Source: Burkholderia cepacia
GTDB taxonomy: Bacteria; Pseudomonadota; Gammaproteobacteria; Burkholderiales; Burkholderiaceae
Direction of reading: 5' to 3'
DNA length: 64,000 nucleotides
Assembly: GCF_029962485.1 (NCBI RefSeq)
Contig: NZ_CP073637.1
Location: 248,001 to 312,000, forward strand
The translations under genes and the position numbers were made by a program. Positions 1-64,000 of this stretch are shown here, in pieces. Under the pieces are notes generated by a model. It saw nothing but the letters and a program-made list of their open reading frames with translations. It ran no database searches and was not told the origin of the DNA. Positions within the stretch are counted from its first letter, which is position 1. The number at the start of each line of letters is the position of its first letter.

Positions 1-241
1 CGTCGGTCGTATTGCGGCCCAGCCGGTCCAGTTTGGTTACTACCAGTGTGTCGCCCTCGTCCAACCGTTCCAGCAACTTTGAGAAGCCGGGGCGCTCCGC
101 AGTGGGTACGCTGCCCGAAATCGTCTCCGCAATCGTATGGCGCGGCTGGATGGCAAACCCGGCCCCTTCGGCTTCGAGTAGCTGGTTGTCGGTGGTCTGC
201 TCGGCGGTGGACACGCGAGCGTAGAGGAATGTGCGGGACAT
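1..241 (-). CDS. Serine recombinase (resolvase/invertase family), N-terminal part, cut by window edge
   Basis: The minus strand reads [20 protein letters not shown] and runs off the left edge of the window after about 80 codons. This is the N-terminal catalytic domain of the resolvase/invertase serine recombinases: an R-V-S motif near residue 10 holds the nucleophilic serine, and a TKLDRLGRN motif holds conserved arginines. The family makes double-strand breaks at short inverted-repeat sites and joins serine to DNA. The C-terminal helix-turn-helix is outside the window, so completeness cannot be judged. The gene lies beside non-coding DNA with inverted repeats and a low-GC operon, which fits a mobile or accessory segment. 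Confidence 0.9.
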
Positions 242-251
242 GATTTCCTCT

Positions 252-315
252 CGGTAAACAAACGTGGAAATCAGTGTAAGCGGTAATCATTATGTTTACA
301 AGGGATTGTTTACCG
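252..315. repeat. Inverted repeat next to the recombinase start, possible res/operator site
   Basis: The 10-bp arms CGGTAAACAA (252-261) and TTGTTTACCG (306-315) are perfect inverted copies. A further TGTTTAC-like half-site lies between them near 292-299. The block starts 11 bp upstream of the recombinase ATG. Serine resolvases usually bind paired half-sites immediately upstream of their own gene, so this could be a res subsite or an autoregulatory operator. That role is inferred from position and symmetry only. Confidence 0.5.
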
Positions 316-377
316 CTGCCCGGGCGACTCTCCGGACGGTAAGAAACCGGACGTTTTTCTACCGATAACGACAGCAT

Positions 378-412
378 TGTCTCCGTCGGCACAAGTTGTG
401 CCGACGGAGACA
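378..412. repeat. Near-perfect 35-bp palindrome (17-bp arms, 1-nt centre)
   Basis: The arm TGTCTCCGTCGGCACAA (378-394) is followed by one G and then its exact reverse complement (396-412). There is no adjacent T-run in either direction, so a plain intrinsic terminator is unlikely. It lies in the non-coding gap between the recombinase and the DUF262 operon. It could be a recombination crossover site, the joined ends of a lost transposon, or a protein-binding site. Confidence 0.75.
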
Positions 413-798
413 CGCAAGTACTAGCTGGCTACGAACGAGGGACTGCGCATGCTTCCCGAGACGAAGAAACGGACACCGCAGACCGCACCCTCGGTGGCAG
501 AATCAGTCGAAACCTGCAGGCGCGCAAGAGGCAAGTGGCGTAAGCTTAATAGCCTCTTGCATCCCCAATTTCGGATTGATTGGGCATCTAGTTGATAGAG
601 CCGGCCACGGGCTCAGCGGAGGCGGCGGCAAACTCGATATGCCCGCTGCGGGGTTGATGTGACCGTTGCAGCAACAGGAAGGATTCGGACAAATAGTGTG
701 TTGGCCCGGCGGTAAAATATCCTCACTCACTCGCAACACTTGCTTCTACATATCGGGCGAGAGTTCGCCGGACGTAGGGACGGATTTTGGAAGATCAA
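413..798. other. Non-coding gap upstream of the three-gene operon
   Basis: No convincing gene was found here; the short reading frames lack ribosome-binding sites and conserved content. A small palindrome GTTGCAGCAAC lies at 665-675, and a TAAAAT hexamer at 713-718 could be a -10 element about 80 bp upstream of the DUF262 start. I could not find a convincing -35 partner. Confidence 0.35.
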
Positions 799-2154
799 AT
801 GTCGACACTGCACGATACAGCGATAGATAAATTGGAACTTGATGGAGTAAGCGCCCGGCTTGTTCGGGCCATCAAGCAGCACGCGACCATCGATATCCAT
901 CAACTGAGCCTCATTGAGGGCCCGGACTTGGCCGGCGAAGTCGGCATACCAAGCTTCGACGAGATTCTGGATCGGCTGTTGCAAGCAGGCTGGATCGTGC
1001 GCAATGGCGACATGTTGAGTTTGAGTGAGAAGGGGGAAGTAAGCTTCGCTGATGCAACCACGGAAGCTTCTACCGAGGAAGAAGTTATAGGTCTCGACGA
1101 TGGACCGACGAAACCCTACGACGTAGCAAAACTCAAGGTCGAACAACGTACTCTGAGTGTTTTTCAGGCGCTTCGAAAGATCGAAAAAAAAGAGATCATA
1201 CTGAATCCCGATTTTCAGCGCGCGTTTGTATGGGATGCCGTAAGACAAAGCAGACTGATAGAATCAATTTTGATACGCATCCCTCTGCCAGCGTTTTATT
1301 TGGACGCAACGGATGCCGTGCAGTGGAATGTTGTTGATGGATTGCAGCGCCTCAGTACGCTTTATCGCTATTGCCGTGGCGTAAGCTTTCCTCTCACAGG
1401 TTTGGAATTTCTCGTTGAGCTCACAGGAAAAAAATTCTCAGAGCTTCCTCAGAAATATCAGGTCATGATTGAGGACGATACGCAGCTAATCTTCAATAAC
1501 CTGTTGCCCGGAACTCCAGCAAAAGCCAAATTTACGATTTTCTCGCGAGTGAATACTGGAGGAATGCAGCTGACTGCTCAAGAGATTCGGCATGCACTAA
1601 ATCAGGGGCCAATTACCAATTTGCTGGGGCGAATCGCATTGAGCGCCAAATTTTTGGAGGCGACAGATCGTGCAGTTGACTCCCGGCGAATGTCAGACCG
1701 CGAACTGATTTTGCGAACTTTGGCATTTTCGCAATTCGGCCTGGCGAAATATCCGGAGTTCGGCGATCTTGATGCTTTTTTGGTCGATGCTATGGAGACA
1801 TTTAATGAATTCTCCAAAGCGCAACTCGCTCAGGTTGAAGCAGAATTCTTCGAATCCTTGGGCAAGGTGAGAGCAATCTTTGGACGTTATGCCTTTCGGA
1901 AATTCTATGAGCGGGGCGGCCGGCGAAGCCCCCTCAATAAGGCCTTGTTTGAGGCATGGTTATCGAATGTTCGGGGATATTCGCACAATACATTGGTGGC
2001 AAACCGAGAAAAAATTATCGATCTGTTTGTGGATGCAATGAACAAGGATGGATTGTTCGTCAATTCCGTAACTTACGGGACAGGCAAAGTTAGCGCCGTC
2101 AGGACACGTTTCAATAAAATAAAAGGCATTGTTGAGGAGGCTCTCGGTGATTAA
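799..2154 (+). CDS. DUF262 (ParB/Srx-like) domain protein
   Basis: A 451-aa protein. Residues 1 to about 95 look like a helical, winged-helix-type N-terminal module. From about residue 110 it has the DUF262 signature: NPDFQRAFVWD near 136 and VVDGLQRLSTL near 178, where the DG-x-QR motif is the nucleotide-hydrolysis motif of this ParB/sulfiredoxin-like fold. DUF262 occurs in GmrSD type IV restriction and SspE. The DUF1524 HNH nuclease domain found in those is absent here, so DNA cleavage is not evident. ATG 799 is chosen because GGAAG lies 5 bp upstream; a TTG at 787 is in frame but less likely. The stop overlaps the next gene by 8 nt, indicating translational coupling. Confidence 0.85.
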   Translation: MSTLHDTAIDKLELDGVSARLVRAIKQHATIDIHQLSLIEGPDLAGEVGIPSFDEILDRLLQAGWIVRNGDMLSLSEKGEVSFADATTEASTEEEVIGLDDGPTKPYDVAKLKVEQRTLSVFQALRKIEKKEIILNPDFQRAFVWDAVRQSRLIESILIRIPLPAFYLDATDAVQWNVVDGLQRLSTLYRYCRGVSFPLTGLEFLVELTGKKFSELPQKYQVMIEDDTQLIFNNLLPGTPAKAKFTIFSRVNTGGMQLTAQEIRHALNQGPITNLLGRIALSAKFLEATDRAVDSRRMSDRELILRTLAFSQFGLAKYPEFGDLDAFLVDAMETFNEFSKAQLAQVEAEFFESLGKVRAIFGRYAFRKFYERGGRRSPLNKALFEAWLSNVRGYSHNTLVANREKIIDLFVDAMNKDGLFVNSVTYGTGKVSAVRTRFNKIKGIVEEALGD

Positions 2155-3295
2155 CGAAGCTACTGTCAAAGGCTTTAAAAGTCTTAAAGATGTAGAATTC
2201 GATCTGGGAAATTTGAATATACTTGTCGGCGCGAACGCTAGCGGAAAATCAAGTTTTCTACAAGTGCTGCTATTGCTTCGTCAGTCGAGTACTGCGGAAG
2301 GTGTTGTGCCATCGCTGCAACTCTCTGGCGATCTTTTTGAGGGAGGTACGGCTACTGATGTCTTACATCCCGAGGCTGAGCGGAAAATTGAGGTCGTCAT
2401 TCGCGAAGGACGAGATGCCACGAGCTTCGTATTTGAGGCGCTACGTAGCGACGCCGACCCGAACCCGCGAGTACTATCGTGCGGGGCGACTTCTGACTCA
2501 AAGCTTCCCAAAGGGTTATATCAACGTGGGGGCGCATTTTGCTACCTAAATGCGGAGCGTTTAGGGCCTCGTGTCAGCTATCCACTTCCTCCTGCAGAAG
2601 CCAAACTTAGCGGGTTTTTGGGGAAGCACGGAGAATTCACAACGGCCTTTCTCGCACGTGCTCATGCTTCGAACCTTACAGTCCCAGGCTGGGACAGTCA
2701 GCTAAATGCGTTGGCTGCTGTTGGAGAGGGAATCGACCAAGCTGATATATCATTTGCACAGAGTCAAATGAGTGCGGTAGCGAACATTCTGCTTGCATGG
2801 GTTATTCCTGGTGCATCCTTCGATGCGAGTGAGCATTCCGCTATGGATATGGCCCAGTTGGGATTTACGCGTGATGCAAAGGGCACGAAAAGCAGCGTGC
2901 GCCCAACTCATATCGGTTTCGGTCTTTCGTATACGCTTCCAATTATCACTGGACTTCTTGCAACCCCGAAGTCGGGAATGTGTATTGTGGAAAATCCAGA
3001 GGCTCATTTACATCCATTTAGCCAATCCCGTATGGGCTCGCTCCTAGCGGCTGCCGCTGGGAATGGCATACAGCTGTTTGTTGAGACTCACAGTGACCAT
3101 GTCGTAAATGGAGTCCGACTTGCGGTTAAGAACAAATTAATCGACGCCTCCGATGTTCGCATATTTTTCTTTGAAAAGGACCCTGATTCTGATAGCACGT
3201 CATTGACAACACTTAAGGTCGACCAGGATGGTGCTCTAAGCGATTGGCCCACAGGTTTTTTTGATCAAATTGAGATTGACCTGTCGAGGCTATGA
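2147..3295 (+). CDS. AAA/ABC-type ATPase with C-terminal DUF3696-like segment
   Basis: A 382-aa protein starting at GTG 2147, with a strong GAGGAGG Shine-Dalgarno 6 bp upstream. The Walker A motif is GANASGKSS (residues 28-36) and the Walker B-like motif is MCIVENPEAHLHP near 278. VETHSDHVVNG near 312 is the SMC/RecF/OLD-type switch histidine region. The C-terminus ends in an acidic tract followed by WPTGFFDQ, typical of the DUF3696 tail. No nuclease (TOPRIM) domain is seen, unlike OLD proteins. It overlaps both neighbours (8 nt and 4 nt), so it should be made stoichiometrically with them. This ATPase type commonly powers defence complexes; its role here is inferred. Confidence 0.85.
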   Translation: MINEATVKGFKSLKDVEFDLGNLNILVGANASGKSSFLQVLLLLRQSSTAEGVVPSLQLSGDLFEGGTATDVLHPEAERKIEVVIREGRDATSFVFEALRSDADPNPRVLSCGATSDSKLPKGLYQRGGAFCYLNAERLGPRVSYPLPPAEAKLSGFLGKHGEFTTAFLARAHASNLTVPGWDSQLNALAAVGEGIDQADISFAQSQMSAVANILLAWVIPGASFDASEHSAMDMAQLGFTRDAKGTKSSVRPTHIGFGLSYTLPIITGLLATPKSGMCIVENPEAHLHPFSQSRMGSLLAAAAGNGIQLFVETHSDHVVNGVRLAVKNKLIDASDVRIFFFEKDPDSDSTSLTTLKVDQDGALSDWPTGFFDQIEIDLSRL

Positions 3296-4065
3296 CAAAA
3301 AATAATACGATTTCCGTATGTATAGGCCCATTGTCAGCTAATCGGCACTGCAAAAGTAGAGAAGAAGTGCAGGCCGCTTTTAATGCGATGATTGGATGCA
3401 TTAATGCCTTGTTGCCAGCGCTAAGTGTTGGTGCTGCTCAGTTAATATATGACTGGACGACCGATGGTCAGAGCCTTCACTTAGACGCTGTTAATATGGC
3501 AGATCAGCTGAATTGGATTCATCCTCAACAAAGACGGCAATGGTATTTGTTTACGAAAAGCCGCGCGAGGAAGGCCTCAGCAAACCTAACTTCGGTGTCT
3601 GCATCTGCCGCAAATTCAAAAGACAGTATAACGGGCGAAATCTCCGAGGATTTGCTCGATCCGAAGAAGCACTGGCTAAGCTTTGGCATGACCGGCGTTT
3701 TTGACAGCGATGTTGTCACCATACAGCCGGATCAGGGAGCGAGCATCGATGTTCTAAACGCCTCAACCGCTGAGGGATGCGATAAATGGTTTCCGCGGTT
3801 TGAGGCTTCCCCTAAGCATGGGGGCAAAGAGTATGTTCGAGCATCCGGTGACACGGTGGCGGTGATGGACCTTGATGACGAACATGCGCAGCGGGCATTG
3901 CTAGTGTCGATCGAGGATGGGAAAAATCGTTACGCGACCGTAAAAGGCCGCTTCTACCGATTTGTTCCCACTCGGCCGGACAGTGCTCCCCCGCTCTACC
4001 ACGGGTTCCAAGTAAGCGAAAAGGAGGTACCCGCCGAAATCTTGAAATTGTTGACGCCGAAGTAA
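3292..4065 (+). CDS. Hypothetical protein, third gene of the DUF262-AAA operon
   Basis: A 257-aa protein whose ATG overlaps the ATPase stop (ATGA), so it is clearly the same operon. I do not recognise the family. There is no signal peptide or membrane segment. The middle (about residues 95-125) is Ser/Ala-rich and looks like a linker; the C-terminal half has a DTVAVMDLDDEHAQRALLV stretch and several aromatic motifs (WLSFGMTGVF, RFYRFVPTRP). Low GC like its two partners suggests joint acquisition. It could be the effector or sensor of the set, but nothing in the sequence decides this. Confidence 0.75.
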   Translation: MTKNNTISVCIGPLSANRHCKSREEVQAAFNAMIGCINALLPALSVGAAQLIYDWTTDGQSLHLDAVNMADQLNWIHPQQRRQWYLFTKSRARKASANLTSVSASAANSKDSITGEISEDLLDPKKHWLSFGMTGVFDSDVVTIQPDQGASIDVLNASTAEGCDKWFPRFEASPKHGGKEYVRASGDTVAVMDLDDEHAQRALLVSIEDGKNRYATVKGRFYRFVPTRPDSAPPLYHGFQVSEKEVPAEILKLLTPK

Positions 4066-4221
4066 TGCCCTTGCCACTCGTGACAGGGCCATCGACGCTA
4101 GCGGAACGCCATAGACGCTGCTTGGCAATGCGGCATTCGGCACGCGCTTTAGATGCTCATCGCCCAGCTCGTCGCGTGACATGCAGTCTCTAGCGGCAAA
4201 AACGAAGCCGGCACGGGGTGA

Positions 4222-4244
4222 GGGGGCAACTATGGGGGCAACTA
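4222..4244. repeat. Tandem repeat GGGGGCAACTA x2 near island edge
   Basis: GGGGGCAACTA occurs at 4222-4232 and again at 4234-4244, a 12-bp period. Similar G-run tandem repeats are often seen beside tyrosine-integrase genes and attachment sites of genomic islands. No integrase or tRNA gene is visible here, so this may be a remnant of an island end. The surrounding gap (4066-4401) otherwise holds only a terminator. Confidence 0.4.
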
Positions 4245-4324
4245 GCCGGCTGGTGTGTGGCTGGCCTTTATATGACGGGACGTTGCTGGCTTTGTTTGAT
4301 AGTCCTCCGCCCAACGGAATTCGA

Positions 4325-4353
4325 AAGGCCCGATCGCAAGATCGGGCCTTTTT
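4325..4353 (+). terminator. Intrinsic terminator
   Basis: An 11-bp perfect stem (AAGGCCCGATC / GATCGGGCCTT) with a 4-nt loop is followed by a T-run. It lies about 260 bp after the defence-like operon and faces the end of the next, convergent gene, so it could serve both. Confidence 0.8.
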
Positions 4354-4401
4354 GTTTTGGGAACCCGCGGGCATGCGCGGCATTCGCAAACGCGTGGCCC
4401 G

Positions 4402-4713
4402 CTAGTTCAGCAGGTCATGGATTTCCTTGAGCGTCGGCACCGACAGCGCTGCGAATGTCACCGCGATCAAGACGAGCGGCACGATCTTTTTCCGCATTAG
4501 CACGCAGATGCCGATTCCCAGCGCGAAGAACGCGCAGCTCAGCAGCATCGTGAGCCAGAGCCATGCGTAACCGGCGCCCCCCTCGAAGCGCGAGACGTTC
4601 TCGGTCATCCGGAGGGCGACATAGCCGGCGACGGTCATGCTGGCCGGCAGGCACAGGATCGAACAGGGTACGAGGAGGGCGATCTGTCGCGGTGTCGGAT
4701 CGGGAGACGTCAT
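4402..4713 (-). CDS. Small membrane protein, unknown function
   Basis: A 103-aa protein beginning MTSPDPTPRQ. It has three predicted membrane segments: IALLVPCSILCLPASM, WLWLTMLLSCAFFALGIGIC and VPLVLIAVTFAALSVPTL. ATG 4713 is preferred over longer alternatives because AAGGAAAA precedes it and translation further upstream is Pro/Arg-rich and unconvincing. It is likely an inner-membrane protein. I do not recognise a family. It follows gudD on the same strand but more than 120 bp away. Confidence 0.6.
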   Translation of the reverse strand: MTSPDPTPRQIALLVPCSILCLPASMTVAGYVALRMTENVSRFEGGAGYAWLWLTMLLSCAFFALGIGICVLMRKKIVPLVLIAVTFAALSVPTLKEIHDLLN

Positions 4714-4839
4714 GACGGGCGCTTTTCCTTCGAGTGGACGGGGCGCCCGACCGTGCGCCGCGCGGGCCGGTTCAGGCAGCCGGCAGGATGCGGGCGTTTT
4801 CCGCGTTTGGCAACAGCCACCCGCCATCCAGCCTTCCCG

Positions 4840-6237
4840 TCACCCCCGCCCGAAACTCGGCCGCTTCGGATCGTACGTCCACCCCGGCACCAGGTACCGC
4901 ATCGCGACCGCGTCATCGCGCGCGGTGCCGCCCACCTCTTTGTACAGCGCATGCGCGGCTTCGACCTGCGCCATGTCGATCTCGATCCCGAGCCCCGGCC
5001 GCTCCGGCACGGCTACCTTGCCGCCGACGATCTCGAGCGGTTCGCGCGTGAGCCGCGCATCGCCTTCCTGCCAGATCCAGTGCGTATCGATCGCGGTGAT
5101 CGTGCCGGGCGCGGCTGCCGCCGCATGTGTGAACATCGCGAGCGACACGTCGAAGTGGTTGTTCGAGTGCGAACCCCACGTGAGCCCCCAGTCGCGACAC
5201 AGCTGCGCGAGCCGCACCGAGCCCTGCATCGTCCAGAAATGCGGGTCGGCCAGCGGGATGTCGACCGCCTGCAGTCGCACCGCGTGATCCATCTGCCGCC
5301 AGTCGGTCGCGATCATGTTGGTCGCGGTCGGGATCCCCGTTGCGCGGCGGAATTCGGCCATGACTTCGCGGCCCGAATAGCCGCCTTCCGGCCCGCACGG
5401 ATCTTCCGCATACGCGAGCAGGTGGCCTTGCCCGTGGCACAGCGCGACGGCCTCGTCGAGCGACCACGCGCCGTTCGGATCGAGCGTCGTGCGCGAATCG
5501 GGGAAGCGCGCCTTGATCGCCGCGATCGCTTCCATCTCGTCGGCGCCGGCCATCACGCCACCCTTCAGCTTGAAATCGGCGAAACCGTAGCGCTCGACCG
5601 CGGCTTCGGCCTGCCGCGCGATCGCGGCCGGCGTGAGCGCTTCCTCGTTGCGCAGCCGGAACCACGGGGAGCGCGCCTGCGCCTCGTCGCGATACGGCAG
5701 GTCGGTGCGGCCGCGATCGCCGATATAGAACAGATAAGCGAGCATCGGCACCGCGTCGCGCTGCTGGCCTTCGCCGAGCAGTGCCGCGACCGGCACGTCG
5801 AGATGCTGGCCGAGCAGGTCGAGCAGCGCGGCCTCGATTGCCGTGATCACGTTGTCGAGCCGCAGGTTGATCTCGTGCGGCTGGCGCAGCACCGCTGCCT
5901 CGCCGGCCGACGTCACCTCGTGCCGGATCGTGCGGCCCGCGCCCGCGCCCGCACCGGACAGCGCCGCGCGCACCGCGTTGAGCGTCGCCTGGTAGCGCCC
6001 GATCGACTGGCCGACCACGAGATCCGTCATGCGCTCGAGCGCCAGGCGAATGCCTTCGCCGCCCGGCACTTCGCCGACGCCCGTATGCCCGCTGCTGTCG
6101 TCGAGGATCACGAGGTTGCGCGTGAAGTACGGCGCATGCGCGCCGCACAGATTGAGCAGCATGCTGTCGCGGCCGGCGACGGGAATCACCTGCATGCGCG
6201 TGACGCGCGGCGTGCCGGCACGGCTGGGTTCGGACAT
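4840..6237 (-). CDS. gudD: Glucarate dehydratase (enolase superfamily)
   Basis: A 465-aa protein, normal length for GudD. It dehydrates D-glucarate (and often L-idarate) to 5-keto-4-deoxy-D-glucarate. Enolase-superfamily signatures are present: [10 protein letters not shown] holds the catalytic Lys of the KxK-type motif, LDPNGAWSL and [11 protein letters not shown] hold metal-binding acids, and [15 protein letters not shown] matches the catalytic His region of glucarate dehydratases. ATG 6237 has AGGAGCG upstream. It lies 62 bp downstream of the gudP transporter gene on the same strand, which strongly supports a glucarate operon. Confidence 0.93.
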
Positions 6238-6299
6238 CGGTTCGCTCCTGGTTCCGGTGGCGCGCGGGCCGCCGGACGTGCCGGCGCGGCCCGCGCCGT

Positions 6300-7640
6300 T
6301 CATTGAAGCTCGACGCGGCGGATCTCGCCGACGACGAACAGGTAGCAGATCACGGCGACGAGCGCGTGCGCGACGACGTAGACGAGCGCGCCGTTGAACG
6401 AGCCGCTGCGGTCGACGATATAGCCGATCGCGATTGGCGTCGTGATGCTGGAGAGGTTGCCGCACGTGTTGAGCAGCGCGCCGCTCAGCCCCGCGATCTG
6501 GCGCGGCGCGGTGTCGGCGTTGACGGCCCAGCCGAGCGCGCCGAGCCCCTTGCCGAAGAACGACAGCGCCATGAACAGCACGACGAGCACGTGCGAATCG
6601 GTGTAGTTGCAGACGATCATCGACATCGACAGCAACATGCCGAACACGATCGGCACCTTGCGCGCGACCGACAGCGAGCGGCCCTGCTTGAGCAGCGCAT
6701 CGGACACGACGCCACCGAGAATCCCCCCGAGGAACCCGCACACGGCCGGGATCGACGCAACGAGCCCCGCGTTCAGGATCGACATCCCGCGCGCCTGCAC
6801 GAGATAGACGGGAAACCACGTGATGAAGAAATAGGTGAGCGCGTTGATGCAGTACTGCGCGACGTACACGCCGACCAGCATCCGGTTTCTCAGCAGTGCC
6901 TTGACGTGGCGCATCGACGGGCCGCCGTCGCGCCCGCCCGTCGCCTGGTCGATGTTGACGAGCGCGCCGCCTTCGGCGAGGTAGTCGAGTTCCGCGCGGT
7001 TGATGTTCGGGTGGTCCTTCGGGTCGTACATCGTGCGGTTCCACACCAGGACGAACGCGAAGCCGAGCACGCCCATCACCGCAAACACCGACTGCCAGCC
7101 GAACGCGTGCACGAGCCAGCCCATCAGCGGCGCGAACACGACGGTCGCCGCGTACTGCGCGGCATTGAAGATCGCCGACGCGGTGCCGCGTTCGGCGGCC
7201 GGGAACCACGCGGACACGATCCGGCTGTTGGCCGGGAACGACGGCGCCTCGGCCGCGCCGACCAGGAAGCGCAGCCCGAACAGCAGCGCGAACGCGGCCG
7301 CGCCGCCGAAGAAGCCGATTCCGCCCTGCAGCAACGTGAACAGCGACCAGAAGAAGATGCTGAATGCGTAGACGATGCGCGACCCGTAACGGTCGAGCAG
7401 CCAGCCGCCCGGCAGTTGCGCGATCACGTACGACCAGCCGAACGCGGAGAAGATGAAGCCGATCTGTACGTGGCTCAGGTGCAGCGCGCGGGCGAGGCTC
7501 GGGCCCGCGATCGCGATCGCCGCGCGATCCGCGTAGTTGATCGTCGTGACCGCGAACAGGACGGTCAGCACGAGCCAGCGCACGCGCGTGCGCCGGGCCG
7601 TTGCCGACGCGGACGCCGGCAGCGCGTGAAGCGGATTCAT
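6300..7640 (-). CDS. gudP: MFS transporter, D-glucarate/hexuronate type (GudP-like)
   Basis: A 446-aa protein with about 12 membrane segments. It carries the ACS-family marker [15 protein letters not shown] in the first helix region and [14 protein letters not shown] at the first cytoplasmic loop. ATG 7640 is chosen because GGAGGAG lies 9 bp upstream. Adjacency to gudD identifies the likely substrate as glucarate or galactarate; the sequence alone would only say anion:cation MFS symporter. It is the first gene of a gudP-gudD unit. Confidence 0.88.
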
Positions 7641-7813
7641 GACTTGTCTCCTCCGAAGGGCGGAAGGTGCCGCCGTGCGGCCGGCGCGTCGGTGCGCGCG
7701 TGATGTGTGCGGTTGCCGCCGGCCGGAAGCCGGGCCCCGGACGCCGTTACGGGCAGGGCGTCCGGACCATTCTGTCATGTCGAAATTTGCGCTTTCATGC
7801 CAATTGCTGACTT

Positions 7814-7838
7814 GATCGATTCAGCATTTGAATCGATC
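7814..7838. promoter_or_regulatory. Inverted repeat upstream of gudP, candidate operator
   Basis: The 10-bp perfect arms GATCGATTCA (7814-7823) and TGAATCGATC (7829-7838) have a 5-nt spacer. They lie about 175 bp upstream of gudP and just past the stop of the LysR gene. With no T-run, an operator for the glucarate operon is more likely than a terminator. Confidence 0.5.
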
Positions 7839-7852
7839 GGCGCCGCGATCGG

Positions 7853-8776
7853 TCACGCGCTCGCGTCGTCCGCGCCGGTGCCGTGATGGTGCGCCACGTG
7901 CTGCGCGAGAAACTCGACGGCGACGCGCACGCCGGGCAACTGGCCGCGCCGGTGCGGCATCAGCAGTGTCGTCGTGACGGTGCCCGCGCGCCAGCCGGGC
8001 AGCACGCGCACGAGCGCGCCGGACGCGAGCGCGGCGCCGGCGATCCAGTCGGGCAGGCATGCGATGCCGAGGCCGGCTGTCGCCGCTTGCAGCAGCAACG
8101 TCGATTCGTCGGCCTGCAGGCGGATGCGCGGCGCCACGTCGACGGTGTCGTCGCCACGCTGCAGCCGCCACGGCTGCTGGCTCGGGTGCAGGCCGTCGTG
8201 CCGCGCGAGATCGGCGGGTTCGTCCGGGATGTCGGCGCGTGCGAGATAGGCCGGCGACGCCACGGCGATGATGGGCGACGTCGCGAGCGGCCGCTGCACG
8301 AGCGCGGAATCGGGCAGCGGCGCGAAATGGCTGCGCACCGCGATGTCGAAGCCTTCCTGAGCGATGTCGACGAGACGGTCGCTCGCATGCACCTGCAGCA
8401 GCAGCTTCGGATGCGCGATGGCCAGCGCCGGCAGGCAGGGCGCGAGGATGTGCTGCGCGACCGGCACCGAGCTCGTGATCCGCACGACGCCGGCCGGTTC
8501 GGCGGCCTGCCGCAGTACCGCGTCGCGCGCGCTGTCGGCCTCGATCACGGCCGCGCGTGCGTGCTCGAAGAATTCGGTGCCGACCGGCGTCAGCCGGAAG
8601 CTGCGCGACGTGCGATGCACGAGCCGCGCGCCGAGCGTGCGCTCGAGCTCGGCCACGCGTTTGCTGACCGTCGATTTCGGCAGGCCGAGCCGGCGCGCGG
8701 CCGCCGACATGCTGCCCGCATCGACGGCCTGCACGAACAGATAGAGATCGTTCAGGTTCACTTTCAGCGTCCACAT
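7853..8776 (-). CDS. LysR-family transcriptional regulator
   Basis: A 307-aa protein from ATG 8776. The N-terminal winged HTH is visible (LNDLYLFVQAVDAGSMSAAA, then LPKSTVSKRVAELERTLGARL), followed by a LysR substrate-binding domain (VRITSSVPVAQHILAP ... ATAGLGIACLPDWIAG). A GTG five codons downstream would give the classic MNLNDLYLFV start and is a real alternative. It is divergent from a GST gene 91 bp away and upstream of gudP on the same strand, so it may control either. The inverted repeat at 7814 suggests the gud operon; divergence suggests the GST. Confidence 0.88.
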   Translation of the reverse strand: MWTLKVNLNDLYLFVQAVDAGSMSAAARRLGLPKSTVSKRVAELERTLGARLVHRTSRSFRLTPVGTEFFEHARAAVIEADSARDAVLRQAAEPAGVVRITSSVPVAQHILAPCLPALAIAHPKLLLQVHASDRLVDIAQEGFDIAVRSHFAPLPDSALVQRPLATSPIIAVASPAYLARADIPDEPADLARHDGLHPSQQPWRLQRGDDTVDVAPRIRLQADESTLLLQAATAGLGIACLPDWIAGAALASGALVRVLPGWRAGTVTTTLLMPHRRGQLPGVRVAVEFLAQHVAHHHGTGADDASA

Positions 8777-8867
8777 GAAGAAACGACGGGTTTCAATTTT
8801 AGCGGCTACTGCGCCATCGTTCGCCATGGGAGCATGACTGCTCGTTCAACTTCTGCGGAATCTCCCG

Positions 8868-9599
8868 ATGTCCTCGATCCTTCTCTACGGCATTCCCGCC
8901 GGCTGCTCGTTCGGCTCGATCGTCGCGCTTGAATGGGCCGGCCGCCCGTACCGGCTGTCGCGCATCGCGATGCCGAGCGTCGCGACGAGCGACGCGTATC
9001 TCGCGCTGAACCCGGTCGCCGAGACGCCGGCATTCGTGACCGCGAACGGCGAGGTGCTGACCGAAAGCCTCGCGATCCTCGGTCACATCGGCGCGCAGGC
9101 GCTCGACACCGGCCTCGCGTTTCGCCAGGGCAGCGCGGATTTCGACCGGCTGAACCGGATGCTCGCGTGGCTGAACACGACGTTCTTCAACGCGTTCGGC
9201 GCGCTCTGGTACGTGTACGAACACGACACCGAGGGCGCCGAGAAAGCGGCGCTGCAGGCTTATGGCCGCGGCAAGGTGCTGAAGGCGCACCGGCAGCTCG
9301 AGGCGCTGCTCGAGCGCGGTGACGGCCCGTGGCTGCTGGGTGCGCGGCGCACGCTGGCCGACGCGTACTTCTCCGGGATCGCTCGGTGGGCCGACTACCA
9401 CGCGGTATTCGAGCGCGACGCGTTCCCGCGCATCGCCGCGCTGCGTGCGCGGCTTGCCGACGATGCGGGCGTGCAGTTCGCGCACGCGATCGAGGAAAAC
9501 CTGCCGCCGCCGGCGTCGCTGGCGTTCGAAGGGCATGTGTCGCTCGACGACGCGCTGGCAAGCGCACGCGGCATCGCGGCGCCGGCCCGGGCGGCCTGA
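8868..9599 (+). CDS. Glutathione S-transferase family protein
   Basis: A 243-aa protein. The N-terminal thioredoxin-like half begins LLYGIPAGCSFGSIVALEW, and LNPVAETPAFVTANGEVLTES contains the conserved cis-Pro and the E-S pair that binds the gamma-glutamyl group. The C-terminal helical domain includes GRRTLADAYFSG-like spacing (GARRTLADAYFSG), the N-capping-box region of GSTs. It is somewhat longer at the C-terminus than a typical 200-220-aa GST. It is divergent from the LysR gene, a common arrangement for regulated detoxification genes. The substrate is unknown. Confidence 0.85.
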   Translation: MSSILLYGIPAGCSFGSIVALEWAGRPYRLSRIAMPSVATSDAYLALNPVAETPAFVTANGEVLTESLAILGHIGAQALDTGLAFRQGSADFDRLNRMLAWLNTTFFNAFGALWYVYEHDTEGAEKAALQAYGRGKVLKAHRQLEALLERGDGPWLLGARRTLADAYFSGIARWADYHAVFERDAFPRIAALRARLADDAGVQFAHAIEENLPPPASLAFEGHVSLDDALASARGIAAPARAA

Positions 9600-9645
9600 C
9601 CGGCAACGCGGTTGCCCGAAGGGAGAATTCGTGACGGTGCTTTTT

Positions 9646-9683
9646 TACCCGGATAATATTGACATCCATTAATACCCGGATAA
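9646..9683. promoter_or_regulatory. Paired TACCCGGATAA repeats, candidate operator
   Basis: TACCCGGATAA occurs at 9646-9656 and 9673-9683, in direct orientation with a 27-bp period, on an AT-rich background 40-77 bp upstream of the DUF2239 gene. The downstream protein has a basic RGRGRPK segment, so autoregulation through these sites is a reasonable guess. Confidence 0.5.
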
Positions 9684-9722
9684 AAATAGCGTCATTCTGA
9701 TTCCTGCCTCCGGGTGACCACG

Positions 9723-10337
9723 ATGACAACCTCCACGCTCCTTCCTTCGTACACGGCCTTCGACGGCCACCGGCGGCTTGCGTCGGGCGCGCTCGCAACG
9801 GTCGCGCTCGCGGTCCGGCAGGCAGCTGGCGACGCGATGCCCGGCGCGATCCTGATCTTCGATGACGCGACGGGCCGCTCGATCGACCTCGACCTGCGCG
9901 GCACCGAGGACGACATCCGCGCGCGCTATGCGCCGCCGTCAGGCGCCACGTCCGGCGCGGCAGGCGCCGGCGAACAGCGCGGCCGCGGCCGGCCGAAGCT
10001 CGGCGTCGTGTCGCGTGAAGTCACGCTGCTGCCGCGTCACTGGGAATGGCTCGGCGCGCAGCCGGGCGGCGCGTCGGTGGCGCTGCGCAAGCTCGTCGAG
10101 GACGCGCGGCGCACGCATGCGGCGGCCGACCGGCACCGCGACGCGCAAACCCGCGCCTACCACTTCATGTCGGCGATGGCGGGCGACCTGCCCGGTTTCG
10201 AGGAAGCCGCGCGGGCGCTGTATGCGAACGATCCGGCTCGGCTCGCCGAGCTGGCCGCCGGCTGGCCGGACGACGTGCGCGACCATGCGCTCGCCCTGGC
10301 GCGCGGCGACCTGCCGCCGTCCGCCGAAGACTGTTGA
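9723..10337 (+). CDS. DUF2239 family protein
   Basis: About 204 aa from ATG 9723 (GTG 9714 is an alternative). The N-terminal half carries the family opening YTAFDGHRRLASG and FDDATGRSIDLDLRG. The middle has an AT-hook-like basic patch (GRGRPKLGV) followed by VSREVTLLPRHWEWL and a helical C-terminus ending in repeated ARALYA/ELAAGWPDDVRDH segments. DUF2239 has no established function. The basic segment suggests nucleic-acid binding. No strong Shine-Dalgarno is visible. It is followed 15 bp later by the carotenoid-oxygenase gene, probably co-transcribed. Confidence 0.8.
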   Translation: MTTSTLLPSYTAFDGHRRLASGALATVALAVRQAAGDAMPGAILIFDDATGRSIDLDLRGTEDDIRARYAPPSGATSGAAGAGEQRGRGRPKLGVVSREVTLLPRHWEWLGAQPGGASVALRKLVEDARRTHAAADRHRDAQTRAYHFMSAMAGDLPGFEEAARALYANDPARLAELAAGWPDDVRDHALALARGDLPPSAEDC

Positions 10338-10352
10338 CGGAGCACCGATGCA

Positions 10353-11687
10353 ATGACCGTATTCGATCTGAACCGCGGCGCGATTGCGCCGGTTGCCGAC
10401 GAAGTCGATGTCGTCGATCTGCGCGTGACGGGTGCCATCCCGTGCGAACTCTCCGGCACGTTGCTGCGCAACGGCCCGAATCCGCCGGGCGGCCGCTTCG
10501 AAGGCAACGACATGCTGTCGTGGTGGCCGGAAGCCGCGATGCTGCACGCGATCGCGTTCGACGACGGCCGCGCGGCCGGCTACCGGAACCGCTGGGCGCG
10601 CACGCAGCGCTGGGCCGCCGTGCATGCGCCCGAGCAGGCGCCGCATCTGCCCGACACCAACCCGAACGTGAACGTGCTGCAGCATGCGGGCGAATTGCTC
10701 GCGCTGGCCGAGGGCGGCGCGCCGCTCGCGATCACGGCCGAACTCGATTCGCTCGGCGTGCCGGCGCGGCATGGGGGCTTCGACGGCGGCATGACCGCGC
10801 ATCCGAAGGTCGATCCGGTGACCGGCGAGCTGATGACGTTCCGCGCGGACTGGCGCGCGCCGTGGCTGCGCTACGGCGTGATCGACGCGCACGGCGTGCA
10901 GCGTGTCGACGTCGAGATCGACCTGGGCGCGCCGTCGATGATGCACGACCTCGCGATCACGGAAACCCGCAGCCTGTTGCTCGACCTGAACGTCGGTTAC
11001 GACTTCTCGCTGCTGAAGCAGGGCCACCGGATGCCGCTGCGCTGGCACGACGACCGGCCCGCGCGCATCGGCGTGATTCCGCGCCACGGCGGCGCGGTGC
11101 GCTGGTTCGGCGTCGAGCCGTGCTTCATCCAGCACGTCGTGAACGCGTACGACTGCGACGAATCGTGCATCGTGCTCGATGCGGTGCGCTATCCGTCGTT
11201 CCTGCGGCTCGACGCGCGCACGGGCCGCTTCGCCGACAACCCGGTCGGTGAGCTGTGGCGCTACGTGATCGATACGGCGAACGGGCTGATCGACGAAGGG
11301 CCGCTCGCCGACGGCGGCATCGAATTGCCGCGCATCAACGAAAGCCGGACGGGGCGCCGCTATCGCTACCTGTACGCGGTCGAGCAGCCGAACAACGCGG
11401 AAATGCGCGGCGTGATGCGCTTCGATCACGTGCGCGGCACGTCGACGCGCTACGCGGTGCCGGCTGGCGACCAGAACGGCGAGCCGGTGTTCGTGCCGCG
11501 CCCGGGCGGCCTCGACGAGGACGACGGCTGGCTGCTGGTGATGGTCTACCGCGCGGCGACGGATACCAGCGACGTCGTGATCCTCGATGCGCGCGCGATC
11601 GACTCGGAGCCGGTCGCGACCGTGCATCTGCCGCGCCGTGTGCCGGCCGGGTTCCACGGCGCGTGGGTGCCGCGCGCGGGCGGATGA
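10353..11687 (+). CDS. Carotenoid oxygenase (RPE65/CCD family)
   Basis: A 444-aa protein. The family cleaves double bonds of carotenoids, stilbenes or lignin-derived compounds using a non-haem iron held by four histidines. Matching histidines are at about H150 (TAHPKVDP), H198 (MMHDLAIT), H261 (FIQHVVNAYD) and H435 (FHGAWVP, the C-terminal ligand). LSGTLLRNGPNP is the standard N-terminal motif. Length is normal for bacterial members. No carotenoid biosynthesis gene is in the window, so a phenylpropanoid or stilbene substrate is as likely as a carotenoid. It probably shares an mRNA with the DUF2239 gene. Confidence 0.9.
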   Translation: MTVFDLNRGAIAPVADEVDVVDLRVTGAIPCELSGTLLRNGPNPPGGRFEGNDMLSWWPEAAMLHAIAFDDGRAAGYRNRWARTQRWAAVHAPEQAPHLPDTNPNVNVLQHAGELLALAEGGAPLAITAELDSLGVPARHGGFDGGMTAHPKVDPVTGELMTFRADWRAPWLRYGVIDAHGVQRVDVEIDLGAPSMMHDLAITETRSLLLDLNVGYDFSLLKQGHRMPLRWHDDRPARIGVIPRHGGAVRWFGVEPCFIQHVVNAYDCDESCIVLDAVRYPSFLRLDARTGRFADNPVGELWRYVIDTANGLIDEGPLADGGIELPRINESRTGRRYRYLYAVEQPNNAEMRGVMRFDHVRGTSTRYAVPAGDQNGEPVFVPRPGGLDEDDGWLLVMVYRAATDTSDVVILDARAIDSEPVATVHLPRRVPAGFHGAWVPRAGG

Positions 11688-11700
11688 ATGGCTGCGCGCG

Positions 11701-12867
11701 TCACTGCGCGCGCAGCGCGTCGACGATCTTCAGCCGCGCGGCGCGCATCGCCGGCAGGAACCCGCCGACGAGCCCCATCACGAGCGAGAACAGCAGCGTC
11801 TTCACGACGATCGCGGGCGTCAGCACGAAGCGGAACGACAGGTCCGAGAAGGTCTGGAAGTTGGTCGTCGAGAACGACGCGAACTGCATCAGCGACGCGC
11901 ACGCGAGCCCCGCGACGCCGCCGACGAAGCCGAGCAGCAGCGCTTCCAGCAGGAACGCGGCGAGCACGTTCCTGCGCTTGAAGCCGAGCGCGCGCAGCGT
12001 GCCGATCTCGGCCACGCGGTTCGCGACCGACGCATACATCGTGATCATCGCGCCGATCATCGCGGCGATCGAGAAGATCGTCGACAGCGTGATGCCGAGG
12101 ATATTGATGAACGTCGACAGCGACTTCGACTGGTCGCCGTAGAACGTCTGCTCGCGCTTCGCTTCGTCGGTCAGCCGTGGGTCGACGTCGATGTCGGCCT
12201 TGAAGCGCGCGAAGCCGTCGGCGCTCGGGATGCGCAGCACCATCGACGAATAGCTGGTGCGCCGGAACGACTGCATCAGCTGGTCGACGTCGCCCCAGAT
12301 TTCCGAATCGAAGCCGCTGCCGCCCGCGTCGAAGATCCCGACGATGGTCCAGTCGCGCTGCGCGAAATGCAGGCTGTCGCCGAGCTGCGTGCCGCTGAAG
12401 CCTTTCGCGATCGCGCTGCCGACGATGATCTCCGACGAGCCGGGCGCGAACATCCTGCCGGCCATGAGCTTCACGTGCGGGCGCAGCGCGAGCCCGGCGG
12501 GCGACACGCCGCGGATCACGACGTTCGACGGTTTGCCGGTCGACGTCTTCACGAGCGAGATCAGCACGACGGCTTCCTTCGACACGAGCGGCCGGCCGTC
12601 GGGGCCGAGCGCGACGGCCGGGTGCATCTCGAGCGCGTTGGCCTGCTGGTGGTCGATCGAACTCTGGATCTCGGTCTCGGCGCCCTTGCGGATCACCACG
12701 GCGTTGTCGGGCTCGCCGGTCGACACGAGCGTCTGCGTGAGCCCCGCGTCGAGCATCTGCACCGTCGCGAATACGAAGATCACGAGCGCCATCCCGCCCG
12801 CGGTGAGCGCGGTGGTGAGGCGCCGGGTCCACAGGTTGCGCGCGATGTAGTTGAGCGGGATCGCCAT
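11701..12867 (-). CDS. ABC transporter permease, MacB/FtsX-like (last gene of operon)
   Basis: A 388-aa protein with an N-terminal membrane helix (RRLTTALTAGGMALVIFVFATVQML), a large periplasmic MacB-like core (about residues 50-260) and three C-terminal helices (ILGITLSTIFSIAAMIGAMITMYA, LLEALLLGFVGGVAGLACA, VKTLLFSLVMGLVGGFLPAM). VAEIGTLRALGFKRRNVL is the FtsX-domain coupling loop. Partner of the second permease at 13158, the ATPase and the adaptor. Its ATG lies only 2 bp from the end of an inverted-repeat element, so its ribosome-binding site (GGAAA) comes from that element. Confidence 0.9.
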   Translation of the reverse strand: MAIPLNYIARNLWTRRLTTALTAGGMALVIFVFATVQMLDAGLTQTLVSTGEPDNAVVIRKGAETEIQSSIDHQQANALEMHPAVALGPDGRPLVSKEAVVLISLVKTSTGKPSNVVIRGVSPAGLALRPHVKLMAGRMFAPGSSEIIVGSAIAKGFSGTQLGDSLHFAQRDWTIVGIFDAGGSGFDSEIWGDVDQLMQSFRRTSYSSMVLRIPSADGFARFKADIDVDPRLTDEAKREQTFYGDQSKSLSTFINILGITLSTIFSIAAMIGAMITMYASVANRVAEIGTLRALGFKRRNVLAAFLLEALLLGFVGGVAGLACASLMQFASFSTTNFQTFSDLSFRFVLTPAIVVKTLLFSLVMGLVGGFLPAMRAARLKIVDALRAQ

Positions 12868-12869
12868 TA

Positions 12870-13153
12870 GGGTCTGTTTCCATATGGAACGTGCATGCGT
12901 TGCCACGAGAACGGCCGCTCGCGAGGCGCGCGACGCTGCGAATACTGGACGTATTCGCAAGGAGCGCAACGCGGCGAGCGGCCGTTCTCGTGGCAACCCC
13001 AAATTAAAAAATTCATGTCACGGGAATGCCCGAAATCGCCCGTATGGCGGCGTCGTTCGTCGCTTGTTTGGCGCGGCCAAACGGCGCTCCTCACTCCTTG
13101 CCCTACGAGCGATTTCGGGCATTCGCATGCACGTTCCATATGGAAACAGACCC
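12870..13153. mobile_element. 284-bp element with 30-bp perfect terminal inverted repeats and two internal hairpins (MITE-like)
   Basis: The outer 30-bp arms (12870-12899 and 13124-13153, beginning GGGTCTGTTTCCATATGGAA) are perfect inverted copies. Inside are two more inverted repeats: 23-bp arms at 12900-12922 and 12974-12996 (enclosing a smaller TGCGAATAC/GTATTCGCA pair), and 16-bp arms at 13024-13039 and 13109-13124 (enclosing GTTTGGC/GCCAAAC). The folded strand would be a three-way junction. No protein is convincingly encoded. The element fills the gap between two permease genes exactly, 4 bp from one stop and 2 bp from the next start. No clear target-site duplication was seen. Confidence 0.85.
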
Positions 13154-13157
13154 TCGT

Positions 13158-14312
13158 CTACCCGATTGCCCGCAGGCCTTCGACCACACGTACGCGCGCG
13201 GCCTGCCACGCCGGCACGATCGCGGCTGCGAAGCCGACCGCGACCGAGCACGCGGCCTGCAGCACGACGGTCTCGGTCGATACCTTGAACACCGGGAAGA
13301 TGCCGCCGGCCGCCTGCTTGAACAGGCTTGCGGCCGGCGGTGTCGCGAGGATCCCGAGCCCGCCGCCGGCCACCGCGATCACGACCGATTCGCCGAACAC
13401 GATCAGCGCGAGAAAGCCGGGGCCGAAGCCGAGCGCCTTCAGCGTCGCGTATTCGGACGTGCGTTCGCGCGCGCTCATCGCCATCGCGTTGGCCATCACG
13501 GCCATGATGATCAGGATCACCACGTACGACACGAGACGGATCGCCGCGATGATCTGGTTCGACATCGCGACGAAGCCGAGCTGGAACGCCTGCTCGGTCT
13601 CGGTCAGCGTCTCGGCGAGCGAGTTCTTGAACACCGCGTCGACGTTGCGCGCGATCGATGCGCCGTCGTCGGGGTTCGCGACGCCGAGCACGAACACGCC
13701 GACCTGGTCGGCCTGCTTCGGCGTGCGCTGGCGCACCGTTTCGTTCAGGTAGTCCCAGTGGAATACCAGTTGGCGCGTGATCGTCGAGTCGTCGCGGCCG
13801 TCGAGGATCCCGCGCACGACGAAATCCCATGTGCCCGGATAGATCGTGCCCTTCAGCGGGATCACGTCGCCGATCTTGAAGCCGAACTGATCCGCGAGCT
13901 GGCGCCCGACGAGGCAGCCGCGGCGGTCGCGGTTGTAATCGGCGCGCTGCTGCTCCGGCACGATGTATTCCGGGTACAGGTCGAGGTAGTTGTCCGATAC
14001 CGCGAAGCTCGCGAAGAAGTTCTTCGGGTCGCGGTAGATGCCGCCGAACCAGTTCGAGCGGACCACGGACGTTACACCGTCGACGCCGCGGATCCGGTTC
14101 TCGTAGCTCACCGGCAGCGCAAACACGAGCGAGATCGCGTTGCGCGTGACGAGCCGCCCGCTGGACGCGGCGGCCGCGCCCGCGTACCACGCGTCGACCA
14201 CGGTGTGCAGCAGCCCGAACGCCAGCACCGCGATTGTGAGCCCGAGCACGGTCAGCAGCGTGCGCAGCCGGTGGCGCAGCGCGTTGCGCGCGATCAGCTT
14301 CAGCACGTACAT
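13158..14312 (-). CDS. ABC transporter permease, MacB/FtsX-like
   Basis: A 384-aa protein with the same architecture as its neighbour: N-terminal helix ([22 protein letters not shown]), periplasmic domain, and three C-terminal helices around [39 protein letters not shown], which includes the FtsX-type loop. Two non-identical permeases with one ATPase and one adaptor suggest a heterodimeric exporter, as in LolCE or paired MacB-like systems. It lies 21 bp downstream of the ATPase gene. Confidence 0.9.
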
Positions 14313-14333
14313 CGCGCGCGCTCCCGCAGCCGG

Positions 14334-15032
14334 TCAGCCGGCGTGCCCATCGATCAGCTCCCCTTTTTCCAGATGGACGAGCGCGCGCGCGGCGCCGGCC
14401 GCGTGCGCGTCGTGCGTCACCATGATGATCGTCTTGCCGAGCTCGGCGTTCATCCGCTGCAGCATCGCGAGCACGTCGGTGGCCGACGCGCGGTCGAGGT
14501 CGCCGGTCGGCTCGTCGGCGACGATCAGCACGGGGTCGGTGATCAGCGCGCGGGCGATCGCGACGCGCTGCTGCTGGCCGCCCGACAGCTCGGACGGGTA
14601 GTGGCTCGTGCGGTCGCCGAGATTCACCATGTCGAGCACGAGCTCGACGCGCTCGCGCCGCTCGCGGCGCGACAGGTGCGTGAGCATCAGCGGCAGCTCG
14701 ACGTTCTCGAACGCGGTGAGCACCGGCATCAGGTTGTAGAACTGGAAGATGAAGCCGACGTTCGCCGCGCGCCATTCGGCCAGTTGCGCCTCCGCGAGCT
14801 GCGAGATGTCGAGCCCGCCCACGCGCAGCTCGCCGCTGTCGGGCCGGTCGATGCCGGCCACCAGGTTCAGCAGCGTGCTCTTGCCGGAGCCCGATGGCCC
14901 CATCAGCGCGACGAAGTCGCCTTCGCCGATGTCGAGCGTGATGTCGGTCAGCACGGGCACGATCTGGTTGCCGCGCCGGTACGACTTCGCGACGTGGCTG
15001 ATCTCGACGAGGGGCGGCGAGGCGTCGTTCAC
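14334..15032 (-). CDS. ABC transporter ATP-binding protein (LolD/MacB type)
   Basis: A 232-aa protein starting at GTG 15032, 5 bp after the adaptor stop; no in-frame ATG fits better. Walker A is GPSGSGKST, the signature is [15 protein letters not shown], Walker B is [13 protein letters not shown] and the switch is [23 protein letters not shown] is characteristic of the MacB/LolD/FtsE group. It energises the two FtsX-like permeases encoded next to it. Confidence 0.92.
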
Positions 15033-15037
15033 GCGCG

Positions 15038-16243
15038 TTACTTCTTCGCGACGGTCACGTTCGCGCCGTCCTTCAGCTTCACGCCTGGCGCAAGCACGAC
15101 CGTGTCGCCGGGTTTCACGCCACGGACCGCGACGAGTTCGCCGATCCGCATGCCGCGCGTCACGGCCGCCGCGTGCACGATGTCGTCCTTCACGACGAAC
15201 ACCACCGGCCGGCCGTCGCGCTCGACCACGGCGCTTGCCTGCACGGCCGTCACGGGTTGCCGGTCCTGCGCTGACACGGGCTTGGACAGGAACGCGATTT
15301 TCGCGCTCATGTCGGGCAGTACGCGCTCGTCGCGGTCGACGAAGCGCACCTTCACGAGCACGGTGGCCTTCGAGCGGTCGACGGTCGGCACGATGCGCGA
15401 CACGCGGCCCGCGAAGCGCATGTCGGGCAGCGCGTCGAGCTGGATCTCGCACGGCTGCTCGGCGCGGATCTTCGCGATGTTCGATTCGGCGACATCGGCC
15501 TCGACTTCGAGCGTGTCCATGTCGGCGATCGTCACGACGGCGCCCTTGCTGTCCGACGCGGACGAAAACGGCGTGATGTTGTCGCCGACGTTCGCGTGCT
15601 TCGCGAGCACGATCCCGTCGAACGGCGCGCGGATCACCGTCTGGTCGACCGCCACTTGCGCGGCCTGCGCGTTGGCGTCGGCGGACACGATCGCGGCCTC
15701 GCCGCTGCTGAGCGATGCGCGTGCCTTGTTCACGCGTGCCGTGTCGATGTCGAGTTGCGCGGCCGGCACCGCGCCCTTCGGCGCGAGCGCCGCGGTGCGG
15801 CGCAACGCGATTTCGGCGTCCTTCAGCTCGGCCTGCTGCACGCCGAGGTTCGCGCGGGCAACCTTCGCCTGCGCGAGCGCCTGCGCCAGCGACGCTTCCA
15901 CGTCGCGGCTTTCCAGGCGCGCGATGATCTCGTCCTTCTTCACGCGCGTGCCTTCGAGCACGCCGAGCCATTCGACGCGCCCCTGGCCCTTCGATGCGAC
16001 GGCGGCCTTGCGCTGCGGCACGACGTAGCCGGTCGCATTGAGCTGCGTGTCGTTCTGGTACGGGTAGGCGGACGTGACGGACGTGGTTTCGACGGTCGGC
16101 CGGCCGGTGAGCGCAATGCCGGCGACGATCGCGACGACGACGAGCGCGGTGGCGGCCACATAGCGTACCCACCGGCGCCGGCGGGGCGCCGGTGCGATCG
16201 GACGCCGGTCGATTTTCAGTTTGTCCAGATTGTGATCGGGCAA
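15038..16243 (-). CDS. HlyD/MacA-type periplasmic adaptor subunit
   Basis: About 401 aa. The only start that keeps the N-terminal region is TTG 16243. A basic leader (APRRRRWVRYVAATALVVVAIVAGIAL) anchors it in the inner membrane. A lipoyl/barrel-sandwich half-motif (VASKGQGRVEWLGVLEGTRVKKDEIIARLE), a long alpha-hairpin (about residues 110-205) and the returning half (IRAPFDGIVLAKHANVGDNI) follow, then beta-barrel and membrane-proximal domains. With the ATPase and two permeases downstream it forms a tripartite-type export system. No outer-membrane factor gene is adjacent. Confidence 0.9.
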   Translation of the reverse strand: MPDHNLDKLKIDRRPIAPAPRRRRWVRYVAATALVVVAIVAGIALTGRPTVETTSVTSAYPYQNDTQLNATGYVVPQRKAAVASKGQGRVEWLGVLEGTRVKKDEIIARLESRDVEASLAQALAQAKVARANLGVQQAELKDAEIALRRTAALAPKGAVPAAQLDIDTARVNKARASLSSGEAAIVSADANAQAAQVAVDQTVIRAPFDGIVLAKHANVGDNITPFSSASDSKGAVVTIADMDTLEVEADVAESNIAKIRAEQPCEIQLDALPDMRFAGRVSRIVPTVDRSKATVLVKVRFVDRDERVLPDMSAKIAFLSKPVSAQDRQPVTAVQASAVVERDGRPVVFVVKDDIVHAAAVTRGMRIGELVAVRGVKPGDTVVLAPGVKLKDGANVTVAKK

Positions 16244-16602
16244 TTTGAGCGCCTCGAGACGGCGGCGGTCTGGCGACGGCCGCGATCCGGTTTCCGGGGA
16301 AAGGGACGGATGGACGCCAGTATAAGCGTCGTCCCGATGGCGCGCGAGCCGGTTTGCAGCGCTGCCGTGGCGGCCGCCGCAGCGGCTACGGACATGGGAA
16401 TACGCGTGCTCCCCCGGGGAAACCCGAGGGACGCAAGCAACGTGTCAACTTGCCGCGAACACGATGCGTTATGGAACCAGTGCGTCAGGTTTTGTCGCGA
16501 CGGAACGGCGAAAGCCGGCCTCGCGGCCTGGGGCTCCGATGCGAATGCCTCGCATCTTTACCTACCGGTACGTTTGATTTTTTCTCCGCTAAAGGAAGAA
16601 CA
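16244..16602. other. Intergenic region, no gene seen
   Basis: This 359-bp gap separates the divergent exporter operon and the small periplasmic protein gene, and must hold both promoters. I see no convincing RNA or operator, only short G/C-rich symmetric stretches such as GGGGAAACCC and CCTACCGGTACG near 16420 and 16560. Confidence 0.4.
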
Positions 16603-16836
16603 ATGAAGAAGACGCTCGCTTCGATCATCGCCGCAGCATTCGCACTCGCATCGGTTTCGGCATTCGCACAGGCGTCCGCGCCGGCAGCCGACACGTCGGC
16701 AGCTGCTCCGGCACCGGCCAAGAAGGATCACAGCAAGCCGAAGCACCAGCTGAAGCACCACGGTTCGGCCAAGGGCAAGGCGAAGGCCGCCGCCGCTTCG
16801 GCAGCCGGCACGAACGACGCAGGCGCAGCAAACTAA
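16603..16836 (+). CDS. Small secreted Lys/His/Ala-rich protein
   Basis: A 77-aa protein. Signal peptide MKKTLASIIAAAFALASVSAFA is followed by a low-complexity mature part: PAKKDHSKPKHQLKHHGSAK, then Ala-rich. AAGGAAG precedes the ATG. The mature protein would be strongly basic and possibly metal- or polyanion-binding through its histidines. No named family is recognised. A strong terminator follows, so it is a stand-alone gene. Confidence 0.8.
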   Translation: MKKTLASIIAAAFALASVSAFAQASAPAADTSAAAPAPAKKDHSKPKHQLKHHGSAKGKAKAAAASAAGTNDAGAAN

Positions 16837-16879
16837 GCGCTTCGCCCGGGGCCGGCACCGCCGGCCGCCCGTCGCGAGA

Positions 16880-16914
16880 CCCCGCATGTTTCGGCATGCG
16901 GGGTTTTGTTTTTT
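16880..16914 (+). terminator. Intrinsic terminator
   Basis: A 9-bp stem (CCCCGCATG / CATGCGGGG) with a 6-nt loop and a T-rich tail ends the small secreted-protein gene. The T-tail touches the stop codon of the convergent Mut7-C gene. Confidence 0.85.
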
Positions 16915-17684
16915 CAGGCGTCGCGTTCGCCGGGCAGCGGCGCTGACGACGGCGGTGGCGTACGCATCGCATCGACCACCGCGCGCATGCGCCGCCAGTG
17001 CGAACCTTCCCAGAACACGCGCCGGCACACGTCGCACGCGGCGAAACGGCGGTGCCGCTGCCGGACGCCGTCCGGCACACGCGGCGCGGCGGCGGCCGCG
17101 TCGAGCGGATGTAGCGGCGCGTTGCAGCGCAGGCACAGCCGGAACGGCCGCATGTGCGGTGCGAGATCGAGCCGCTCGAACAGTTCGCGCAACTGGTCGG
17201 CCGGCTGCAGCGCGTGCAGGTAGCAGCCGCGCACGACCGCGCGCCGCTTGAGCAGTTCGCGGTCGCGGGTCAGCACGATCCGGCCCTCCCGCGTGGCCAG
17301 CGCCGCGAGCTCGTCGTCGCGGTAGTGGTTGTCGTAGCAGGTGTCGAAGCCCGCGAGGCGCAGCAGTTGCGCGAGGCCGCCGAGATGCGCGTCGGCGACG
17401 AAGCGCCACGGCGCCGCTTGCGGCGCGGTTGCACCGTTCGCCACCGGCTGCGCGCGTTCCGGAAAGGCTTCGACGCGGTGGCCGTCGCCGAGCGGCTGGT
17501 CGAGCGCGGCCGGCGCGTCGTTCACGTAAAGCCGGCCGATTTCGGTATGCGGGACGCCAAGCGCCTCGATCGCGTGCTTCACCGTCGCGTCGCGCGCACA
17601 CGCCTGCCCGAACGCGCGGTCGCGCTGCGCGCGCGGGAGAAAGGCGTTCAGTTCGCCGTGGAAGCGGAAGGTCGCGGTCGCCAT
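16914..17684 (-). CDS. Mut7-C RNase domain protein with N-terminal ubiquitin-like domain
   Basis: A 256-aa protein. Residues 1 to about 85 match a ubiquitin-like/MoaD-like fold (FRFHGELNAFLPRAQRDRAF). From about 95 it is a Mut7-C (PIN-like) domain: FVADAHLGGLAQLLRLAGFDT with the catalytic Asp, IVLTRDRELLKRR with a second Asp, and a C-terminal zinc ribbon of two CxxC pairs (CLRCNAPL and CDVCRRVFWEGSHW). The family is a presumed RNase. The stop lies in the terminator T-run of the convergent gene. It is divergent from the dehydrogenase gene (96 bp gap). Confidence 0.85.
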   Translation of the reverse strand: MATATFRFHGELNAFLPRAQRDRAFGQACARDATVKHAIEALGVPHTEIGRLYVNDAPAALDQPLGDGHRVEAFPERAQPVANGATAPQAAPWRFVADAHLGGLAQLLRLAGFDTCYDNHYRDDELAALATREGRIVLTRDRELLKRRAVVRGCYLHALQPADQLRELFERLDLAPHMRPFRLCLRCNAPLHPLDAAAAAPRVPDGVRQRHRRFAACDVCRRVFWEGSHWRRMRAVVDAMRTPPPSSAPLPGERDA

Positions 17685-17780
17685 CCGTCCAGTATCGCAC
17701 CGCGCCCGGCCGGCGGCAGGCGCTGCAGACGGCCGGCATCTGTGTTTAACTCGCGGCTTCACGGAGCGAAGGAGCGGGCA

Positions 17781-18650
17781 ATGGATCTCGGGTTTATCGG
17801 GCTGGGCGAAATGGGGCAGGCGATCGCGACGAACCTGCTGAAGGCGGGCCACACGGTGCGGGTCTGGAACCGGTCGCGCGAGCGTGCCGAGCCGCTCGCG
17901 GCGTTCGGCGCGCAGATCGTCGACACGCCGGCCGACGCGTTTCGCGGCGACGCGGTGTTTTCGATGCTCGGCGACGATGCCGCCGCGCGCGCGGTGTTCG
18001 ACGACGCGCTGCTCGCGCAGGCGCCGCGGGGTCTGATCCACGTGAACATGGCGACGGTGTCGGTCGCGCTCGCCGAATCGCTCGCACATGCGCACGCATC
18101 GCGCGGCATCCACTATGTCGCTGCTCCCGTGATGGGGCGGCCCGACGTCGCCGCCGCCGCGCGCCTGACGATCATGGCCGGCGGCCCGGCCGAGGCGATC
18201 GACCGCGTGCAGCCGCTGTTCGACGCGATCGGCCAGAAGACCTGGCGGTTCGGTTCGCTGCCGCAGCATGCGAACGTCGCGAAGATTGCCGCGAACTTCA
18301 CGCTCGCGTCGGCGATCGAGACGCTCGGCGAGGCGTCCGCGCTGCTGGGCGCGCACGGCGTCGCGATGCGCGACTTCCTCGACGTGATCACCAGCAGCGT
18401 GTTTCCGGGCCCCGTCTACGCCGGCTACGGCTCGATGATCGCCGAGCGGCAATACGAGCCCGCGCGCTTCAAGGCCCGGCTCGGGCTGAAGGACGTCCGC
18501 CTTGCGCTGGAAGCCGGCGACGCGACGTCGGTGCCGCTGCCGATCGCGAGCGTCGTGCGCGACAGCCTGCTCGATGCGCTCGCGCACGGCGGCGGCGACC
18601 AGGATTTCGCGGTGCTGGGTGAGGTCGCGCTGCGCCGCGCCGGCCGCTGA
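17781..18650 (+). CDS. NAD(P)-dependent beta-hydroxyacid dehydrogenase (3-hydroxyisobutyrate dehydrogenase-like)
   Basis: A 289-aa protein, normal family length. An N-terminal Rossmann motif GFIGLGEMGQAIATNLLKAGH is followed by the characteristic second signature VAAPVMGRPDVAAAA and the catalytic-lysine region AKIAANFTL. The family reduces or oxidises small beta-hydroxyacids (3-hydroxyisobutyrate, tartronate semialdehyde, glyoxylate) with NAD(P). The exact substrate cannot be read from the sequence. GGAGCGG precedes the ATG. Confidence 0.88.
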   Translation: MDLGFIGLGEMGQAIATNLLKAGHTVRVWNRSRERAEPLAAFGAQIVDTPADAFRGDAVFSMLGDDAAARAVFDDALLAQAPRGLIHVNMATVSVALAESLAHAHASRGIHYVAAPVMGRPDVAAAARLTIMAGGPAEAIDRVQPLFDAIGQKTWRFGSLPQHANVAKIAANFTLASAIETLGEASALLGAHGVAMRDFLDVITSSVFPGPVYAGYGSMIAERQYEPARFKARLGLKDVRLALEAGDATSVPLPIASVVRDSLLDALAHGGGDQDFAVLGEVALRRAGR

Positions 18651-18721
18651 CGCGCGACACAAGCGCCGTGCTCACGGCATAATCGACGTTTCGTTTTCCC
18701 GACATTCAGGCAGAGGCGGTC

Positions 18722-19363
18722 ATGAACTTGCATACGTGGTGGCTTTTCGTGGCGACGGTGTTCGTCGTATCGGCGATTCCGGGTCCGAACATGCTGCTCG
18801 TGATGACGCACGGTGCGCGGCACGGGCTGCGGCGTTCGGCGTGGACGATGGCCGGCTGTCTTAGCGCGCTGGTACTGATGTTGTCGGTGTCGGCGGCGGG
18901 TCTCGGTGCCGTGCTCGAGGCGTGGCCGGCGATGTTCAATACGTTGCGCTTTGCGGGCGCGGCCTACCTGATCTACCTCGGCGTGAAGGCGTGGCGCGCG
19001 CGCGTCGACGACGAGCAGCCTGCCGACGACGTCGAAACCGTGTCGCGCCAGGTCGCGCCGGCATCGCGCGGGACGCTGTTCCGCAACGGTTTCCTGGTCG
19101 CGGGCAGCAATCCGAAGGCGATCCTGTTCGCGGCCGCGCTGCTGCCGCAGTTCATCAACGCGGCCGAACCGACGCTGCCGCAGTTCGGCATCCTCGTCGT
19201 CACGTTCGCGGTGATCGAGGTGAGCTGGTATCTCGTCTACGCGTCGTTCGGCACGCGCATCGGCGCGACGCTGAAGAGCCAGAGCGTCGCGAAGGTGTTC
19301 AACCGGCTGACGGGCGGGCTGTTCGTCGGCTTCGGTGCGATGATGGCGCTGGTCCGTCACTGA
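18722..19363 (+). CDS. LysE/RhtB family amino-acid exporter
   Basis: A 213-aa protein with six predicted membrane segments. The family motif SAIPGPNMLLVMTHGARHG follows the first helix, and FRNGFLVAGSNPKAILFAAALLPQFI is the second conserved loop. The likely role is efflux of an amino acid or homoserine-lactone-like compound. It lies 71 bp after the dehydrogenase gene and ends at a strong terminator. Confidence 0.9.
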   Translation: MNLHTWWLFVATVFVVSAIPGPNMLLVMTHGARHGLRRSAWTMAGCLSALVLMLSVSAAGLGAVLEAWPAMFNTLRFAGAAYLIYLGVKAWRARVDDEQPADDVETVSRQVAPASRGTLFRNGFLVAGSNPKAILFAAALLPQFINAAEPTLPQFGILVVTFAVIEVSWYLVYASFGTRIGATLKSQSVAKVFNRLTGGLFVGFGAMMALVRH

Positions 19364-19389
19364 TTTCGACCTGACCGGATTCGGGTGTG

Positions 19390-19432
19390 CCGAACGCCCC
19401 GTCCCTCGCAAGAGGGCGGGGCGTTCGGCTTT
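19390..19432. terminator. Terminator between converging genes
   Basis: A stem of 12 bp (CCGAACGCCCCG / CGGGGCGTTCGG) encloses a GTCCC/AGGGC extension and is followed by CTTTT. It separates the LysE gene from the convergent MFS gene. Confidence 0.75.
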
Positions 19433-19453
19433 TCGGGGCCGCTTCAGGTCGGT

Positions 19454-20737
19454 CTACGCCCGCGGGCGAGTCAACGCAGTGTCGCCGGCCCCGCGTCCGG
19501 CCGCGAGCCCGAACACGGCGGCTGCGCCTGCGAAAGCGAAGCCTGCGCCGCACACCGCGCTCCATCCGCCCCAGGCCCACGCGCTACCCGCGAGCGCTGC
19601 CCCAAGTGCGCCGCCGACGAAGAACAGGCCGACGAACAGCCCGTTCAGGCGGCCGCGCGCGGCCGGGTTCAGCAGGTTGATCTCGCGGCGGCCGATCGTC
19701 TGGTCGACGATGACGCCCGCGTCCAGCAGCGCCGCACCGCCGGCCAGCAGCGCGAGCGCGACACCGCGATGCGCATGCGCGTCGAAGCCGAACCAGCCGG
19801 CGCCGGCGATGCCGAGCACGACGAGCGCGGCGAGCATCGTGCCGTGCGCGATCCGCTGCGCGGCCGGGCCGTGGCCATGGTCGCCGGCGCGGCCGGCGAG
19901 CGGCGTGACGATCGCGCCGCTGGCGCCGGCGAACGCGAACAGCGCGATCCCGTGCAGGTCGAGCGCGAACGGCGGCTGCGCGAGCCGCAGCCCGACGGCC
20001 GTCCAGAACGCGCTGAACGCGGCCATCGCGAGCGCGGCCGACAGCGCGTGCCGGCGCAGTACCGGTTCGTCGGCGAGCAGGCGCCCCATCGACGCGAGCA
20101 GCGCGCGGTAGCCGGCCGTGACCGGCGGGGTACGCGACGGCAGGCGCAGCGCGAGCACGACGGCGATCGCCGCATTCGCGACCGCCGCCAGCAGGTAGAA
20201 CGCGCGCCAGCCGGCCGAGCCCGCGATCAGGCTCGCGAGCGGCCGCGACAGCAGGATGCCGAGCATCAGCCCGCTCATCACGTTGCCGACCGCGCGGCCG
20301 CGCTGCGCCTCGGGCGCCATCGACGCGGCCATCGGTACGAGCATCTGGATCACGCTCGACGCGGCGCCGGCTACGAGCGTCGCGAGCAGGAATACGGTGC
20401 CGGACCGCGTGAACGCGGGCAGCGCGAGCGCGGCCGCACACGCGGCAAGCGTCGCGATGATCAGGCGGCGGTTCTCGAGCAGGTCGACCAGCGGCACGAG
20501 CAGCACGAGCCCGGCCGCGTAGCCGAGCTGCGGCAGCATCGCGACGAGCCCGGCGAGGCCGGGCGGCAGCTGAAGGTCGGCGCTGATCGGGCCTGTCAGC
20601 GGTTGCGCGGCGAACAGGTCCATCACGATCACGCCGACCGTCGCGGCGAAGAACAGCGTCATCCCGGTGCTCAGCGCGGGTGGCGCGGCGACGGACGGAG
20701 GAACGGCGGCGGGGCAACGGTTGGCAGGGCAGTTCAT
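19454..20737 (-). CDS. MFS transporter (drug/sugar efflux type)
   Basis: A 427-aa protein with 12 predicted helices. FAAQPLTGPISADLQLPPGLAGLVAMLPQLGYAAGLVLLVPL is the typical first two-helix block, and DLLENRRLIIATL carries the loop-2/3 MFS motif. The N-terminal 25 residues are Ala/Pro-rich and probably cytoplasmic. It is divergent from a LysR gene 97 bp away, which probably regulates it. The substrate is not predictable; Bcr/CflA-like efflux is the closest impression. Confidence 0.87.
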   Translation of the reverse strand: MNCPANRCPAAVPPSVAAPPALSTGMTLFFAATVGVIVMDLFAAQPLTGPISADLQLPPGLAGLVAMLPQLGYAAGLVLLVPLVDLLENRRLIIATLAACAAALALPAFTRSGTVFLLATLVAGAASSVIQMLVPMAASMAPEAQRGRAVGNVMSGLMLGILLSRPLASLIAGSAGWRAFYLLAAVANAAIAVVLALRLPSRTPPVTAGYRALLASMGRLLADEPVLRRHALSAALAMAAFSAFWTAVGLRLAQPPFALDLHGIALFAFAGASGAIVTPLAGRAGDHGHGPAAQRIAHGTMLAALVVLGIAGAGWFGFDAHAHRGVALALLAGGAALLDAGVIVDQTIGRREINLLNPAARGRLNGLFVGLFFVGGALGAALAGSAWAWGGWSAVCGAGFAFAGAAAVFGLAAGRGAGDTALTRPRA

Positions 20738-20788
20738 CGGAAGCCTGGGAGAGGGGGCGAGGGAATCCCCATCGTAGGTGCCCGATGT

Positions 20789-20827
20789 TTATGCGACAAT
20801 TGAAATATGTCTAACATGATTATGCGA
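20789..20827. promoter_or_regulatory. Candidate LysR operator region
   Basis: TTATGCGA occurs twice (20789-20796 and 20820-20827), 31 bp apart, i.e. three helical turns. Between them lies the palindrome ATGT-CTA-ACAT (20807-20817). This sits between the divergent MFS and LysR genes, where LysR-type regulators normally bind. Confidence 0.5.
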
Positions 20828-20834
20828 GTTTGTT

Positions 20835-21764
20835 TTGAATACGCGTGATCTCCTGGCGTTCGTCGCGGTGGTCGACAGCGGGTCGATGGTCGCCGCGGCC
20901 GCGAAGCTCCACCTGACGCAGCCGGGCCTGACGCGGCGCGTGCAGAACCTCGAAACGCTGCTCGGCGTGCCGCTGCTCGAACGGCAAAGCAAGCCGCTGA
21001 AGCCGACCGCCGCCGGGCGAGACGTCTACGCGCTCGCGCGCAACGTGCTGGGTGCGGTCGACGAGCTGATGGCGGCCGGTGCGCCGGACAGCGAGCCGTC
21101 GGGCGAGTTGCGCATCGGCGTCCCGCCGTTCCTGTCCGAGCTGGCGCTCGAGCGGCCGATCGACCGGCTGCGCGACGCGTTCCCGCGCCTCACGCTGCGC
21201 GTGACGGCCGGCTGGTCGCCGGCACTGATGCAGGGCATCGAGCGCGGCGCGCTCGACGTCGCGGCCGTGATGGTGCCTGCGAGCGCGGTGCTGCCCGACG
21301 CGTTCACCGCGACGCTGCTCGCGACGCAGCCGACGGTGCTCGTCGCCGCGCGCGACTTTCCGCTGCCGGACGGTCCGCTGTCGCTTGACACGCTGTCGGG
21401 TTTTCCGTGGGTGCTGAGCCAGGACGGCTGCGGGATGCGTTCGGCGCTGAGCCGCGCGCTCGGCGCGGCCGGGCTGCCGTTCGACGTCGCGGTCGAGGCG
21501 TTCGGCTCGGAGCTGCAGCTGTCGCTGGTCGCGCGCGGCGCCGGTATCGGCATCGCCGCGCCGAATGCGCTGGCGCGCAGCGCGCATCGCGATGCATTGA
21601 GGGTCGTGGAAACGGCAGGGCTGGAAACGCGGATCAACGTGTGGATCGTGCACGGCACGCTGCCGGGCCGGCTGGTGCGGCCTGTCGCGCTGCTGCGCGA
21701 CGCGCTGGGCGAGGTGCTTGACCGAGAGAACGGGAGAGGGTCGGATGCGCTAATGGCGAACTAG
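20835..21764 (+). CDS. LysR-family transcriptional regulator
   Basis: A 309-aa protein from TTG 20835, which gives the standard opening MNTRDLLAFVAVVDSGSMVA. The HTH continues AAKLHLTQPGLTRRVQNLETLLGVPLLER, and the effector domain starts GELRIGVPPFLSELALERP. No in-frame ATG gives a better start. Divergent from the MFS gene, so it likely senses that transporter's substrate. Confidence 0.88.
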   Translation: MNTRDLLAFVAVVDSGSMVAAAAKLHLTQPGLTRRVQNLETLLGVPLLERQSKPLKPTAAGRDVYALARNVLGAVDELMAAGAPDSEPSGELRIGVPPFLSELALERPIDRLRDAFPRLTLRVTAGWSPALMQGIERGALDVAAVMVPASAVLPDAFTATLLATQPTVLVAARDFPLPDGPLSLDTLSGFPWVLSQDGCGMRSALSRALGAAGLPFDVAVEAFGSELQLSLVARGAGIGIAAPNALARSAHRDALRVVETAGLETRINVWIVHGTLPGRLVRPVALLRDALGEVLDRENGRGSDALMAN

Positions 21765-21873
21765 AGGCAGCATTCGAGGGAAAATCCTTATTTTCTCTAC
21801 GGAAATGTTGCAATGCGGAAACCGATTCGCTAGAATTGCACCTGTCTCCTCCATGTCTCCTCTGATATGGATT

Positions 21874-21902
21874 CAGCCCGCCTCTTAGGCGGGCTTTTTT
21901 TT
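21874..21902. terminator. Intrinsic terminator
   Basis: Perfect 7-bp stem GCCCGCC / GGCGGGC with a TCTTA loop and eight Ts. It follows the LysR gene and lies just before the end of the convergent OmpW-family gene. Confidence 0.88.
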
Positions 21903-21948
21903 GCCTGCGATTTTGCCGCGGCAATCCATTCGCCGGCGCTTGCCGGCG

Positions 21949-22782
21949 TCAGAACTTGTACGTCATCCCGACGTAGCTGATGATCGGGTCGGCTTTCAGG
22001 TCCGATTTCGACTCGGCGAGCACCGAACCGTCGGCCGCCTTGATCGTCACCGTCGACGTCGTCTTCAGCGGGATGTAGGTCACCGACGCGACCAGCCCGA
22101 AATGCTCCGTCATGTTGTACTGCAGGCCCGCGTTGAACACCGGCTGCCATGACGACGACGCCTTCGCTTCCACCGATGTCGTACCCGGCTTGCCCGCACC
22201 CGCCGCGAGGATCGCGCCGAGGTTGTCCTGCGTCTGCTTGATGAAGTTCGTGTTGAGCTGCAGGTCGCTGAACCAGTTGTACGACACGCCGAGGCCGAGG
22301 AACGGCCGGAACTTCGCGGTCGCCTGCCCGAAGTAGTACTGCAGGATCACCGCGGGGCTCCACTGCCGCACGCTCTTCACGATCGGGTTGACCGAGCCCA
22401 GCCCGATGTTCTGCGTGCCGAGCGCGCCGGCAGGGCCGGGCGGCTTGATCGTGCCCTGGCCCGACACCTTGAACACCGGCGGCACGCCGGCCACCGACGT
22501 GACCGCGATGTGGTCGGTCAGGAAGTGGCTGACCGTCAGGCCGACGGTGTCGGCGCCGCTCGTGCGCAGCCCGGTGCCCGGCGACGTGAACGACGGCGGC
22601 AGCCGCAGCGGCGTGTTGATCGGCGTCGGCGCGACGTTGGTCGTCATCGGCGTGCTGCTCTGCTGCGGCATCACGTGGAACCAGCCCAGCGTGACGACGT
22701 TGCTGCCGGCGCTCTGTGCGTGCGCCGCGAGCGGCGCCAGCACGGCGGCGCCGGCCGCCGCGCGGAGAAGGGTTTTCTTCAT
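21949..22782 (-). CDS. OmpW-family outer-membrane protein
   Basis: A 277-aa protein from ATG 22782 (a GTG immediately before it is in frame, but GGAGGCGGAAG fits the ATG). Signal peptide MKKTLLRAAAGAAVLAPLAAHA. The mature part has the OmpW features SHFLTDHIAVTSVAGVPPVFKVSGQG, LQYYFGQATAKFRPFLGLGVSYNWFSD and a C-terminal strand ending in Phe (VGMTYKF), as required for BAM assembly. It folds as an eight-stranded barrel for small hydrophobic compounds. It lies 18 bp after the DUF2957 lipoprotein gene, so probably one operon. Confidence 0.9.
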   Translation of the reverse strand: MKKTLLRAAAGAAVLAPLAAHAQSAGSNVVTLGWFHVMPQQSSTPMTTNVAPTPINTPLRLPPSFTSPGTGLRTSGADTVGLTVSHFLTDHIAVTSVAGVPPVFKVSGQGTIKPPGPAGALGTQNIGLGSVNPIVKSVRQWSPAVILQYYFGQATAKFRPFLGLGVSYNWFSDLQLNTNFIKQTQDNLGAILAAGAGKPGTTSVEAKASSSWQPVFNAGLQYNMTEHFGLVASVTYIPLKTTSTVTIKAADGSVLAESKSDLKADPIISYVGMTYKF

Positions 22783-22800
22783 CACGGCTTCCGCCTCCGC

Positions 22801-24042
22801 TTACTGGACGAACGCGCCGATCGTGAAATACGGCGTCGATCCCGCGTTATCGAGGAAACCGAACACGCCACCCGTGAAGATGAACTTGCCGGTCGGCGAC
22901 GTGCTGCCCGAACCCGTGTGAATCGTCGTGACGGTACCCGGCACCTTCTGCGTATAGTCGAGATCGAGCGCGGTCGCGAGCGAGGCTTGCGACGGCTGGA
23001 ACGGATCGAGCAGCGTGGCCTGGTTGTTGATCAGCGCGGTGGTCCGGTAGTTGAACTGGCTGTCGACGCCCACGTACTCGCCGTTCTGCGAACCGGCCGC
23101 GATGGCCGTTTGCGGTGAAAGGATCGAGATGCTCGATTCGTCGTCGGCGGTGAGGCCCGGCACGCCGTTGCTGTCGGGCGTCGGGTTCGGGTTCGCGACA
23201 CCCGTGCGCACCAGGATCGGCACGAGCTGGTTGCGCAGCTTGCCGACGATCATGAAGCCCTTGCCCTGCGGCGTTGCCGACAGCGTCGGCTTCAGCTGGC
23301 TCGCGTAGTTGTTCGACTGGAACGCACCGCTGCCGTCCGCGGATTGCGCGAAGTTCGTGCCTTGCTGCGTGCACGCGCCGCCGGCGAACTGGCCGGTCGA
23401 ATCGCACTTGGTCCACGAGCCGTCCGCGTTGATCGTCACCTTCGCGTCGATCGATGCGGGCGCGAAGTTCTGCGACGGCACTTCGCCGAAGCCGATATGG
23501 CTGTACGTCCCGGTAACCTTCGTGATGTCGGTTTCGATCGACGAGAAGCCGATGAACGGGTAGTACGGGAATTTCGTGTCGGGCACCGCGGCCTGGCCGA
23601 GCACGCCGTTGAACTGGATTTCCTTGCCGGGGATCGTGCCGCCCGCGACGCCTTCGCCGACGAAGATCCGCGCCGGGCGCGACGGATCGAGGCTCGCGCC
23701 GTTCAGGCGGAACGCGCACTGGTTCAGCTTGTTGGTCGGCAGCAGCGTTTCCTGCGTGAGCGTGCCGCTGTCGACGGTGCCCGCGCGGGTCGGCGTGACG
23801 GTGCCGGTCGTGCGCGGCACGGCCGATTCCACGTACGTCACCTGCCAGGTCATCTTGGTCGTGTCGAGCTGGACCTTCGCGAGTTCACCGCTGCCCGCGC
23901 CGCCCGTGAACACGGTGCTGTAGTCGAGCGTGGCGGGACAGAGCCGGTCTTCGACGAGCGGGGGCGGGTTGTCGCTGCCGCCGCCGCAGGCGGAAAGAAG
24001 GGGGGCGGCAAGGGCCGCCGCCAGAATGAGGTTGCGCTTCAT
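22801..24042 (-). CDS. DUF2957 family lipoprotein (second copy)
   Basis: A 413-aa protein. The signal peptide ends in the lipobox LLSAC followed by GGGSD, so Cys is lipidated; Asp does not follow directly, and outer-membrane sorting is likely. The mature part has the repeated DUF2957 landmarks GGAGSGELAKVQLDTTKMTW, TGTVTPTRAGTV, DDESSISILSPQTAI and a terminal TPYFTIGAFVQ. Function unknown; the family is nearly confined to Burkholderiales. It is paralogous to the next upstream gene and contiguous with ompW. Confidence 0.85.
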   Translation of the reverse strand: MKRNLILAAALAAPLLSACGGGSDNPPPLVEDRLCPATLDYSTVFTGGAGSGELAKVQLDTTKMTWQVTYVESAVPRTTGTVTPTRAGTVDSGTLTQETLLPTNKLNQCAFRLNGASLDPSRPARIFVGEGVAGGTIPGKEIQFNGVLGQAAVPDTKFPYYPFIGFSSIETDITKVTGTYSHIGFGEVPSQNFAPASIDAKVTINADGSWTKCDSTGQFAGGACTQQGTNFAQSADGSGAFQSNNYASQLKPTLSATPQGKGFMIVGKLRNQLVPILVRTGVANPNPTPDSNGVPGLTADDESSISILSPQTAIAAGSQNGEYVGVDSQFNYRTTALINNQATLLDPFQPSQASLATALDLDYTQKVPGTVTTIHTGSGSTSPTGKFIFTGGVFGFLDNAGSTPYFTIGAFVQ

Positions 24043-24190
24043 GTTGCTCCTCCAGATTTGTCTTGTGCGGCGGCCAGCTCCCTGTCGGCCGCTTCTGTTG
24101 GTGGTGCTCGTCCTGCCTGCGCCGTGCCGCGCGCGTCGTGCCGCCGTGCGTTACGCGACGGCGGGCCAGCCGCCGCCGCGTCCCCGTTCG

Positions 24191-25609
24191 CTACTTGCTG
24201 ATCTGCGCACCCACGCCGAAGTACGGTGTCGACGAGGTCGTCGAGTTCGCCGACGTCGACGTGACGCCGCCGTTCACCGTGCCCTGGACCAGTGCCGCGT
24301 ACAGCCCGCCCGTCGCGATCACCACGCCCGATGCGGACGGGTAGCTCGCGCCGCTCGGGGGCGTCGTCTTCGCGTTCAGCAGGCCCGGCGTCGCCTGGCC
24401 GTAGTCGAGCGTGAAGCCGTCTTCCTCGGCCTGCGTGCTCGGGTTGATGAACGACGCGTTGCTGCCGCGAATCAGCGCAGCCGTGTACTTGAAGTTCGAG
24501 TCCGCGCCCGCGTAGCCGCCGTCGATCGCGCCCGACGTGATTGCCGTTGCCGAGCCGAGCACCGCGATGCCCGATTCGTCGTCGACCTGCGCATCGAGGT
24601 GCAGCGGCGGCGTGCCGAGGTTCACGTTGCCCGTACGCACGATCACCGGCACCGTCGCGCCGTTGAGCTGGCCGATCACCATGTGGGCGGTCGCCGACTT
24701 GCCGGTCGCGCCGACGATCGGCAGTTGCGTCTGCGGCAGCGTTTGCGGCGCCTTCGTGCTGTCGAAGTAGCCGCCGTTCGCGCTCGTCTTCCACGGATCG
24801 CCGGTCGTCTGGCAGCCACCCGAGCCGCTCGACGTGCACGCGCCGTTCGCATCGAACGTCTCGCTCGAGTTCGTGCCTTTCGTCGCGTAGTTGCCCGACG
24901 GCACGAGGTGATAGATCAGCGCGTTGTACGTGCCCGGCAGCTTCGACAGGTCGGTGGTCGTGCTCGCGAAACCGAGGAACGGATAGAAATCGAAGTGGCG
25001 GTTCGGCACCTGGCCGACGTTCTGCACGACGCCGGGGATGATCGTCAGCCCGTCGTACTGGATCGTCGCACCGGGAATGCCGCCGCCTGCGACGCCCATG
25101 CCGACCAGCAGCATCGGCGGGTTCGCCTGGTTGAAGTCGGCGGCCGTCGAATAGGTCGAGCCGTCCGACGCGGGGCCCGTGCCCGGCGTGAGGACGAACG
25201 CGCAACGCGTCTGCTCGGCGGTCGGCAGCGTGCCGGTCGGCGGATGGATGACCTTGCCGGCGATCGTCGTGCCGACGCGACTCGGCGTGACGGTGCCCGT
25301 CTTCAGCGGAATCGGCGATTCGAGCCACTTGAGCGTGTACGTCATCGCGACTGCGTCGATGTTGACGCTGACGATCTCGCCGCTACCTGCGCCGCCGAGA
25401 TACGTGCTCTTCACGATGTCGGCGTTGGCCGGGCACAGCGCGCCGTTGACGGGCTGCGAAGGCGGCGGCCCTTGCGTGCCGCAGCTCGATCCGGAACATT
25501 GGGGCGCGTTGATCGGCGCAGGTGCGCCGCCGTCCCCCCCACCACATGCAACCAGGAAAGGGGCAATGGCAAAGGCCGTTGCCACCCCCTTCGATAAGGC
25601 GTGCGACAT
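24191..25609 (-). CDS. DUF2957 family lipoprotein (first copy)
   Basis: A 472-aa protein with lipobox FLVAC-GGGD. It shares with its downstream neighbour GGAGSGEIVSVNIDAVAMTY, TGTVTPSRVGTT, VDDESGIAVLGSATAITSG and the end TPYFGVGAQISK, so the two arose by tandem duplication. It is about 60 residues longer because of a Pro/Cys-rich insert after the lipobox (APQCSGSSCGTQGPPPSQP). Likely the first gene of a DUF2957-DUF2957-ompW envelope operon. Confidence 0.85.
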   Translation of the reverse strand: MSHALSKGVATAFAIAPFLVACGGGDGGAPAPINAPQCSGSSCGTQGPPPSQPVNGALCPANADIVKSTYLGGAGSGEIVSVNIDAVAMTYTLKWLESPIPLKTGTVTPSRVGTTIAGKVIHPPTGTLPTAEQTRCAFVLTPGTGPASDGSTYSTAADFNQANPPMLLVGMGVAGGGIPGATIQYDGLTIIPGVVQNVGQVPNRHFDFYPFLGFASTTTDLSKLPGTYNALIYHLVPSGNYATKGTNSSETFDANGACTSSGSGGCQTTGDPWKTSANGGYFDSTKAPQTLPQTQLPIVGATGKSATAHMVIGQLNGATVPVIVRTGNVNLGTPPLHLDAQVDDESGIAVLGSATAITSGAIDGGYAGADSNFKYTAALIRGSNASFINPSTQAEEDGFTLDYGQATPGLLNAKTTPPSGASYPSASGVVIATGGLYAALVQGTVNGGVTSTSANSTTSSTPYFGVGAQISK

Positions 25610-25993
25610 GCCGCTGTCTCCAATCGTTTAATTGTGCGAGCTAATGTCGCCGCCTTGATTTTTGCTGTCAATTGATGAACCCGTCTAAAAAAGGCGATTG
25701 AAACGGGTATCGGGTATTGGTTCCTTGCCGGATACGGCATTCGGTAAGAATTTAAACGCCAAAGAGGTCACCGCAAGCTGCGGGAGTGGGGGATGTGCCA
25801 CGCTTGGCAGGCTGTCGAAGGGCCTTCCTGCGTATAACGGCAGCGTTTAAAGCGGCGGTATCCGGTCTATCCCTATTCGGGATTGACTGGATAAAGAAGG
25901 AGGGAGTTAATCCGCTGGTAATCGCGCAATGGAAAGCTTGTAAATATTTGTAAATGCGCGATCCGGGATTTTTATTTATTGCCTGATACGGGT
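25610..25993. other. Intergenic region upstream of the DUF2957 operon
   Basis: AT-richer than the neighbours and without a credible gene. It should hold the promoter of the DUF2957 operon. Visible structure: CGGGTATCGGGTATTGG near 25707-25723, and TTGTAAATATTTGTAAAT near 25938-25955, an imperfect repeat that could bind a regulator. Confidence 0.35.
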
Positions 25994-26001
25994 AAATAAA
26001 A

Positions 26002-26020
26002 AGCCGGCCAGTGGCCGGCT
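26002..26020 (-). terminator. argC terminator
   Basis: Stem AGCCGGCCA / TGGCCGGCT. Read on the minus strand it is followed by a T-rich tail (TTTTTATTTA), about 23 bp after the argC stop. Confidence 0.85.
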
Positions 26021-26042
26021 TTGCATTGCGTGCGATGTTGAA

Positions 26043-26993
26043 TCAGCGTTTGAGACCGGCGTCCTCGGCCGCGCCGATGCTCAGGTTCATGCACTGGATC
26101 GCGGCGCCCGACGCGCCCTTGCCGAGGTTGTCGAGGCGCGCGACCGTGACGAAGCGCTCGGCGTTGCCGAACACGAACAGGTCGACACGGTTCGTATCGT
26201 TGTTCGCCTGCACGTCGAAGAAGCCGCCGTCGAGGTTCGCGTCCGCGTCGAACGGTGCGACGCGCACGAACGCTTCGTCCGCGTAGTACTCGGCGAACAC
26301 GCGCTGCACGTCCTGCGGCGTTGCGCGCTTCGCAAGCTGCTCGGGCGTGAAGTAGGTCGTCACCGCGAGGCCCTTCAGGAACGGGCCGACGATCGGCGTG
26401 AAGATCGGTGCGTTCGCGAGGCCCGTATGCGCGGCCATTTCCGGCAGGTGCTTGTGCGCGAGGCCGAGTGCGTACGGACGCGGGCTCGCGAGCTTGCCGC
26501 CCGGCGCAGCATTTTCGTAGTCGGCGATCATCGACTTGCCGCCGCCGCTGTAGCCGGTGATCGAGTAGCTGTGCGCGGCGAACGTCGGCGCGACGATGCC
26601 GGCATCGACGAGCGGACGCATCGCGAGCACGAACGCCGATGCGTGGCAGCCCGGCACCGCGATGCGCTTCGATGTACGAATCTTCTCGCGCTGGGCGCGG
26701 GTCAGTTCCGGCAGGCCGTAGGCCCAGTCGGCGCTCGTGCGGAACGCGGTGCTCGCGTCGATCAGCGTCGTGTTCGGGTTCTCGACGAGCGAGGCCGATT
26801 CGCGCGACGCGACATCCGGCAGGCACAGGAACGTGACGTCCGACGCGTTGATCAGGCGGCGGCGCTCGTCGACGTCCTTGCGCTTCGCTTCATCGATACG
26901 CAGGATTTCGATGTCGTTGCGTGCCGACAGGTATTCGAAGATCTTGAGGCCGGTCGTGCCTTCCTGGCCGTCGACAAAAACTTTGGTGCTCAT
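26043..26993 (-). CDS. argC: N-acetyl-gamma-glutamyl-phosphate reductase, type 2
   Basis: A 316-aa protein. It reduces N-acetylglutamyl-5-phosphate to the semialdehyde with NADPH in arginine synthesis. The length and opening [22 protein letters not shown] mark the shorter type 2 ArgC of beta-proteobacteria. [18 protein letters not shown] holds the catalytic Cys, and [17 protein letters not shown] is the substrate loop. It is monocistronic here with its own terminator; other arg genes are not in the window. Confidence 0.95.
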
Positions 26994-27083
26994 TTCGCTC
27001 TCACTGAATGAAACGCGGGCCCGCGCCCGGAAACCGCCATTTTAAGACGTCATCCGGCGGGTCTGCGCCGCGCGGGGCGAAAA

Positions 27084-27105
27084 AAGACGGCCGGCGGGCC
27101 GTCTT
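27084..27105 (-). terminator. Intrinsic terminator of the flavoprotein gene
   Basis: Stem AAGACGGCC / GGCCGTCTT with a short loop; on the minus strand it runs into a T-tract. It lies about 50 bp past the WrbA-like gene stop. Confidence 0.8.
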
Positions 27106-27154
27106 GTGTCCCTTTGATGCCCGCCGCTGCGGGCGCGCGGGCGTCGGGGCGGGC

Positions 27155-27727
27155 TCAGCGGGCGCCGGCGTCCCAGCGTGCGGTCGCTTCGGCCACGCGC
27201 CGGCCAAACGCCTTGCCGGTCTCGAGGTCGCCCGGCAGCGGGCCCTCGTCGGGCGTCGCATCGGCCGGCGATTGCGCGAGCAGGCCCGTGGAGCCGCCGA
27301 GGTAGTTGATGTCGTTGCGCGTGGCCGCCTTCGAGTTGGCCGGCATCAAGCTCGTGCCGACCCACACCATCCCATGCTGCATCGCCAGCGTGACGAAATA
27401 TTGAATCGTCGAGAACTTGTCGCCGTTCATCGTCGCGGAGTTCGTGAAGCCCGCGGCGATCTTGTCCTTCCACTTCTGCGTGAACCACGCTTTCGACGTG
27501 GCATCGGCGAATTGCTTGAACTGCGCCGACGGGCCGCCCATGTAGGTCGGCGCGCCGAAGATGATCGCGTCGGCCGCGTCAAGCGCGGCCCAGCCCGCGT
27601 CGTCGAGGTCGCCGACGGCGATCAGGCGCACGTTCGCGCCGGCATCCTGCGCGCCGGCATGCACGGCCTCGGCCAGTTTCTGCGTGTGACCGTAGCCGCT
27701 GTGATACACGATGACGATGTTCGACAT
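27155..27727 (-). CDS. WrbA/flavodoxin-like NAD(P)H:quinone oxidoreductase
   Basis: A 190-aa protein starting MSNIVIVYHSGYGHTQKLAEAV, whose phosphate-binding loop for FMN is typical of flavodoxin-like reductases. FGAPTYMGGPSAQFKQFADAT and TNSATMNGDKFSTIQYFVTLAMQHGM match the WrbA group, though the C-terminus lacks the strict WrbA GE-signature and it is best called WrbA-like. The likely role is two-electron reduction of quinones. ATG 27727 has GGAGAA upstream. Confidence 0.85.
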   Translation of the reverse strand: MSNIVIVYHSGYGHTQKLAEAVHAGAQDAGANVRLIAVGDLDDAGWAALDAADAIIFGAPTYMGGPSAQFKQFADATSKAWFTQKWKDKIAAGFTNSATMNGDKFSTIQYFVTLAMQHGMVWVGTSLMPANSKAATRNDINYLGGSTGLLAQSPADATPDEGPLPGDLETGKAFGRRVAEATARWDAGAR

Positions 27728-27919
27728 GAAGCGTTCTCCGGAAAGGGACGGGAACGGCGGACCGCAGGCTCGCCGCGTCACGCGTCGCCGGCGGGCGGCG
27801 CGACGGATGCGCGGCGTGGCGCCGCGACCGGTGACCACGAGTCTAGCAAGCCGAAATGACGGGAAAACGCGCGCAGGCGACGCACTGAAATTCCCGGCGG
27901 CCGGCAATCGCGGCGGCCG

Positions 27920-28516
27920 TTACTGCCCGTAGTTGACCGTGAGTTGCGCGGTGCCGATCGCCAGCGTGCCGATCTCGTGCTCGAACATCGGCGCGGGGCG
28001 GCCCTGCGACACGCGCAGGTCGGTGCCCTTCAGCGCGTAGACGGTGACCACATAGCGGTGCGGCTTGCCGGGCGGCGGGCACGGGCCGCCATACCCGTCG
28101 ATCCCGAAGTCGTTGCGCGCCTCGCTCGCGCCGATGCGCCGCAGGAAGCCGGACGCGCTCGCGTCGGCCGGCAGGCTCGTAACGGTGCCCGGGATGCCCG
28201 CGACGGCCCAGTGCCACCAGCCGTGGCCGGGCGCGTCGGGATCGAAGATCGTGACCGCGTAGCTGCGCGTGCCGGGCGGCGGGTTGTGCCAGGTGAGCTG
28301 CGGCGAGCGGTTCGCACCCTTGCAGTCGCCGCGGTCGAACACGTTCGCGGCGCGTACGCGCCCACCCGGCGTCAGGTCGTCGCTCGTCACGGTGAAGGGG
28401 CTTTGCGCATGCGCGGGCAGCACCGCGAACACGGCGGCGCAGACGAAGACGAAGAGGATGGACGGAGACGGGCGACCCGATGGCGCAGGCGGAGTGATCC
28501 GGCGATCCACACGCAT
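27920..28516 (-). CDS. YbhB/YbcL family (PEBP, Raf kinase inhibitor-like) secreted protein
   Basis: A 198-aa protein. A signal segment (ILFVFVCAAVFAVLPAHA) follows an unusually long 20-residue N-region. The PEBP core is clear: SPQLTWHNPPPGTRSYAVTIFDPDAPG with the DPDxP motif, WWHWAVAGIPG, and a GGPCPPPGKPHRYVVTVYAL motif near the ligand pocket. Bacterial PEBPs are periplasmic or cytoplasmic; this one should be periplasmic. Ligand unknown. Confidence 0.88.
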   Translation of the reverse strand: MRVDRRITPPAPSGRPSPSILFVFVCAAVFAVLPAHAQSPFTVTSDDLTPGGRVRAANVFDRGDCKGANRSPQLTWHNPPPGTRSYAVTIFDPDAPGHGWWHWAVAGIPGTVTSLPADASASGFLRRIGASEARNDFGIDGYGGPCPPPGKPHRYVVTVYALKGTDLRVSQGRPAPMFEHEIGTLAIGTAQLTVNYGQ

Positions 28517-28690
28517 ATGGCGCTTCTCCCGTCACGTGGGCCGGGCCGATGCTCCCGGCGTTGTTGGCGTTGTGCGTTGCCCGCGCAGCTGAGGGCGGCG
28601 ACGGTTCAAGTCTAGCATTAGGGTTCGATGAGCGACGCATGCCGCAACCCGCGATTGCGATCGGTCATCGTGCGGATCGGCGGACGAAAA

Positions 28691-28720
28691 AAAACCGCCC
28701 GCGATCGAGCGGGCGGTTTT
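28691..28720. terminator. Terminator (bidirectional in form)
   Basis: Stem AAAACCGCCCGC / GCGGGCGGTTTT with a 6-nt loop, T-tracts on both strands. It ends pyrE on the minus strand. Confidence 0.88.
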
Positions 28721-28756
28721 TTCAGCCAGGACGCCGGCATGCATGCCGGCGCGGCG

Positions 28757-29443
28757 TCATTCCTTCGGGGCCGTGGCGCCGCCGTGCGCAGCCGACCACT
28801 CGGCCGGCGCGTGCAGGAATTTCTCGACTTCGTCGAGCGTCTTCGTCTCGAAGTAGCCCGACGCCTTCGCGACGCGCAGCACGTCCCACCACGTCGCCAG
28901 CGCATGCAGGTCGACGTCGATGTCCTTCAGGACCGACACGCTTTCCTTGAAGATGTTGTAGTGGAACAGCACGAAGCAGTGGTTCACCGTCGCGCCCGCG
29001 GTGCGCAGCGCGTTGACGAAGTTGATCTTGCTGCGGCTGTCGGTCGTCAGGTCTTCCACCAGCAGCACGCGCGAGCCTTCTTCCAGATGGCCTTCGATCT
29101 GCGCATTGCGGCCGAAACCCTTCGGCTTTTTGCGCACGTACTGCATCGGCACCATCATCCGGTCCGCGATCCAGGCCGCGAACGGGATACCGGCCGTCTC
29201 GCCGCCCGCCACCGCGTCGATCTGTTCGAAGCCGATGTCGCGCGTGATCGTCGTTTCCGCCATTTCCATCAGCGCCCGGCGCACGCGCGGGTACGAGATC
29301 AGTTTGCGGCAGTCGATATAGACGGGGCTTGCCCAGCCGGACGTGAAGATGAACGGTTTTTCGGCGTTGAAGTGCACCGCCTGCACTTCGAGCAGGATTT
29401 TGGCGGTCGTATCCGAGATCGACTGACGATCGTAGCCTGTCAT
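28757..29443 (-). CDS. pyrE: Orotate phosphoribosyltransferase
   Basis: A 228-aa protein. It joins orotate and PRPP to make orotidine 5'-phosphate. The PRPP-binding motif is [15 protein letters not shown], and [18 protein letters not shown] and [16 protein letters not shown] are further family blocks. ATG 29443 is chosen because AAGGA lies 6 bp upstream; the in-frame ATG six bases earlier overlaps that site. It stands alone between PEBP and maeB genes. Confidence 0.95.
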
Positions 29444-29903
29444 GGGCATTCCTTGGGTGTTGAGCGAGGAGCGGGCGCGGGCCCGGTGGCGCAGCAAGGG
29501 GAACCTGCCCTGGGGGCCGGGGCGCGATCGGAGAACCAATCGCATCGCTGCGCGCGTAGCCCGACATTTTACCCGATTCAGGCCGGTTTTCGGCGGAATT
29601 CGCGCAGGTTCGCGCCCCCGCTCACCACCGGCGAAACAAACGGGGCCCGACCACCCCGACGCTGATGCCAGGGATGCGGCGCTGCACCAACGGAGGTCAT
29701 TTAGGGGGTGTACACTAGGCGACCCTTAGAAATCGTTCAGTACTTTGTACTTTCCTCTTGCCACCCGCCAAGGTTCGATGGCGTGCCGACCCGGCGCGTC
29801 GCGTGCCGTCTCGCAGTCGACCATCCCCTCGATTCAAGCAGACGCGGCTGAAGGTGCTGTGTACTGAGCCGTCAATATTTCGCATGTCTCTCGCAGGTCA
29901 ATC
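29444..29903. other. Intergenic region between pyrE and maeB
   Basis: It holds divergent promoters for pyrE and maeB. Near 29730-29755 there is an AT-richer stretch with repeated GTACTTTGTACTTT, the best guess for maeB control. No gene or RNA was found. Confidence 0.35.
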
Positions 29904-32174
29904 ATGGACGAACAACTGAAGCAGGCCGCTCTCGCTTATCACCAGAATCCGAAACCCGGCAAGATTTCGGTCACCCCGACCAAGCCGCTGTCGAACCAGC
30001 TCGATCTGTCGCTCGCGTATTCGCCGGGCGTCGCCGCGGCGTGCATGGCGATCTTCGAAGAGCCGCTCGACGCGCAGAAGTACACGTCGCGCGGCAACCT
30101 CGTCGGCGTCGTGACGAACGGCACGGCGGTGCTCGGCCTCGGCAACATCGGCCCGCTCGCGTCGAAGCCGGTGATGGAAGGCAAGGGCTGCCTGTTCAAG
30201 AAATTCGCGGGCATCGACGTGTTCGACATCGAACTGTCGGAGACCGATCCGGACAAGCTCGTCGAGGCGATCGCGATGCTCGAGCCGACGCTCGGCGGCA
30301 TCAACCTCGAGGACATCAAGGCGCCGGAGTGCTTCTACATCGAGCAGAAGCTGCGCGAGCGCATGAAGATCCCCGTCTTCCACGATGACCAGCACGGCAC
30401 CGCGATCATCGCGTCGGCCGCGATCCTGAACGGCCTGAAGGTCGTCGGCAAGAAGCTGTCCGAAGTGAAGCTCGTGTGCTCGGGCGCCGGCGCCGCGGCC
30501 ATCGCGTGTCTGGACCTGCTGGTGAACCTCGGCCTGACGAAGTCGAACATCCTCGTCACCGATTCGAAGGGCGTGATCTACGAAGGGCGCGGCAACCTCG
30601 ATCCGTCGAAGCAGCGCTATGCGGCGACCACCGACGCGCGCACGCTCGCCGACGCGATCGTCGGCGCGGACGTGTTCCTCGGCTGCTCGAGCGCGGGCGT
30701 GCTGAAGCAGGACATGGTCAAGACGATGGGCGACCGCCCGCTGATCCTGGCGCTCGCGAACCCGGAACCGGAAATCCGCCCGGAAGACGCGAAGGCCGTG
30801 CGCCCGGACGCGATCGTCGCGACCGGCCGTTCGGACTACCCGAACCAGGTCAACAACGTCCTGTGCTTCCCGTTCATCTTCCGCGGCGCGCTCGACGTCG
30901 GCGCGACGACGATCACGGAAGAAATGAAGCTCGCGTGCGTGCGCGCGATCGCCGAGCTGGCCGAGGAAACCGACCAGAGCGAGGAGGTCGCGAAGGCGTA
31001 TGAAGGCCACTCGCTCGAATTCGGGCCGGACTACCTGATTCCGAAGCCGTTCGACCCGCGCCTGATCATCAAGATCGCGCCGGCCGTGGCGCAAGCCGCG
31101 ATGGATTCGGGCGTCGCCACGCGTCCGATCCAGGACATGGACGCGTACCGCGAGCAGCTCGGCGCAACCGTCTACCGCACGGGCATGGTGATGCGCCCGG
31201 TGTTCGCGACCGCGAAGCAGAAGCAGGCCCGCATCGTGTTCGCCGAGGGCGAGGACGAGCGCGTGCTGCGCGCCGCGCAATTCGTGCTGCAGGAAAAGAT
31301 CGCCAAGCCGATCATCGTCGGCCGTCCGTCGGTCGTCGACATGCGCCTTGCGAAGATCGGCTCGAAGCTGAAGGCCGGCGTCGATTTCGAAATCGTCGAT
31401 CCGGAAGACGATGCGCGCTACCACCGCTACTGGCAGGCGTATCAGGAAATCGGTGCGCGCGACGGTGTCACGCCGGAAGTCGCGAAGGCCGCGATGCGCA
31501 AGTTCAACACGCTGATCGGCGCGATGCTCGTGCACCTGGGCGACGCGGACGGGATGATCTGCGGCATGATCGACACGTTCCACAGCCACCTGAAGTTCAT
31601 CGAGCAGGTGCTGGGCCGTGCGAAGGGCGCCGAGCACTTCGCCGCGATGAACCTGCTGATGCTGCCGGGCCGCAACCTGTTCGTGTGCGACACGTACGTG
31701 AACGAACTGCCGAGCGCCGAGCAGCTCGCCGACATGACGATCCAGGCCGCGGCCGAGATCGAGCGCTTCGGCATCGCGCCGAAGGCCGCGCTGCTGTCGA
31801 ACTCGAACTTCGGCAGCGCGCCGTCGGCGTCGTCGCGCCGGATGGCCGAAGCCCGCAAGCTGATCGTCGAACGTGCGCCGAACTTGGAAGTCGACGGTGA
31901 AATGCACGGTGACGCAGCGCTGTCGGAACTGATCCGCAAGCAGGCGTTCCCGGGCACGACGCTGTCGGGCGAAGCAAACCTGCTGATCATGCCGAACGTC
32001 GAAGCGGCGAACATCGCGTACAACCTGCTGAAGATGGTCGGCGGTGAAGGCGTGACGGTCGGCCCGTTCCTGCTCGGCGCAGCCAAGCCGGTCCACATCC
32101 TGACGCCGGCCGCGACCGTGCGCCGGATCATCAACATGACGGCTGTTGCCGCCGCGAATGTGAACACGAAGTAA
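29904..32174 (+). CDS. maeB: NADP-dependent malic enzyme with phosphotransacetylase-like C-terminus
   Basis: A 756-aa protein, the size of hybrid MaeB. It converts malate to pyruvate and CO2 with NADP. The N-terminal malic domain has [32 protein letters not shown] and the Rossmann [28 protein letters not shown] lies in the NAD-binding part. From about residue 435 it has a phosphotransacetylase-like domain ([23 protein letters not shown] ... [20 protein letters not shown]), usually non-catalytic and sensing acetyl-CoA in this family. Confidence 0.95.
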
Positions 32175-32215
32175 GTCCACGCCCGCGTGCGCCGCGCTCA
32201 ACGCGCGGCGCAATG

Positions 32216-32252
32216 AAAAACGCCACGGAACCTGCGTTCCGTGGCGTTTTTT
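32216..32252. terminator. maeB terminator
   Basis: Stem AACGCCACGGAA / TTCCGTGGCGTT extended by A/T runs, 6-nt loop and eight Ts on the plus strand. It also faces the convergent oxidoreductase gene. Confidence 0.9.
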
Positions 32253-32327
32253 TTCGCATGAACCACCACGGGCGGTGCGGGCGGGGCGTCCTGAACGCGA
32301 ACGCCTCGCCTGCCCGGCCACGTTTCG

Positions 32328-35300
32328 TTACGCGACCTGCTGGTGCGACTGGCCGCCTGCCGGCGAGCGCCACTTCGTCAGCAGCGTGTTCCACTTCTGG
32401 CGTACCGCGCGCAGGTTGTTCTCCTTCACGTGGCCGTAGCCGCGAATGCCGTCCGGCAGCGCCGCGAGTTCGAGCGCGAGCGGGCGGTTGGCCGCGTTCA
32501 GCTTGGCCATCACCTCGTCGATCAGCGCTTCGTACTCGCCGATCAGCGCGCGCTCGGTGCGACGCTCTTCGGTGCGGCCGAACGGGTCGAGCCCCGTGCC
32601 GCGCAGGAACTTCGCCTTGGCGAGCAGCCGGAACGCCGACATCATCCACGGGCCGTATGCCTTCTTCACGAGATGGCCGTGGGCGTCCGTCTTCGCGAAC
32701 AGCGGCGGCGCGAGGTGGAATTTCAGCTTCCAGTCACCTTCGAACTGCGCGGTCAGGCGGGCGAGGAACGCGGGGTCGGACTGCAGCCGCGCGACCTCGT
32801 ATTCGTCCTTGTACGCCATCAGCTTGAACAGGTTGCGCGCGACCGCTTCGGTCAGCTGCTCCTGCACCGTGTCGCCGTCCGCCAGCGCGCGCTCGGCGGC
32901 GCGCACCTTGTCGACGAAGGCTGCATAGCGCGATGCGTACGCGGCGTTCTGGTACGCGGTGAGGAATTCCACGCGCTTCGCGATCAACGCATCGACCGCC
33001 TTCTTCGTGTGCAGCGCGATCACCGTGGCGCCTTGCGCGGGGCGTGCATCGCCGGCCGCGGCCTGCTTCACGCTGGCCAGGTCGTAGGCGGCGCGGCGGC
33101 CCCAGTCGAATGCCGCGCGGTTCTTCTCGACCGACACCGCATTCAGCTCGATCGCGCGGACGAGCGACGCGAGCGTGAGCGGCAGCCAGCCTTTCTGCCA
33201 CGCGTAGCCGAGCACGAACGGGTTCGTGTAGATCGCGTCGCCGAGCAGCGCGACCGCGAAGCGGTTCGCGTCGATGAAATCGACGGCTTCACCTGCCGCC
33301 GCGCGGATGTCGTTTTCGGCGGACAAGCCGGGGAACGCCCAGTTCGGGTTCTTGATGAACTCGGCGGTCGGCGTCTGCGCGCTGTTGACGACCACGCGCG
33401 TCGTGTCGTGCCGCATCCGCGACGTGCACTCGTCGCCGGCCGTGACGATCGCGTCGCAGCCGATCACGAGGTCGGCTTCGCCCATCGCGATCCGCGTTGC
33501 GTGGATGTCGGTCGGCGCGTGCGAGATCTGCACGTGGCTCATCACGGCGCCGCCTTTCTGCGCGAGGCCGGTGACGTCGAGCACGGTCACGCCCTTGTTT
33601 TCCAGGTGTGCGGCCATCCCGAGCAGCGCGCCGATCGTGACGACGCCCGTGCCGCCGACGCCCGTGACGAGCACACCATATGCGCGGTCGATGTCCGGCA
33701 GCGTCGGTTCAGGGATCGGCGGCAGCGCGTTGCCGTCGACCGACACGGCCTTCGGCTTCTTCAGCTGGCCGCCTTCGACCGTGACGAAGCTCGGGCAGAA
33801 GCCCTTCACGCACGAGAAGTCCTTGTTGCAGCTCGACTGGTTGATCTGGCGCTTCGTGCCGAATTCGGTTTCCAGCGGCTCGACCGACAGGCAGTTCGAC
33901 TGCACCGAGCAGTCGCCGCAGCCTTCGCATACCGCGTCGTTGATCACCACACGCTTGGCCGGATCCGGATACGTGCCGCGCTTGCGGCGGCGGCGTTTCT
34001 CGGTCGCGCAGGTCTGGTCGTAGATGAGGATCGTCGTGCCTTCGATCTCGCGCAGCTCGCGCTGCACGTCGTCGAGCTGGTCGCGGTGATGGATCGGCAC
34101 GCCCGGCGCGAGCAGCGCCTTCTGGCTGTCGTACTTCTCCGGCTCGTCGGTGACGATCACGATCTTCTTCGCGCCTTCGGACGCGAGCTGATGCGTGATC
34201 TGCGGCACCGTCAGCACGCCGTCGACCGGCTGGCCGCCCGTCATCGCGACCGCGTCGTTGTAGAGGATCTTGTAGGTGATGTTCGCCTTCGACGAGATCG
34301 CCGCGCGAACGGCCAGCAGGCCCGAGTGGAAGTAGGTGCCGTCGCCGAGGTTCGCGAATACGTGCTTCTCGTCCGTGAACGGCGCCTGGCCGATCCACGG
34401 CACGCCTTCGCCGCCCATCTGGCTGAAGGTGCTCGTGCTGCGGTCCATCCACACGGTCATGTAGTGGCAGCCGATGCCGGCGATTGCACGCGAGCCTTCC
34501 GGCACGTTGGTCGACGTGTTGTGCGGGCAGCCCGAGCAGAACCACGGCTTGCGCTCGGTCTGCACGTGCGGCTTCGCGAGTGCCATTTCCTTCGCGTTGA
34601 TCACCGCGAGCCGCGCGGCGATGCGCGCACGCACGTCGGACGGCAGCTCGAACTTCTCGAGGCGCGTCGCGATCGCCTTCGCGATGATCGCGGGCGACAG
34701 CTCGTAGTGCGCGGGCAGCAGCCAGTTGCCCATCGGCACCGACCATTCGCCGCCGGCGCCGTCTTTCTCGTCGAACTTGCCGAACACGCGCGGCCGCTGG
34801 CCGTCCGGCCAGTTGTACAGTTCTTCCTTGATCGCGTATTCGAGGATCTGGCGCTTTTCCTCGACGACGAGGATTTCATCGAGGCCGCGCGCGAATGCCT
34901 GCGCGCCCTGCGCTTCGAGCGGCCACACGCAACCGACCTTGTAGAGCCGGATGCCGATCCGCGCGCAGGTTTCGTCGTCGAGGCCGAGGTCGGTCAGCGC
35001 CTGGCGCACGTCGAGGTACGCCTTGCCGCCCGTCATGATCCCGAAGCGCGCGCTCGGCGAATCGATCTCGATCCGGTCGAGCTTGTTCGCACGCACATAG
35101 GCGAGCGCCGCGTACCACTTGTAGTCGAGCAGCCGCGCTTCCTGCACGAGCGGCGGGTCGGGCCAGCGGATGTTCAGGCCGCCTTCCGGCACGATGAAGT
35201 CGGTCGGCAGCACGATCTCGGTGCGATGCGGGTCGATGTCGACCGACGCCGACGATTCGACGACGTCCGTCACACACTTGAGCGCGACCCACAGGCCCGA

Positions 35301-35918
35301 ATAGCGGCTCATCGCCCAGCCGTGCAAGCCGAAATCGAGATATTCCTGCACGTTGGACGGGAACAGCACGGGCAGCCCGCAGGCCTTGAAGATGTGTTCG
35401 GACTGGTGCGCGAGCGTCGACGATTTCGCCGCATGGTCGTCGCCGGCGAGCACCAGCACGCCGCCGTGCTGCGACGAGCCGGCCGAGTTCGCGTGCTTGA
35501 AGACGTCGCCGGTGCGGTCGACGCCCGGGCCCTTGCCGTACCACATGCCGAACACGCCGTCGTGCTTCGCGCCGGGGTACAGGTTCACCTGCTGCGAGCC
35601 CCACACGGCGGTGGCGGCGAGATCTTCGTTGAGGCCGGGCTGGAAGACGATCTGGTGGGCCGCCAGGTGCTGCTTGGCTTTCCAGAGCGACAGATCGAGG
35701 CCGCCAAGCGGCGAGCCGCGGTAGCCGGAGATGAAGCCGGCCGTATTGAGACCGGCGGCGCGGTCGCGTTCCTGCTGGAGCATCGGCAGGCGTACGAGGG
35801 CCTGAATGCCGCTCATGTACGCGCGACCGCGTTCCAGTGTGTATTTGTCATCAAGCGTGACGGACTTCAGCGCGGCTTCTAGCGACGCGCGTTGGCCTGC
35901 GTCTAGCGGGGCATTCAT
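32328..35918 (-). CDS. Indolepyruvate ferredoxin oxidoreductase, fused alpha-beta-gamma type
   Basis: A 1196-aa single-chain enzyme. The family oxidatively decarboxylates arylpyruvates to aryl-acetyl-CoA using TPP and Fe-S clusters. The N-terminal pyrimidine-binding part has TAGFISGYRGSPLGGLD and GVLVLAGDDHAAKSSTLAHQSE; the TPP domain includes GIGCHYM and NLGDGTYFHSGLLA. A ferredoxin-like CEGCGDCSVQSNC motif lies near residue 675. The gamma-like domain starts VLVTGVGGTGVVTIGALLGMAA. E. coli-type archaeal IOR uses separate IorA and IorB. Its product is a substrate class for PaaABCE encoded 5 kb away. Confidence 0.93.
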   Translation of the reverse strand: MNAPLDAGQRASLEAALKSVTLDDKYTLERGRAYMSGIQALVRLPMLQQERDRAAGLNTAGFISGYRGSPLGGLDLSLWKAKQHLAAHQIVFQPGLNEDLAATAVWGSQQVNLYPGAKHDGVFGMWYGKGPGVDRTGDVFKHANSAGSSQHGGVLVLAGDDHAAKSSTLAHQSEHIFKACGLPVLFPSNVQEYLDFGLHGWAMSRYSGLWVALKCVTDVVESSASVDIDPHRTEIVLPTDFIVPEGGLNIRWPDPPLVQEARLLDYKWYAALAYVRANKLDRIEIDSPSARFGIMTGGKAYLDVRQALTDLGLDDETCARIGIRLYKVGCVWPLEAQGAQAFARGLDEILVVEEKRQILEYAIKEELYNWPDGQRPRVFGKFDEKDGAGGEWSVPMGNWLLPAHYELSPAIIAKAIATRLEKFELPSDVRARIAARLAVINAKEMALAKPHVQTERKPWFCSGCPHNTSTNVPEGSRAIAGIGCHYMTVWMDRSTSTFSQMGGEGVPWIGQAPFTDEKHVFANLGDGTYFHSGLLAVRAAISSKANITYKILYNDAVAMTGGQPVDGVLTVPQITHQLASEGAKKIVIVTDEPEKYDSQKALLAPGVPIHHRDQLDDVQRELREIEGTTILIYDQTCATEKRRRRKRGTYPDPAKRVVINDAVCEGCGDCSVQSNCLSVEPLETEFGTKRQINQSSCNKDFSCVKGFCPSFVTVEGGQLKKPKAVSVDGNALPPIPEPTLPDIDRAYGVLVTGVGGTGVVTIGALLGMAAHLENKGVTVLDVTGLAQKGGAVMSHVQISHAPTDIHATRIAMGEADLVIGCDAIVTAGDECTSRMRHDTTRVVVNSAQTPTAEFIKNPNWAFPGLSAENDIRAAAGEAVDFIDANRFAVALLGDAIYTNPFVLGYAWQKGWLPLTLASLVRAIELNAVSVEKNRAAFDWGRRAAYDLASVKQAAAGDARPAQGATVIALHTKKAVDALIAKRVEFLTAYQNAAYASRYAAFVDKVRAAERALADGDTVQEQLTEAVARNLFKLMAYKDEYEVARLQSDPAFLARLTAQFEGDWKLKFHLAPPLFAKTDAHGHLVKKAYGPWMMSAFRLLAKAKFLRGTGLDPFGRTEERRTERALIGEYEALIDEVMAKLNAANRPLALELAALPDGIRGYGHVKENNLRAVRQKWNTLLTKWRSPAGGQSHQQVA

Positions 35919-36108
35919 TAACAGTCTCCTCCACCCAGTTTGGGATCACCAAAACTCGACTGCGTCGGGCGTCTTGTGGACGCGTCGGCAGTGGCCGGCA
36001 TGTTCGCCGGTTTTAAGCGATGGTAGCACTGGGGCAAACCCGCCGGCCATCGGTTGGAATGCGGGTGGAATTGCGGCGGTGCATCAGAAAAAAGGGCGTG
36101 ATGATGCG

Positions 36109-36132
36109 TTACATCATGTAAAAGCATGTAAA
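36109..36132. promoter_or_regulatory. Palindrome and direct repeat upstream of the oxidoreductase gene
   Basis: TTACATCATGTAA (36109-36121) is a 13-bp palindrome, and CATGTAAA recurs at 36115-36122 and 36125-36132, one helical turn apart. The gap 35919-36248 separates the divergent oxidoreductase gene and a small secreted-protein gene, so a regulator could act on either. No other feature was seen in the gap. Confidence 0.45.
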
Positions 36133-36248
36133 GCCGCGTCCATCTGCGGGCAAGTGCCGTTAATCTTGTCGGCCTGCCGGAGGTGCCCGGTCGCGTTGAT
36201 TCGTTTCGATGCAACCGGGGAGGCGCCGGCAGTTTTACAGGAGGTGCA

Positions 36249-36443
36249 ATGAACACACGTCATATCCAGAGTTTCCTGATCGTGTCCGCCGCGTTTTTCT
36301 CGATGACCGGCCCGGTGCACGCGCGAGGCGCGAGCGCACTGGCGGCAGCCGGCGCACAGATGCAACAGATCGTGCCGGCCCAGGACGCCGTCGCGCAGCC
36401 GTCGGCCGAGCGTGCCGTCGAGTCGAAGGCGAACGCGCGTTGA
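36249..36443 (+). CDS. Small secreted protein, unknown function
   Basis: A 64-aa protein from ATG 36249, with an excellent AGGAGG 5 bp upstream. Signal peptide MNTRHIQSFLIVSAAFFSMTGPVHA, then about 40 residues that are Ala/Gln-rich with no cysteines. Mature protein too short for a recognisable domain. A strong terminator follows, supporting a real transcription unit. Confidence 0.65.
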   Translation: MNTRHIQSFLIVSAAFFSMTGPVHARGASALAAAGAQMQQIVPAQDAVAQPSAERAVESKANAR

Positions 36444-36477
36444 TCCGGTCGCGCGGCCGGCAGGCCGCGCCGGAATG

Positions 36478-36515
36478 AAAAAAGGGCGGGAATCCTTGGA
36501 TTCCCGCCCTTTTTC
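36478..36515. terminator. Bidirectional terminator
   Basis: A long perfect stem (AAAAAGGGCGGGAATCC and its complement) with a 2-nt loop and T-runs on both strands separates the small secreted-protein gene from the convergent hppD. Confidence 0.92.
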
Positions 36516-36574
36516 TTTGTGCTGCCGGATCGTGCGGCCGGCCGGTTGCCGGCGGCGGCCGCTTGCCGGATGCG

Positions 36575-37672
36575 TCAGGCCTTGTCCTGCACGACGCCGC
36601 GGCGGATCTGGTCGAGTTCGATCGATTCGAACAGCGCCTTGAAGTTGCCTTCGCCGAAGCCCTGGTTGCCCTTGCGCTGGATGATCTCGAAGAAGATCGG
36701 CCCGATCTGGTTCTCGGTGAAGATCTGCAGCAGCAGGTCGTCGCGTGCGCCGTCGATCAGGATCTTGCGCTTCTTCAGTTCGTCCAGCGATTCGCCGTGG
36801 TTCGGCACGCGGCGGTCGACCAGTTCGTAATACGTGTCGATCGTGTCGAGCAGCGTCACTTCCTTGCTGCGCAGGCCGTCGACCGCCTGGTAGATATCGC
36901 TCGCGCCGAGCGCGATGTGCTGGATCCCTTCGCCGTGATACGCGTCGAGGTATTCCTGGATCTGGCCGGCCGTTTCCGAGCCTTCCTCGTTGATCGGGAT
37001 GCGAATCTTGCCGCACGGCGACGTCATCGCCTTCGACTTCACGCCCGTCACCTTGCCTTCGATGTCGAAGTAGCGCACTTCGCGGAAGTTGAACAGGCGC
37101 TCGTAGAACTCGGCCCATTCCTGCATGCGGCCGCGGTGCACGTTGTGCGTCAGGTGGTCGATGTACGTGAGGCCGTGGCCGACCGGGTTCGGGTTCGCGC
37201 CGGCGATCGGCTCGAAGTCGACGTCATAGATGCTGATGTCGCCGATCGCGCCCGGTTGCGCGCCGTTCTTGCCGCGCCAGCGGTCGACGAAGTAGATCAG
37301 CGAATCGCCGATGCCCTTGATCGCCGGGATGTTCAGCTCCATCGGGCCCGTCTTGTTGTCGAAGCCCCAGGCGCCGAGGTCGAGCGCGTGCTTGTAGGCC
37401 TTCGCGGCATCCTGCACGCGGAATGCGATCGCGCAGATCGACGGGCCGTGCAGGCGCGCGAAGCGTTGCGCGAACGAATCGGGTTCGGCGTTGATGATGA
37501 AGTTGATGTCGCCCTGGCGGTACACCGTCACGTCCTTGTGGCGGTGGCGCGCGATCGCGGTGAAACCCATCCGTTCGAACAGTTGTCCGAGCGCTTTCGG
37601 GTCCGGTGCCGTGTATTCGATGAATTCGAAGCCGTCGGTGCCGACGGGGTTGTCCCAGTTGGGGATCTGCAT
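36575..37672 (-). CDS. hppD: 4-hydroxyphenylpyruvate dioxygenase
   Basis: A 365-aa protein. It converts 4-hydroxyphenylpyruvate to homogentisate in tyrosine breakdown. Iron ligands are visible: His173 in IDHLTHNVHRGRM, the His in EGIQHIALG, and the Glu in IFFEIIQRKG. The C-terminal signature KGNQGFGEGNFKALFESIE is diagnostic. ATG 37672 has AGGAGA upstream, so the longer reading frame is not used. It is divergent from an Lrp-type regulator 211 bp away. Confidence 0.96.
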   Translation of the reverse strand: MQIPNWDNPVGTDGFEFIEYTAPDPKALGQLFERMGFTAIARHRHKDVTVYRQGDINFIINAEPDSFAQRFARLHGPSICAIAFRVQDAAKAYKHALDLGAWGFDNKTGPMELNIPAIKGIGDSLIYFVDRWRGKNGAQPGAIGDISIYDVDFEPIAGANPNPVGHGLTYIDHLTHNVHRGRMQEWAEFYERLFNFREVRYFDIEGKVTGVKSKAMTSPCGKIRIPINEEGSETAGQIQEYLDAYHGEGIQHIALGASDIYQAVDGLRSKEVTLLDTIDTYYELVDRRVPNHGESLDELKKRKILIDGARDDLLLQIFTENQIGPIFFEIIQRKGNQGFGEGNFKALFESIELDQIRRGVVQDKA

Positions 37673-37883
37673 GTCGTGTCTCCTGTGCGGGGCGATCGGC
37701 CGGGGCGACGTGCGCCTGCCTGGCCTGTTCGATGTCGAAGGCGCACACGCGTGGGTGTGTGCGGCGAATCGGTACATGCGACAGAGTGTAGCGGGCGACC
37801 GCGAGCGAAAACTTGCGAACTTAATCGCCGGCCCCTACGATGGCGCAATTTCCAGTCTTGAAATAATCATTGGAGGGCAGAAG

Positions 37884-38408
37884 ATGGCGCAAGCCGAATT
37901 GGATGCCATCGATCGGCGGATTCTCGCGATTCTTCAGGAGAACGGGCGCTTGTCGAACCAGGAGATCGCCGAGCGCGTGAACCTGTCGCCGAGCCCGTGC
38001 CTGCGGCGGATCCGGAGGCTCGAGGAGATCGGCGTGATCACCGGCTATGTCGCGCTGCTGAACCCGCAGAAACTCGGGCTCGACCTGCTCGCGTATGTGA
38101 GCGTGCGGCTCGAGAAGCGCGGCGGCTTGGCGCCGGTACGGGTCGACGAGACGTCGGCGCGCGCGGGCGCGACCCATGCGGAGCTGTTCCGCGCGGCCGT
38201 GCAGACCTGGCCGGAAGTGGTCGCGTGCCACGCGATGACCGGGGACATGGATTACCTGCTACGCGTGCAGGTCGAGGACATGGCGCATTTCTCCCGCTTC
38301 GTGCAGGAGCATTTGCTGCATCACCCGTCGGTGATCGACGTGAAGACGAGCTTCTCGCTCGAATGCTTCAAGGAGACGACGGCGTTGCCGATTCGCTCGG
38401 TGCGCTAG
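37884..38408 (+). CDS. Lrp/AsnC-family transcriptional regulator
   Basis: A 174-aa protein. N-terminal HTH: LDAIDRRILAILQENGRLSNQEIAERVNLSPSPCLRRIRRLEE. The C-terminal RAM domain (VVACHAMTGDMDYLLRVQVEDMAHFSRFV) binds amino acids. A 10-residue insertion before the RAM core makes it slightly longer than typical (150-165 aa). GGAGGG precedes the ATG. Divergent transcription from hppD suggests it responds to an aromatic amino acid and controls hppD. Confidence 0.92.
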   Translation: MAQAELDAIDRRILAILQENGRLSNQEIAERVNLSPSPCLRRIRRLEEIGVITGYVALLNPQKLGLDLLAYVSVRLEKRGGLAPVRVDETSARAGATHAELFRAAVQTWPEVVACHAMTGDMDYLLRVQVEDMAHFSRFVQEHLLHHPSVIDVKTSFSLECFKETTALPIRSVR

Positions 38409-38465
38409 CGGGGAGGGGAAGGAGGGCGGCCGGGCGCGCCAAGGACGCGGCCCGGCTGGCCGATG

Positions 38466-39113
38466 TCATGCCGTCAGTGCGGCGGGCATCAGCGATGCGA
38501 TGAACTTCGTCGTGCGGTGCGCCTGGCGCTTCATCGCGTAGTCGAACACGGCGGCCTGTTCCTGCAGCATCTCGGCGATGATCGTCGAGTGGTCGGCCGG
38601 CGGCAGCGACAGGTACGCATCGGCTTCGCCGTACGCGTACTCGATCCGCATCCCGGACTTCTTCGCGATGTGCATCATCGTCGCGTTACGCGACAGGCAA
38701 TGCATGTACAGCATCGTCACGCGCGTGTTGCGGCTGCGGATCGCCGCGCGCTCGAACAACTTCGAGCCGACGCCGCGGCCGCGTGCGCTTTCGAGCACCG
38801 ACACGCCGAATTCGGCCGTGCGCTTGTCGCCCTCGGCCGGCAGATAGGCCAGGTGGCCGACGCCGATCAGTTCGAGGTCGTGGTCGAACACGCCGAACAC
38901 GGTGTCGCGACCGAAGTCGATCGTGCGGACATAGTTCTCGATCACGTGGTCGGGCACCATCTGGCCGAAGCGCAGCAGGCGATCCTCTTCGTCGAGCGAG
39001 AGAAAGTGGGTGAGCATCTGCTCACGGTCTTTGGAAGCCAGTTCCCTGACGAGAACCGGCGCACTACCGACCGTGCCGACGACTTCGGCAGGGCCGTTGA
39101 ATTGCGTGTTCAT
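38466..39113 (-). CDS. GNAT-family N-acetyltransferase
   Basis: A 215-aa protein. The acetyl-CoA loop is VSVLESARGRGVGSKLFERAA (R-G-R-G-V-G variant of Q/RxxGxG/A), and VLVRELASKDREQMLTHFLSL is a typical N-terminal strand-helix. ATG 39113 has GAGGAAC upstream. Substrate unknown; the two halves suggest a small-molecule or protein acetyltransferase. It faces the Lrp gene with a 57-bp gap. Confidence 0.85.
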   Translation of the reverse strand: MNTQFNGPAEVVGTVGSAPVLVRELASKDREQMLTHFLSLDEEDRLLRFGQMVPDHVIENYVRTIDFGRDTVFGVFDHDLELIGVGHLAYLPAEGDKRTAEFGVSVLESARGRGVGSKLFERAAIRSRNTRVTMLYMHCLSRNATMMHIAKKSGMRIEYAYGEADAYLSLPPADHSTIIAEMLQEQAAVFDYAMKRQAHRTTKFIASLMPAALTA

Positions 39114-39347
39114 CGTGGGTTCCTCAGTGTGTGGCTGCACAAACGGGTTGTGCAATGCAACAGCATTTTACCCGACGGGGTTGGGGAAAACCCGTATTTG
39201 ACGTTATTTGTGCCGAGGGGAAATTCTAAATCCGCTTAGTTAATTCTGTATCTATATGATTTTTAACGGATTTAAAATTCGTCATATGAAATGAGCGACG
39301 GGCGGTCGCAGTGTCCCCGTCACGCAACGCATGCTGCTGCGCGGCAA

Positions 39348-39953
39348 TCAGGCTGCCGTCGACAGCCCGCGTTCGATCAGGTCGATCACCTGTTCGGCGA
39401 AGTCGCGATAGCCGAGGCGGCCGCCCGGCTTCAGCCACGTGAACGTCCAGTTGATCATCCCGAATACCATCATCGTCACCGATGTCTGGTTTTCCTTCGA
39501 GATGCGGTCCGGGTACGCGCGGGCGAGCTGGCGCGTGAACGCCGCGACGATGTCGCGCTGGCGGTCGAGCACGATTTCGCGCTGCGCATCCTCGAGATAC
39601 TTCACGTCGTTGAGCAGCGCGACGTGCCGGCTGTGCGACGTCTCGTACTCGGCGAGGAATGCGCGCACGAGTTCGGCGAACGCGTCGCGCTCGCTGAGGC
39701 CGTGCCGCTGGCTCGCACCTTCCACCTCGGCGATGATCAGCATCAGCCGTTTGGTGTAGCGGTCGAGCAGGTCGAACAGGATCGCTTCCTTGCTCTCGTA
39801 ATAGTGATAGAGGCGTGCCTTCGACGTGCCGCTCGCGGTCGCGAGATCGGACATCGACGTGCTCGGGTAGCTCGTCTGCGCGAATTTCTCGGCGGCCAGA
39901 TCGAGGATCTGTTCGCGCTGGGATTCGTGGTCGGGCGCTCGGGTACGGGCCAT
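39348..39953 (-). CDS. TetR-family regulator, likely PaaR of the paa operon
   Basis: A 201-aa protein. HTH: QREQILDLAAEKFAQTSYPSTSMSDLATASGTSKARLYHYYESKEAILF. The C-terminal ligand domain is helical. Beta-proteobacteria use TetR-type PaaR, which releases DNA when phenylacetyl-CoA binds. The gene is near paaABCDE in the same orientation, and a palindrome typical of TetR operators overlaps the paa promoter. The assignment as PaaR is inferred. Confidence 0.85.
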   Translation of the reverse strand: MARTRAPDHESQREQILDLAAEKFAQTSYPSTSMSDLATASGTSKARLYHYYESKEAILFDLLDRYTKRLMLIIAEVEGASQRHGLSERDAFAELVRAFLAEYETSHSRHVALLNDVKYLEDAQREIVLDRQRDIVAAFTRQLARAYPDRISKENQTSVTMMVFGMINWTFTWLKPGGRLGYRDFAEQVIDLIERGLSTAA

Positions 39954-39969
39954 GGTCGAATGCGGAAGA

Positions 39970-40794
39970 TTAGCGGTGCGCGAGAGCCGCGCGGGCCGTG
40001 CGCACCTGCGTGGAAGAGAGGGCGTCGGGCGCGTCGTCCTGCAGCTCGAGCCGGCCGGCGGCCGCGAGTTCGCGGCAGCGCCACCAGGCGATCGAATCGC
40101 TGACGAACAGCCCGCCGCGGTCGGCGGCAGCCATGATGCTGCCGACGAGGCGTCGTGCGGGCAGCCAGTCGGCTTCCGCGCGCGAGACGATCAGCGCGTC
40201 GAGATCGGCGTAGTGGCCGCTCTTGATCGTGTTGCTGACCCAGTAGCGCAGTTCGGCGTTCAGGTGTTTCGCCTCCTGCCATTCGAGTGCGAGGCGGCCG
40301 ATGCGCAGCACCGAGATCGGCGCGGCCACCGGGCGTTTGCGCGCCAGTTCCGCGGGCGAGAACATCCCGGTCGAGCAGGCCTGGTCGGTGCGCGACAGCG
40401 CCGCGCGTTGCGTCGAGTCGAAATCGGCGGCCGACAGCCGTACCTCGTTCAGGCGCTGCGGTACGTTGCGCAGGTGGTAGGCGACGCGGCGCAGCAGCAG
40501 CTTGTCGCCGACGCTCGGCGCGTGCCACACGACCACCTGGCCCGACTCCATCGCGAGCTGGTCGAGACGAGCGAATTCATCCTCGATTTCCGCGTTCCAG
40601 TCGGGGATCTGGTCGCCGAGCACGTGGTGCCAGAAGGCGGCGCGCGTGTCGGGCGTCTCGTCGGCGCCCTTGAGCGGTCCGACGCCGAGATCGTCGAGCA
40701 ATCCGACGACGCGCTCGTCGCGTCCGGCTTGCGCGAGTGCCTCGCGCAGCGACGCGGCGGCGGTGCCGCCCTGAATCACATGAATGGTACTCAT
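39970..40794 (-). CDS. DUF1835 domain protein
   Basis: A 274-aa protein. The N-terminal half (IHVIQGGTAAASLREALAQAG ... VGPL) matches DUF1835, and the C-terminal half (WSNT-type Trp/Arg-rich region EADWLPARRLVGSIM) the companion DUF3658-like part. Function unknown. It lies 16 bp upstream of the TetR gene on the same strand, so the two are probably co-transcribed. Confidence 0.75.
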   Translation of the reverse strand: MSTIHVIQGGTAAASLREALAQAGRDERVVGLLDDLGVGPLKGADETPDTRAAFWHHVLGDQIPDWNAEIEDEFARLDQLAMESGQVVVWHAPSVGDKLLLRRVAYHLRNVPQRLNEVRLSAADFDSTQRAALSRTDQACSTGMFSPAELARKRPVAAPISVLRIGRLALEWQEAKHLNAELRYWVSNTIKSGHYADLDALIVSRAEADWLPARRLVGSIMAAADRGGLFVSDSIAWWRCRELAAAGRLELQDDAPDALSSTQVRTARAALAHR

Positions 40795-40922
40795 CGGCCT
40801 GTCGTCAACAAAAGAAAACCGCCGGCCGGGCGGACATTGCGATGTCCAGCCGGCCGGCGGCCCCTAGTGTAAGCGAGATGTGTGACGGCGAGAAACCGTT
40901 CGGCGGCGCGACGCAACGCCGC

Positions 40923-42011
40923 TCAACGCTCGTCGTAGCTCACGACGACCTTGTCGCTGATCGGGTGGCACTGGCACGTGAGCACGAAGCCGTCTTTCAC
41001 TTCATGCTCCTCGAGCGTGTAGTTCTTCTCCATCCGCACCTCGCCCTCGATCACCTTCGCGCGGCACGTGCAGCACACGCCGCCCTTGCACGCGTACGGC
41101 AGCGCGAGGCCCGCGCGCAGGCCGACGTCGAGCAGGCTCACGCCCTGGTACGGCAGGCGCAGCTTGCGTTTCTTGCCGTCGAGCACGATTTCGAGGTCGG
41201 CGGCCGGTGTCTGGTCGGTGATCTCGACGACCGGTGCGCCGGCTTGCGGCAGCGGCGTGCCGAAGCGCTCGACATGCACCTTCGCCTGCGGCACGCCGGC
41301 CGCCTTCAGCGCGGCTTCGGCGGCGTCCATCATCGGCGCGGGGCCGCAGATGAACGCTTCGTCGATCGCATCGGCCGGCGTCAGCGTATCGAGGAATTCC
41401 GCGCATTTCGCCTGGTCGAGCACGCCGTTGAACAGCTCGACGTCCTGCAGGTCGTCCGATAGCACGTGATACAGGACGAAGCGGTTCATGTAGCGGTTCT
41501 TCAGGTCCTCGAGCTCCTCCGCGAACATGATCGCGTCGACGCTGCGGTTCCCGTAGATCAGCGTGAACGTGCTGCGGGGCTCGAGTTCGAGCGTCGTCTT
41601 CACGATCGCGAGCACCGGCGTGATCCCCGAGCCGCCGGAAAACGCGACGTACTGCTTGCCGTGATCGGCGTTCAGGTGCGTGAAGAAGCGGCCGTCCGGC
41701 GTCATCACGTCGATCGTGTGGCCAGCCTTCAGCGAGTCGAACGCGAAGTTCGAGAAGCGGCCGCCGCGCACGCGCTTGATGCCGATGCGCAGTTCGCCGT
41801 CACGGTCGTAGTCCGTCGTGCCGACGCAGATCGAATACGAGCGGCGCGTTTCCTCGCCGTCGATGTGGGTCTTCAGCGTGACGAACTGGCCCTGCGTGAA
41901 GCGGTACGCGTCGCGTAGCTCGGGCGGCACGTCGAAGGAGACGGTCACGGCGTCGGCGGTCTCTGGCCGCACGTCGCGGATACGCAGCGGATGAAATTGC
42001 GGGGTCGCCAT
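40923..42011 (-). CDS. paaE: Phenylacetyl-CoA epoxidase reductase subunit
   Basis: A 362-aa protein. It moves electrons from NADPH via FAD and a 2Fe-2S cluster to PaaAC. FAD site: RRSYSICVG; NAD site: GSGITPVLAIVKTTL; C-terminal plant-type ferredoxin CKGGVCCTCRAK with a later Cys (CQCHP). The start codon follows the paaD stop by 2 bp. Last gene of paaABCDE. Confidence 0.95.
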   Translation of the reverse strand: MATPQFHPLRIRDVRPETADAVTVSFDVPPELRDAYRFTQGQFVTLKTHIDGEETRRSYSICVGTTDYDRDGELRIGIKRVRGGRFSNFAFDSLKAGHTIDVMTPDGRFFTHLNADHGKQYVAFSGGSGITPVLAIVKTTLELEPRSTFTLIYGNRSVDAIMFAEELEDLKNRYMNRFVLYHVLSDDLQDVELFNGVLDQAKCAEFLDTLTPADAIDEAFICGPAPMMDAAEAALKAAGVPQAKVHVERFGTPLPQAGAPVVEITDQTPAADLEIVLDGKKRKLRLPYQGVSLLDVGLRAGLALPYACKGGVCCTCRAKVIEGEVRMEKNYTLEEHEVKDGFVLTCQCHPISDKVVVSYDER

Positions 42012-42013
42012 AT

Positions 42014-42577
42014 TTAATAGGGTTTGAAGTAGTCGAAGGGTTCGCGGCAGTCGACGCAGCGATACAGCGCCTTGCAGGCCGTGGACGCGAATTGCGCGAG
42101 ACGCTCGGTGCGGGCGGAGCCGCAGCGCGGGCAGGTGGGCGCCGCGACCGGCCGCGGCACGAAACGCACGACGTTTTCCCGCGGTGCGGCGCTGCCGCAC
42201 TGGCCGACCGGCGGCGCGATGCCGTACGCGCGAAGCTTGTCGCGCGCTTCCTCCGTGATCCAGTCGGTCGTCCAGGCGGGCGCGAGCACCGTCTCGATCC
42301 GGTGCGGCGGCAGTTCGGCGGCCTGCAGCGCGGCGGCGATGTCCTCGGCGATCTGCGACATGGCCGGGCAGCCCGAGTAGGTCGGCGTGATCACGACTTC
42401 GAGCTGGCCGTCGTCCGCGCGGCGGACGTCGCGCAGGATGCCGAGCTCGCGGATCGACACGACCGGGATCTCCGGATCGGGCACGGCTTCCAGCACGTCC
42501 CACGCACGGGCGAGCAGCGGATCGTCGTGGCGCACGGCGGGTGCGGCGTGGGCAGGGGCAGCGGTCTGGACGGACAT
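42014..42577 (-). CDS. paaD: Phenylacetate degradation protein PaaD (Fe-S assembly type)
   Basis: A 187-aa protein. The N-terminal DUF59/MIP18 domain shows VPDPEIPVVSIRELGIL and TPTYSGCPAM; the C-terminus has a CPRCGSARTE zinc-ribbon pair ending with CVDC. PaaD is thought to help mature the Fe-S or diiron centres of the epoxidase. Coupled tightly with paaE. Confidence 0.93.
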   Translation of the reverse strand: MSVQTAAPAHAAPAVRHDDPLLARAWDVLEAVPDPEIPVVSIRELGILRDVRRADDGQLEVVITPTYSGCPAMSQIAEDIAAALQAAELPPHRIETVLAPAWTTDWITEEARDKLRAYGIAPPVGQCGSAAPRENVVRFVPRPVAAPTCPRCGSARTERLAQFASTACKALYRCVDCREPFDYFKPY

Positions 42578-42602
42578 CGTCGGGCTCCGTGGCGTTGGCC
42601 GG

Positions 42603-43406
42603 TTACCAGGTCGCGCCGGGATGCTGGCGCGCGAGGCTCTGCATTTCGGCGAGCAGGTAGCCCATGTGCTCCGAGTGCTCGCCCTGCTTGCCGGTCGTCA
42701 CGTGCTTCACGGGCGCCGGCAGTGCGAGCGTCGCCTCGACGAGCGCATCGTCTACGTCAGCGCGCCACGCGGCTTCGATCGCGGCCGGTGCCGGGCCGAT
42801 GCCAAGGGCGGCGATCGCGTCGTCGATCGCATCGGCCGCGAAGAATTCGCGCGTGTACGGCATCAGGTAGTCGAGCGCATCCTGCGCGCGGCGGTGCGAT
42901 GCGTCGGTACCGTCGCCGAGGCGCACGAGCCATTCGCGTGCGTGCTGTACGTGATAGCGGGTTTCCTTCACCGATTTCGCGGCGATTGCGGCGAGCTGCG
43001 GGTCGGTCGACGTTTCCAGCGCGCTCCATACGTGCAGCATCAGCGCCGCGTACAGGAAGTTGCGCACGATTGTCACCGCGTAGTCCTTGTCGGCGTGCGC
43101 GGTGCCGGAGACCGGGCCGTAGTGCGGCAGCTCGGCGAGCGTGAAGTTCGCGAATTCGCGCTCGGTGCGGAAGTACGCGTAGTCGTCCTCGGTCTTCGTC
43201 GCGCCGTTGAGCTGGCGCTCGAGCTCGGCCGCGTGCGTATACAGCATGCGCGACTGGCCGATGAGGTCGAGGCTCATGTTGGTGAGCGCGATGTCTTCCT
43301 CGAGGATCGGGCCGTGGCCGCACCATTCGGCGTTGCGCTGACCGAGGATCAGCGCGTTGTCCGCGAGGCGCAGCACGTAGGAGAGGTGTTCGGGCGTGAT
43401 CGTCAT
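42603..43406 (-). CDS. paaC: Phenylacetyl-CoA epoxidase subunit C
   Basis: A 267-aa ferritin-like protein forming the PaaAC heterodimer; PaaC is the structural, non-catalytic partner. Typical blocks: LRLADNALILGQRNAEWCGHGPILEEDIAL and VKETRYHVQHAREWLVRLGDGT. It lies between paaB and paaD with short gaps (10 and 25 bp). Confidence 0.94.
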   Translation of the reverse strand: MTITPEHLSYVLRLADNALILGQRNAEWCGHGPILEEDIALTNMSLDLIGQSRMLYTHAAELERQLNGATKTEDDYAYFRTEREFANFTLAELPHYGPVSGTAHADKDYAVTIVRNFLYAALMLHVWSALETSTDPQLAAIAAKSVKETRYHVQHAREWLVRLGDGTDASHRRAQDALDYLMPYTREFFAADAIDDAIAALGIGPAPAAIEAAWRADVDDALVEATLALPAPVKHVTTGKQGEHSEHMGYLLAEMQSLARQHPGATW

Positions 43407-43416
43407 GGCGCGGGCG

Positions 43417-43701
43417 TTACATGTGGTTGACTTCGTCGGGCAGCGTGTAGAACGTCGGGTGGCGGTAGATCTTGTCGCCCGCCGGCTCGAACAGTTCGGC
43501 CTTTTCGCTCGGGTCCGACGCGGTGATCGCCGACGACGGCACCACCCAGATGCTCACGCCTTCCTGACGGCGCGTGTAGACGTCGCGCGCCATGCGCAGC
43601 GCCATCGTCGCGTCGGCGGCGTGCAGGCTGCCGCAATGCTTGTGGTCGAGGCCCTGCTTGCTGCGCACGAACACTTCCCAGATCGGCCATTCCTTGTTCA
43701 T
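43417..43701 (-). CDS. paaB: Phenylacetyl-CoA epoxidase subunit B
   Basis: A 94-aa protein, normal size for PaaB, beginning MNKEWPIWEVFVRSKQGLDHKH. It bridges the PaaAC units. ATG 43701 is preferred to the adjacent GTG because AGGAGAAAG fits it. It lies 36 bp after paaA. Confidence 0.94.
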   Translation of the reverse strand: MNKEWPIWEVFVRSKQGLDHKHCGSLHAADATMALRMARDVYTRRQEGVSIWVVPSSAITASDPSEKAELFEPAGDKIYRHPTFYTLPDEVNHM

Positions 43702-43737
43702 CACTTTCTCCTGATTCCTGAATTCGAGTGTTGCCGC

Positions 43738-44736
43738 TCAGGCGGCGTGCTGTTCGGCGCGGGCCTGGCGCTTCGCTTCGTGCGCGAGCGCGGCTTCACG
43801 TACCCAGGCGCCGTCGTCGTGTGCTTTCACGCGGGTCGCGAGGCGTTCCTTGTTGCACGGGCCGTCGCCGTTGACCACGCGCCAGAATTCGTCCCAGTCG
43901 ATCGTGCCGTAGTCGTGATGGCCGCGCGCTTCGTTCCATTTCAGGTCGGGGTCGGGCAGCGTCACGCCGAGCACCTTCGCCTGGTCGACCGTCGCGTCGA
44001 CGAATTTCTGGCGCAGGTCGTCGTTCGAGATCCGCTTGATGCCCCATTTCGCGGACTGGCTGCTGTGGACCGAATCGGCGTCGCTCGGGCCGAACATCAT
44101 CAGCACCGGCCACCACCAGCGGTCCACGGCCTGCTGGACCATCGCGCGCTGCGCGTCGGTACCCTTCATCATCGACAGCAGCGCATCGAAACCCTGGCGC
44201 TGGTGGAACGACTCTTCCTTGCACACGCGGATCATCGCGCGTGCGTACGGGCCGTACGTGCAGCGGCACAGCGGGATCTGGTTCATGATCGCGGCGCCGT
44301 CGACAAGCCAGCCGATCACGCCGACATCGGCCCAGGTCGGCGTCGGATAGTTGAAGATGCTCGAATATTTCGCCTTGCCGGCGTGCAGTGCGTCGATCAG
44401 CGAATCGCGCGACACGCCAAGCGTTTCGGCCGCGCTATACAGATAGAGGCCGTGGCCGGCTTCGTCCTGGACCTTCGCGAGCAGGATCGCCTTGCGCTTC
44501 AGGCTCGGCGCGCGCGAGATCCAGTTGCCTTCCGGCAGCATGCCGACGACTTCCGAATGCGCGTGCTGTGAGATCTGGCGCACCAGCGTCTTGCGATAGG
44601 CGTCGGGCATCCAGTCCTGTGGTTCGATCTTGCCGTCGGCTGCCATCACCGCGTCGAACCGCGCCTGCTCGGGCGACTCGGCTGCGGCGTCGAGCGGCGC
44701 GACGTTGCCGGGGATGTCGAGGGATTGCGTGTACAT
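43738..44736 (-). CDS. paaA: Phenylacetyl-CoA epoxidase catalytic subunit A
   Basis: A 332-aa diiron enzyme that forms ring-1,2-epoxyphenylacetyl-CoA with PaaBCE. Metal-ligand motifs are DEAGH ([15 protein letters not shown]) and EESFHQRQG. Start [11 protein letters not shown] at 44736. First gene of the paaABCDE operon, which lacks paaK, paaG, paaZ and others in this window. Confidence 0.96.
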
Positions 44737-44767
44737 GGCGAGATTCTCGTCCGGTTGAATGTGTGCG

Positions 44768-44797
44768 AAGTATAAACCAACCGACCGGTCGGTTAAT
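44768..44797 (-). promoter_or_regulatory. paaA promoter with overlapping perfect 16-bp palindrome (TetR-type operator)
   Basis: On the minus strand a TATACT -10 (44768-44773) sits downstream of a TTAACC-like -35 with 16-17 bp spacing. The spacer contains AACCGACCGGTCGGTT (44778-44793), a perfect palindrome. A repressor bound here would block RNA polymerase. It suits the PaaR-like TetR protein encoded 5 kb downstream. Confidence 0.75.
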
Positions 44798-44935
44798 AAA
44801 TTTCTTGTGGATTTGCGGCGAGACTCGGGTAAACGAGGGACGTCGGGGCGCGATCGGGCGGCGCAAGCGCGGTCCCGCACGTGAGTCTCGCGCCTTCTGC
44901 GGCACAATGCCCGCTTTCCGATGAGGATTTTGCCG

Positions 44936-46201
44936 ATGTCATTCCGAAGCAGTTTCGCCGCGGCCATGTTGGGTGCGGCCGTTTTCGTGTCGCCGCTCGT
45001 GGCGTCGGCCGCGCCGGCCGGATGGGTTGCCGCGTGGGCAACCGCGCTGCAGCCGATTCCCGATCTTGCCGCGCCGCCGCCGCTTTACCGCGCGCCCGAC
45101 GTGGCCGGGCGGACCGTGCGCCAGATCGTGTATCCGACGGTGTCGGGGCGCGCCGCGCGGATTCGCGTCAGCAATGCCTACGGCCGCGCGCCGCTGGTCG
45201 TCGAGGCCGCGAGCCTCGCGCGTGCCGGTGAGGGCGCGGTGCTTGCCGGCGGCGCGGTCGTGCCGGTCCGGTTCGGCGGCAAGTCATCGGTGACGCTCGC
45301 GCCGGGCCAGGAGCTCGAAAGCGATCCGGCGGCCATCGACGTGATGGCCGCGCAGCCTTATGCGATCAGTCTCCAGATGGGGCCGAACCAGCGGATGACG
45401 GTCTGGCACCGCGTGTCGAACCAGTTCAACTATGTGTCCGTACCGGGCGACCACGTGAGCGATCCGGGCGCCGCCGCGTTCCGCACTCGCTTTACGCAAT
45501 ACGCATGGGTGTCCGAACTGGCTGTCGAAGCCGGTACCGCGCACGCCAGTGTCGCTGCGATCGGCGACTCGATCACCGACGGGCTGCGCTCCAGCGTGAA
45601 CCGGAACCGCCGCTGGCCCGACGCGCTCGCGCGCCGGCTGACGGCGTCGGGAGCCGATTCGGTCGGCGTCGTGAATCTGGGTATCAGCGGGAACCGGCTG
45701 CTCAGCGATTCCGCGTGCTACGGCACGTCGCTGGCGTCACGGTTCGAACGCGATGCGCTGTCGCGTGCGGGCGTGAAGGTGGCGGTCGTGCTGATCGGCA
45801 TCAACGACATCAACTTCGCGGCGATGCCGCCGCGCGCGGGGCTCGATTGCGACAACCCGCATACGCAGGTCACGGCCGCGTCGCTGATCGACGGTTATCG
45901 CCGGCTGATCGAGGCGGCGCACCGCCAGGGCGTGAAGGTATACGGCGCGACGCTCACGCCGGCTGCGTTGCCGCCCGGCCGCGAAGCGATCCGGCTCGAG
46001 GTGAACCGGTGGATCCGGAGTGGCGGCGGCTTCGACGGCGTGGTCGACTTCGACGCGGTGCTGCGCGATCCGGCGCGTCCGAGCGTGCTGCAGCGCCGAT
46101 ACGATAGCGGCGACGGTATTCACCCGAGCGACGCCGGCTATACGGCGATGGCCGACGCGGTGCCGGTTGAGCAGTTGCAGGCTGCGGCGAGTGGCAAGTG
46201 A
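44936..46201 (+). CDS. SGNH/GDSL-family secreted hydrolase
   Basis: About 421 aa from ATG 44936 (GAGGA upstream; ATG 44921 is also in frame but overlaps that site). Signal peptide [25 protein letters not shown]. Block I is AIGDSITDG with the nucleophilic Ser; GISGNR is the Gly block; LIGINDIN the Asn block; [10 protein letters not shown] holds the catalytic Asp-His. A 190-residue N-terminal beta-rich domain precedes block I. The likely role is a periplasmic esterase or deacetylase. Divergent from paaA. Confidence 0.88.
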
Positions 46202-46208
46202 TGCCTCT

Positions 46209-46310
46209 CTATATATAGAGGGAAGCGTTGCCGGCGGCGTGGAGGTCAGCGGCGTCAGGTCATCCGTCGAGCCCAAAGCTCTCGTGCGCGTCAGCGCACG
46301 AGGGCTTTTT
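46209..46310. terminator. Terminator of the SGNH gene, with an adjacent AT palindrome
   Basis: CTCTATATATAGAG near 46206-46219 is a perfect palindrome. Further on, stem CTCGTGCGC / GCGCACGAG (46281-46302) followed by GGCTTTTT is an intrinsic terminator shielding the rrn promoter region. Confidence 0.7.
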
Positions 46311-46491
46311 CAAACTTTTTTCACAAAGGGGCTTGCGGAGATCGGGGCAGATGCATAGAATCACGCCTCTTTCGCGCTAACGGAAACGCGGCGCGGGAGG
46401 AAGGGAAGCGGTGCTGTTGAGGCAGGTGGTACGGGCCTCGGCGGTGCAGGAAGTTGAGCCCCGCAGTCGCAACGATGTAGTAAAAAAGTTG

Positions 46492-46520
46492 TTGACGAAC
46501 TGCGAAACACGGTTCATAAT
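46492..46520 (+). promoter_or_regulatory. rrn operon promoter
   Basis: TTGACG (46492-46497), 17-bp spacer and CATAAT (46515-46520), preceded by an A-rich stretch (GTAAAAAAGTT) that could be an UP element. It lies about 245 bp upstream of 16S. Confidence 0.8.
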
Positions 46521-46579
46521 CTCGCTTCTCTGCTGCTGAAAACGCAGCGCTGCCGGGAAACACGAAGTTCCTCGCAGAT

Positions 46580-46589
46580 TGCTCTTTAA
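46580..46589 (+). promoter_or_regulatory. boxA antitermination element, rrn leader
   Basis: TGCTCTTTAA in the leader matches the boxA consensus that loads the NusB/NusE antitermination complex. Confidence 0.85.
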
Positions 46590-46765
46590 AAATTAACAGC
46601 CGATAAGTGTGGGCGCTTGATGGAAGCGAGCTGATCCTCGGATCAGATAGCGAAAGTATCAAGAGTCTCACACTAAAGTAAGTCAGGTTTATGAAGCAAT
46701 TCATATTCCTGTCAGCTTTGAGTGAGCGACCGGTTCTTAACTGAACCGAAAACAGTAACAGGTTT

Positions 46766-48298
<1,533 letters not shown>

Positions 48299-48360
48299 CC
48301 AGAGCTTCTCGCAAAGTTGAGCGCTCACGCTTATCGGCTGTAAATTAAAGACAGACTCAG

Positions 48361-48437
48361 GGGTCTGTAGCTCAGTCGGTTAGAGCACCGTCTTGATAAG
48401 GCGGGGGTCGTTGGTTCGAATCCAACCAGACCCACCA
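48361..48437 (+). tRNA. tRNA-Ile (GAT)
   Basis: 77 nt with encoded CCA. Acceptor stem GGGTCTG pairs with CAGACCC; anticodon GAT at 48395-48397; GGTTCGAATCC T-arm. Sits in the 16S-23S spacer as usual. Confidence 0.98.
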
Positions 48438-48474
48438 TTGTCTGGCGGTAACACCTGAGGAAATCTGTACTCAT

Positions 48475-48550
48475 GGGGGCATAGCTCAGCTGGGAGAGCA
48501 CCTGCTTTGCAAGCAGGGGGTCGTCGGTTCGATCCCGTCTGCCTCCACCA
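48475..48550 (+). tRNA. tRNA-Ala (TGC)
   Basis: 76 nt with encoded CCA. Acceptor GGGGGCA pairs with TGCCTCC; anticodon TGC at 48508-48510; GGTTCGATCCC T-arm. Confidence 0.98.
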
Positions 48551-48636
48551 ATCTTCAATGACAAGCGTTCGACTTGGGTCGAATCTTTGTCATTGGCGAT
48601 TGAGCCAGTCAGAGGATATCAACAGATATCGGCTGT

Positions 48637-48646
48637 CGTTCTTTAA
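48637..48646 (+). promoter_or_regulatory. boxA element in the 16S-23S spacer
   Basis: CGTTCTTTAA precedes the 23S gene by about 190 bp, the usual place for the second rrn boxA. The rest of the spacer (48551-48831) shows only processing-stem sequence. Confidence 0.75.
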
Positions 48647-48831
48647 CAATCTGGAAGAAGTAAGTAATTTGGATAGCGGAAGCGTCTTGAGATGGACGTG
48701 AAAACTATCCGGGTTGTGATTGTATCGATGTATCTCAAGATGATTCGAACTCTATGTTTGACTCAATTGGAATACGGCACAACGCGAGAACTCAACCTGT
48801 AGCGACTGTCGATGAGACAGACTCGTTATAG

Positions 48832-51712
<2,881 letters not shown>

Positions 51713-51864
51713 ATAACAAGTCTGCCTTGTAGATCGGCGCCGTGCGCAAGCACTGGCCGCAAGATCCAAGCGACAAGTTGGATTCTCGTGTGTGATACAC
51801 ACAACTCAAAAATTACTGCTTCTTCCAAGATTGGTTGTGCTGCGAAGCAGCGCAACAACCCTCT

Positions 51865-51981
51865 TTGCCTGATGACCATAGCGAGTCGGTCCCACCCCTT
51901 CCCATCCCGAACAGGACCGTGAAACGACTCTACGCCGATGATAGTGCGGATTCCCGTGTGAAAGTAGGTAATCGTCAGGCT
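51865..51981 (+). rRNA. 5S ribosomal RNA
   Basis: TTGCCTGATGACCATAGCGA at the 5' end pairs with ATCGTCAGGC at the 3' end; the CCCATCCCGAACAGG block is typical. Ends are approximate to a few bases. Confidence 0.95.
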
Positions 51982-51992
51982 CCCTAAGCCAG

Positions 51993-52019
51993 AAACCCCC
52001 GCCCGAAAGGCGGGGGTTT
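51993..52019 (+). terminator. rrn operon terminator
   Basis: AAACCCCCGCC / GGCGGGGGTTT stem with loop CGAAA and a T-run, 12 bp past 5S. Confidence 0.92.
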
Positions 52020-52715
52020 TTGCATTTGAGCGGCAGAAATGCACGCGAGCTGGCCAGGCGCAATGCGGCCGGAACTGAGGCGTTGACGACGTCGATTCGG
52101 GCCGAGGTCGCATCCACGCAATCGGCGCAAATTCATTCCGACTACCCGAGTTGGCCAAGCACCAGCAACTGATGTTGCCGAGGCTGCTATCCTCCCGCCC
52201 CCTGTTCGAAGTGGCGGCGCTCTCAGTTGGCAGCCGATATGGTCGAGCGCTCGATCGACTATTCGCGGCAACTTCCTCTCGGCGGCTTCGCACAGCACCG
52301 CGGCACGGCGCAATACGTCCTGCCGTCCGGCAATCTGCCATCTCATCCCATCTACGCGCTTATTGAGCGCTTTTTCTGCGAAAACTGCGGCATTTACCAC
52401 TTTGCTACGAGATGCGCTTTGCGTTTCTCGCACCCCAGTTCGCCGCTCGTGTGAGCGGTGTACTCGGTTCGGAGTGTATGAACTCCGACGTTTCTTGTCG
52501 AAGGCGCCGAATGATCGTGGCGCAATGAAGCTACGCACCAGAATTGCGTCGGATAACGCGAAGTGGCGTTATCAAGCGCCGTTCTTCGCTTAATCCTTCA
52601 GATATCACGCGCAACCTGCTAATCCGAGGCGTTGGGCGCCCGGTTCGCAGCAAAGGCCAGGGATCCGGCCGCAGCGCCGGTTGCAACGTGTGTGTGCGTC
52701 GCCGGGCGGACGCCG
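52020..52715. other. Low-information region after rrn, no gene supported
   Basis: Only short reading frames on both strands, without ribosome-binding sites or recognisable domains. A weak hairpin lies near 52357-52378. The sequence may hold eroded coding remnants, but I could not name any. Confidence 0.4.
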
Positions 52716-53273
52716 TCAAAAATCAGTGCTGTTCCTTTTGGCGGGTATCGATTGGCCGTCTCGTAACACGTAGATTTCCTCGATGAGCGAATAGGCGGTA
52801 CCGCCGAAGCAATCTCTTCCTTCCTCGATCGGCGCAAAGCTTGCGTTGACGCCAATCGATTGCACCGAGCACTCCGTGTTTGGGTCGCTCGGTGCGGAAT
52901 CTTTGCCTGGCGGAAACCGGCGCATCGCGCTCCGGCCTTGATCCCGGGTCAGCACGAGCATCGCTGAGCAGTGCGTGTCGGACGTCAACGCCACGGAATT
53001 GCGGGGCAACTCTCCAGCATCTTCGGAGTTATGCGATGCGGCGAAAGCGCCCGCATCGAACTCCACGCAAATATTCGCATTCAGCTGAACGAGGCGTGCG
53101 TCGTACGGGCACGCAGGATGTCGGGTGTGCGCCGAGGATTCGCTGCGATAAGCCGACCGGATGCTGACGTTGTCCGGTTTGCACAACAGGGCGAGGCAAT
53201 GCGCGCTGCACTGCAGGACGCTTGCCAAGGTCGCGGAGCGGAGCTTGTGAGACAAGCCTGCGTGTGGAGGCAT
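52716..53273 (-). CDS. Hypothetical protein, Cys-rich
   Basis: A 185-aa protein from ATG 53273 (TTG 53288 is in frame and closer to the upstream stop). Codon third positions look GC-biased, as expected for a real gene here. About eight cysteines are spread along it (CSAHC, CPYD, ICVEF, THCSAM, ECSVQS, DCFGG), hinting at an exported disulfide protein, but no clear signal peptide is seen. No family recognised. It follows another hypothetical gene by about 20 bp. Confidence 0.45.
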   Translation of the reverse strand: MPPHAGLSHKLRSATLASVLQCSAHCLALLCKPDNVSIRSAYRSESSAHTRHPACPYDARLVQLNANICVEFDAGAFAASHNSEDAGELPRNSVALTSDTHCSAMLVLTRDQGRSAMRRFPPGKDSAPSDPNTECSVQSIGVNASFAPIEEGRDCFGGTAYSLIEEIYVLRDGQSIPAKRNSTDF

Positions 53274-53294
53274 GTCGTCGCCGAGCAAGGGCTG

Positions 53295-53666
53295 TTAGGC
53301 GTCCAGGCAGGCCGCACCGTCGGATTTGGTTGGCGGGGCGCTGTCGCCGGCGGCGATGAGGTAGGCGGACTCATCGTCGAGTAGCCATGCATAGGCTATC
53401 GCGTCCTGATCCATTGGCCGTACGGCGGACGAGCTGCTATGTGTCGAGCTCAGGCGTCCGGCATCGAGCGCCGGCTCCAGCCTGTCATATGCAGCGAGCG
53501 CTACACCTGCCCTGGGCCGTTTCACAGTGCGGCTGCCTTCCGAGGCTTGATGACGGATCTCTGCGATCGTGCTCGAGCGACACCAGGCGTCAGCCGGGTT
53601 GGTGGCATTTGCGGTCAAGGCCATGAAGGCAATCGCAAGAGCAAGCAGGTGCACAAAAAGTCGCAC
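53295..53666 (-). CDS. Hypothetical secreted protein
   Basis: A 123-aa protein from GTG 53666, chosen because it places MRLFVHLLALAIAFMALTANA as a signal peptide at the N-terminus; the frame stays open upstream to a TTG at 53795 with less convincing sequence. The mature part includes AIAYAWLLDDESAYLIAAGD. No family recognised and no good Shine-Dalgarno. Probably paired with the next gene. Confidence 0.45.
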   Translation of the reverse strand: MRLFVHLLALAIAFMALTANATNPADAWCRSSTIAEIRHQASEGSRTVKRPRAGVALAAYDRLEPALDAGRLSSTHSSSSAVRPMDQDAIAYAWLLDDESAYLIAAGDSAPPTKSDGAACLDA

Positions 53667-54162
53667 GGGAAGATGATCGGAGGCTTGGGATGGTATCGCG
53701 CCGGCCGCCGACGTCGCCAGGGGCGGGGGAAGTCTGTCGGCGTTTCGTGCGAACGCGCTGGAGCCGTTGCGAGGCCCAGGCGCCGGGAGGCGCAAATAAA
53801 CCCCGCTGGGTACGGCCGGCAGATCGAGCCAGGCAGTCGCGGAATGGATAGCGCGAAACCCCGATTTCCGGCAAACAGCCGGGTACTGAGGCCGTCGCGA
53901 ACGCCGCAGACGGGATCGACGAAGCCGCCCGGCATGAAATTTGCGGAAATTTGCGTCTACCCGCTTGGCATTGTGCGAAAGAGGTCGTATGATGGCGGTC
54001 TTTCGTTTTTAGCGCAGATGCAGATCGGCGCTAAGGGCGGAGTCTGACGAAGATGTGGCGCCGGTCGGCAGCATCTCGTGCTTGCCTTTAGCCGGGCAGG
54101 GGCGGGGGATCGGTGGTAAAGCAGGAGTCGGGAAGAGAGTGAAAATAATCTTCCGGATGTGC

Positions 54163-54191
54163 TTGACACGAGTGCGATGCACCCCCATAAT
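54163..54191 (+). promoter_or_regulatory. Promoter of the tRNA-tuf operon
   Basis: TTGACA (54163-54168), 17-bp spacer and CATAAT (54186-54191), an almost ideal sigma-70 promoter 15 bp before tRNA-Tyr. The gap 53667-54162 upstream of it shows no convincing gene. Confidence 0.9.
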
Positions 54192-54205
54192 CGTCAGTTC
54201 TCTAC

Positions 54206-54291
54206 GGAGGGGTGCCCGAGTGGCTAAAGGGGGCAGACTGTAAATCTGTTGGCTTACGCCTACGTTGGTTCGAATCCAACCTCCTCCACCA
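54206..54291 (+). tRNA. tRNA-Tyr (GTA)
   Basis: 86 nt with long variable arm and encoded CCA. Acceptor GGAGGGG pairs with CTCCTCC; anticodon GTA at 54240-54242; GGTTCGAATCC T-arm. Confidence 0.97.
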
Positions 54292-54334
54292 AGATATCAG
54301 CGCAGTGAGCGGTAAGGAATCGTTAGTGGCCCGT

Positions 54335-54408
54335 GCGGGTGTAGCTCAATGGTAGAGCAGAAGCCTTCCAAGCTTACGACGAGGGTTCGATTCCCTTCAC
54401 CCGCTCCA
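54335..54408 (+). tRNA. tRNA-Gly (TCC)
   Basis: 74 nt, acceptor GCGGGTG pairs with CACCCGC, anticodon TCC at 54367-54369, encoded CCA. Confidence 0.97.
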
Positions 54409-54432
54409 GACCGCTAAGTTGAAGCGTTAAGC

Positions 54433-54507
<75 letters not shown>

Positions 54508-54573
54508 GCAGTAAAAAGTCAGTGTCTTGTTTGCGCGCGGCGCAACCTGTGAAATTCCTTTTGGGAGTCGAAA

Positions 54574-55764
54574 ATGGCCAAGGGTAAATTCGAGCGGACC
54601 AAGCCGCACGTGAACGTTGGTACGATTGGTCACGTTGACCACGGCAAGACGACGCTGACGGCAGCGATCACGACGGTTCTGACGAAGAAGTTCGGCGGCG
54701 AAGCGAAGGCATACGACCAGATCGACGCGGCACCGGAAGAAAAGGCGCGCGGCATCACGATCAACACGGCACACGTCGAGTACGAAACGGCTAACCGCCA
54801 CTACGCACACGTTGACTGCCCGGGCCACGCTGACTATGTGAAGAACATGATCACGGGCGCAGCGCAGATGGACGGCGCGATCCTGGTTTGCTCGGCAGCT
54901 GACGGCCCGATGCCGCAGACGCGTGAGCACATCCTGCTGGCACGTCAGGTTGGCGTTCCGTACATCATCGTGTTCCTGAACAAGTGCGACATGGTGGACG
55001 ATGCTGAACTGCTCGAGCTGGTCGAGATGGAAGTTCGCGAACTCCTGTCGAAGTACGACTTCCCGGGCGACGACACGCCGATCGTGAAGGGTTCGGCGAA
55101 GCTGGCGCTGGAAGGCGACACGGGCGAGCTGGGCGAAGTGGCGATCATGAGCCTGGCCGACGCGCTGGACACGTACATCCCGACGCCGGAGCGTGCAGTT
55201 GACGGCGCGTTCCTGATGCCGGTGGAAGACGTGTTCTCGATCTCGGGCCGTGGTACGGTTGTGACGGGTCGTGTCGAGCGCGGCATCGTGAAGGTCGGCG
55301 AAGAAATCGAAATCGTCGGTATCAAGCCGACGGTGAAGACGACCTGCACGGGCGTTGAAATGTTCCGCAAGCTGCTGGACCAAGGTCAAGCAGGCGACAA
55401 CGTTGGTATCCTGCTGCGCGGCACGAAGCGTGAAGACGTTGAGCGTGGCCAGGTTCTGGCGAAGCCGGGTTCGATCACGCCGCACACGCACTTCACGGCT
55501 GAAGTGTACGTGCTGAGCAAGGACGAAGGCGGCCGTCACACGCCGTTCTTCAACAACTACCGTCCGCAGTTCTACTTCCGTACGACGGACGTGACGGGCT
55601 CGATCGAGCTGCCGAAGGACAAGGAAATGGTGATGCCGGGCGACAACGTGTCGATCACGGTGAAGCTGATCGCTCCGATCGCGATGGAAGAAGGTCTGCG
55701 CTTCGCAATCCGCGAAGGCGGCCGTACGGTCGGCGCCGGCGTCGTCGCCAAGATCATCGAGTAA
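54574..55764 (+). CDS. tuf: Elongation factor Tu
   Basis: A 396-aa GTPase that delivers aminoacyl-tRNA to the ribosome. G1 [11 protein letters not shown]2 [10 protein letters not shown]3 DCPGHADYV and G4 NKCD are present; domains II and III follow. TTGGGAG lies upstream of the ATG. Follows tRNA-Thr by 66 bp in the same transcript. Confidence 0.98.
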
Positions 55765-55789
55765 GCCAGTTATTCGTTGATCGACAGTT

Positions 55790-55815
55790 TTGGGGCTGGC
55801 AACAGCCGGCCCCAA
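55790..55815 (+). promoter_or_regulatory. Stem-loop between tuf and tRNA-Trp
   Basis: TTGGGGCTGGC / GCCGGCCCCAA with an AACA loop and no T-run after it. Probably a processing or partial-attenuation stem rather than a full terminator. Confidence 0.6.
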
Positions 55816-55823
55816 CATGGTTT

Positions 55824-55899
55824 AGGGGTATAGCTCAACTGGCAGAGCGTCGGTCTCCAAAACCGAAGGTTGGGGGTTCGATTCCCTCTGCCCCTGCCA
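55824..55899 (+). tRNA. tRNA-Trp (CCA)
   Basis: 76 nt, acceptor AGGGGTA pairs with TGCCCCT, anticodon CCA at 55857-55859, encoded CCA end. Located between tuf and secE as in many proteobacteria. Confidence 0.97.
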
Positions 55900-55942
55900 A
55901 AAAATAGCCACGTGTCCTACGTGGCATTTGTTTTAAGGTGTT

Positions 55943-56323
55943 ATGGCGAATCCATCCGTCGAAACTGTAAATACCTCCGGCGATAAGCTGATGCTGGCCC
56001 TGGGTGTATTGCTGGTGTTGGCCGGATTCGTGGGCTTCTTCTGGCTGGCCAATCAGCAGTGGTATGTCCGCGGTGCCGCGTTGGCGGTAGGTATCATCGC
56101 CGGCGTGGCCGTCGGGCTGATGTCCGCCCCTGGCAAGAGCCTCATCGCCTTTGCCAAGGATTCGTACAAGGAAGTCCGGAAGGTCGTTTGGCCCACCCGC
56201 AAGGAAGCAACGCAAACCACACTCGTCGTGTTCGGTTTCGTGCTCGTGATGGCGATTTTCCTCTGGTTGAGTGACAAATCGATCGAATGGGTGATTTTCT
56301 CGGCGATTCTGGGTTGGAAATGA
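55943..56323 (+). CDS. secE: Protein translocase subunit SecE
   Basis: A 126-aa protein with three membrane segments, as in E. coli-type Sec[38 protein letters not shown], and [43 protein letters not shown] is the essential cytoplasmic amphipathic motif. Stop is 1 nt from nusG. Confidence 0.96.
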
Positions 56324-56324
56324 T

Positions 56325-56882
56325 ATGAGCGATACTCCGGCATCCCCGAGCGGAAAACGTTGGTACGTCGTGCACGCCTACTCCGGTATGGAGAAGAGCG
56401 TGCAACGTGCGCTTCAGGAGCGCATCGAACGTGCTGGCATGCAGGACAAATTCGGTCAGATCCTGGTCCCGACCGAAGAAGTGGTCGAAGTCAAGGGCGG
56501 CCACAAGGCCGTGACCGAGCGTCGTTTCTTCCCCGGCTACGTGCTGGTGGAAATGGAAATGACGGACGAAACGTGGCACCTCGTGAAGAACACCGCGAAG
56601 GTCACCGGTTTCGTCGGCGGTGCGCGCAACCGCCCGACCCCGATTTCCCCGAAGGAAGTCGAGAAGATCATGTCGCAGATGCAGGAAGGCGTCGAAAAGC
56701 CGCGCCCGAAGACCCTGTTCGAAGTCGGCGAGATGGTGCGCGTCAAGGAAGGCCCGTTCACGGACTTCAACGGCACCGTCGAAGAAGTCAACTACGAAAA
56801 ATCGCGCGTGCGTGTGTCGGTCACCATCTTTGGTCGATCCACCCCAGTCGAACTCGAGTTCGGCCAGGTCGAAAAAGTTTGA
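56325..56882 (+). CDS. nusG: Transcription termination/antitermination factor NusG
   Basis: A 185-aa protein. N-terminal NGN domain opens [20 protein letters not shown], then [10 protein letters not shown]-terminal KOW domain has [22 protein letters not shown]. Couples RNA polymerase to ribosomes and Rho. Coupled to secE. Confidence 0.97.
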
Positions 56883-56891
56883 TCCCGATTC

Positions 56892-56915
56892 GGTGGGCAG
56901 CCTCGGCTGCCCACC
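56892..56915 (+). promoter_or_regulatory. Stem-loop between nusG and rplK
   Basis: GGTGGGCAGCC / GGCTGCCCACC with a 2-nt loop and no T-run. Possible attenuator or processing site dividing secE-nusG from the ribosomal-protein genes. Confidence 0.6.
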
Positions 56916-57023
56916 TTCGCGCTTACGGCCCGCGTTATGGCCGTTGAGGAGCGTCAGTAGCCAGCGGCGAACGCGCGTTATTACTCACCGAACGCCCCTC
57001 CGGCGTTCCAATGAGGTTCACAA

Positions 57024-57455
57024 ATGGCAAAGAAGATTATCGGCTTTATCAAGCTGCAGATCCCTGCAGGTAAAGCCAACCCGTCGCCGCCGGTCGGTCC
57101 GGCACTGGGCCAGCGCGGCCTGAACATCATGGAGTTCTGCAAGGCGTTCAACGCGCAGACTCAAGGCATGGAGCCGGGTCTGCCGGTGCCGGTGGTCATC
57201 ACGGCATTCGCTGACAAGAGCTTCACGTTCGTGATGAAGACGCCGCCGGCAACCGTCCTGATCAAGAAGGCGGCGAAGGTGGACAAGGGCTCGAGCAAGC
57301 CGCACACCGACAAGGTCGGTTCGATCACGCGTGCTCAAGCTGAAGAAATCGCAAAGACCAAGATGCCGGACCTTACGGCAGCTGATCTGGACGCAGCCGT
57401 TCGCACCATCGCTGGTAGCGCACGCTCGATGGGCATCACTGTGGAGGGCGTGTAA
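57024..57455 (+). CDS. rplK: Ribosomal protein L11
   Basis: A 143-aa protein opening [20 protein letters not shown] with [22 protein letters not shown]. Binds the GTPase-associated region of 23S rRNA. AUG overlaps no neighbour but rplA begins right after its stop. Confidence 0.98.
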
Positions 57456-58154
57456 ATGGCTAAGATCTCCAAGCGCCGTCAGGCATTTGCCGCCAAGGTT
57501 GATCGTCAGAAGCTGTACGCGATCGAAGACGCACTGAGCCTCGTGAAGGAATGCGCGAGCGCGAAGTTCGACGAGTCGATCGACGTCGCAGTCCAGCTCG
57601 GCATCGATGCAAAGAAGTCGGACCAGGTCGTTCGTGGTTCGGTCGTTCTGCCGGCCGGTACGGGCAAGTCGGTTCGCGTTGCCGTGTTCGCGCAAGGCGA
57701 AAAGGCCGAGCAAGCTCGTGCAGCAGGCGCGGAAATCGTCGGTATGGAAGACCTGGCTGAGCAGATCAAGGCTGGCCAGATGGACTTCGACATCGTGATC
57801 GCTTCGCCGGACACGATGCGTATCGTCGGTACGCTCGGCCAGATCCTCGGCCCGCGCGGCCTGATGCCGAACCCGAAGGTCGGTACGGTCACGCCGGACG
57901 TCGCAACCGCCGTCAAGAACGCGAAGGCTGGTCAGGTGCAATTCCGTGTCGACAAGGCCGGTATCATCCACGCGACCATCGGCCGTGCATCGTTCGAGCC
58001 GACCGCACTGCGTTCGAACCTGTCGGCACTGATCGAAGCGCTGCAGAAGGCCAAGCCGGCAACGAGCAAGGGCGTGTACCTGCGCAAGATCGCACTGTCG
58101 AGCACGATGGGCGTCGGCGTGCGTGTCGACCAGGCTACGCTGGCAGCGCAGTAA
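57456..58154 (+). CDS. rplA: Ribosomal protein L1
   Basis: A 232-aa protein, [20 protein letters not shown] at the start and [20 protein letters not shown] inside. Lines the E-site stalk; in E. coli L1 represses the rplKA mRNA. Starts at the base after the rplK stop. Confidence 0.98.
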
Positions 58155-58165
58155 GCAAGTATTCG

Positions 58166-58462
58166 GGCCGCTTCGTTCGCGAAGCGGCCTACATGGGCTT
58201 TGGGCGGTTGTTCGTGCAGTGTGGCGGGCAACCGGTTATCAAAGACCGTTGGTGGGGCGCAGCAGTCAGGTGATCCCTTAATTCAAGCCAACGCAGATGG
58301 CGAACCCGAAAAAGTTTTGCAGTGGTGAAGCCGCAGGCCGTGAAGCGATTCGTGGCGTGAGGTGGAAATACTCCTAACGAGGTCGGACGCCGTTGTTGAA
58401 CGAGGTACGTGAGGTTTCGGCCATGCCGGCCGCGCCGAACGTATCGTTTCTGGAGGCTAACC
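58166..58462 (+). promoter_or_regulatory. rplJL leader with stem-loop
   Basis: GGCCGCTTCG / CGAAGCGGCC (58166-58189) forms a 10-bp stem just after rplA. The following 270 bp are non-coding and likely hold the rplJL leader, where L10-L7/L12 complexes repress translation in E. coli. A TTGAAC-like promoter could not be confirmed. Confidence 0.55.
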
Positions 58463-58960
58463 GTGCCGCTTAATAGAGAAGACAAGCAAGCCGTCGTCGC
58501 TGAGGTTTCCGCGCAAGTCGCGAAGGCCCAGACCGTTGTGCTGGCTGAGTATCGTGGAATTGCGGTTGGCGATCTGACCAAGCTGCGCGCGAAAGCGCGT
58601 GAGCAACAGGTTTACCTGCGCGTGTTGAAGAACACGCTGGCGCGTCGCGCTGTCGAAGGTACGCCGTTTGCTCCGCTGGCAGAGCAGATGACTGGTCCGC
58701 TGATCTACGGCATCTCGGAAGATGCAATTGCTGCTGCTAAGGTCGTCAACGACTTCAGCAAGAGCAATGACAAGTTGGTCATCAAGGCTGGTTCGTTCGA
58801 TGGCAAGGTGATGGACAAGGCTGGCGTGCAAGCGCTGGCAAGCATCCCGAGCCGCGAAGAACTGCTCTCGAAGCTGCTGTTCGTTATGCAATCGCCTGTT
58901 TCGGGCTTCGCGCGTGCTCTGGCCGCGCTGGCCGAGAAGAAGCAAGCGGAAGCTGCGTAA
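58463..58960 (+). CDS. rplJ: Ribosomal protein L10
   Basis: A 165-aa protein from GTG 58463 (TGGAGG upstream), giving [20 protein letters not shown]. Forms the base of the L7/L12 stalk. The longer frame starting further upstream is not used. Confidence 0.97.
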
Positions 58961-59023
58961 TCGAGCGTGCATCAGCGTCATTGATCGCTGGCTGTATCCG
59001 AATTCAATTTAGGAGTATTTCAA

Positions 59024-59398
59024 ATGGCAATCGCAAAAGAAGACATCCTGGCAGCAGTCGAAGGGATGACCGTTCTGGAACTGAACGAACTGGTCAAGGC
59101 GTTCGAAGAGAAGTTTGGCGTGTCGGCAGCTGCAGTGGCAGTCGCTGGCCCGGCAGGCGGCGGCGCTGCTGCTGCAGCTGAAGAACAGACCGAATTCACG
59201 GTCGTTCTGGCTGAAGCTGGCGCCAACAAGGTTTCGGTCATCAAGGCCGTTCGCGAACTGACGGGCCTGGGCCTGAAGGAAGCGAAGGACCTGGTTGACG
59301 GTGCACCGAAGGCCGTCAAGGAAGGCGTCGCCAAGGCTGCTGCTGAAGAAGCCAAGAAGAAGCTGGAAGAAGCAGGCGCGAAGGTCGAAATCAAGTAA
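59024..59398 (+). CDS. rplL: Ribosomal protein L7/L12
   Basis: A 124-aa protein with AGGAG before the ATG. N-terminal dimerisation part, Ala-rich hinge, then C-terminal [39 protein letters not shown], which recruits elongation factors. Confidence 0.98.
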
Positions 59399-59416
59399 GT
59401 TTCGACGCGCTGTGCG

Positions 59417-59449
59417 AAGGCTGGCGGTATTTTCACCGCCGGCCTTTTT
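59417..59449 (+). terminator. Attenuator after rplL
   Basis: GGCTGGCGGT / ACCGCCGGCC stem followed by TTTTT. In E. coli a partial terminator in this position sets the ratio of ribosomal protein to RNA-polymerase transcripts. Confidence 0.8.
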
Positions 59450-59511
59450 GTGCTTTGTGGGAACGTTATTCTGGCACTCATTCGGGAGCCCGAATAATCG
59501 GCCCTAGAGGC

Positions 59512-59567
59512 CAAAGAAAACCGCCTGATCGTTGTGAAAGGTCACTTACGATTGGCGGTTCTCTTTG
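59512..59567 (+). promoter_or_regulatory. Long stem in the rplL-rpoB spacer, RNase III-like site
   Basis: CAAAGAAAACCGCCTGATCGT and ACGATTGGCGGTTCTCTTTG form a near-perfect stem of about 20 bp around a 15-nt loop. The same gap in E. coli carries an RNase III cleavage hairpin, so an equivalent role is likely. It is 210 bp upstream of rpoB. Confidence 0.65.
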
Positions 59568-59778
59568 TCTTCTGAAGCGACTGCAGAAGGCAAGTTTGGT
59601 CGGGTAGCGGGCAACACAGGCATCCGCTGCCGTCAGCCAGCGGTTGGTAGCGGCCAACCACCAAGCTTCTCGGCTCGTTCAAGCCGTCAACGGCCATCGG
59701 GTCTCAGTCGGTGAACACTCGGGTTTGAAACGTCCAGGTATTCCGCCTCGATAGCACCCGCCGTGATTCGGAGATCGT

Positions 59779-63885
<4,107 letters not shown>

Positions 63886-63906
63886 TCGGACTACGGAGAG
63901 AAAGCA

Positions 63907-64000
63907 ATGAAAGCTCTGCTCGATCTATTCAAGCAAGTCCAACAGGAAGAAGTTTTCGACGCGATCAAGATCGGTCTGGCTTCGCCTGACAAGATCCGTT
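63907..64000 (+). CDS. rpoC: RNA polymerase beta' subunit, first codons only
   Basis: ATG 63907 follows the rpoB stop by 21 bp with GGAGAGAAA upstream. It reads [20 protein letters not shown] and runs off the right edge. Confidence 0.95.

What the first reader, a model, noticed from the sequence alone, without database searches (positions are those of the whole stretch)
787..4065. Three-gene DUF262 - AAA(DUF3696) - unknown operon, candidate defence system
The genes overlap by 8 and 4 nt, share low GC against a high-GC chromosome, and sit beside a serine recombinase and inverted repeats. DUF262 and RecF/OLD-like ATPases both recur in defence islands. Here the DUF262 protein lacks the HNH (DUF1524) domain of GmrSD and SspE, the ATPase lacks a TOPRIM nuclease, and the third protein is unrecognised, so no visible nuclease completes a known system. 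The effector may be the third protein.
Basis: partly seen in the sequence, partly recalled or inferred. Interest (0 to 1): 0.85.

Follow-up and report, generated by a model that had tools for sequence, protein, structure and literature searches.

The report
Menshen defence operon with warfare toxin

Summary
In detail: three overlapping genes (802-2154, 2147-3295, 3292-4065, + strand), 48-50% GC against 69% in window 5000-9000. The reading "no known system" does not hold: PADLOC profiles name them NsnA (1.3e-120), NsnB (9.7e-96) and NsnC (7.8e-22), i.e. Menshen (name link recalled). The guess that the third protein is the effector is supported. NsnC residues ~166-257 are homologous to the C-terminal domain of CDI/filamentous-haemagglutinin, RHS and S-type-pyocin proteins, a domain without a Pfam, NCBIfam or PDB match in the searches made. 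Two CDI-type modules have an immunity-like gene next door; three Menshen loci with this domain show none. Other NsnC genes end differently, one in DUF4276 in the same genus. The operon sits in a ~19.8-kb island with a type I restriction system at a tRNA-Ala gene. Most likely NsnA/NsnB sense infection and release a toxin, perhaps an RNase. Activity is untested, structure prediction was off, and the key Menshen paper (gkaf357) could not be read.

The parts
802..2154 (+). NsnA: DUF262/GmrSD_N protein (450 aa; a TTG start at 787 would add 5 aa). DGLQR motif at about 1336-1350. Residues 1 to ~93 lie in front of the PADLOC match and read like a winged helix (by eye; Pfam WH_AprA E 0.064, under its cut-off).
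   Evidence: (NsnA 1.3e-120, residues 94-448); 53.9% identical to the Rhizobium NsnA over residues 20-454
2147..3295 (+). NsnB: OLD/RecF-like ATPase with C-terminal DUF3696 (about 3140-3292); Walker A GANASGKS at about 2228-2251.
   Evidence: (NsnB 9.7e-96)
3292..4065 (+). NsnC, 257 aa: N-terminal part (about residues 1-165) plus a C-terminal toxin-type domain.
   Evidence: (PDLC03888 7.8e-22)
3787..4062 (+). NsnC C-terminal domain (about residues 166-257), homologous to CDI/RHS/pyocin C-terminal domains. K175-H176 at 3814-3819 and H237 at 4000-4002 are invariant in both alignments looked at.
378..412 (.). Perfect 17-nt inverted repeat with a 1-nt centre between the recombinase-like gene and the operon; role unknown.
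1..241 (-). 5' part of a 191-aa serine-recombinase-like gene that runs out of the window (L142:9666-10241).
   Evidence: assignment by eye
4303..4313 (.). Right end of the ~19.8-kb island: chromosomal sequence shared with relatives resumes here; the left end is the 3' end of tRNA-Ala(cgc), about G000:C1:232,476.

Best explanation
A Menshen (NsnABC) anti-phage operon carried by an integrated island. Shown: the three components by profile, their order and co-occurrence, and the homology of the NsnC C-terminus to interbacterial toxin C-termini. Inferred: NsnA (DUF262 NTPase) recognises an infection cue, NsnB (OLD-like ATPase) passes it on, and in the uninfected cell NsnA/NsnB keep NsnC silent; on infection the NsnC toxin domain is set free and cuts an essential nucleic acid, most likely RNA and without a metal ion, using the conserved Lys-His and the second His, so that the infected cell stops or dies. 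My odds by step: Menshen membership 0.95; toxin domain is the effector 0.85; held off by NsnA/NsnB and not by a separate immunity protein 0.65; ribonuclease 0.5.
Against: No experiment. The N-terminal 165 residues of this NsnC match other NsnC N-termini only weakly (hhalign probability 10.4%, at most 2.5%, 44.7%). The profile did not find the Pseudoxanthomonas NsnC. K211 and Y222 of the toxin set are changed in that protein, so not every NsnC of this type need be active. No PDB relative and no fold. Menshen as reviewed includes an OLD/TOPRIM-type nuclease component (PMC10952713, passages), which is not seen here.
Confidence: 0.8

Rival explanations
1. The shared domain is not the killing domain but a carrier, entry or binding module that toxins and NsnC both use; NsnC then only helps NsnA/NsnB bind a target.
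For: The activity of the domain is not known from any library searched here.
Against: It is the C-terminal end in all 13 toxin proteins printed and in the CdiA-type ORF, and it occurs behind different delivery types (haemagglutinin/VENN, RHS, pyocin), as expected of the toxin domain itself. An immunity-like gene follows it in two modules.
Confidence: 0.1
2. Menshen operon as described, but the effector acts on DNA or on another target, not on RNA.
For: The chemistry is untested. D193 is at least 90% conserved in A4, so a metal-using site is not excluded. One paper lists Menshen under nuclease activity (PMC10855318, passage).
Against: No Asp is invariant in A2 or A7, whereas Lys-His and His are; D193 is Thr or Pro in some members. 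E245 is invariant in A2 but Gln or Lys in several toxins.
Confidence: 0.35
3. A new defence system unrelated to Menshen that shares DUF262 and an ATPase by chance.
For: NsnC has no Pfam or NCBIfam match and a divergent N-terminal part.
Against: All three match the PADLOC trio in order; the Rhizobium NsnC matches PDLC03888 at 1.5e-116 over its whole length.
Confidence: 0.03

Closest known systems
Menshen (NsnABC)
   Same: Gene order, DUF262 NsnA, ATPase NsnB with DUF3696, NsnC matching PADLOC PDLC03888
   Different: Toxin-type NsnC C-terminus; no OLD/TOPRIM-type nuclease component such as the review describes
CDI/filamentous haemagglutinin (PT-VENN), RHS and S-type pyocin C-terminal toxin domains
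   Same: The ~93-residue C-terminal domain
   Different: No delivery domains; inside a three-gene operon; no immunity-like gene found; NsnC lacks the last ~15-residue tail of the toxins
GmrSD / BrxU / SspE
   Same: DUF262 with DGxQR motif (family facts from PMC10952713 passages)
   Different: No DUF1524 HNH domain
Gabija and PARIS
   Same: OLD/RecF-like ATPase (weaker PADLOC matches GajA, AriA)
   Different: No TOPRIM match; NsnA partner; toxin-type effector

Membership tests
Menshen (NsnABC) | NsnA, a DUF262 protein | tested here: met
   PADLOC NsnA 1.3e-120; GmrSD_N 9.7e-25
Menshen (NsnABC) | NsnB, ATPase | tested here: met
   PADLOC NsnB 9.7e-96
Menshen (NsnABC) | NsnC next to NsnB | tested here: met
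   PDLC03888 7.8e-22, 4-nt overlap
Menshen (NsnABC) | OLD/TOPRIM-type nuclease component, as the review describes for Menshen | tested here: not met
   No such Pfam match. Probably a subtype feature and not a defining one: NsnC types differ between loci
Menshen (NsnABC) | Protection against phage | not testable with these tools
   Needs an experiment
CDI/RHS/pyocin C-terminal toxin domain (NsnC residues ~166-257) | Sequence homology of the domain, both directions | tested here: met
CDI/RHS/pyocin C-terminal toxin domain (NsnC residues ~166-257) | Adjacent immunity gene | tested here: not met
   Two known immunity-like proteins: no tblastn match in window, L142, L141, L171 nor one of them in the own genome. 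An unrelated immunity gene is not excluded
CDI/RHS/pyocin C-terminal toxin domain (NsnC residues ~166-257) | Toxic activity | not testable with these tools
   Needs an experiment
GmrSD-type type IV restriction | DUF1524 HNH domain | tested here: not met
   No Pfam match up to E = 1 in the three proteins
Gabija / PARIS | TOPRIM nuclease with the ATPase | tested here: not met
   Pfam table of NsnB; GajA and AriA PADLOC matches are far weaker than NsnB and their best stretches cover ATPase parts

The most novel reading that the evidence does not exclude
An uncatalogued toxin family of interbacterial warfare has been taken, without its immunity gene, into intracellular phage defence, where an NTPase/ATPase pair does the immunity protein's job of keeping it silent until infection; Menshen is then a chassis into which different killing domains are slotted.
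Probability: 0.55. Interest if true: 0.6.

Novelty: new member of a known kind. Interest (0 to 1): 0.42.

Why it matters
It gives the unannotated NsnC of this Menshen subtype a concrete, testable role with candidate active-site residues (K175, H176, H237), ties an intracellular phage-defence gene to secreted antibacterial toxins by sequence, and shows different NsnC endings within one genus. It is also a warning for annotation: several PADLOC NsnC profiles match CDI, RHS and pyocin proteins, so an NsnC call without NsnA and NsnB beside it is unsafe.

Tried and rejected
Rejected: a wholly new system; GmrSD, Gabija or PARIS membership. The third match (G671, E 2e-4) lies in a 491-aa frame that reads like an ABC transporter (by eye) and is taken as chance.

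No result: plasmids by DNA and by protein, phages by protein; no positive control was run for these. Viral contigs: 34 pattern stretches, 0 relatives. First genome-contig scan with NsnB: 20 stretches, 0 relatives. PDB by sequence: no significant match for NsnC, the toxin profiles or NsnA; NsnB matched one OLD nuclease chain over 38 residues (6p74, 2.2e-5). PHROGs: none for NsnC and three toxins; families of unknown function for NsnA and NsnB. Search with NsnC residues 1-165 alone: 3 proteins among 109 candidates, one of them the window's own. Promoter and terminator scans: numbers within those of shuffles. Structure prediction never ran, so no fold comparison was made.

[quoted passage not shown] The founding Menshen paper is not held. 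I therefore cannot say whether this toxin-type NsnC is in print. Searches showed no title or abstract that describes it; only lists were seen, capped at 20 of 153 papers and 30 of 36. That Nsn stands for Menshen is recalled; one search found no held paper with two of these names.

By eye, no profile run: serine recombinase, integrase, P4-like primase, L082 NsnC as phospholipase-D-like, L102's ORF as transposase-like, winged helix of NsnA.

Full report
OBSERVATION. Three genes lie head to tail on the + strand: 802-2154 (or from TTG 787), 2147-3295 and 3292-4065, overlapping by 8 and 4 nt. GC is 48.3, 49.5 and 50.1% against 69.2% for window 5000-9000. Gene 1 matches GmrSD_N (DUF262), gene 2 AAA_21/AAA_15 and DUF3696, gene 3 nothing in Pfam or NCBIfam. 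A perfect 17-nt inverted repeat lies at 378-412. The description is accurate.

NAME. In PADLOC-DB the proteins match NsnA (1.3e-120), NsnB (9.7e-96) and NsnC (PDLC03888, 7.8e-22). From recall, Nsn names the Menshen system of Millman et al. 2022. A review (PMC10952713; passages seen) says that Menshen has a DUF262 gene without DUF1524, that mutation or deletion of DUF262 genes abolished resistance, and that a predicted OLD nuclease is part of it. The last point is not met here. 'New system' is therefore refuted; 'defence' and 'third protein is the effector' stand.

CONSERVATION. NsnA searches matched 27 of 300 genomes (order, E <= 1e-20), 47 of 398 (phylum, E <= 1e-50) and, with the protein, 14 of 65 (genus, E <= 1e-3), own genome included each time. 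These list 99 non-own places, of which 60 were fetched: 10 of 29, 47 of 55 and 3 of 15, mostly the strongest. NsnB lies beside NsnA in 31 of 60; the other 29 have an NsnA-like protein without NsnB by this profile, four of them with strong NsnA scores (L083, L100, L113, L118; E 1e-108 or lower). In 29 of the 31 a same-strand NsnC candidate follows; L107 has no such ORF (its NsnB ends 15 nt from the contig end) and L102 has a 128-aa transposase-like ORF. The DGxQR pattern is in 32 of 33 NsnA proteins and Walker A in 33 of 33 NsnB proteins (31 loci, window, L171).

THE THIRD PROTEIN. NsnC alone found 5 proteins among 499 candidates. Among 399 genomes of the order it hit three: its own, G158 of the same family at two places (3.3e-8 in a 278-aa frame, 7.3e-8 in a 2452-aa frame) and G671 (2e-4, taken as chance). 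The larger G158 protein has TPS-secretion and haemagglutinin-repeat domains and the match is its C-terminal end: a CdiA-type protein. A profile search with NsnC-like and the two G158 rows gave 48 proteins (8000 candidates scored, a cap): five NsnC-like, one of them the window's own, and 43 others. Of these 43, 16 are named haemagglutinin, VENN pre-toxin, RHS or S-type pyocin; most of the rest have no name or 'hypothetical'. In the 13 printed the domain is the C-terminal end.

IMMUNITY. Both CDI-type domains of G158 are followed by genes whose products are 37% identical, presumably immunity proteins. Neither has a tblastn match (E 1e-3) in the window, the 16 kb of L142, or the Pseudoxanthomonas (L141) and Rhizobium (L171) Menshen stretches, while both positive controls are found. 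One of them was sought in the own genome without a hit. An unrelated immunity gene is not excluded. NsnA and NsnB are the obvious candidates for keeping NsnC silent (inference).

SAME ARCHITECTURE ELSEWHERE. Both have NsnA and NsnB directly upstream. So toxin-type NsnC follows NsnAB in three of three loci seen with it.

OTHER ENDINGS. Of the 29 NsnC candidates in fetched stretches, one is toxin-type (L115); one (L091, same genus as the window) joins an NsnC N-terminus (hhalign 96.2%, E 2.7e-9 against ten others; PADLOC NsnC 1.9e-15 for residues 2-179) to DUF4276 (2e-21); one (L082) is a 247-aa PADLOC NsnC that I read as phospholipase-D-like; the other 26 fall with L091 into one BLAST-linked cluster, many ending in a H-x-K ... 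R-I-H-F-like pattern (by eye). The window's genus thus shows four Menshen loci with three NsnC endings (window; L089 and L090; L091). On the NsnB tree of 33 rows the toxin label needs two changes, forced by starred branches: window and Rhizobium pair at 100/100, Pseudoxanthomonas lies in a 95/94 clade of other types. Shuffled labels are as low in 32 of 500, so clustering as such is weak. Against a simple 'same front, new tail' story for the window protein: its first 165 residues match other NsnC fronts only weakly, so the whole gene may have been exchanged.

ISLAND. Upstream on the minus strand are a recombinase-like gene and type I restriction genes (PADLOC MTase_I 1.2e-200, Specificity_I 2.3e-55, REase_I 5.9e-160), then ORFs that I read as a P4-like primase and, on the plus strand, a tyrosine integrase beside tRNA-Ala(cgc). 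In G823 and G820 the sequences of the two flanks meet at the tRNA 3' end. The island is about 19.8 kb, from G000:C1 about 232,477 to about 252,311, and Menshen is its right-hand cargo.

MECHANISM. Shown: components, homology, context. Inferred: NsnA senses, NsnB transduces, NsnC kills. The front extension of NsnA, shared with Rhizobium (53.9% identity over residues 20-454) and missing in the 374-aa Pseudoxanthomonas NsnA, may set the cue. Invariant Lys-His and His without an invariant Asp favour a metal-independent ribonuclease; this is an argument from motifs, not a test.

NOVELTY. Menshen is known, and PADLOC already files this NsnC type, without a description. The link to interbacterial toxins may be in the Menshen polymorphism paper that I could not read. 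I file it as a new member of a known kind whose effector domain the general libraries searched here do not know.

Noticed in passing
PADLOC models PDLC03883, PDLC03888, PDLC03898, PDLC03901, PDLC03911, PDLC03913: These NsnC models match C-terminal domains of CDI, RHS and pyocin proteins, so NsnC calls alone may mislabel secreted toxins as Menshen.
   Followed up: partly
L166 (G772:C1:216290-227990): In G772 the two flanks are about 8 kb apart at the same tRNA-Ala site (left match ends at 1927, right begins at 10001), so another insert seems to occupy it: a possible integration hot spot.
   Followed up: no
L061:971-2238 (G158:C116): A second, orphan-like copy of the CDI-type toxin domain with its own immunity-like gene, 37% identical to that of the CdiA locus.
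   Followed up: partly
L171:89-2462 (Rhizobium mongolense): An HsdS-like ORF and two further ORFs (248 and 347 aa) precede the Rhizobium Menshen operon (by eye): Menshen next to type I restriction genes as in the window.
   Followed up: no
L141:10649-12046 (Pseudoxanthomonas): An MvaI/BcnI-type restriction endonuclease (PF15515, 1.2e-36) lies just downstream of that Menshen operon.
   Followed up: no
window 378-412: Perfect 17-nt inverted repeat with a 1-nt centre between the recombinase-like gene and NsnA; operator or recombination site possible.
   Followed up: no
window 46000-56000: Lower-GC stretch with six tRNA genes (Ile, Ala, Tyr, Gly, Thr, Trp); Ile-Ala spacing suggests a ribosomal RNA operon (not searched).
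   Followed up: no
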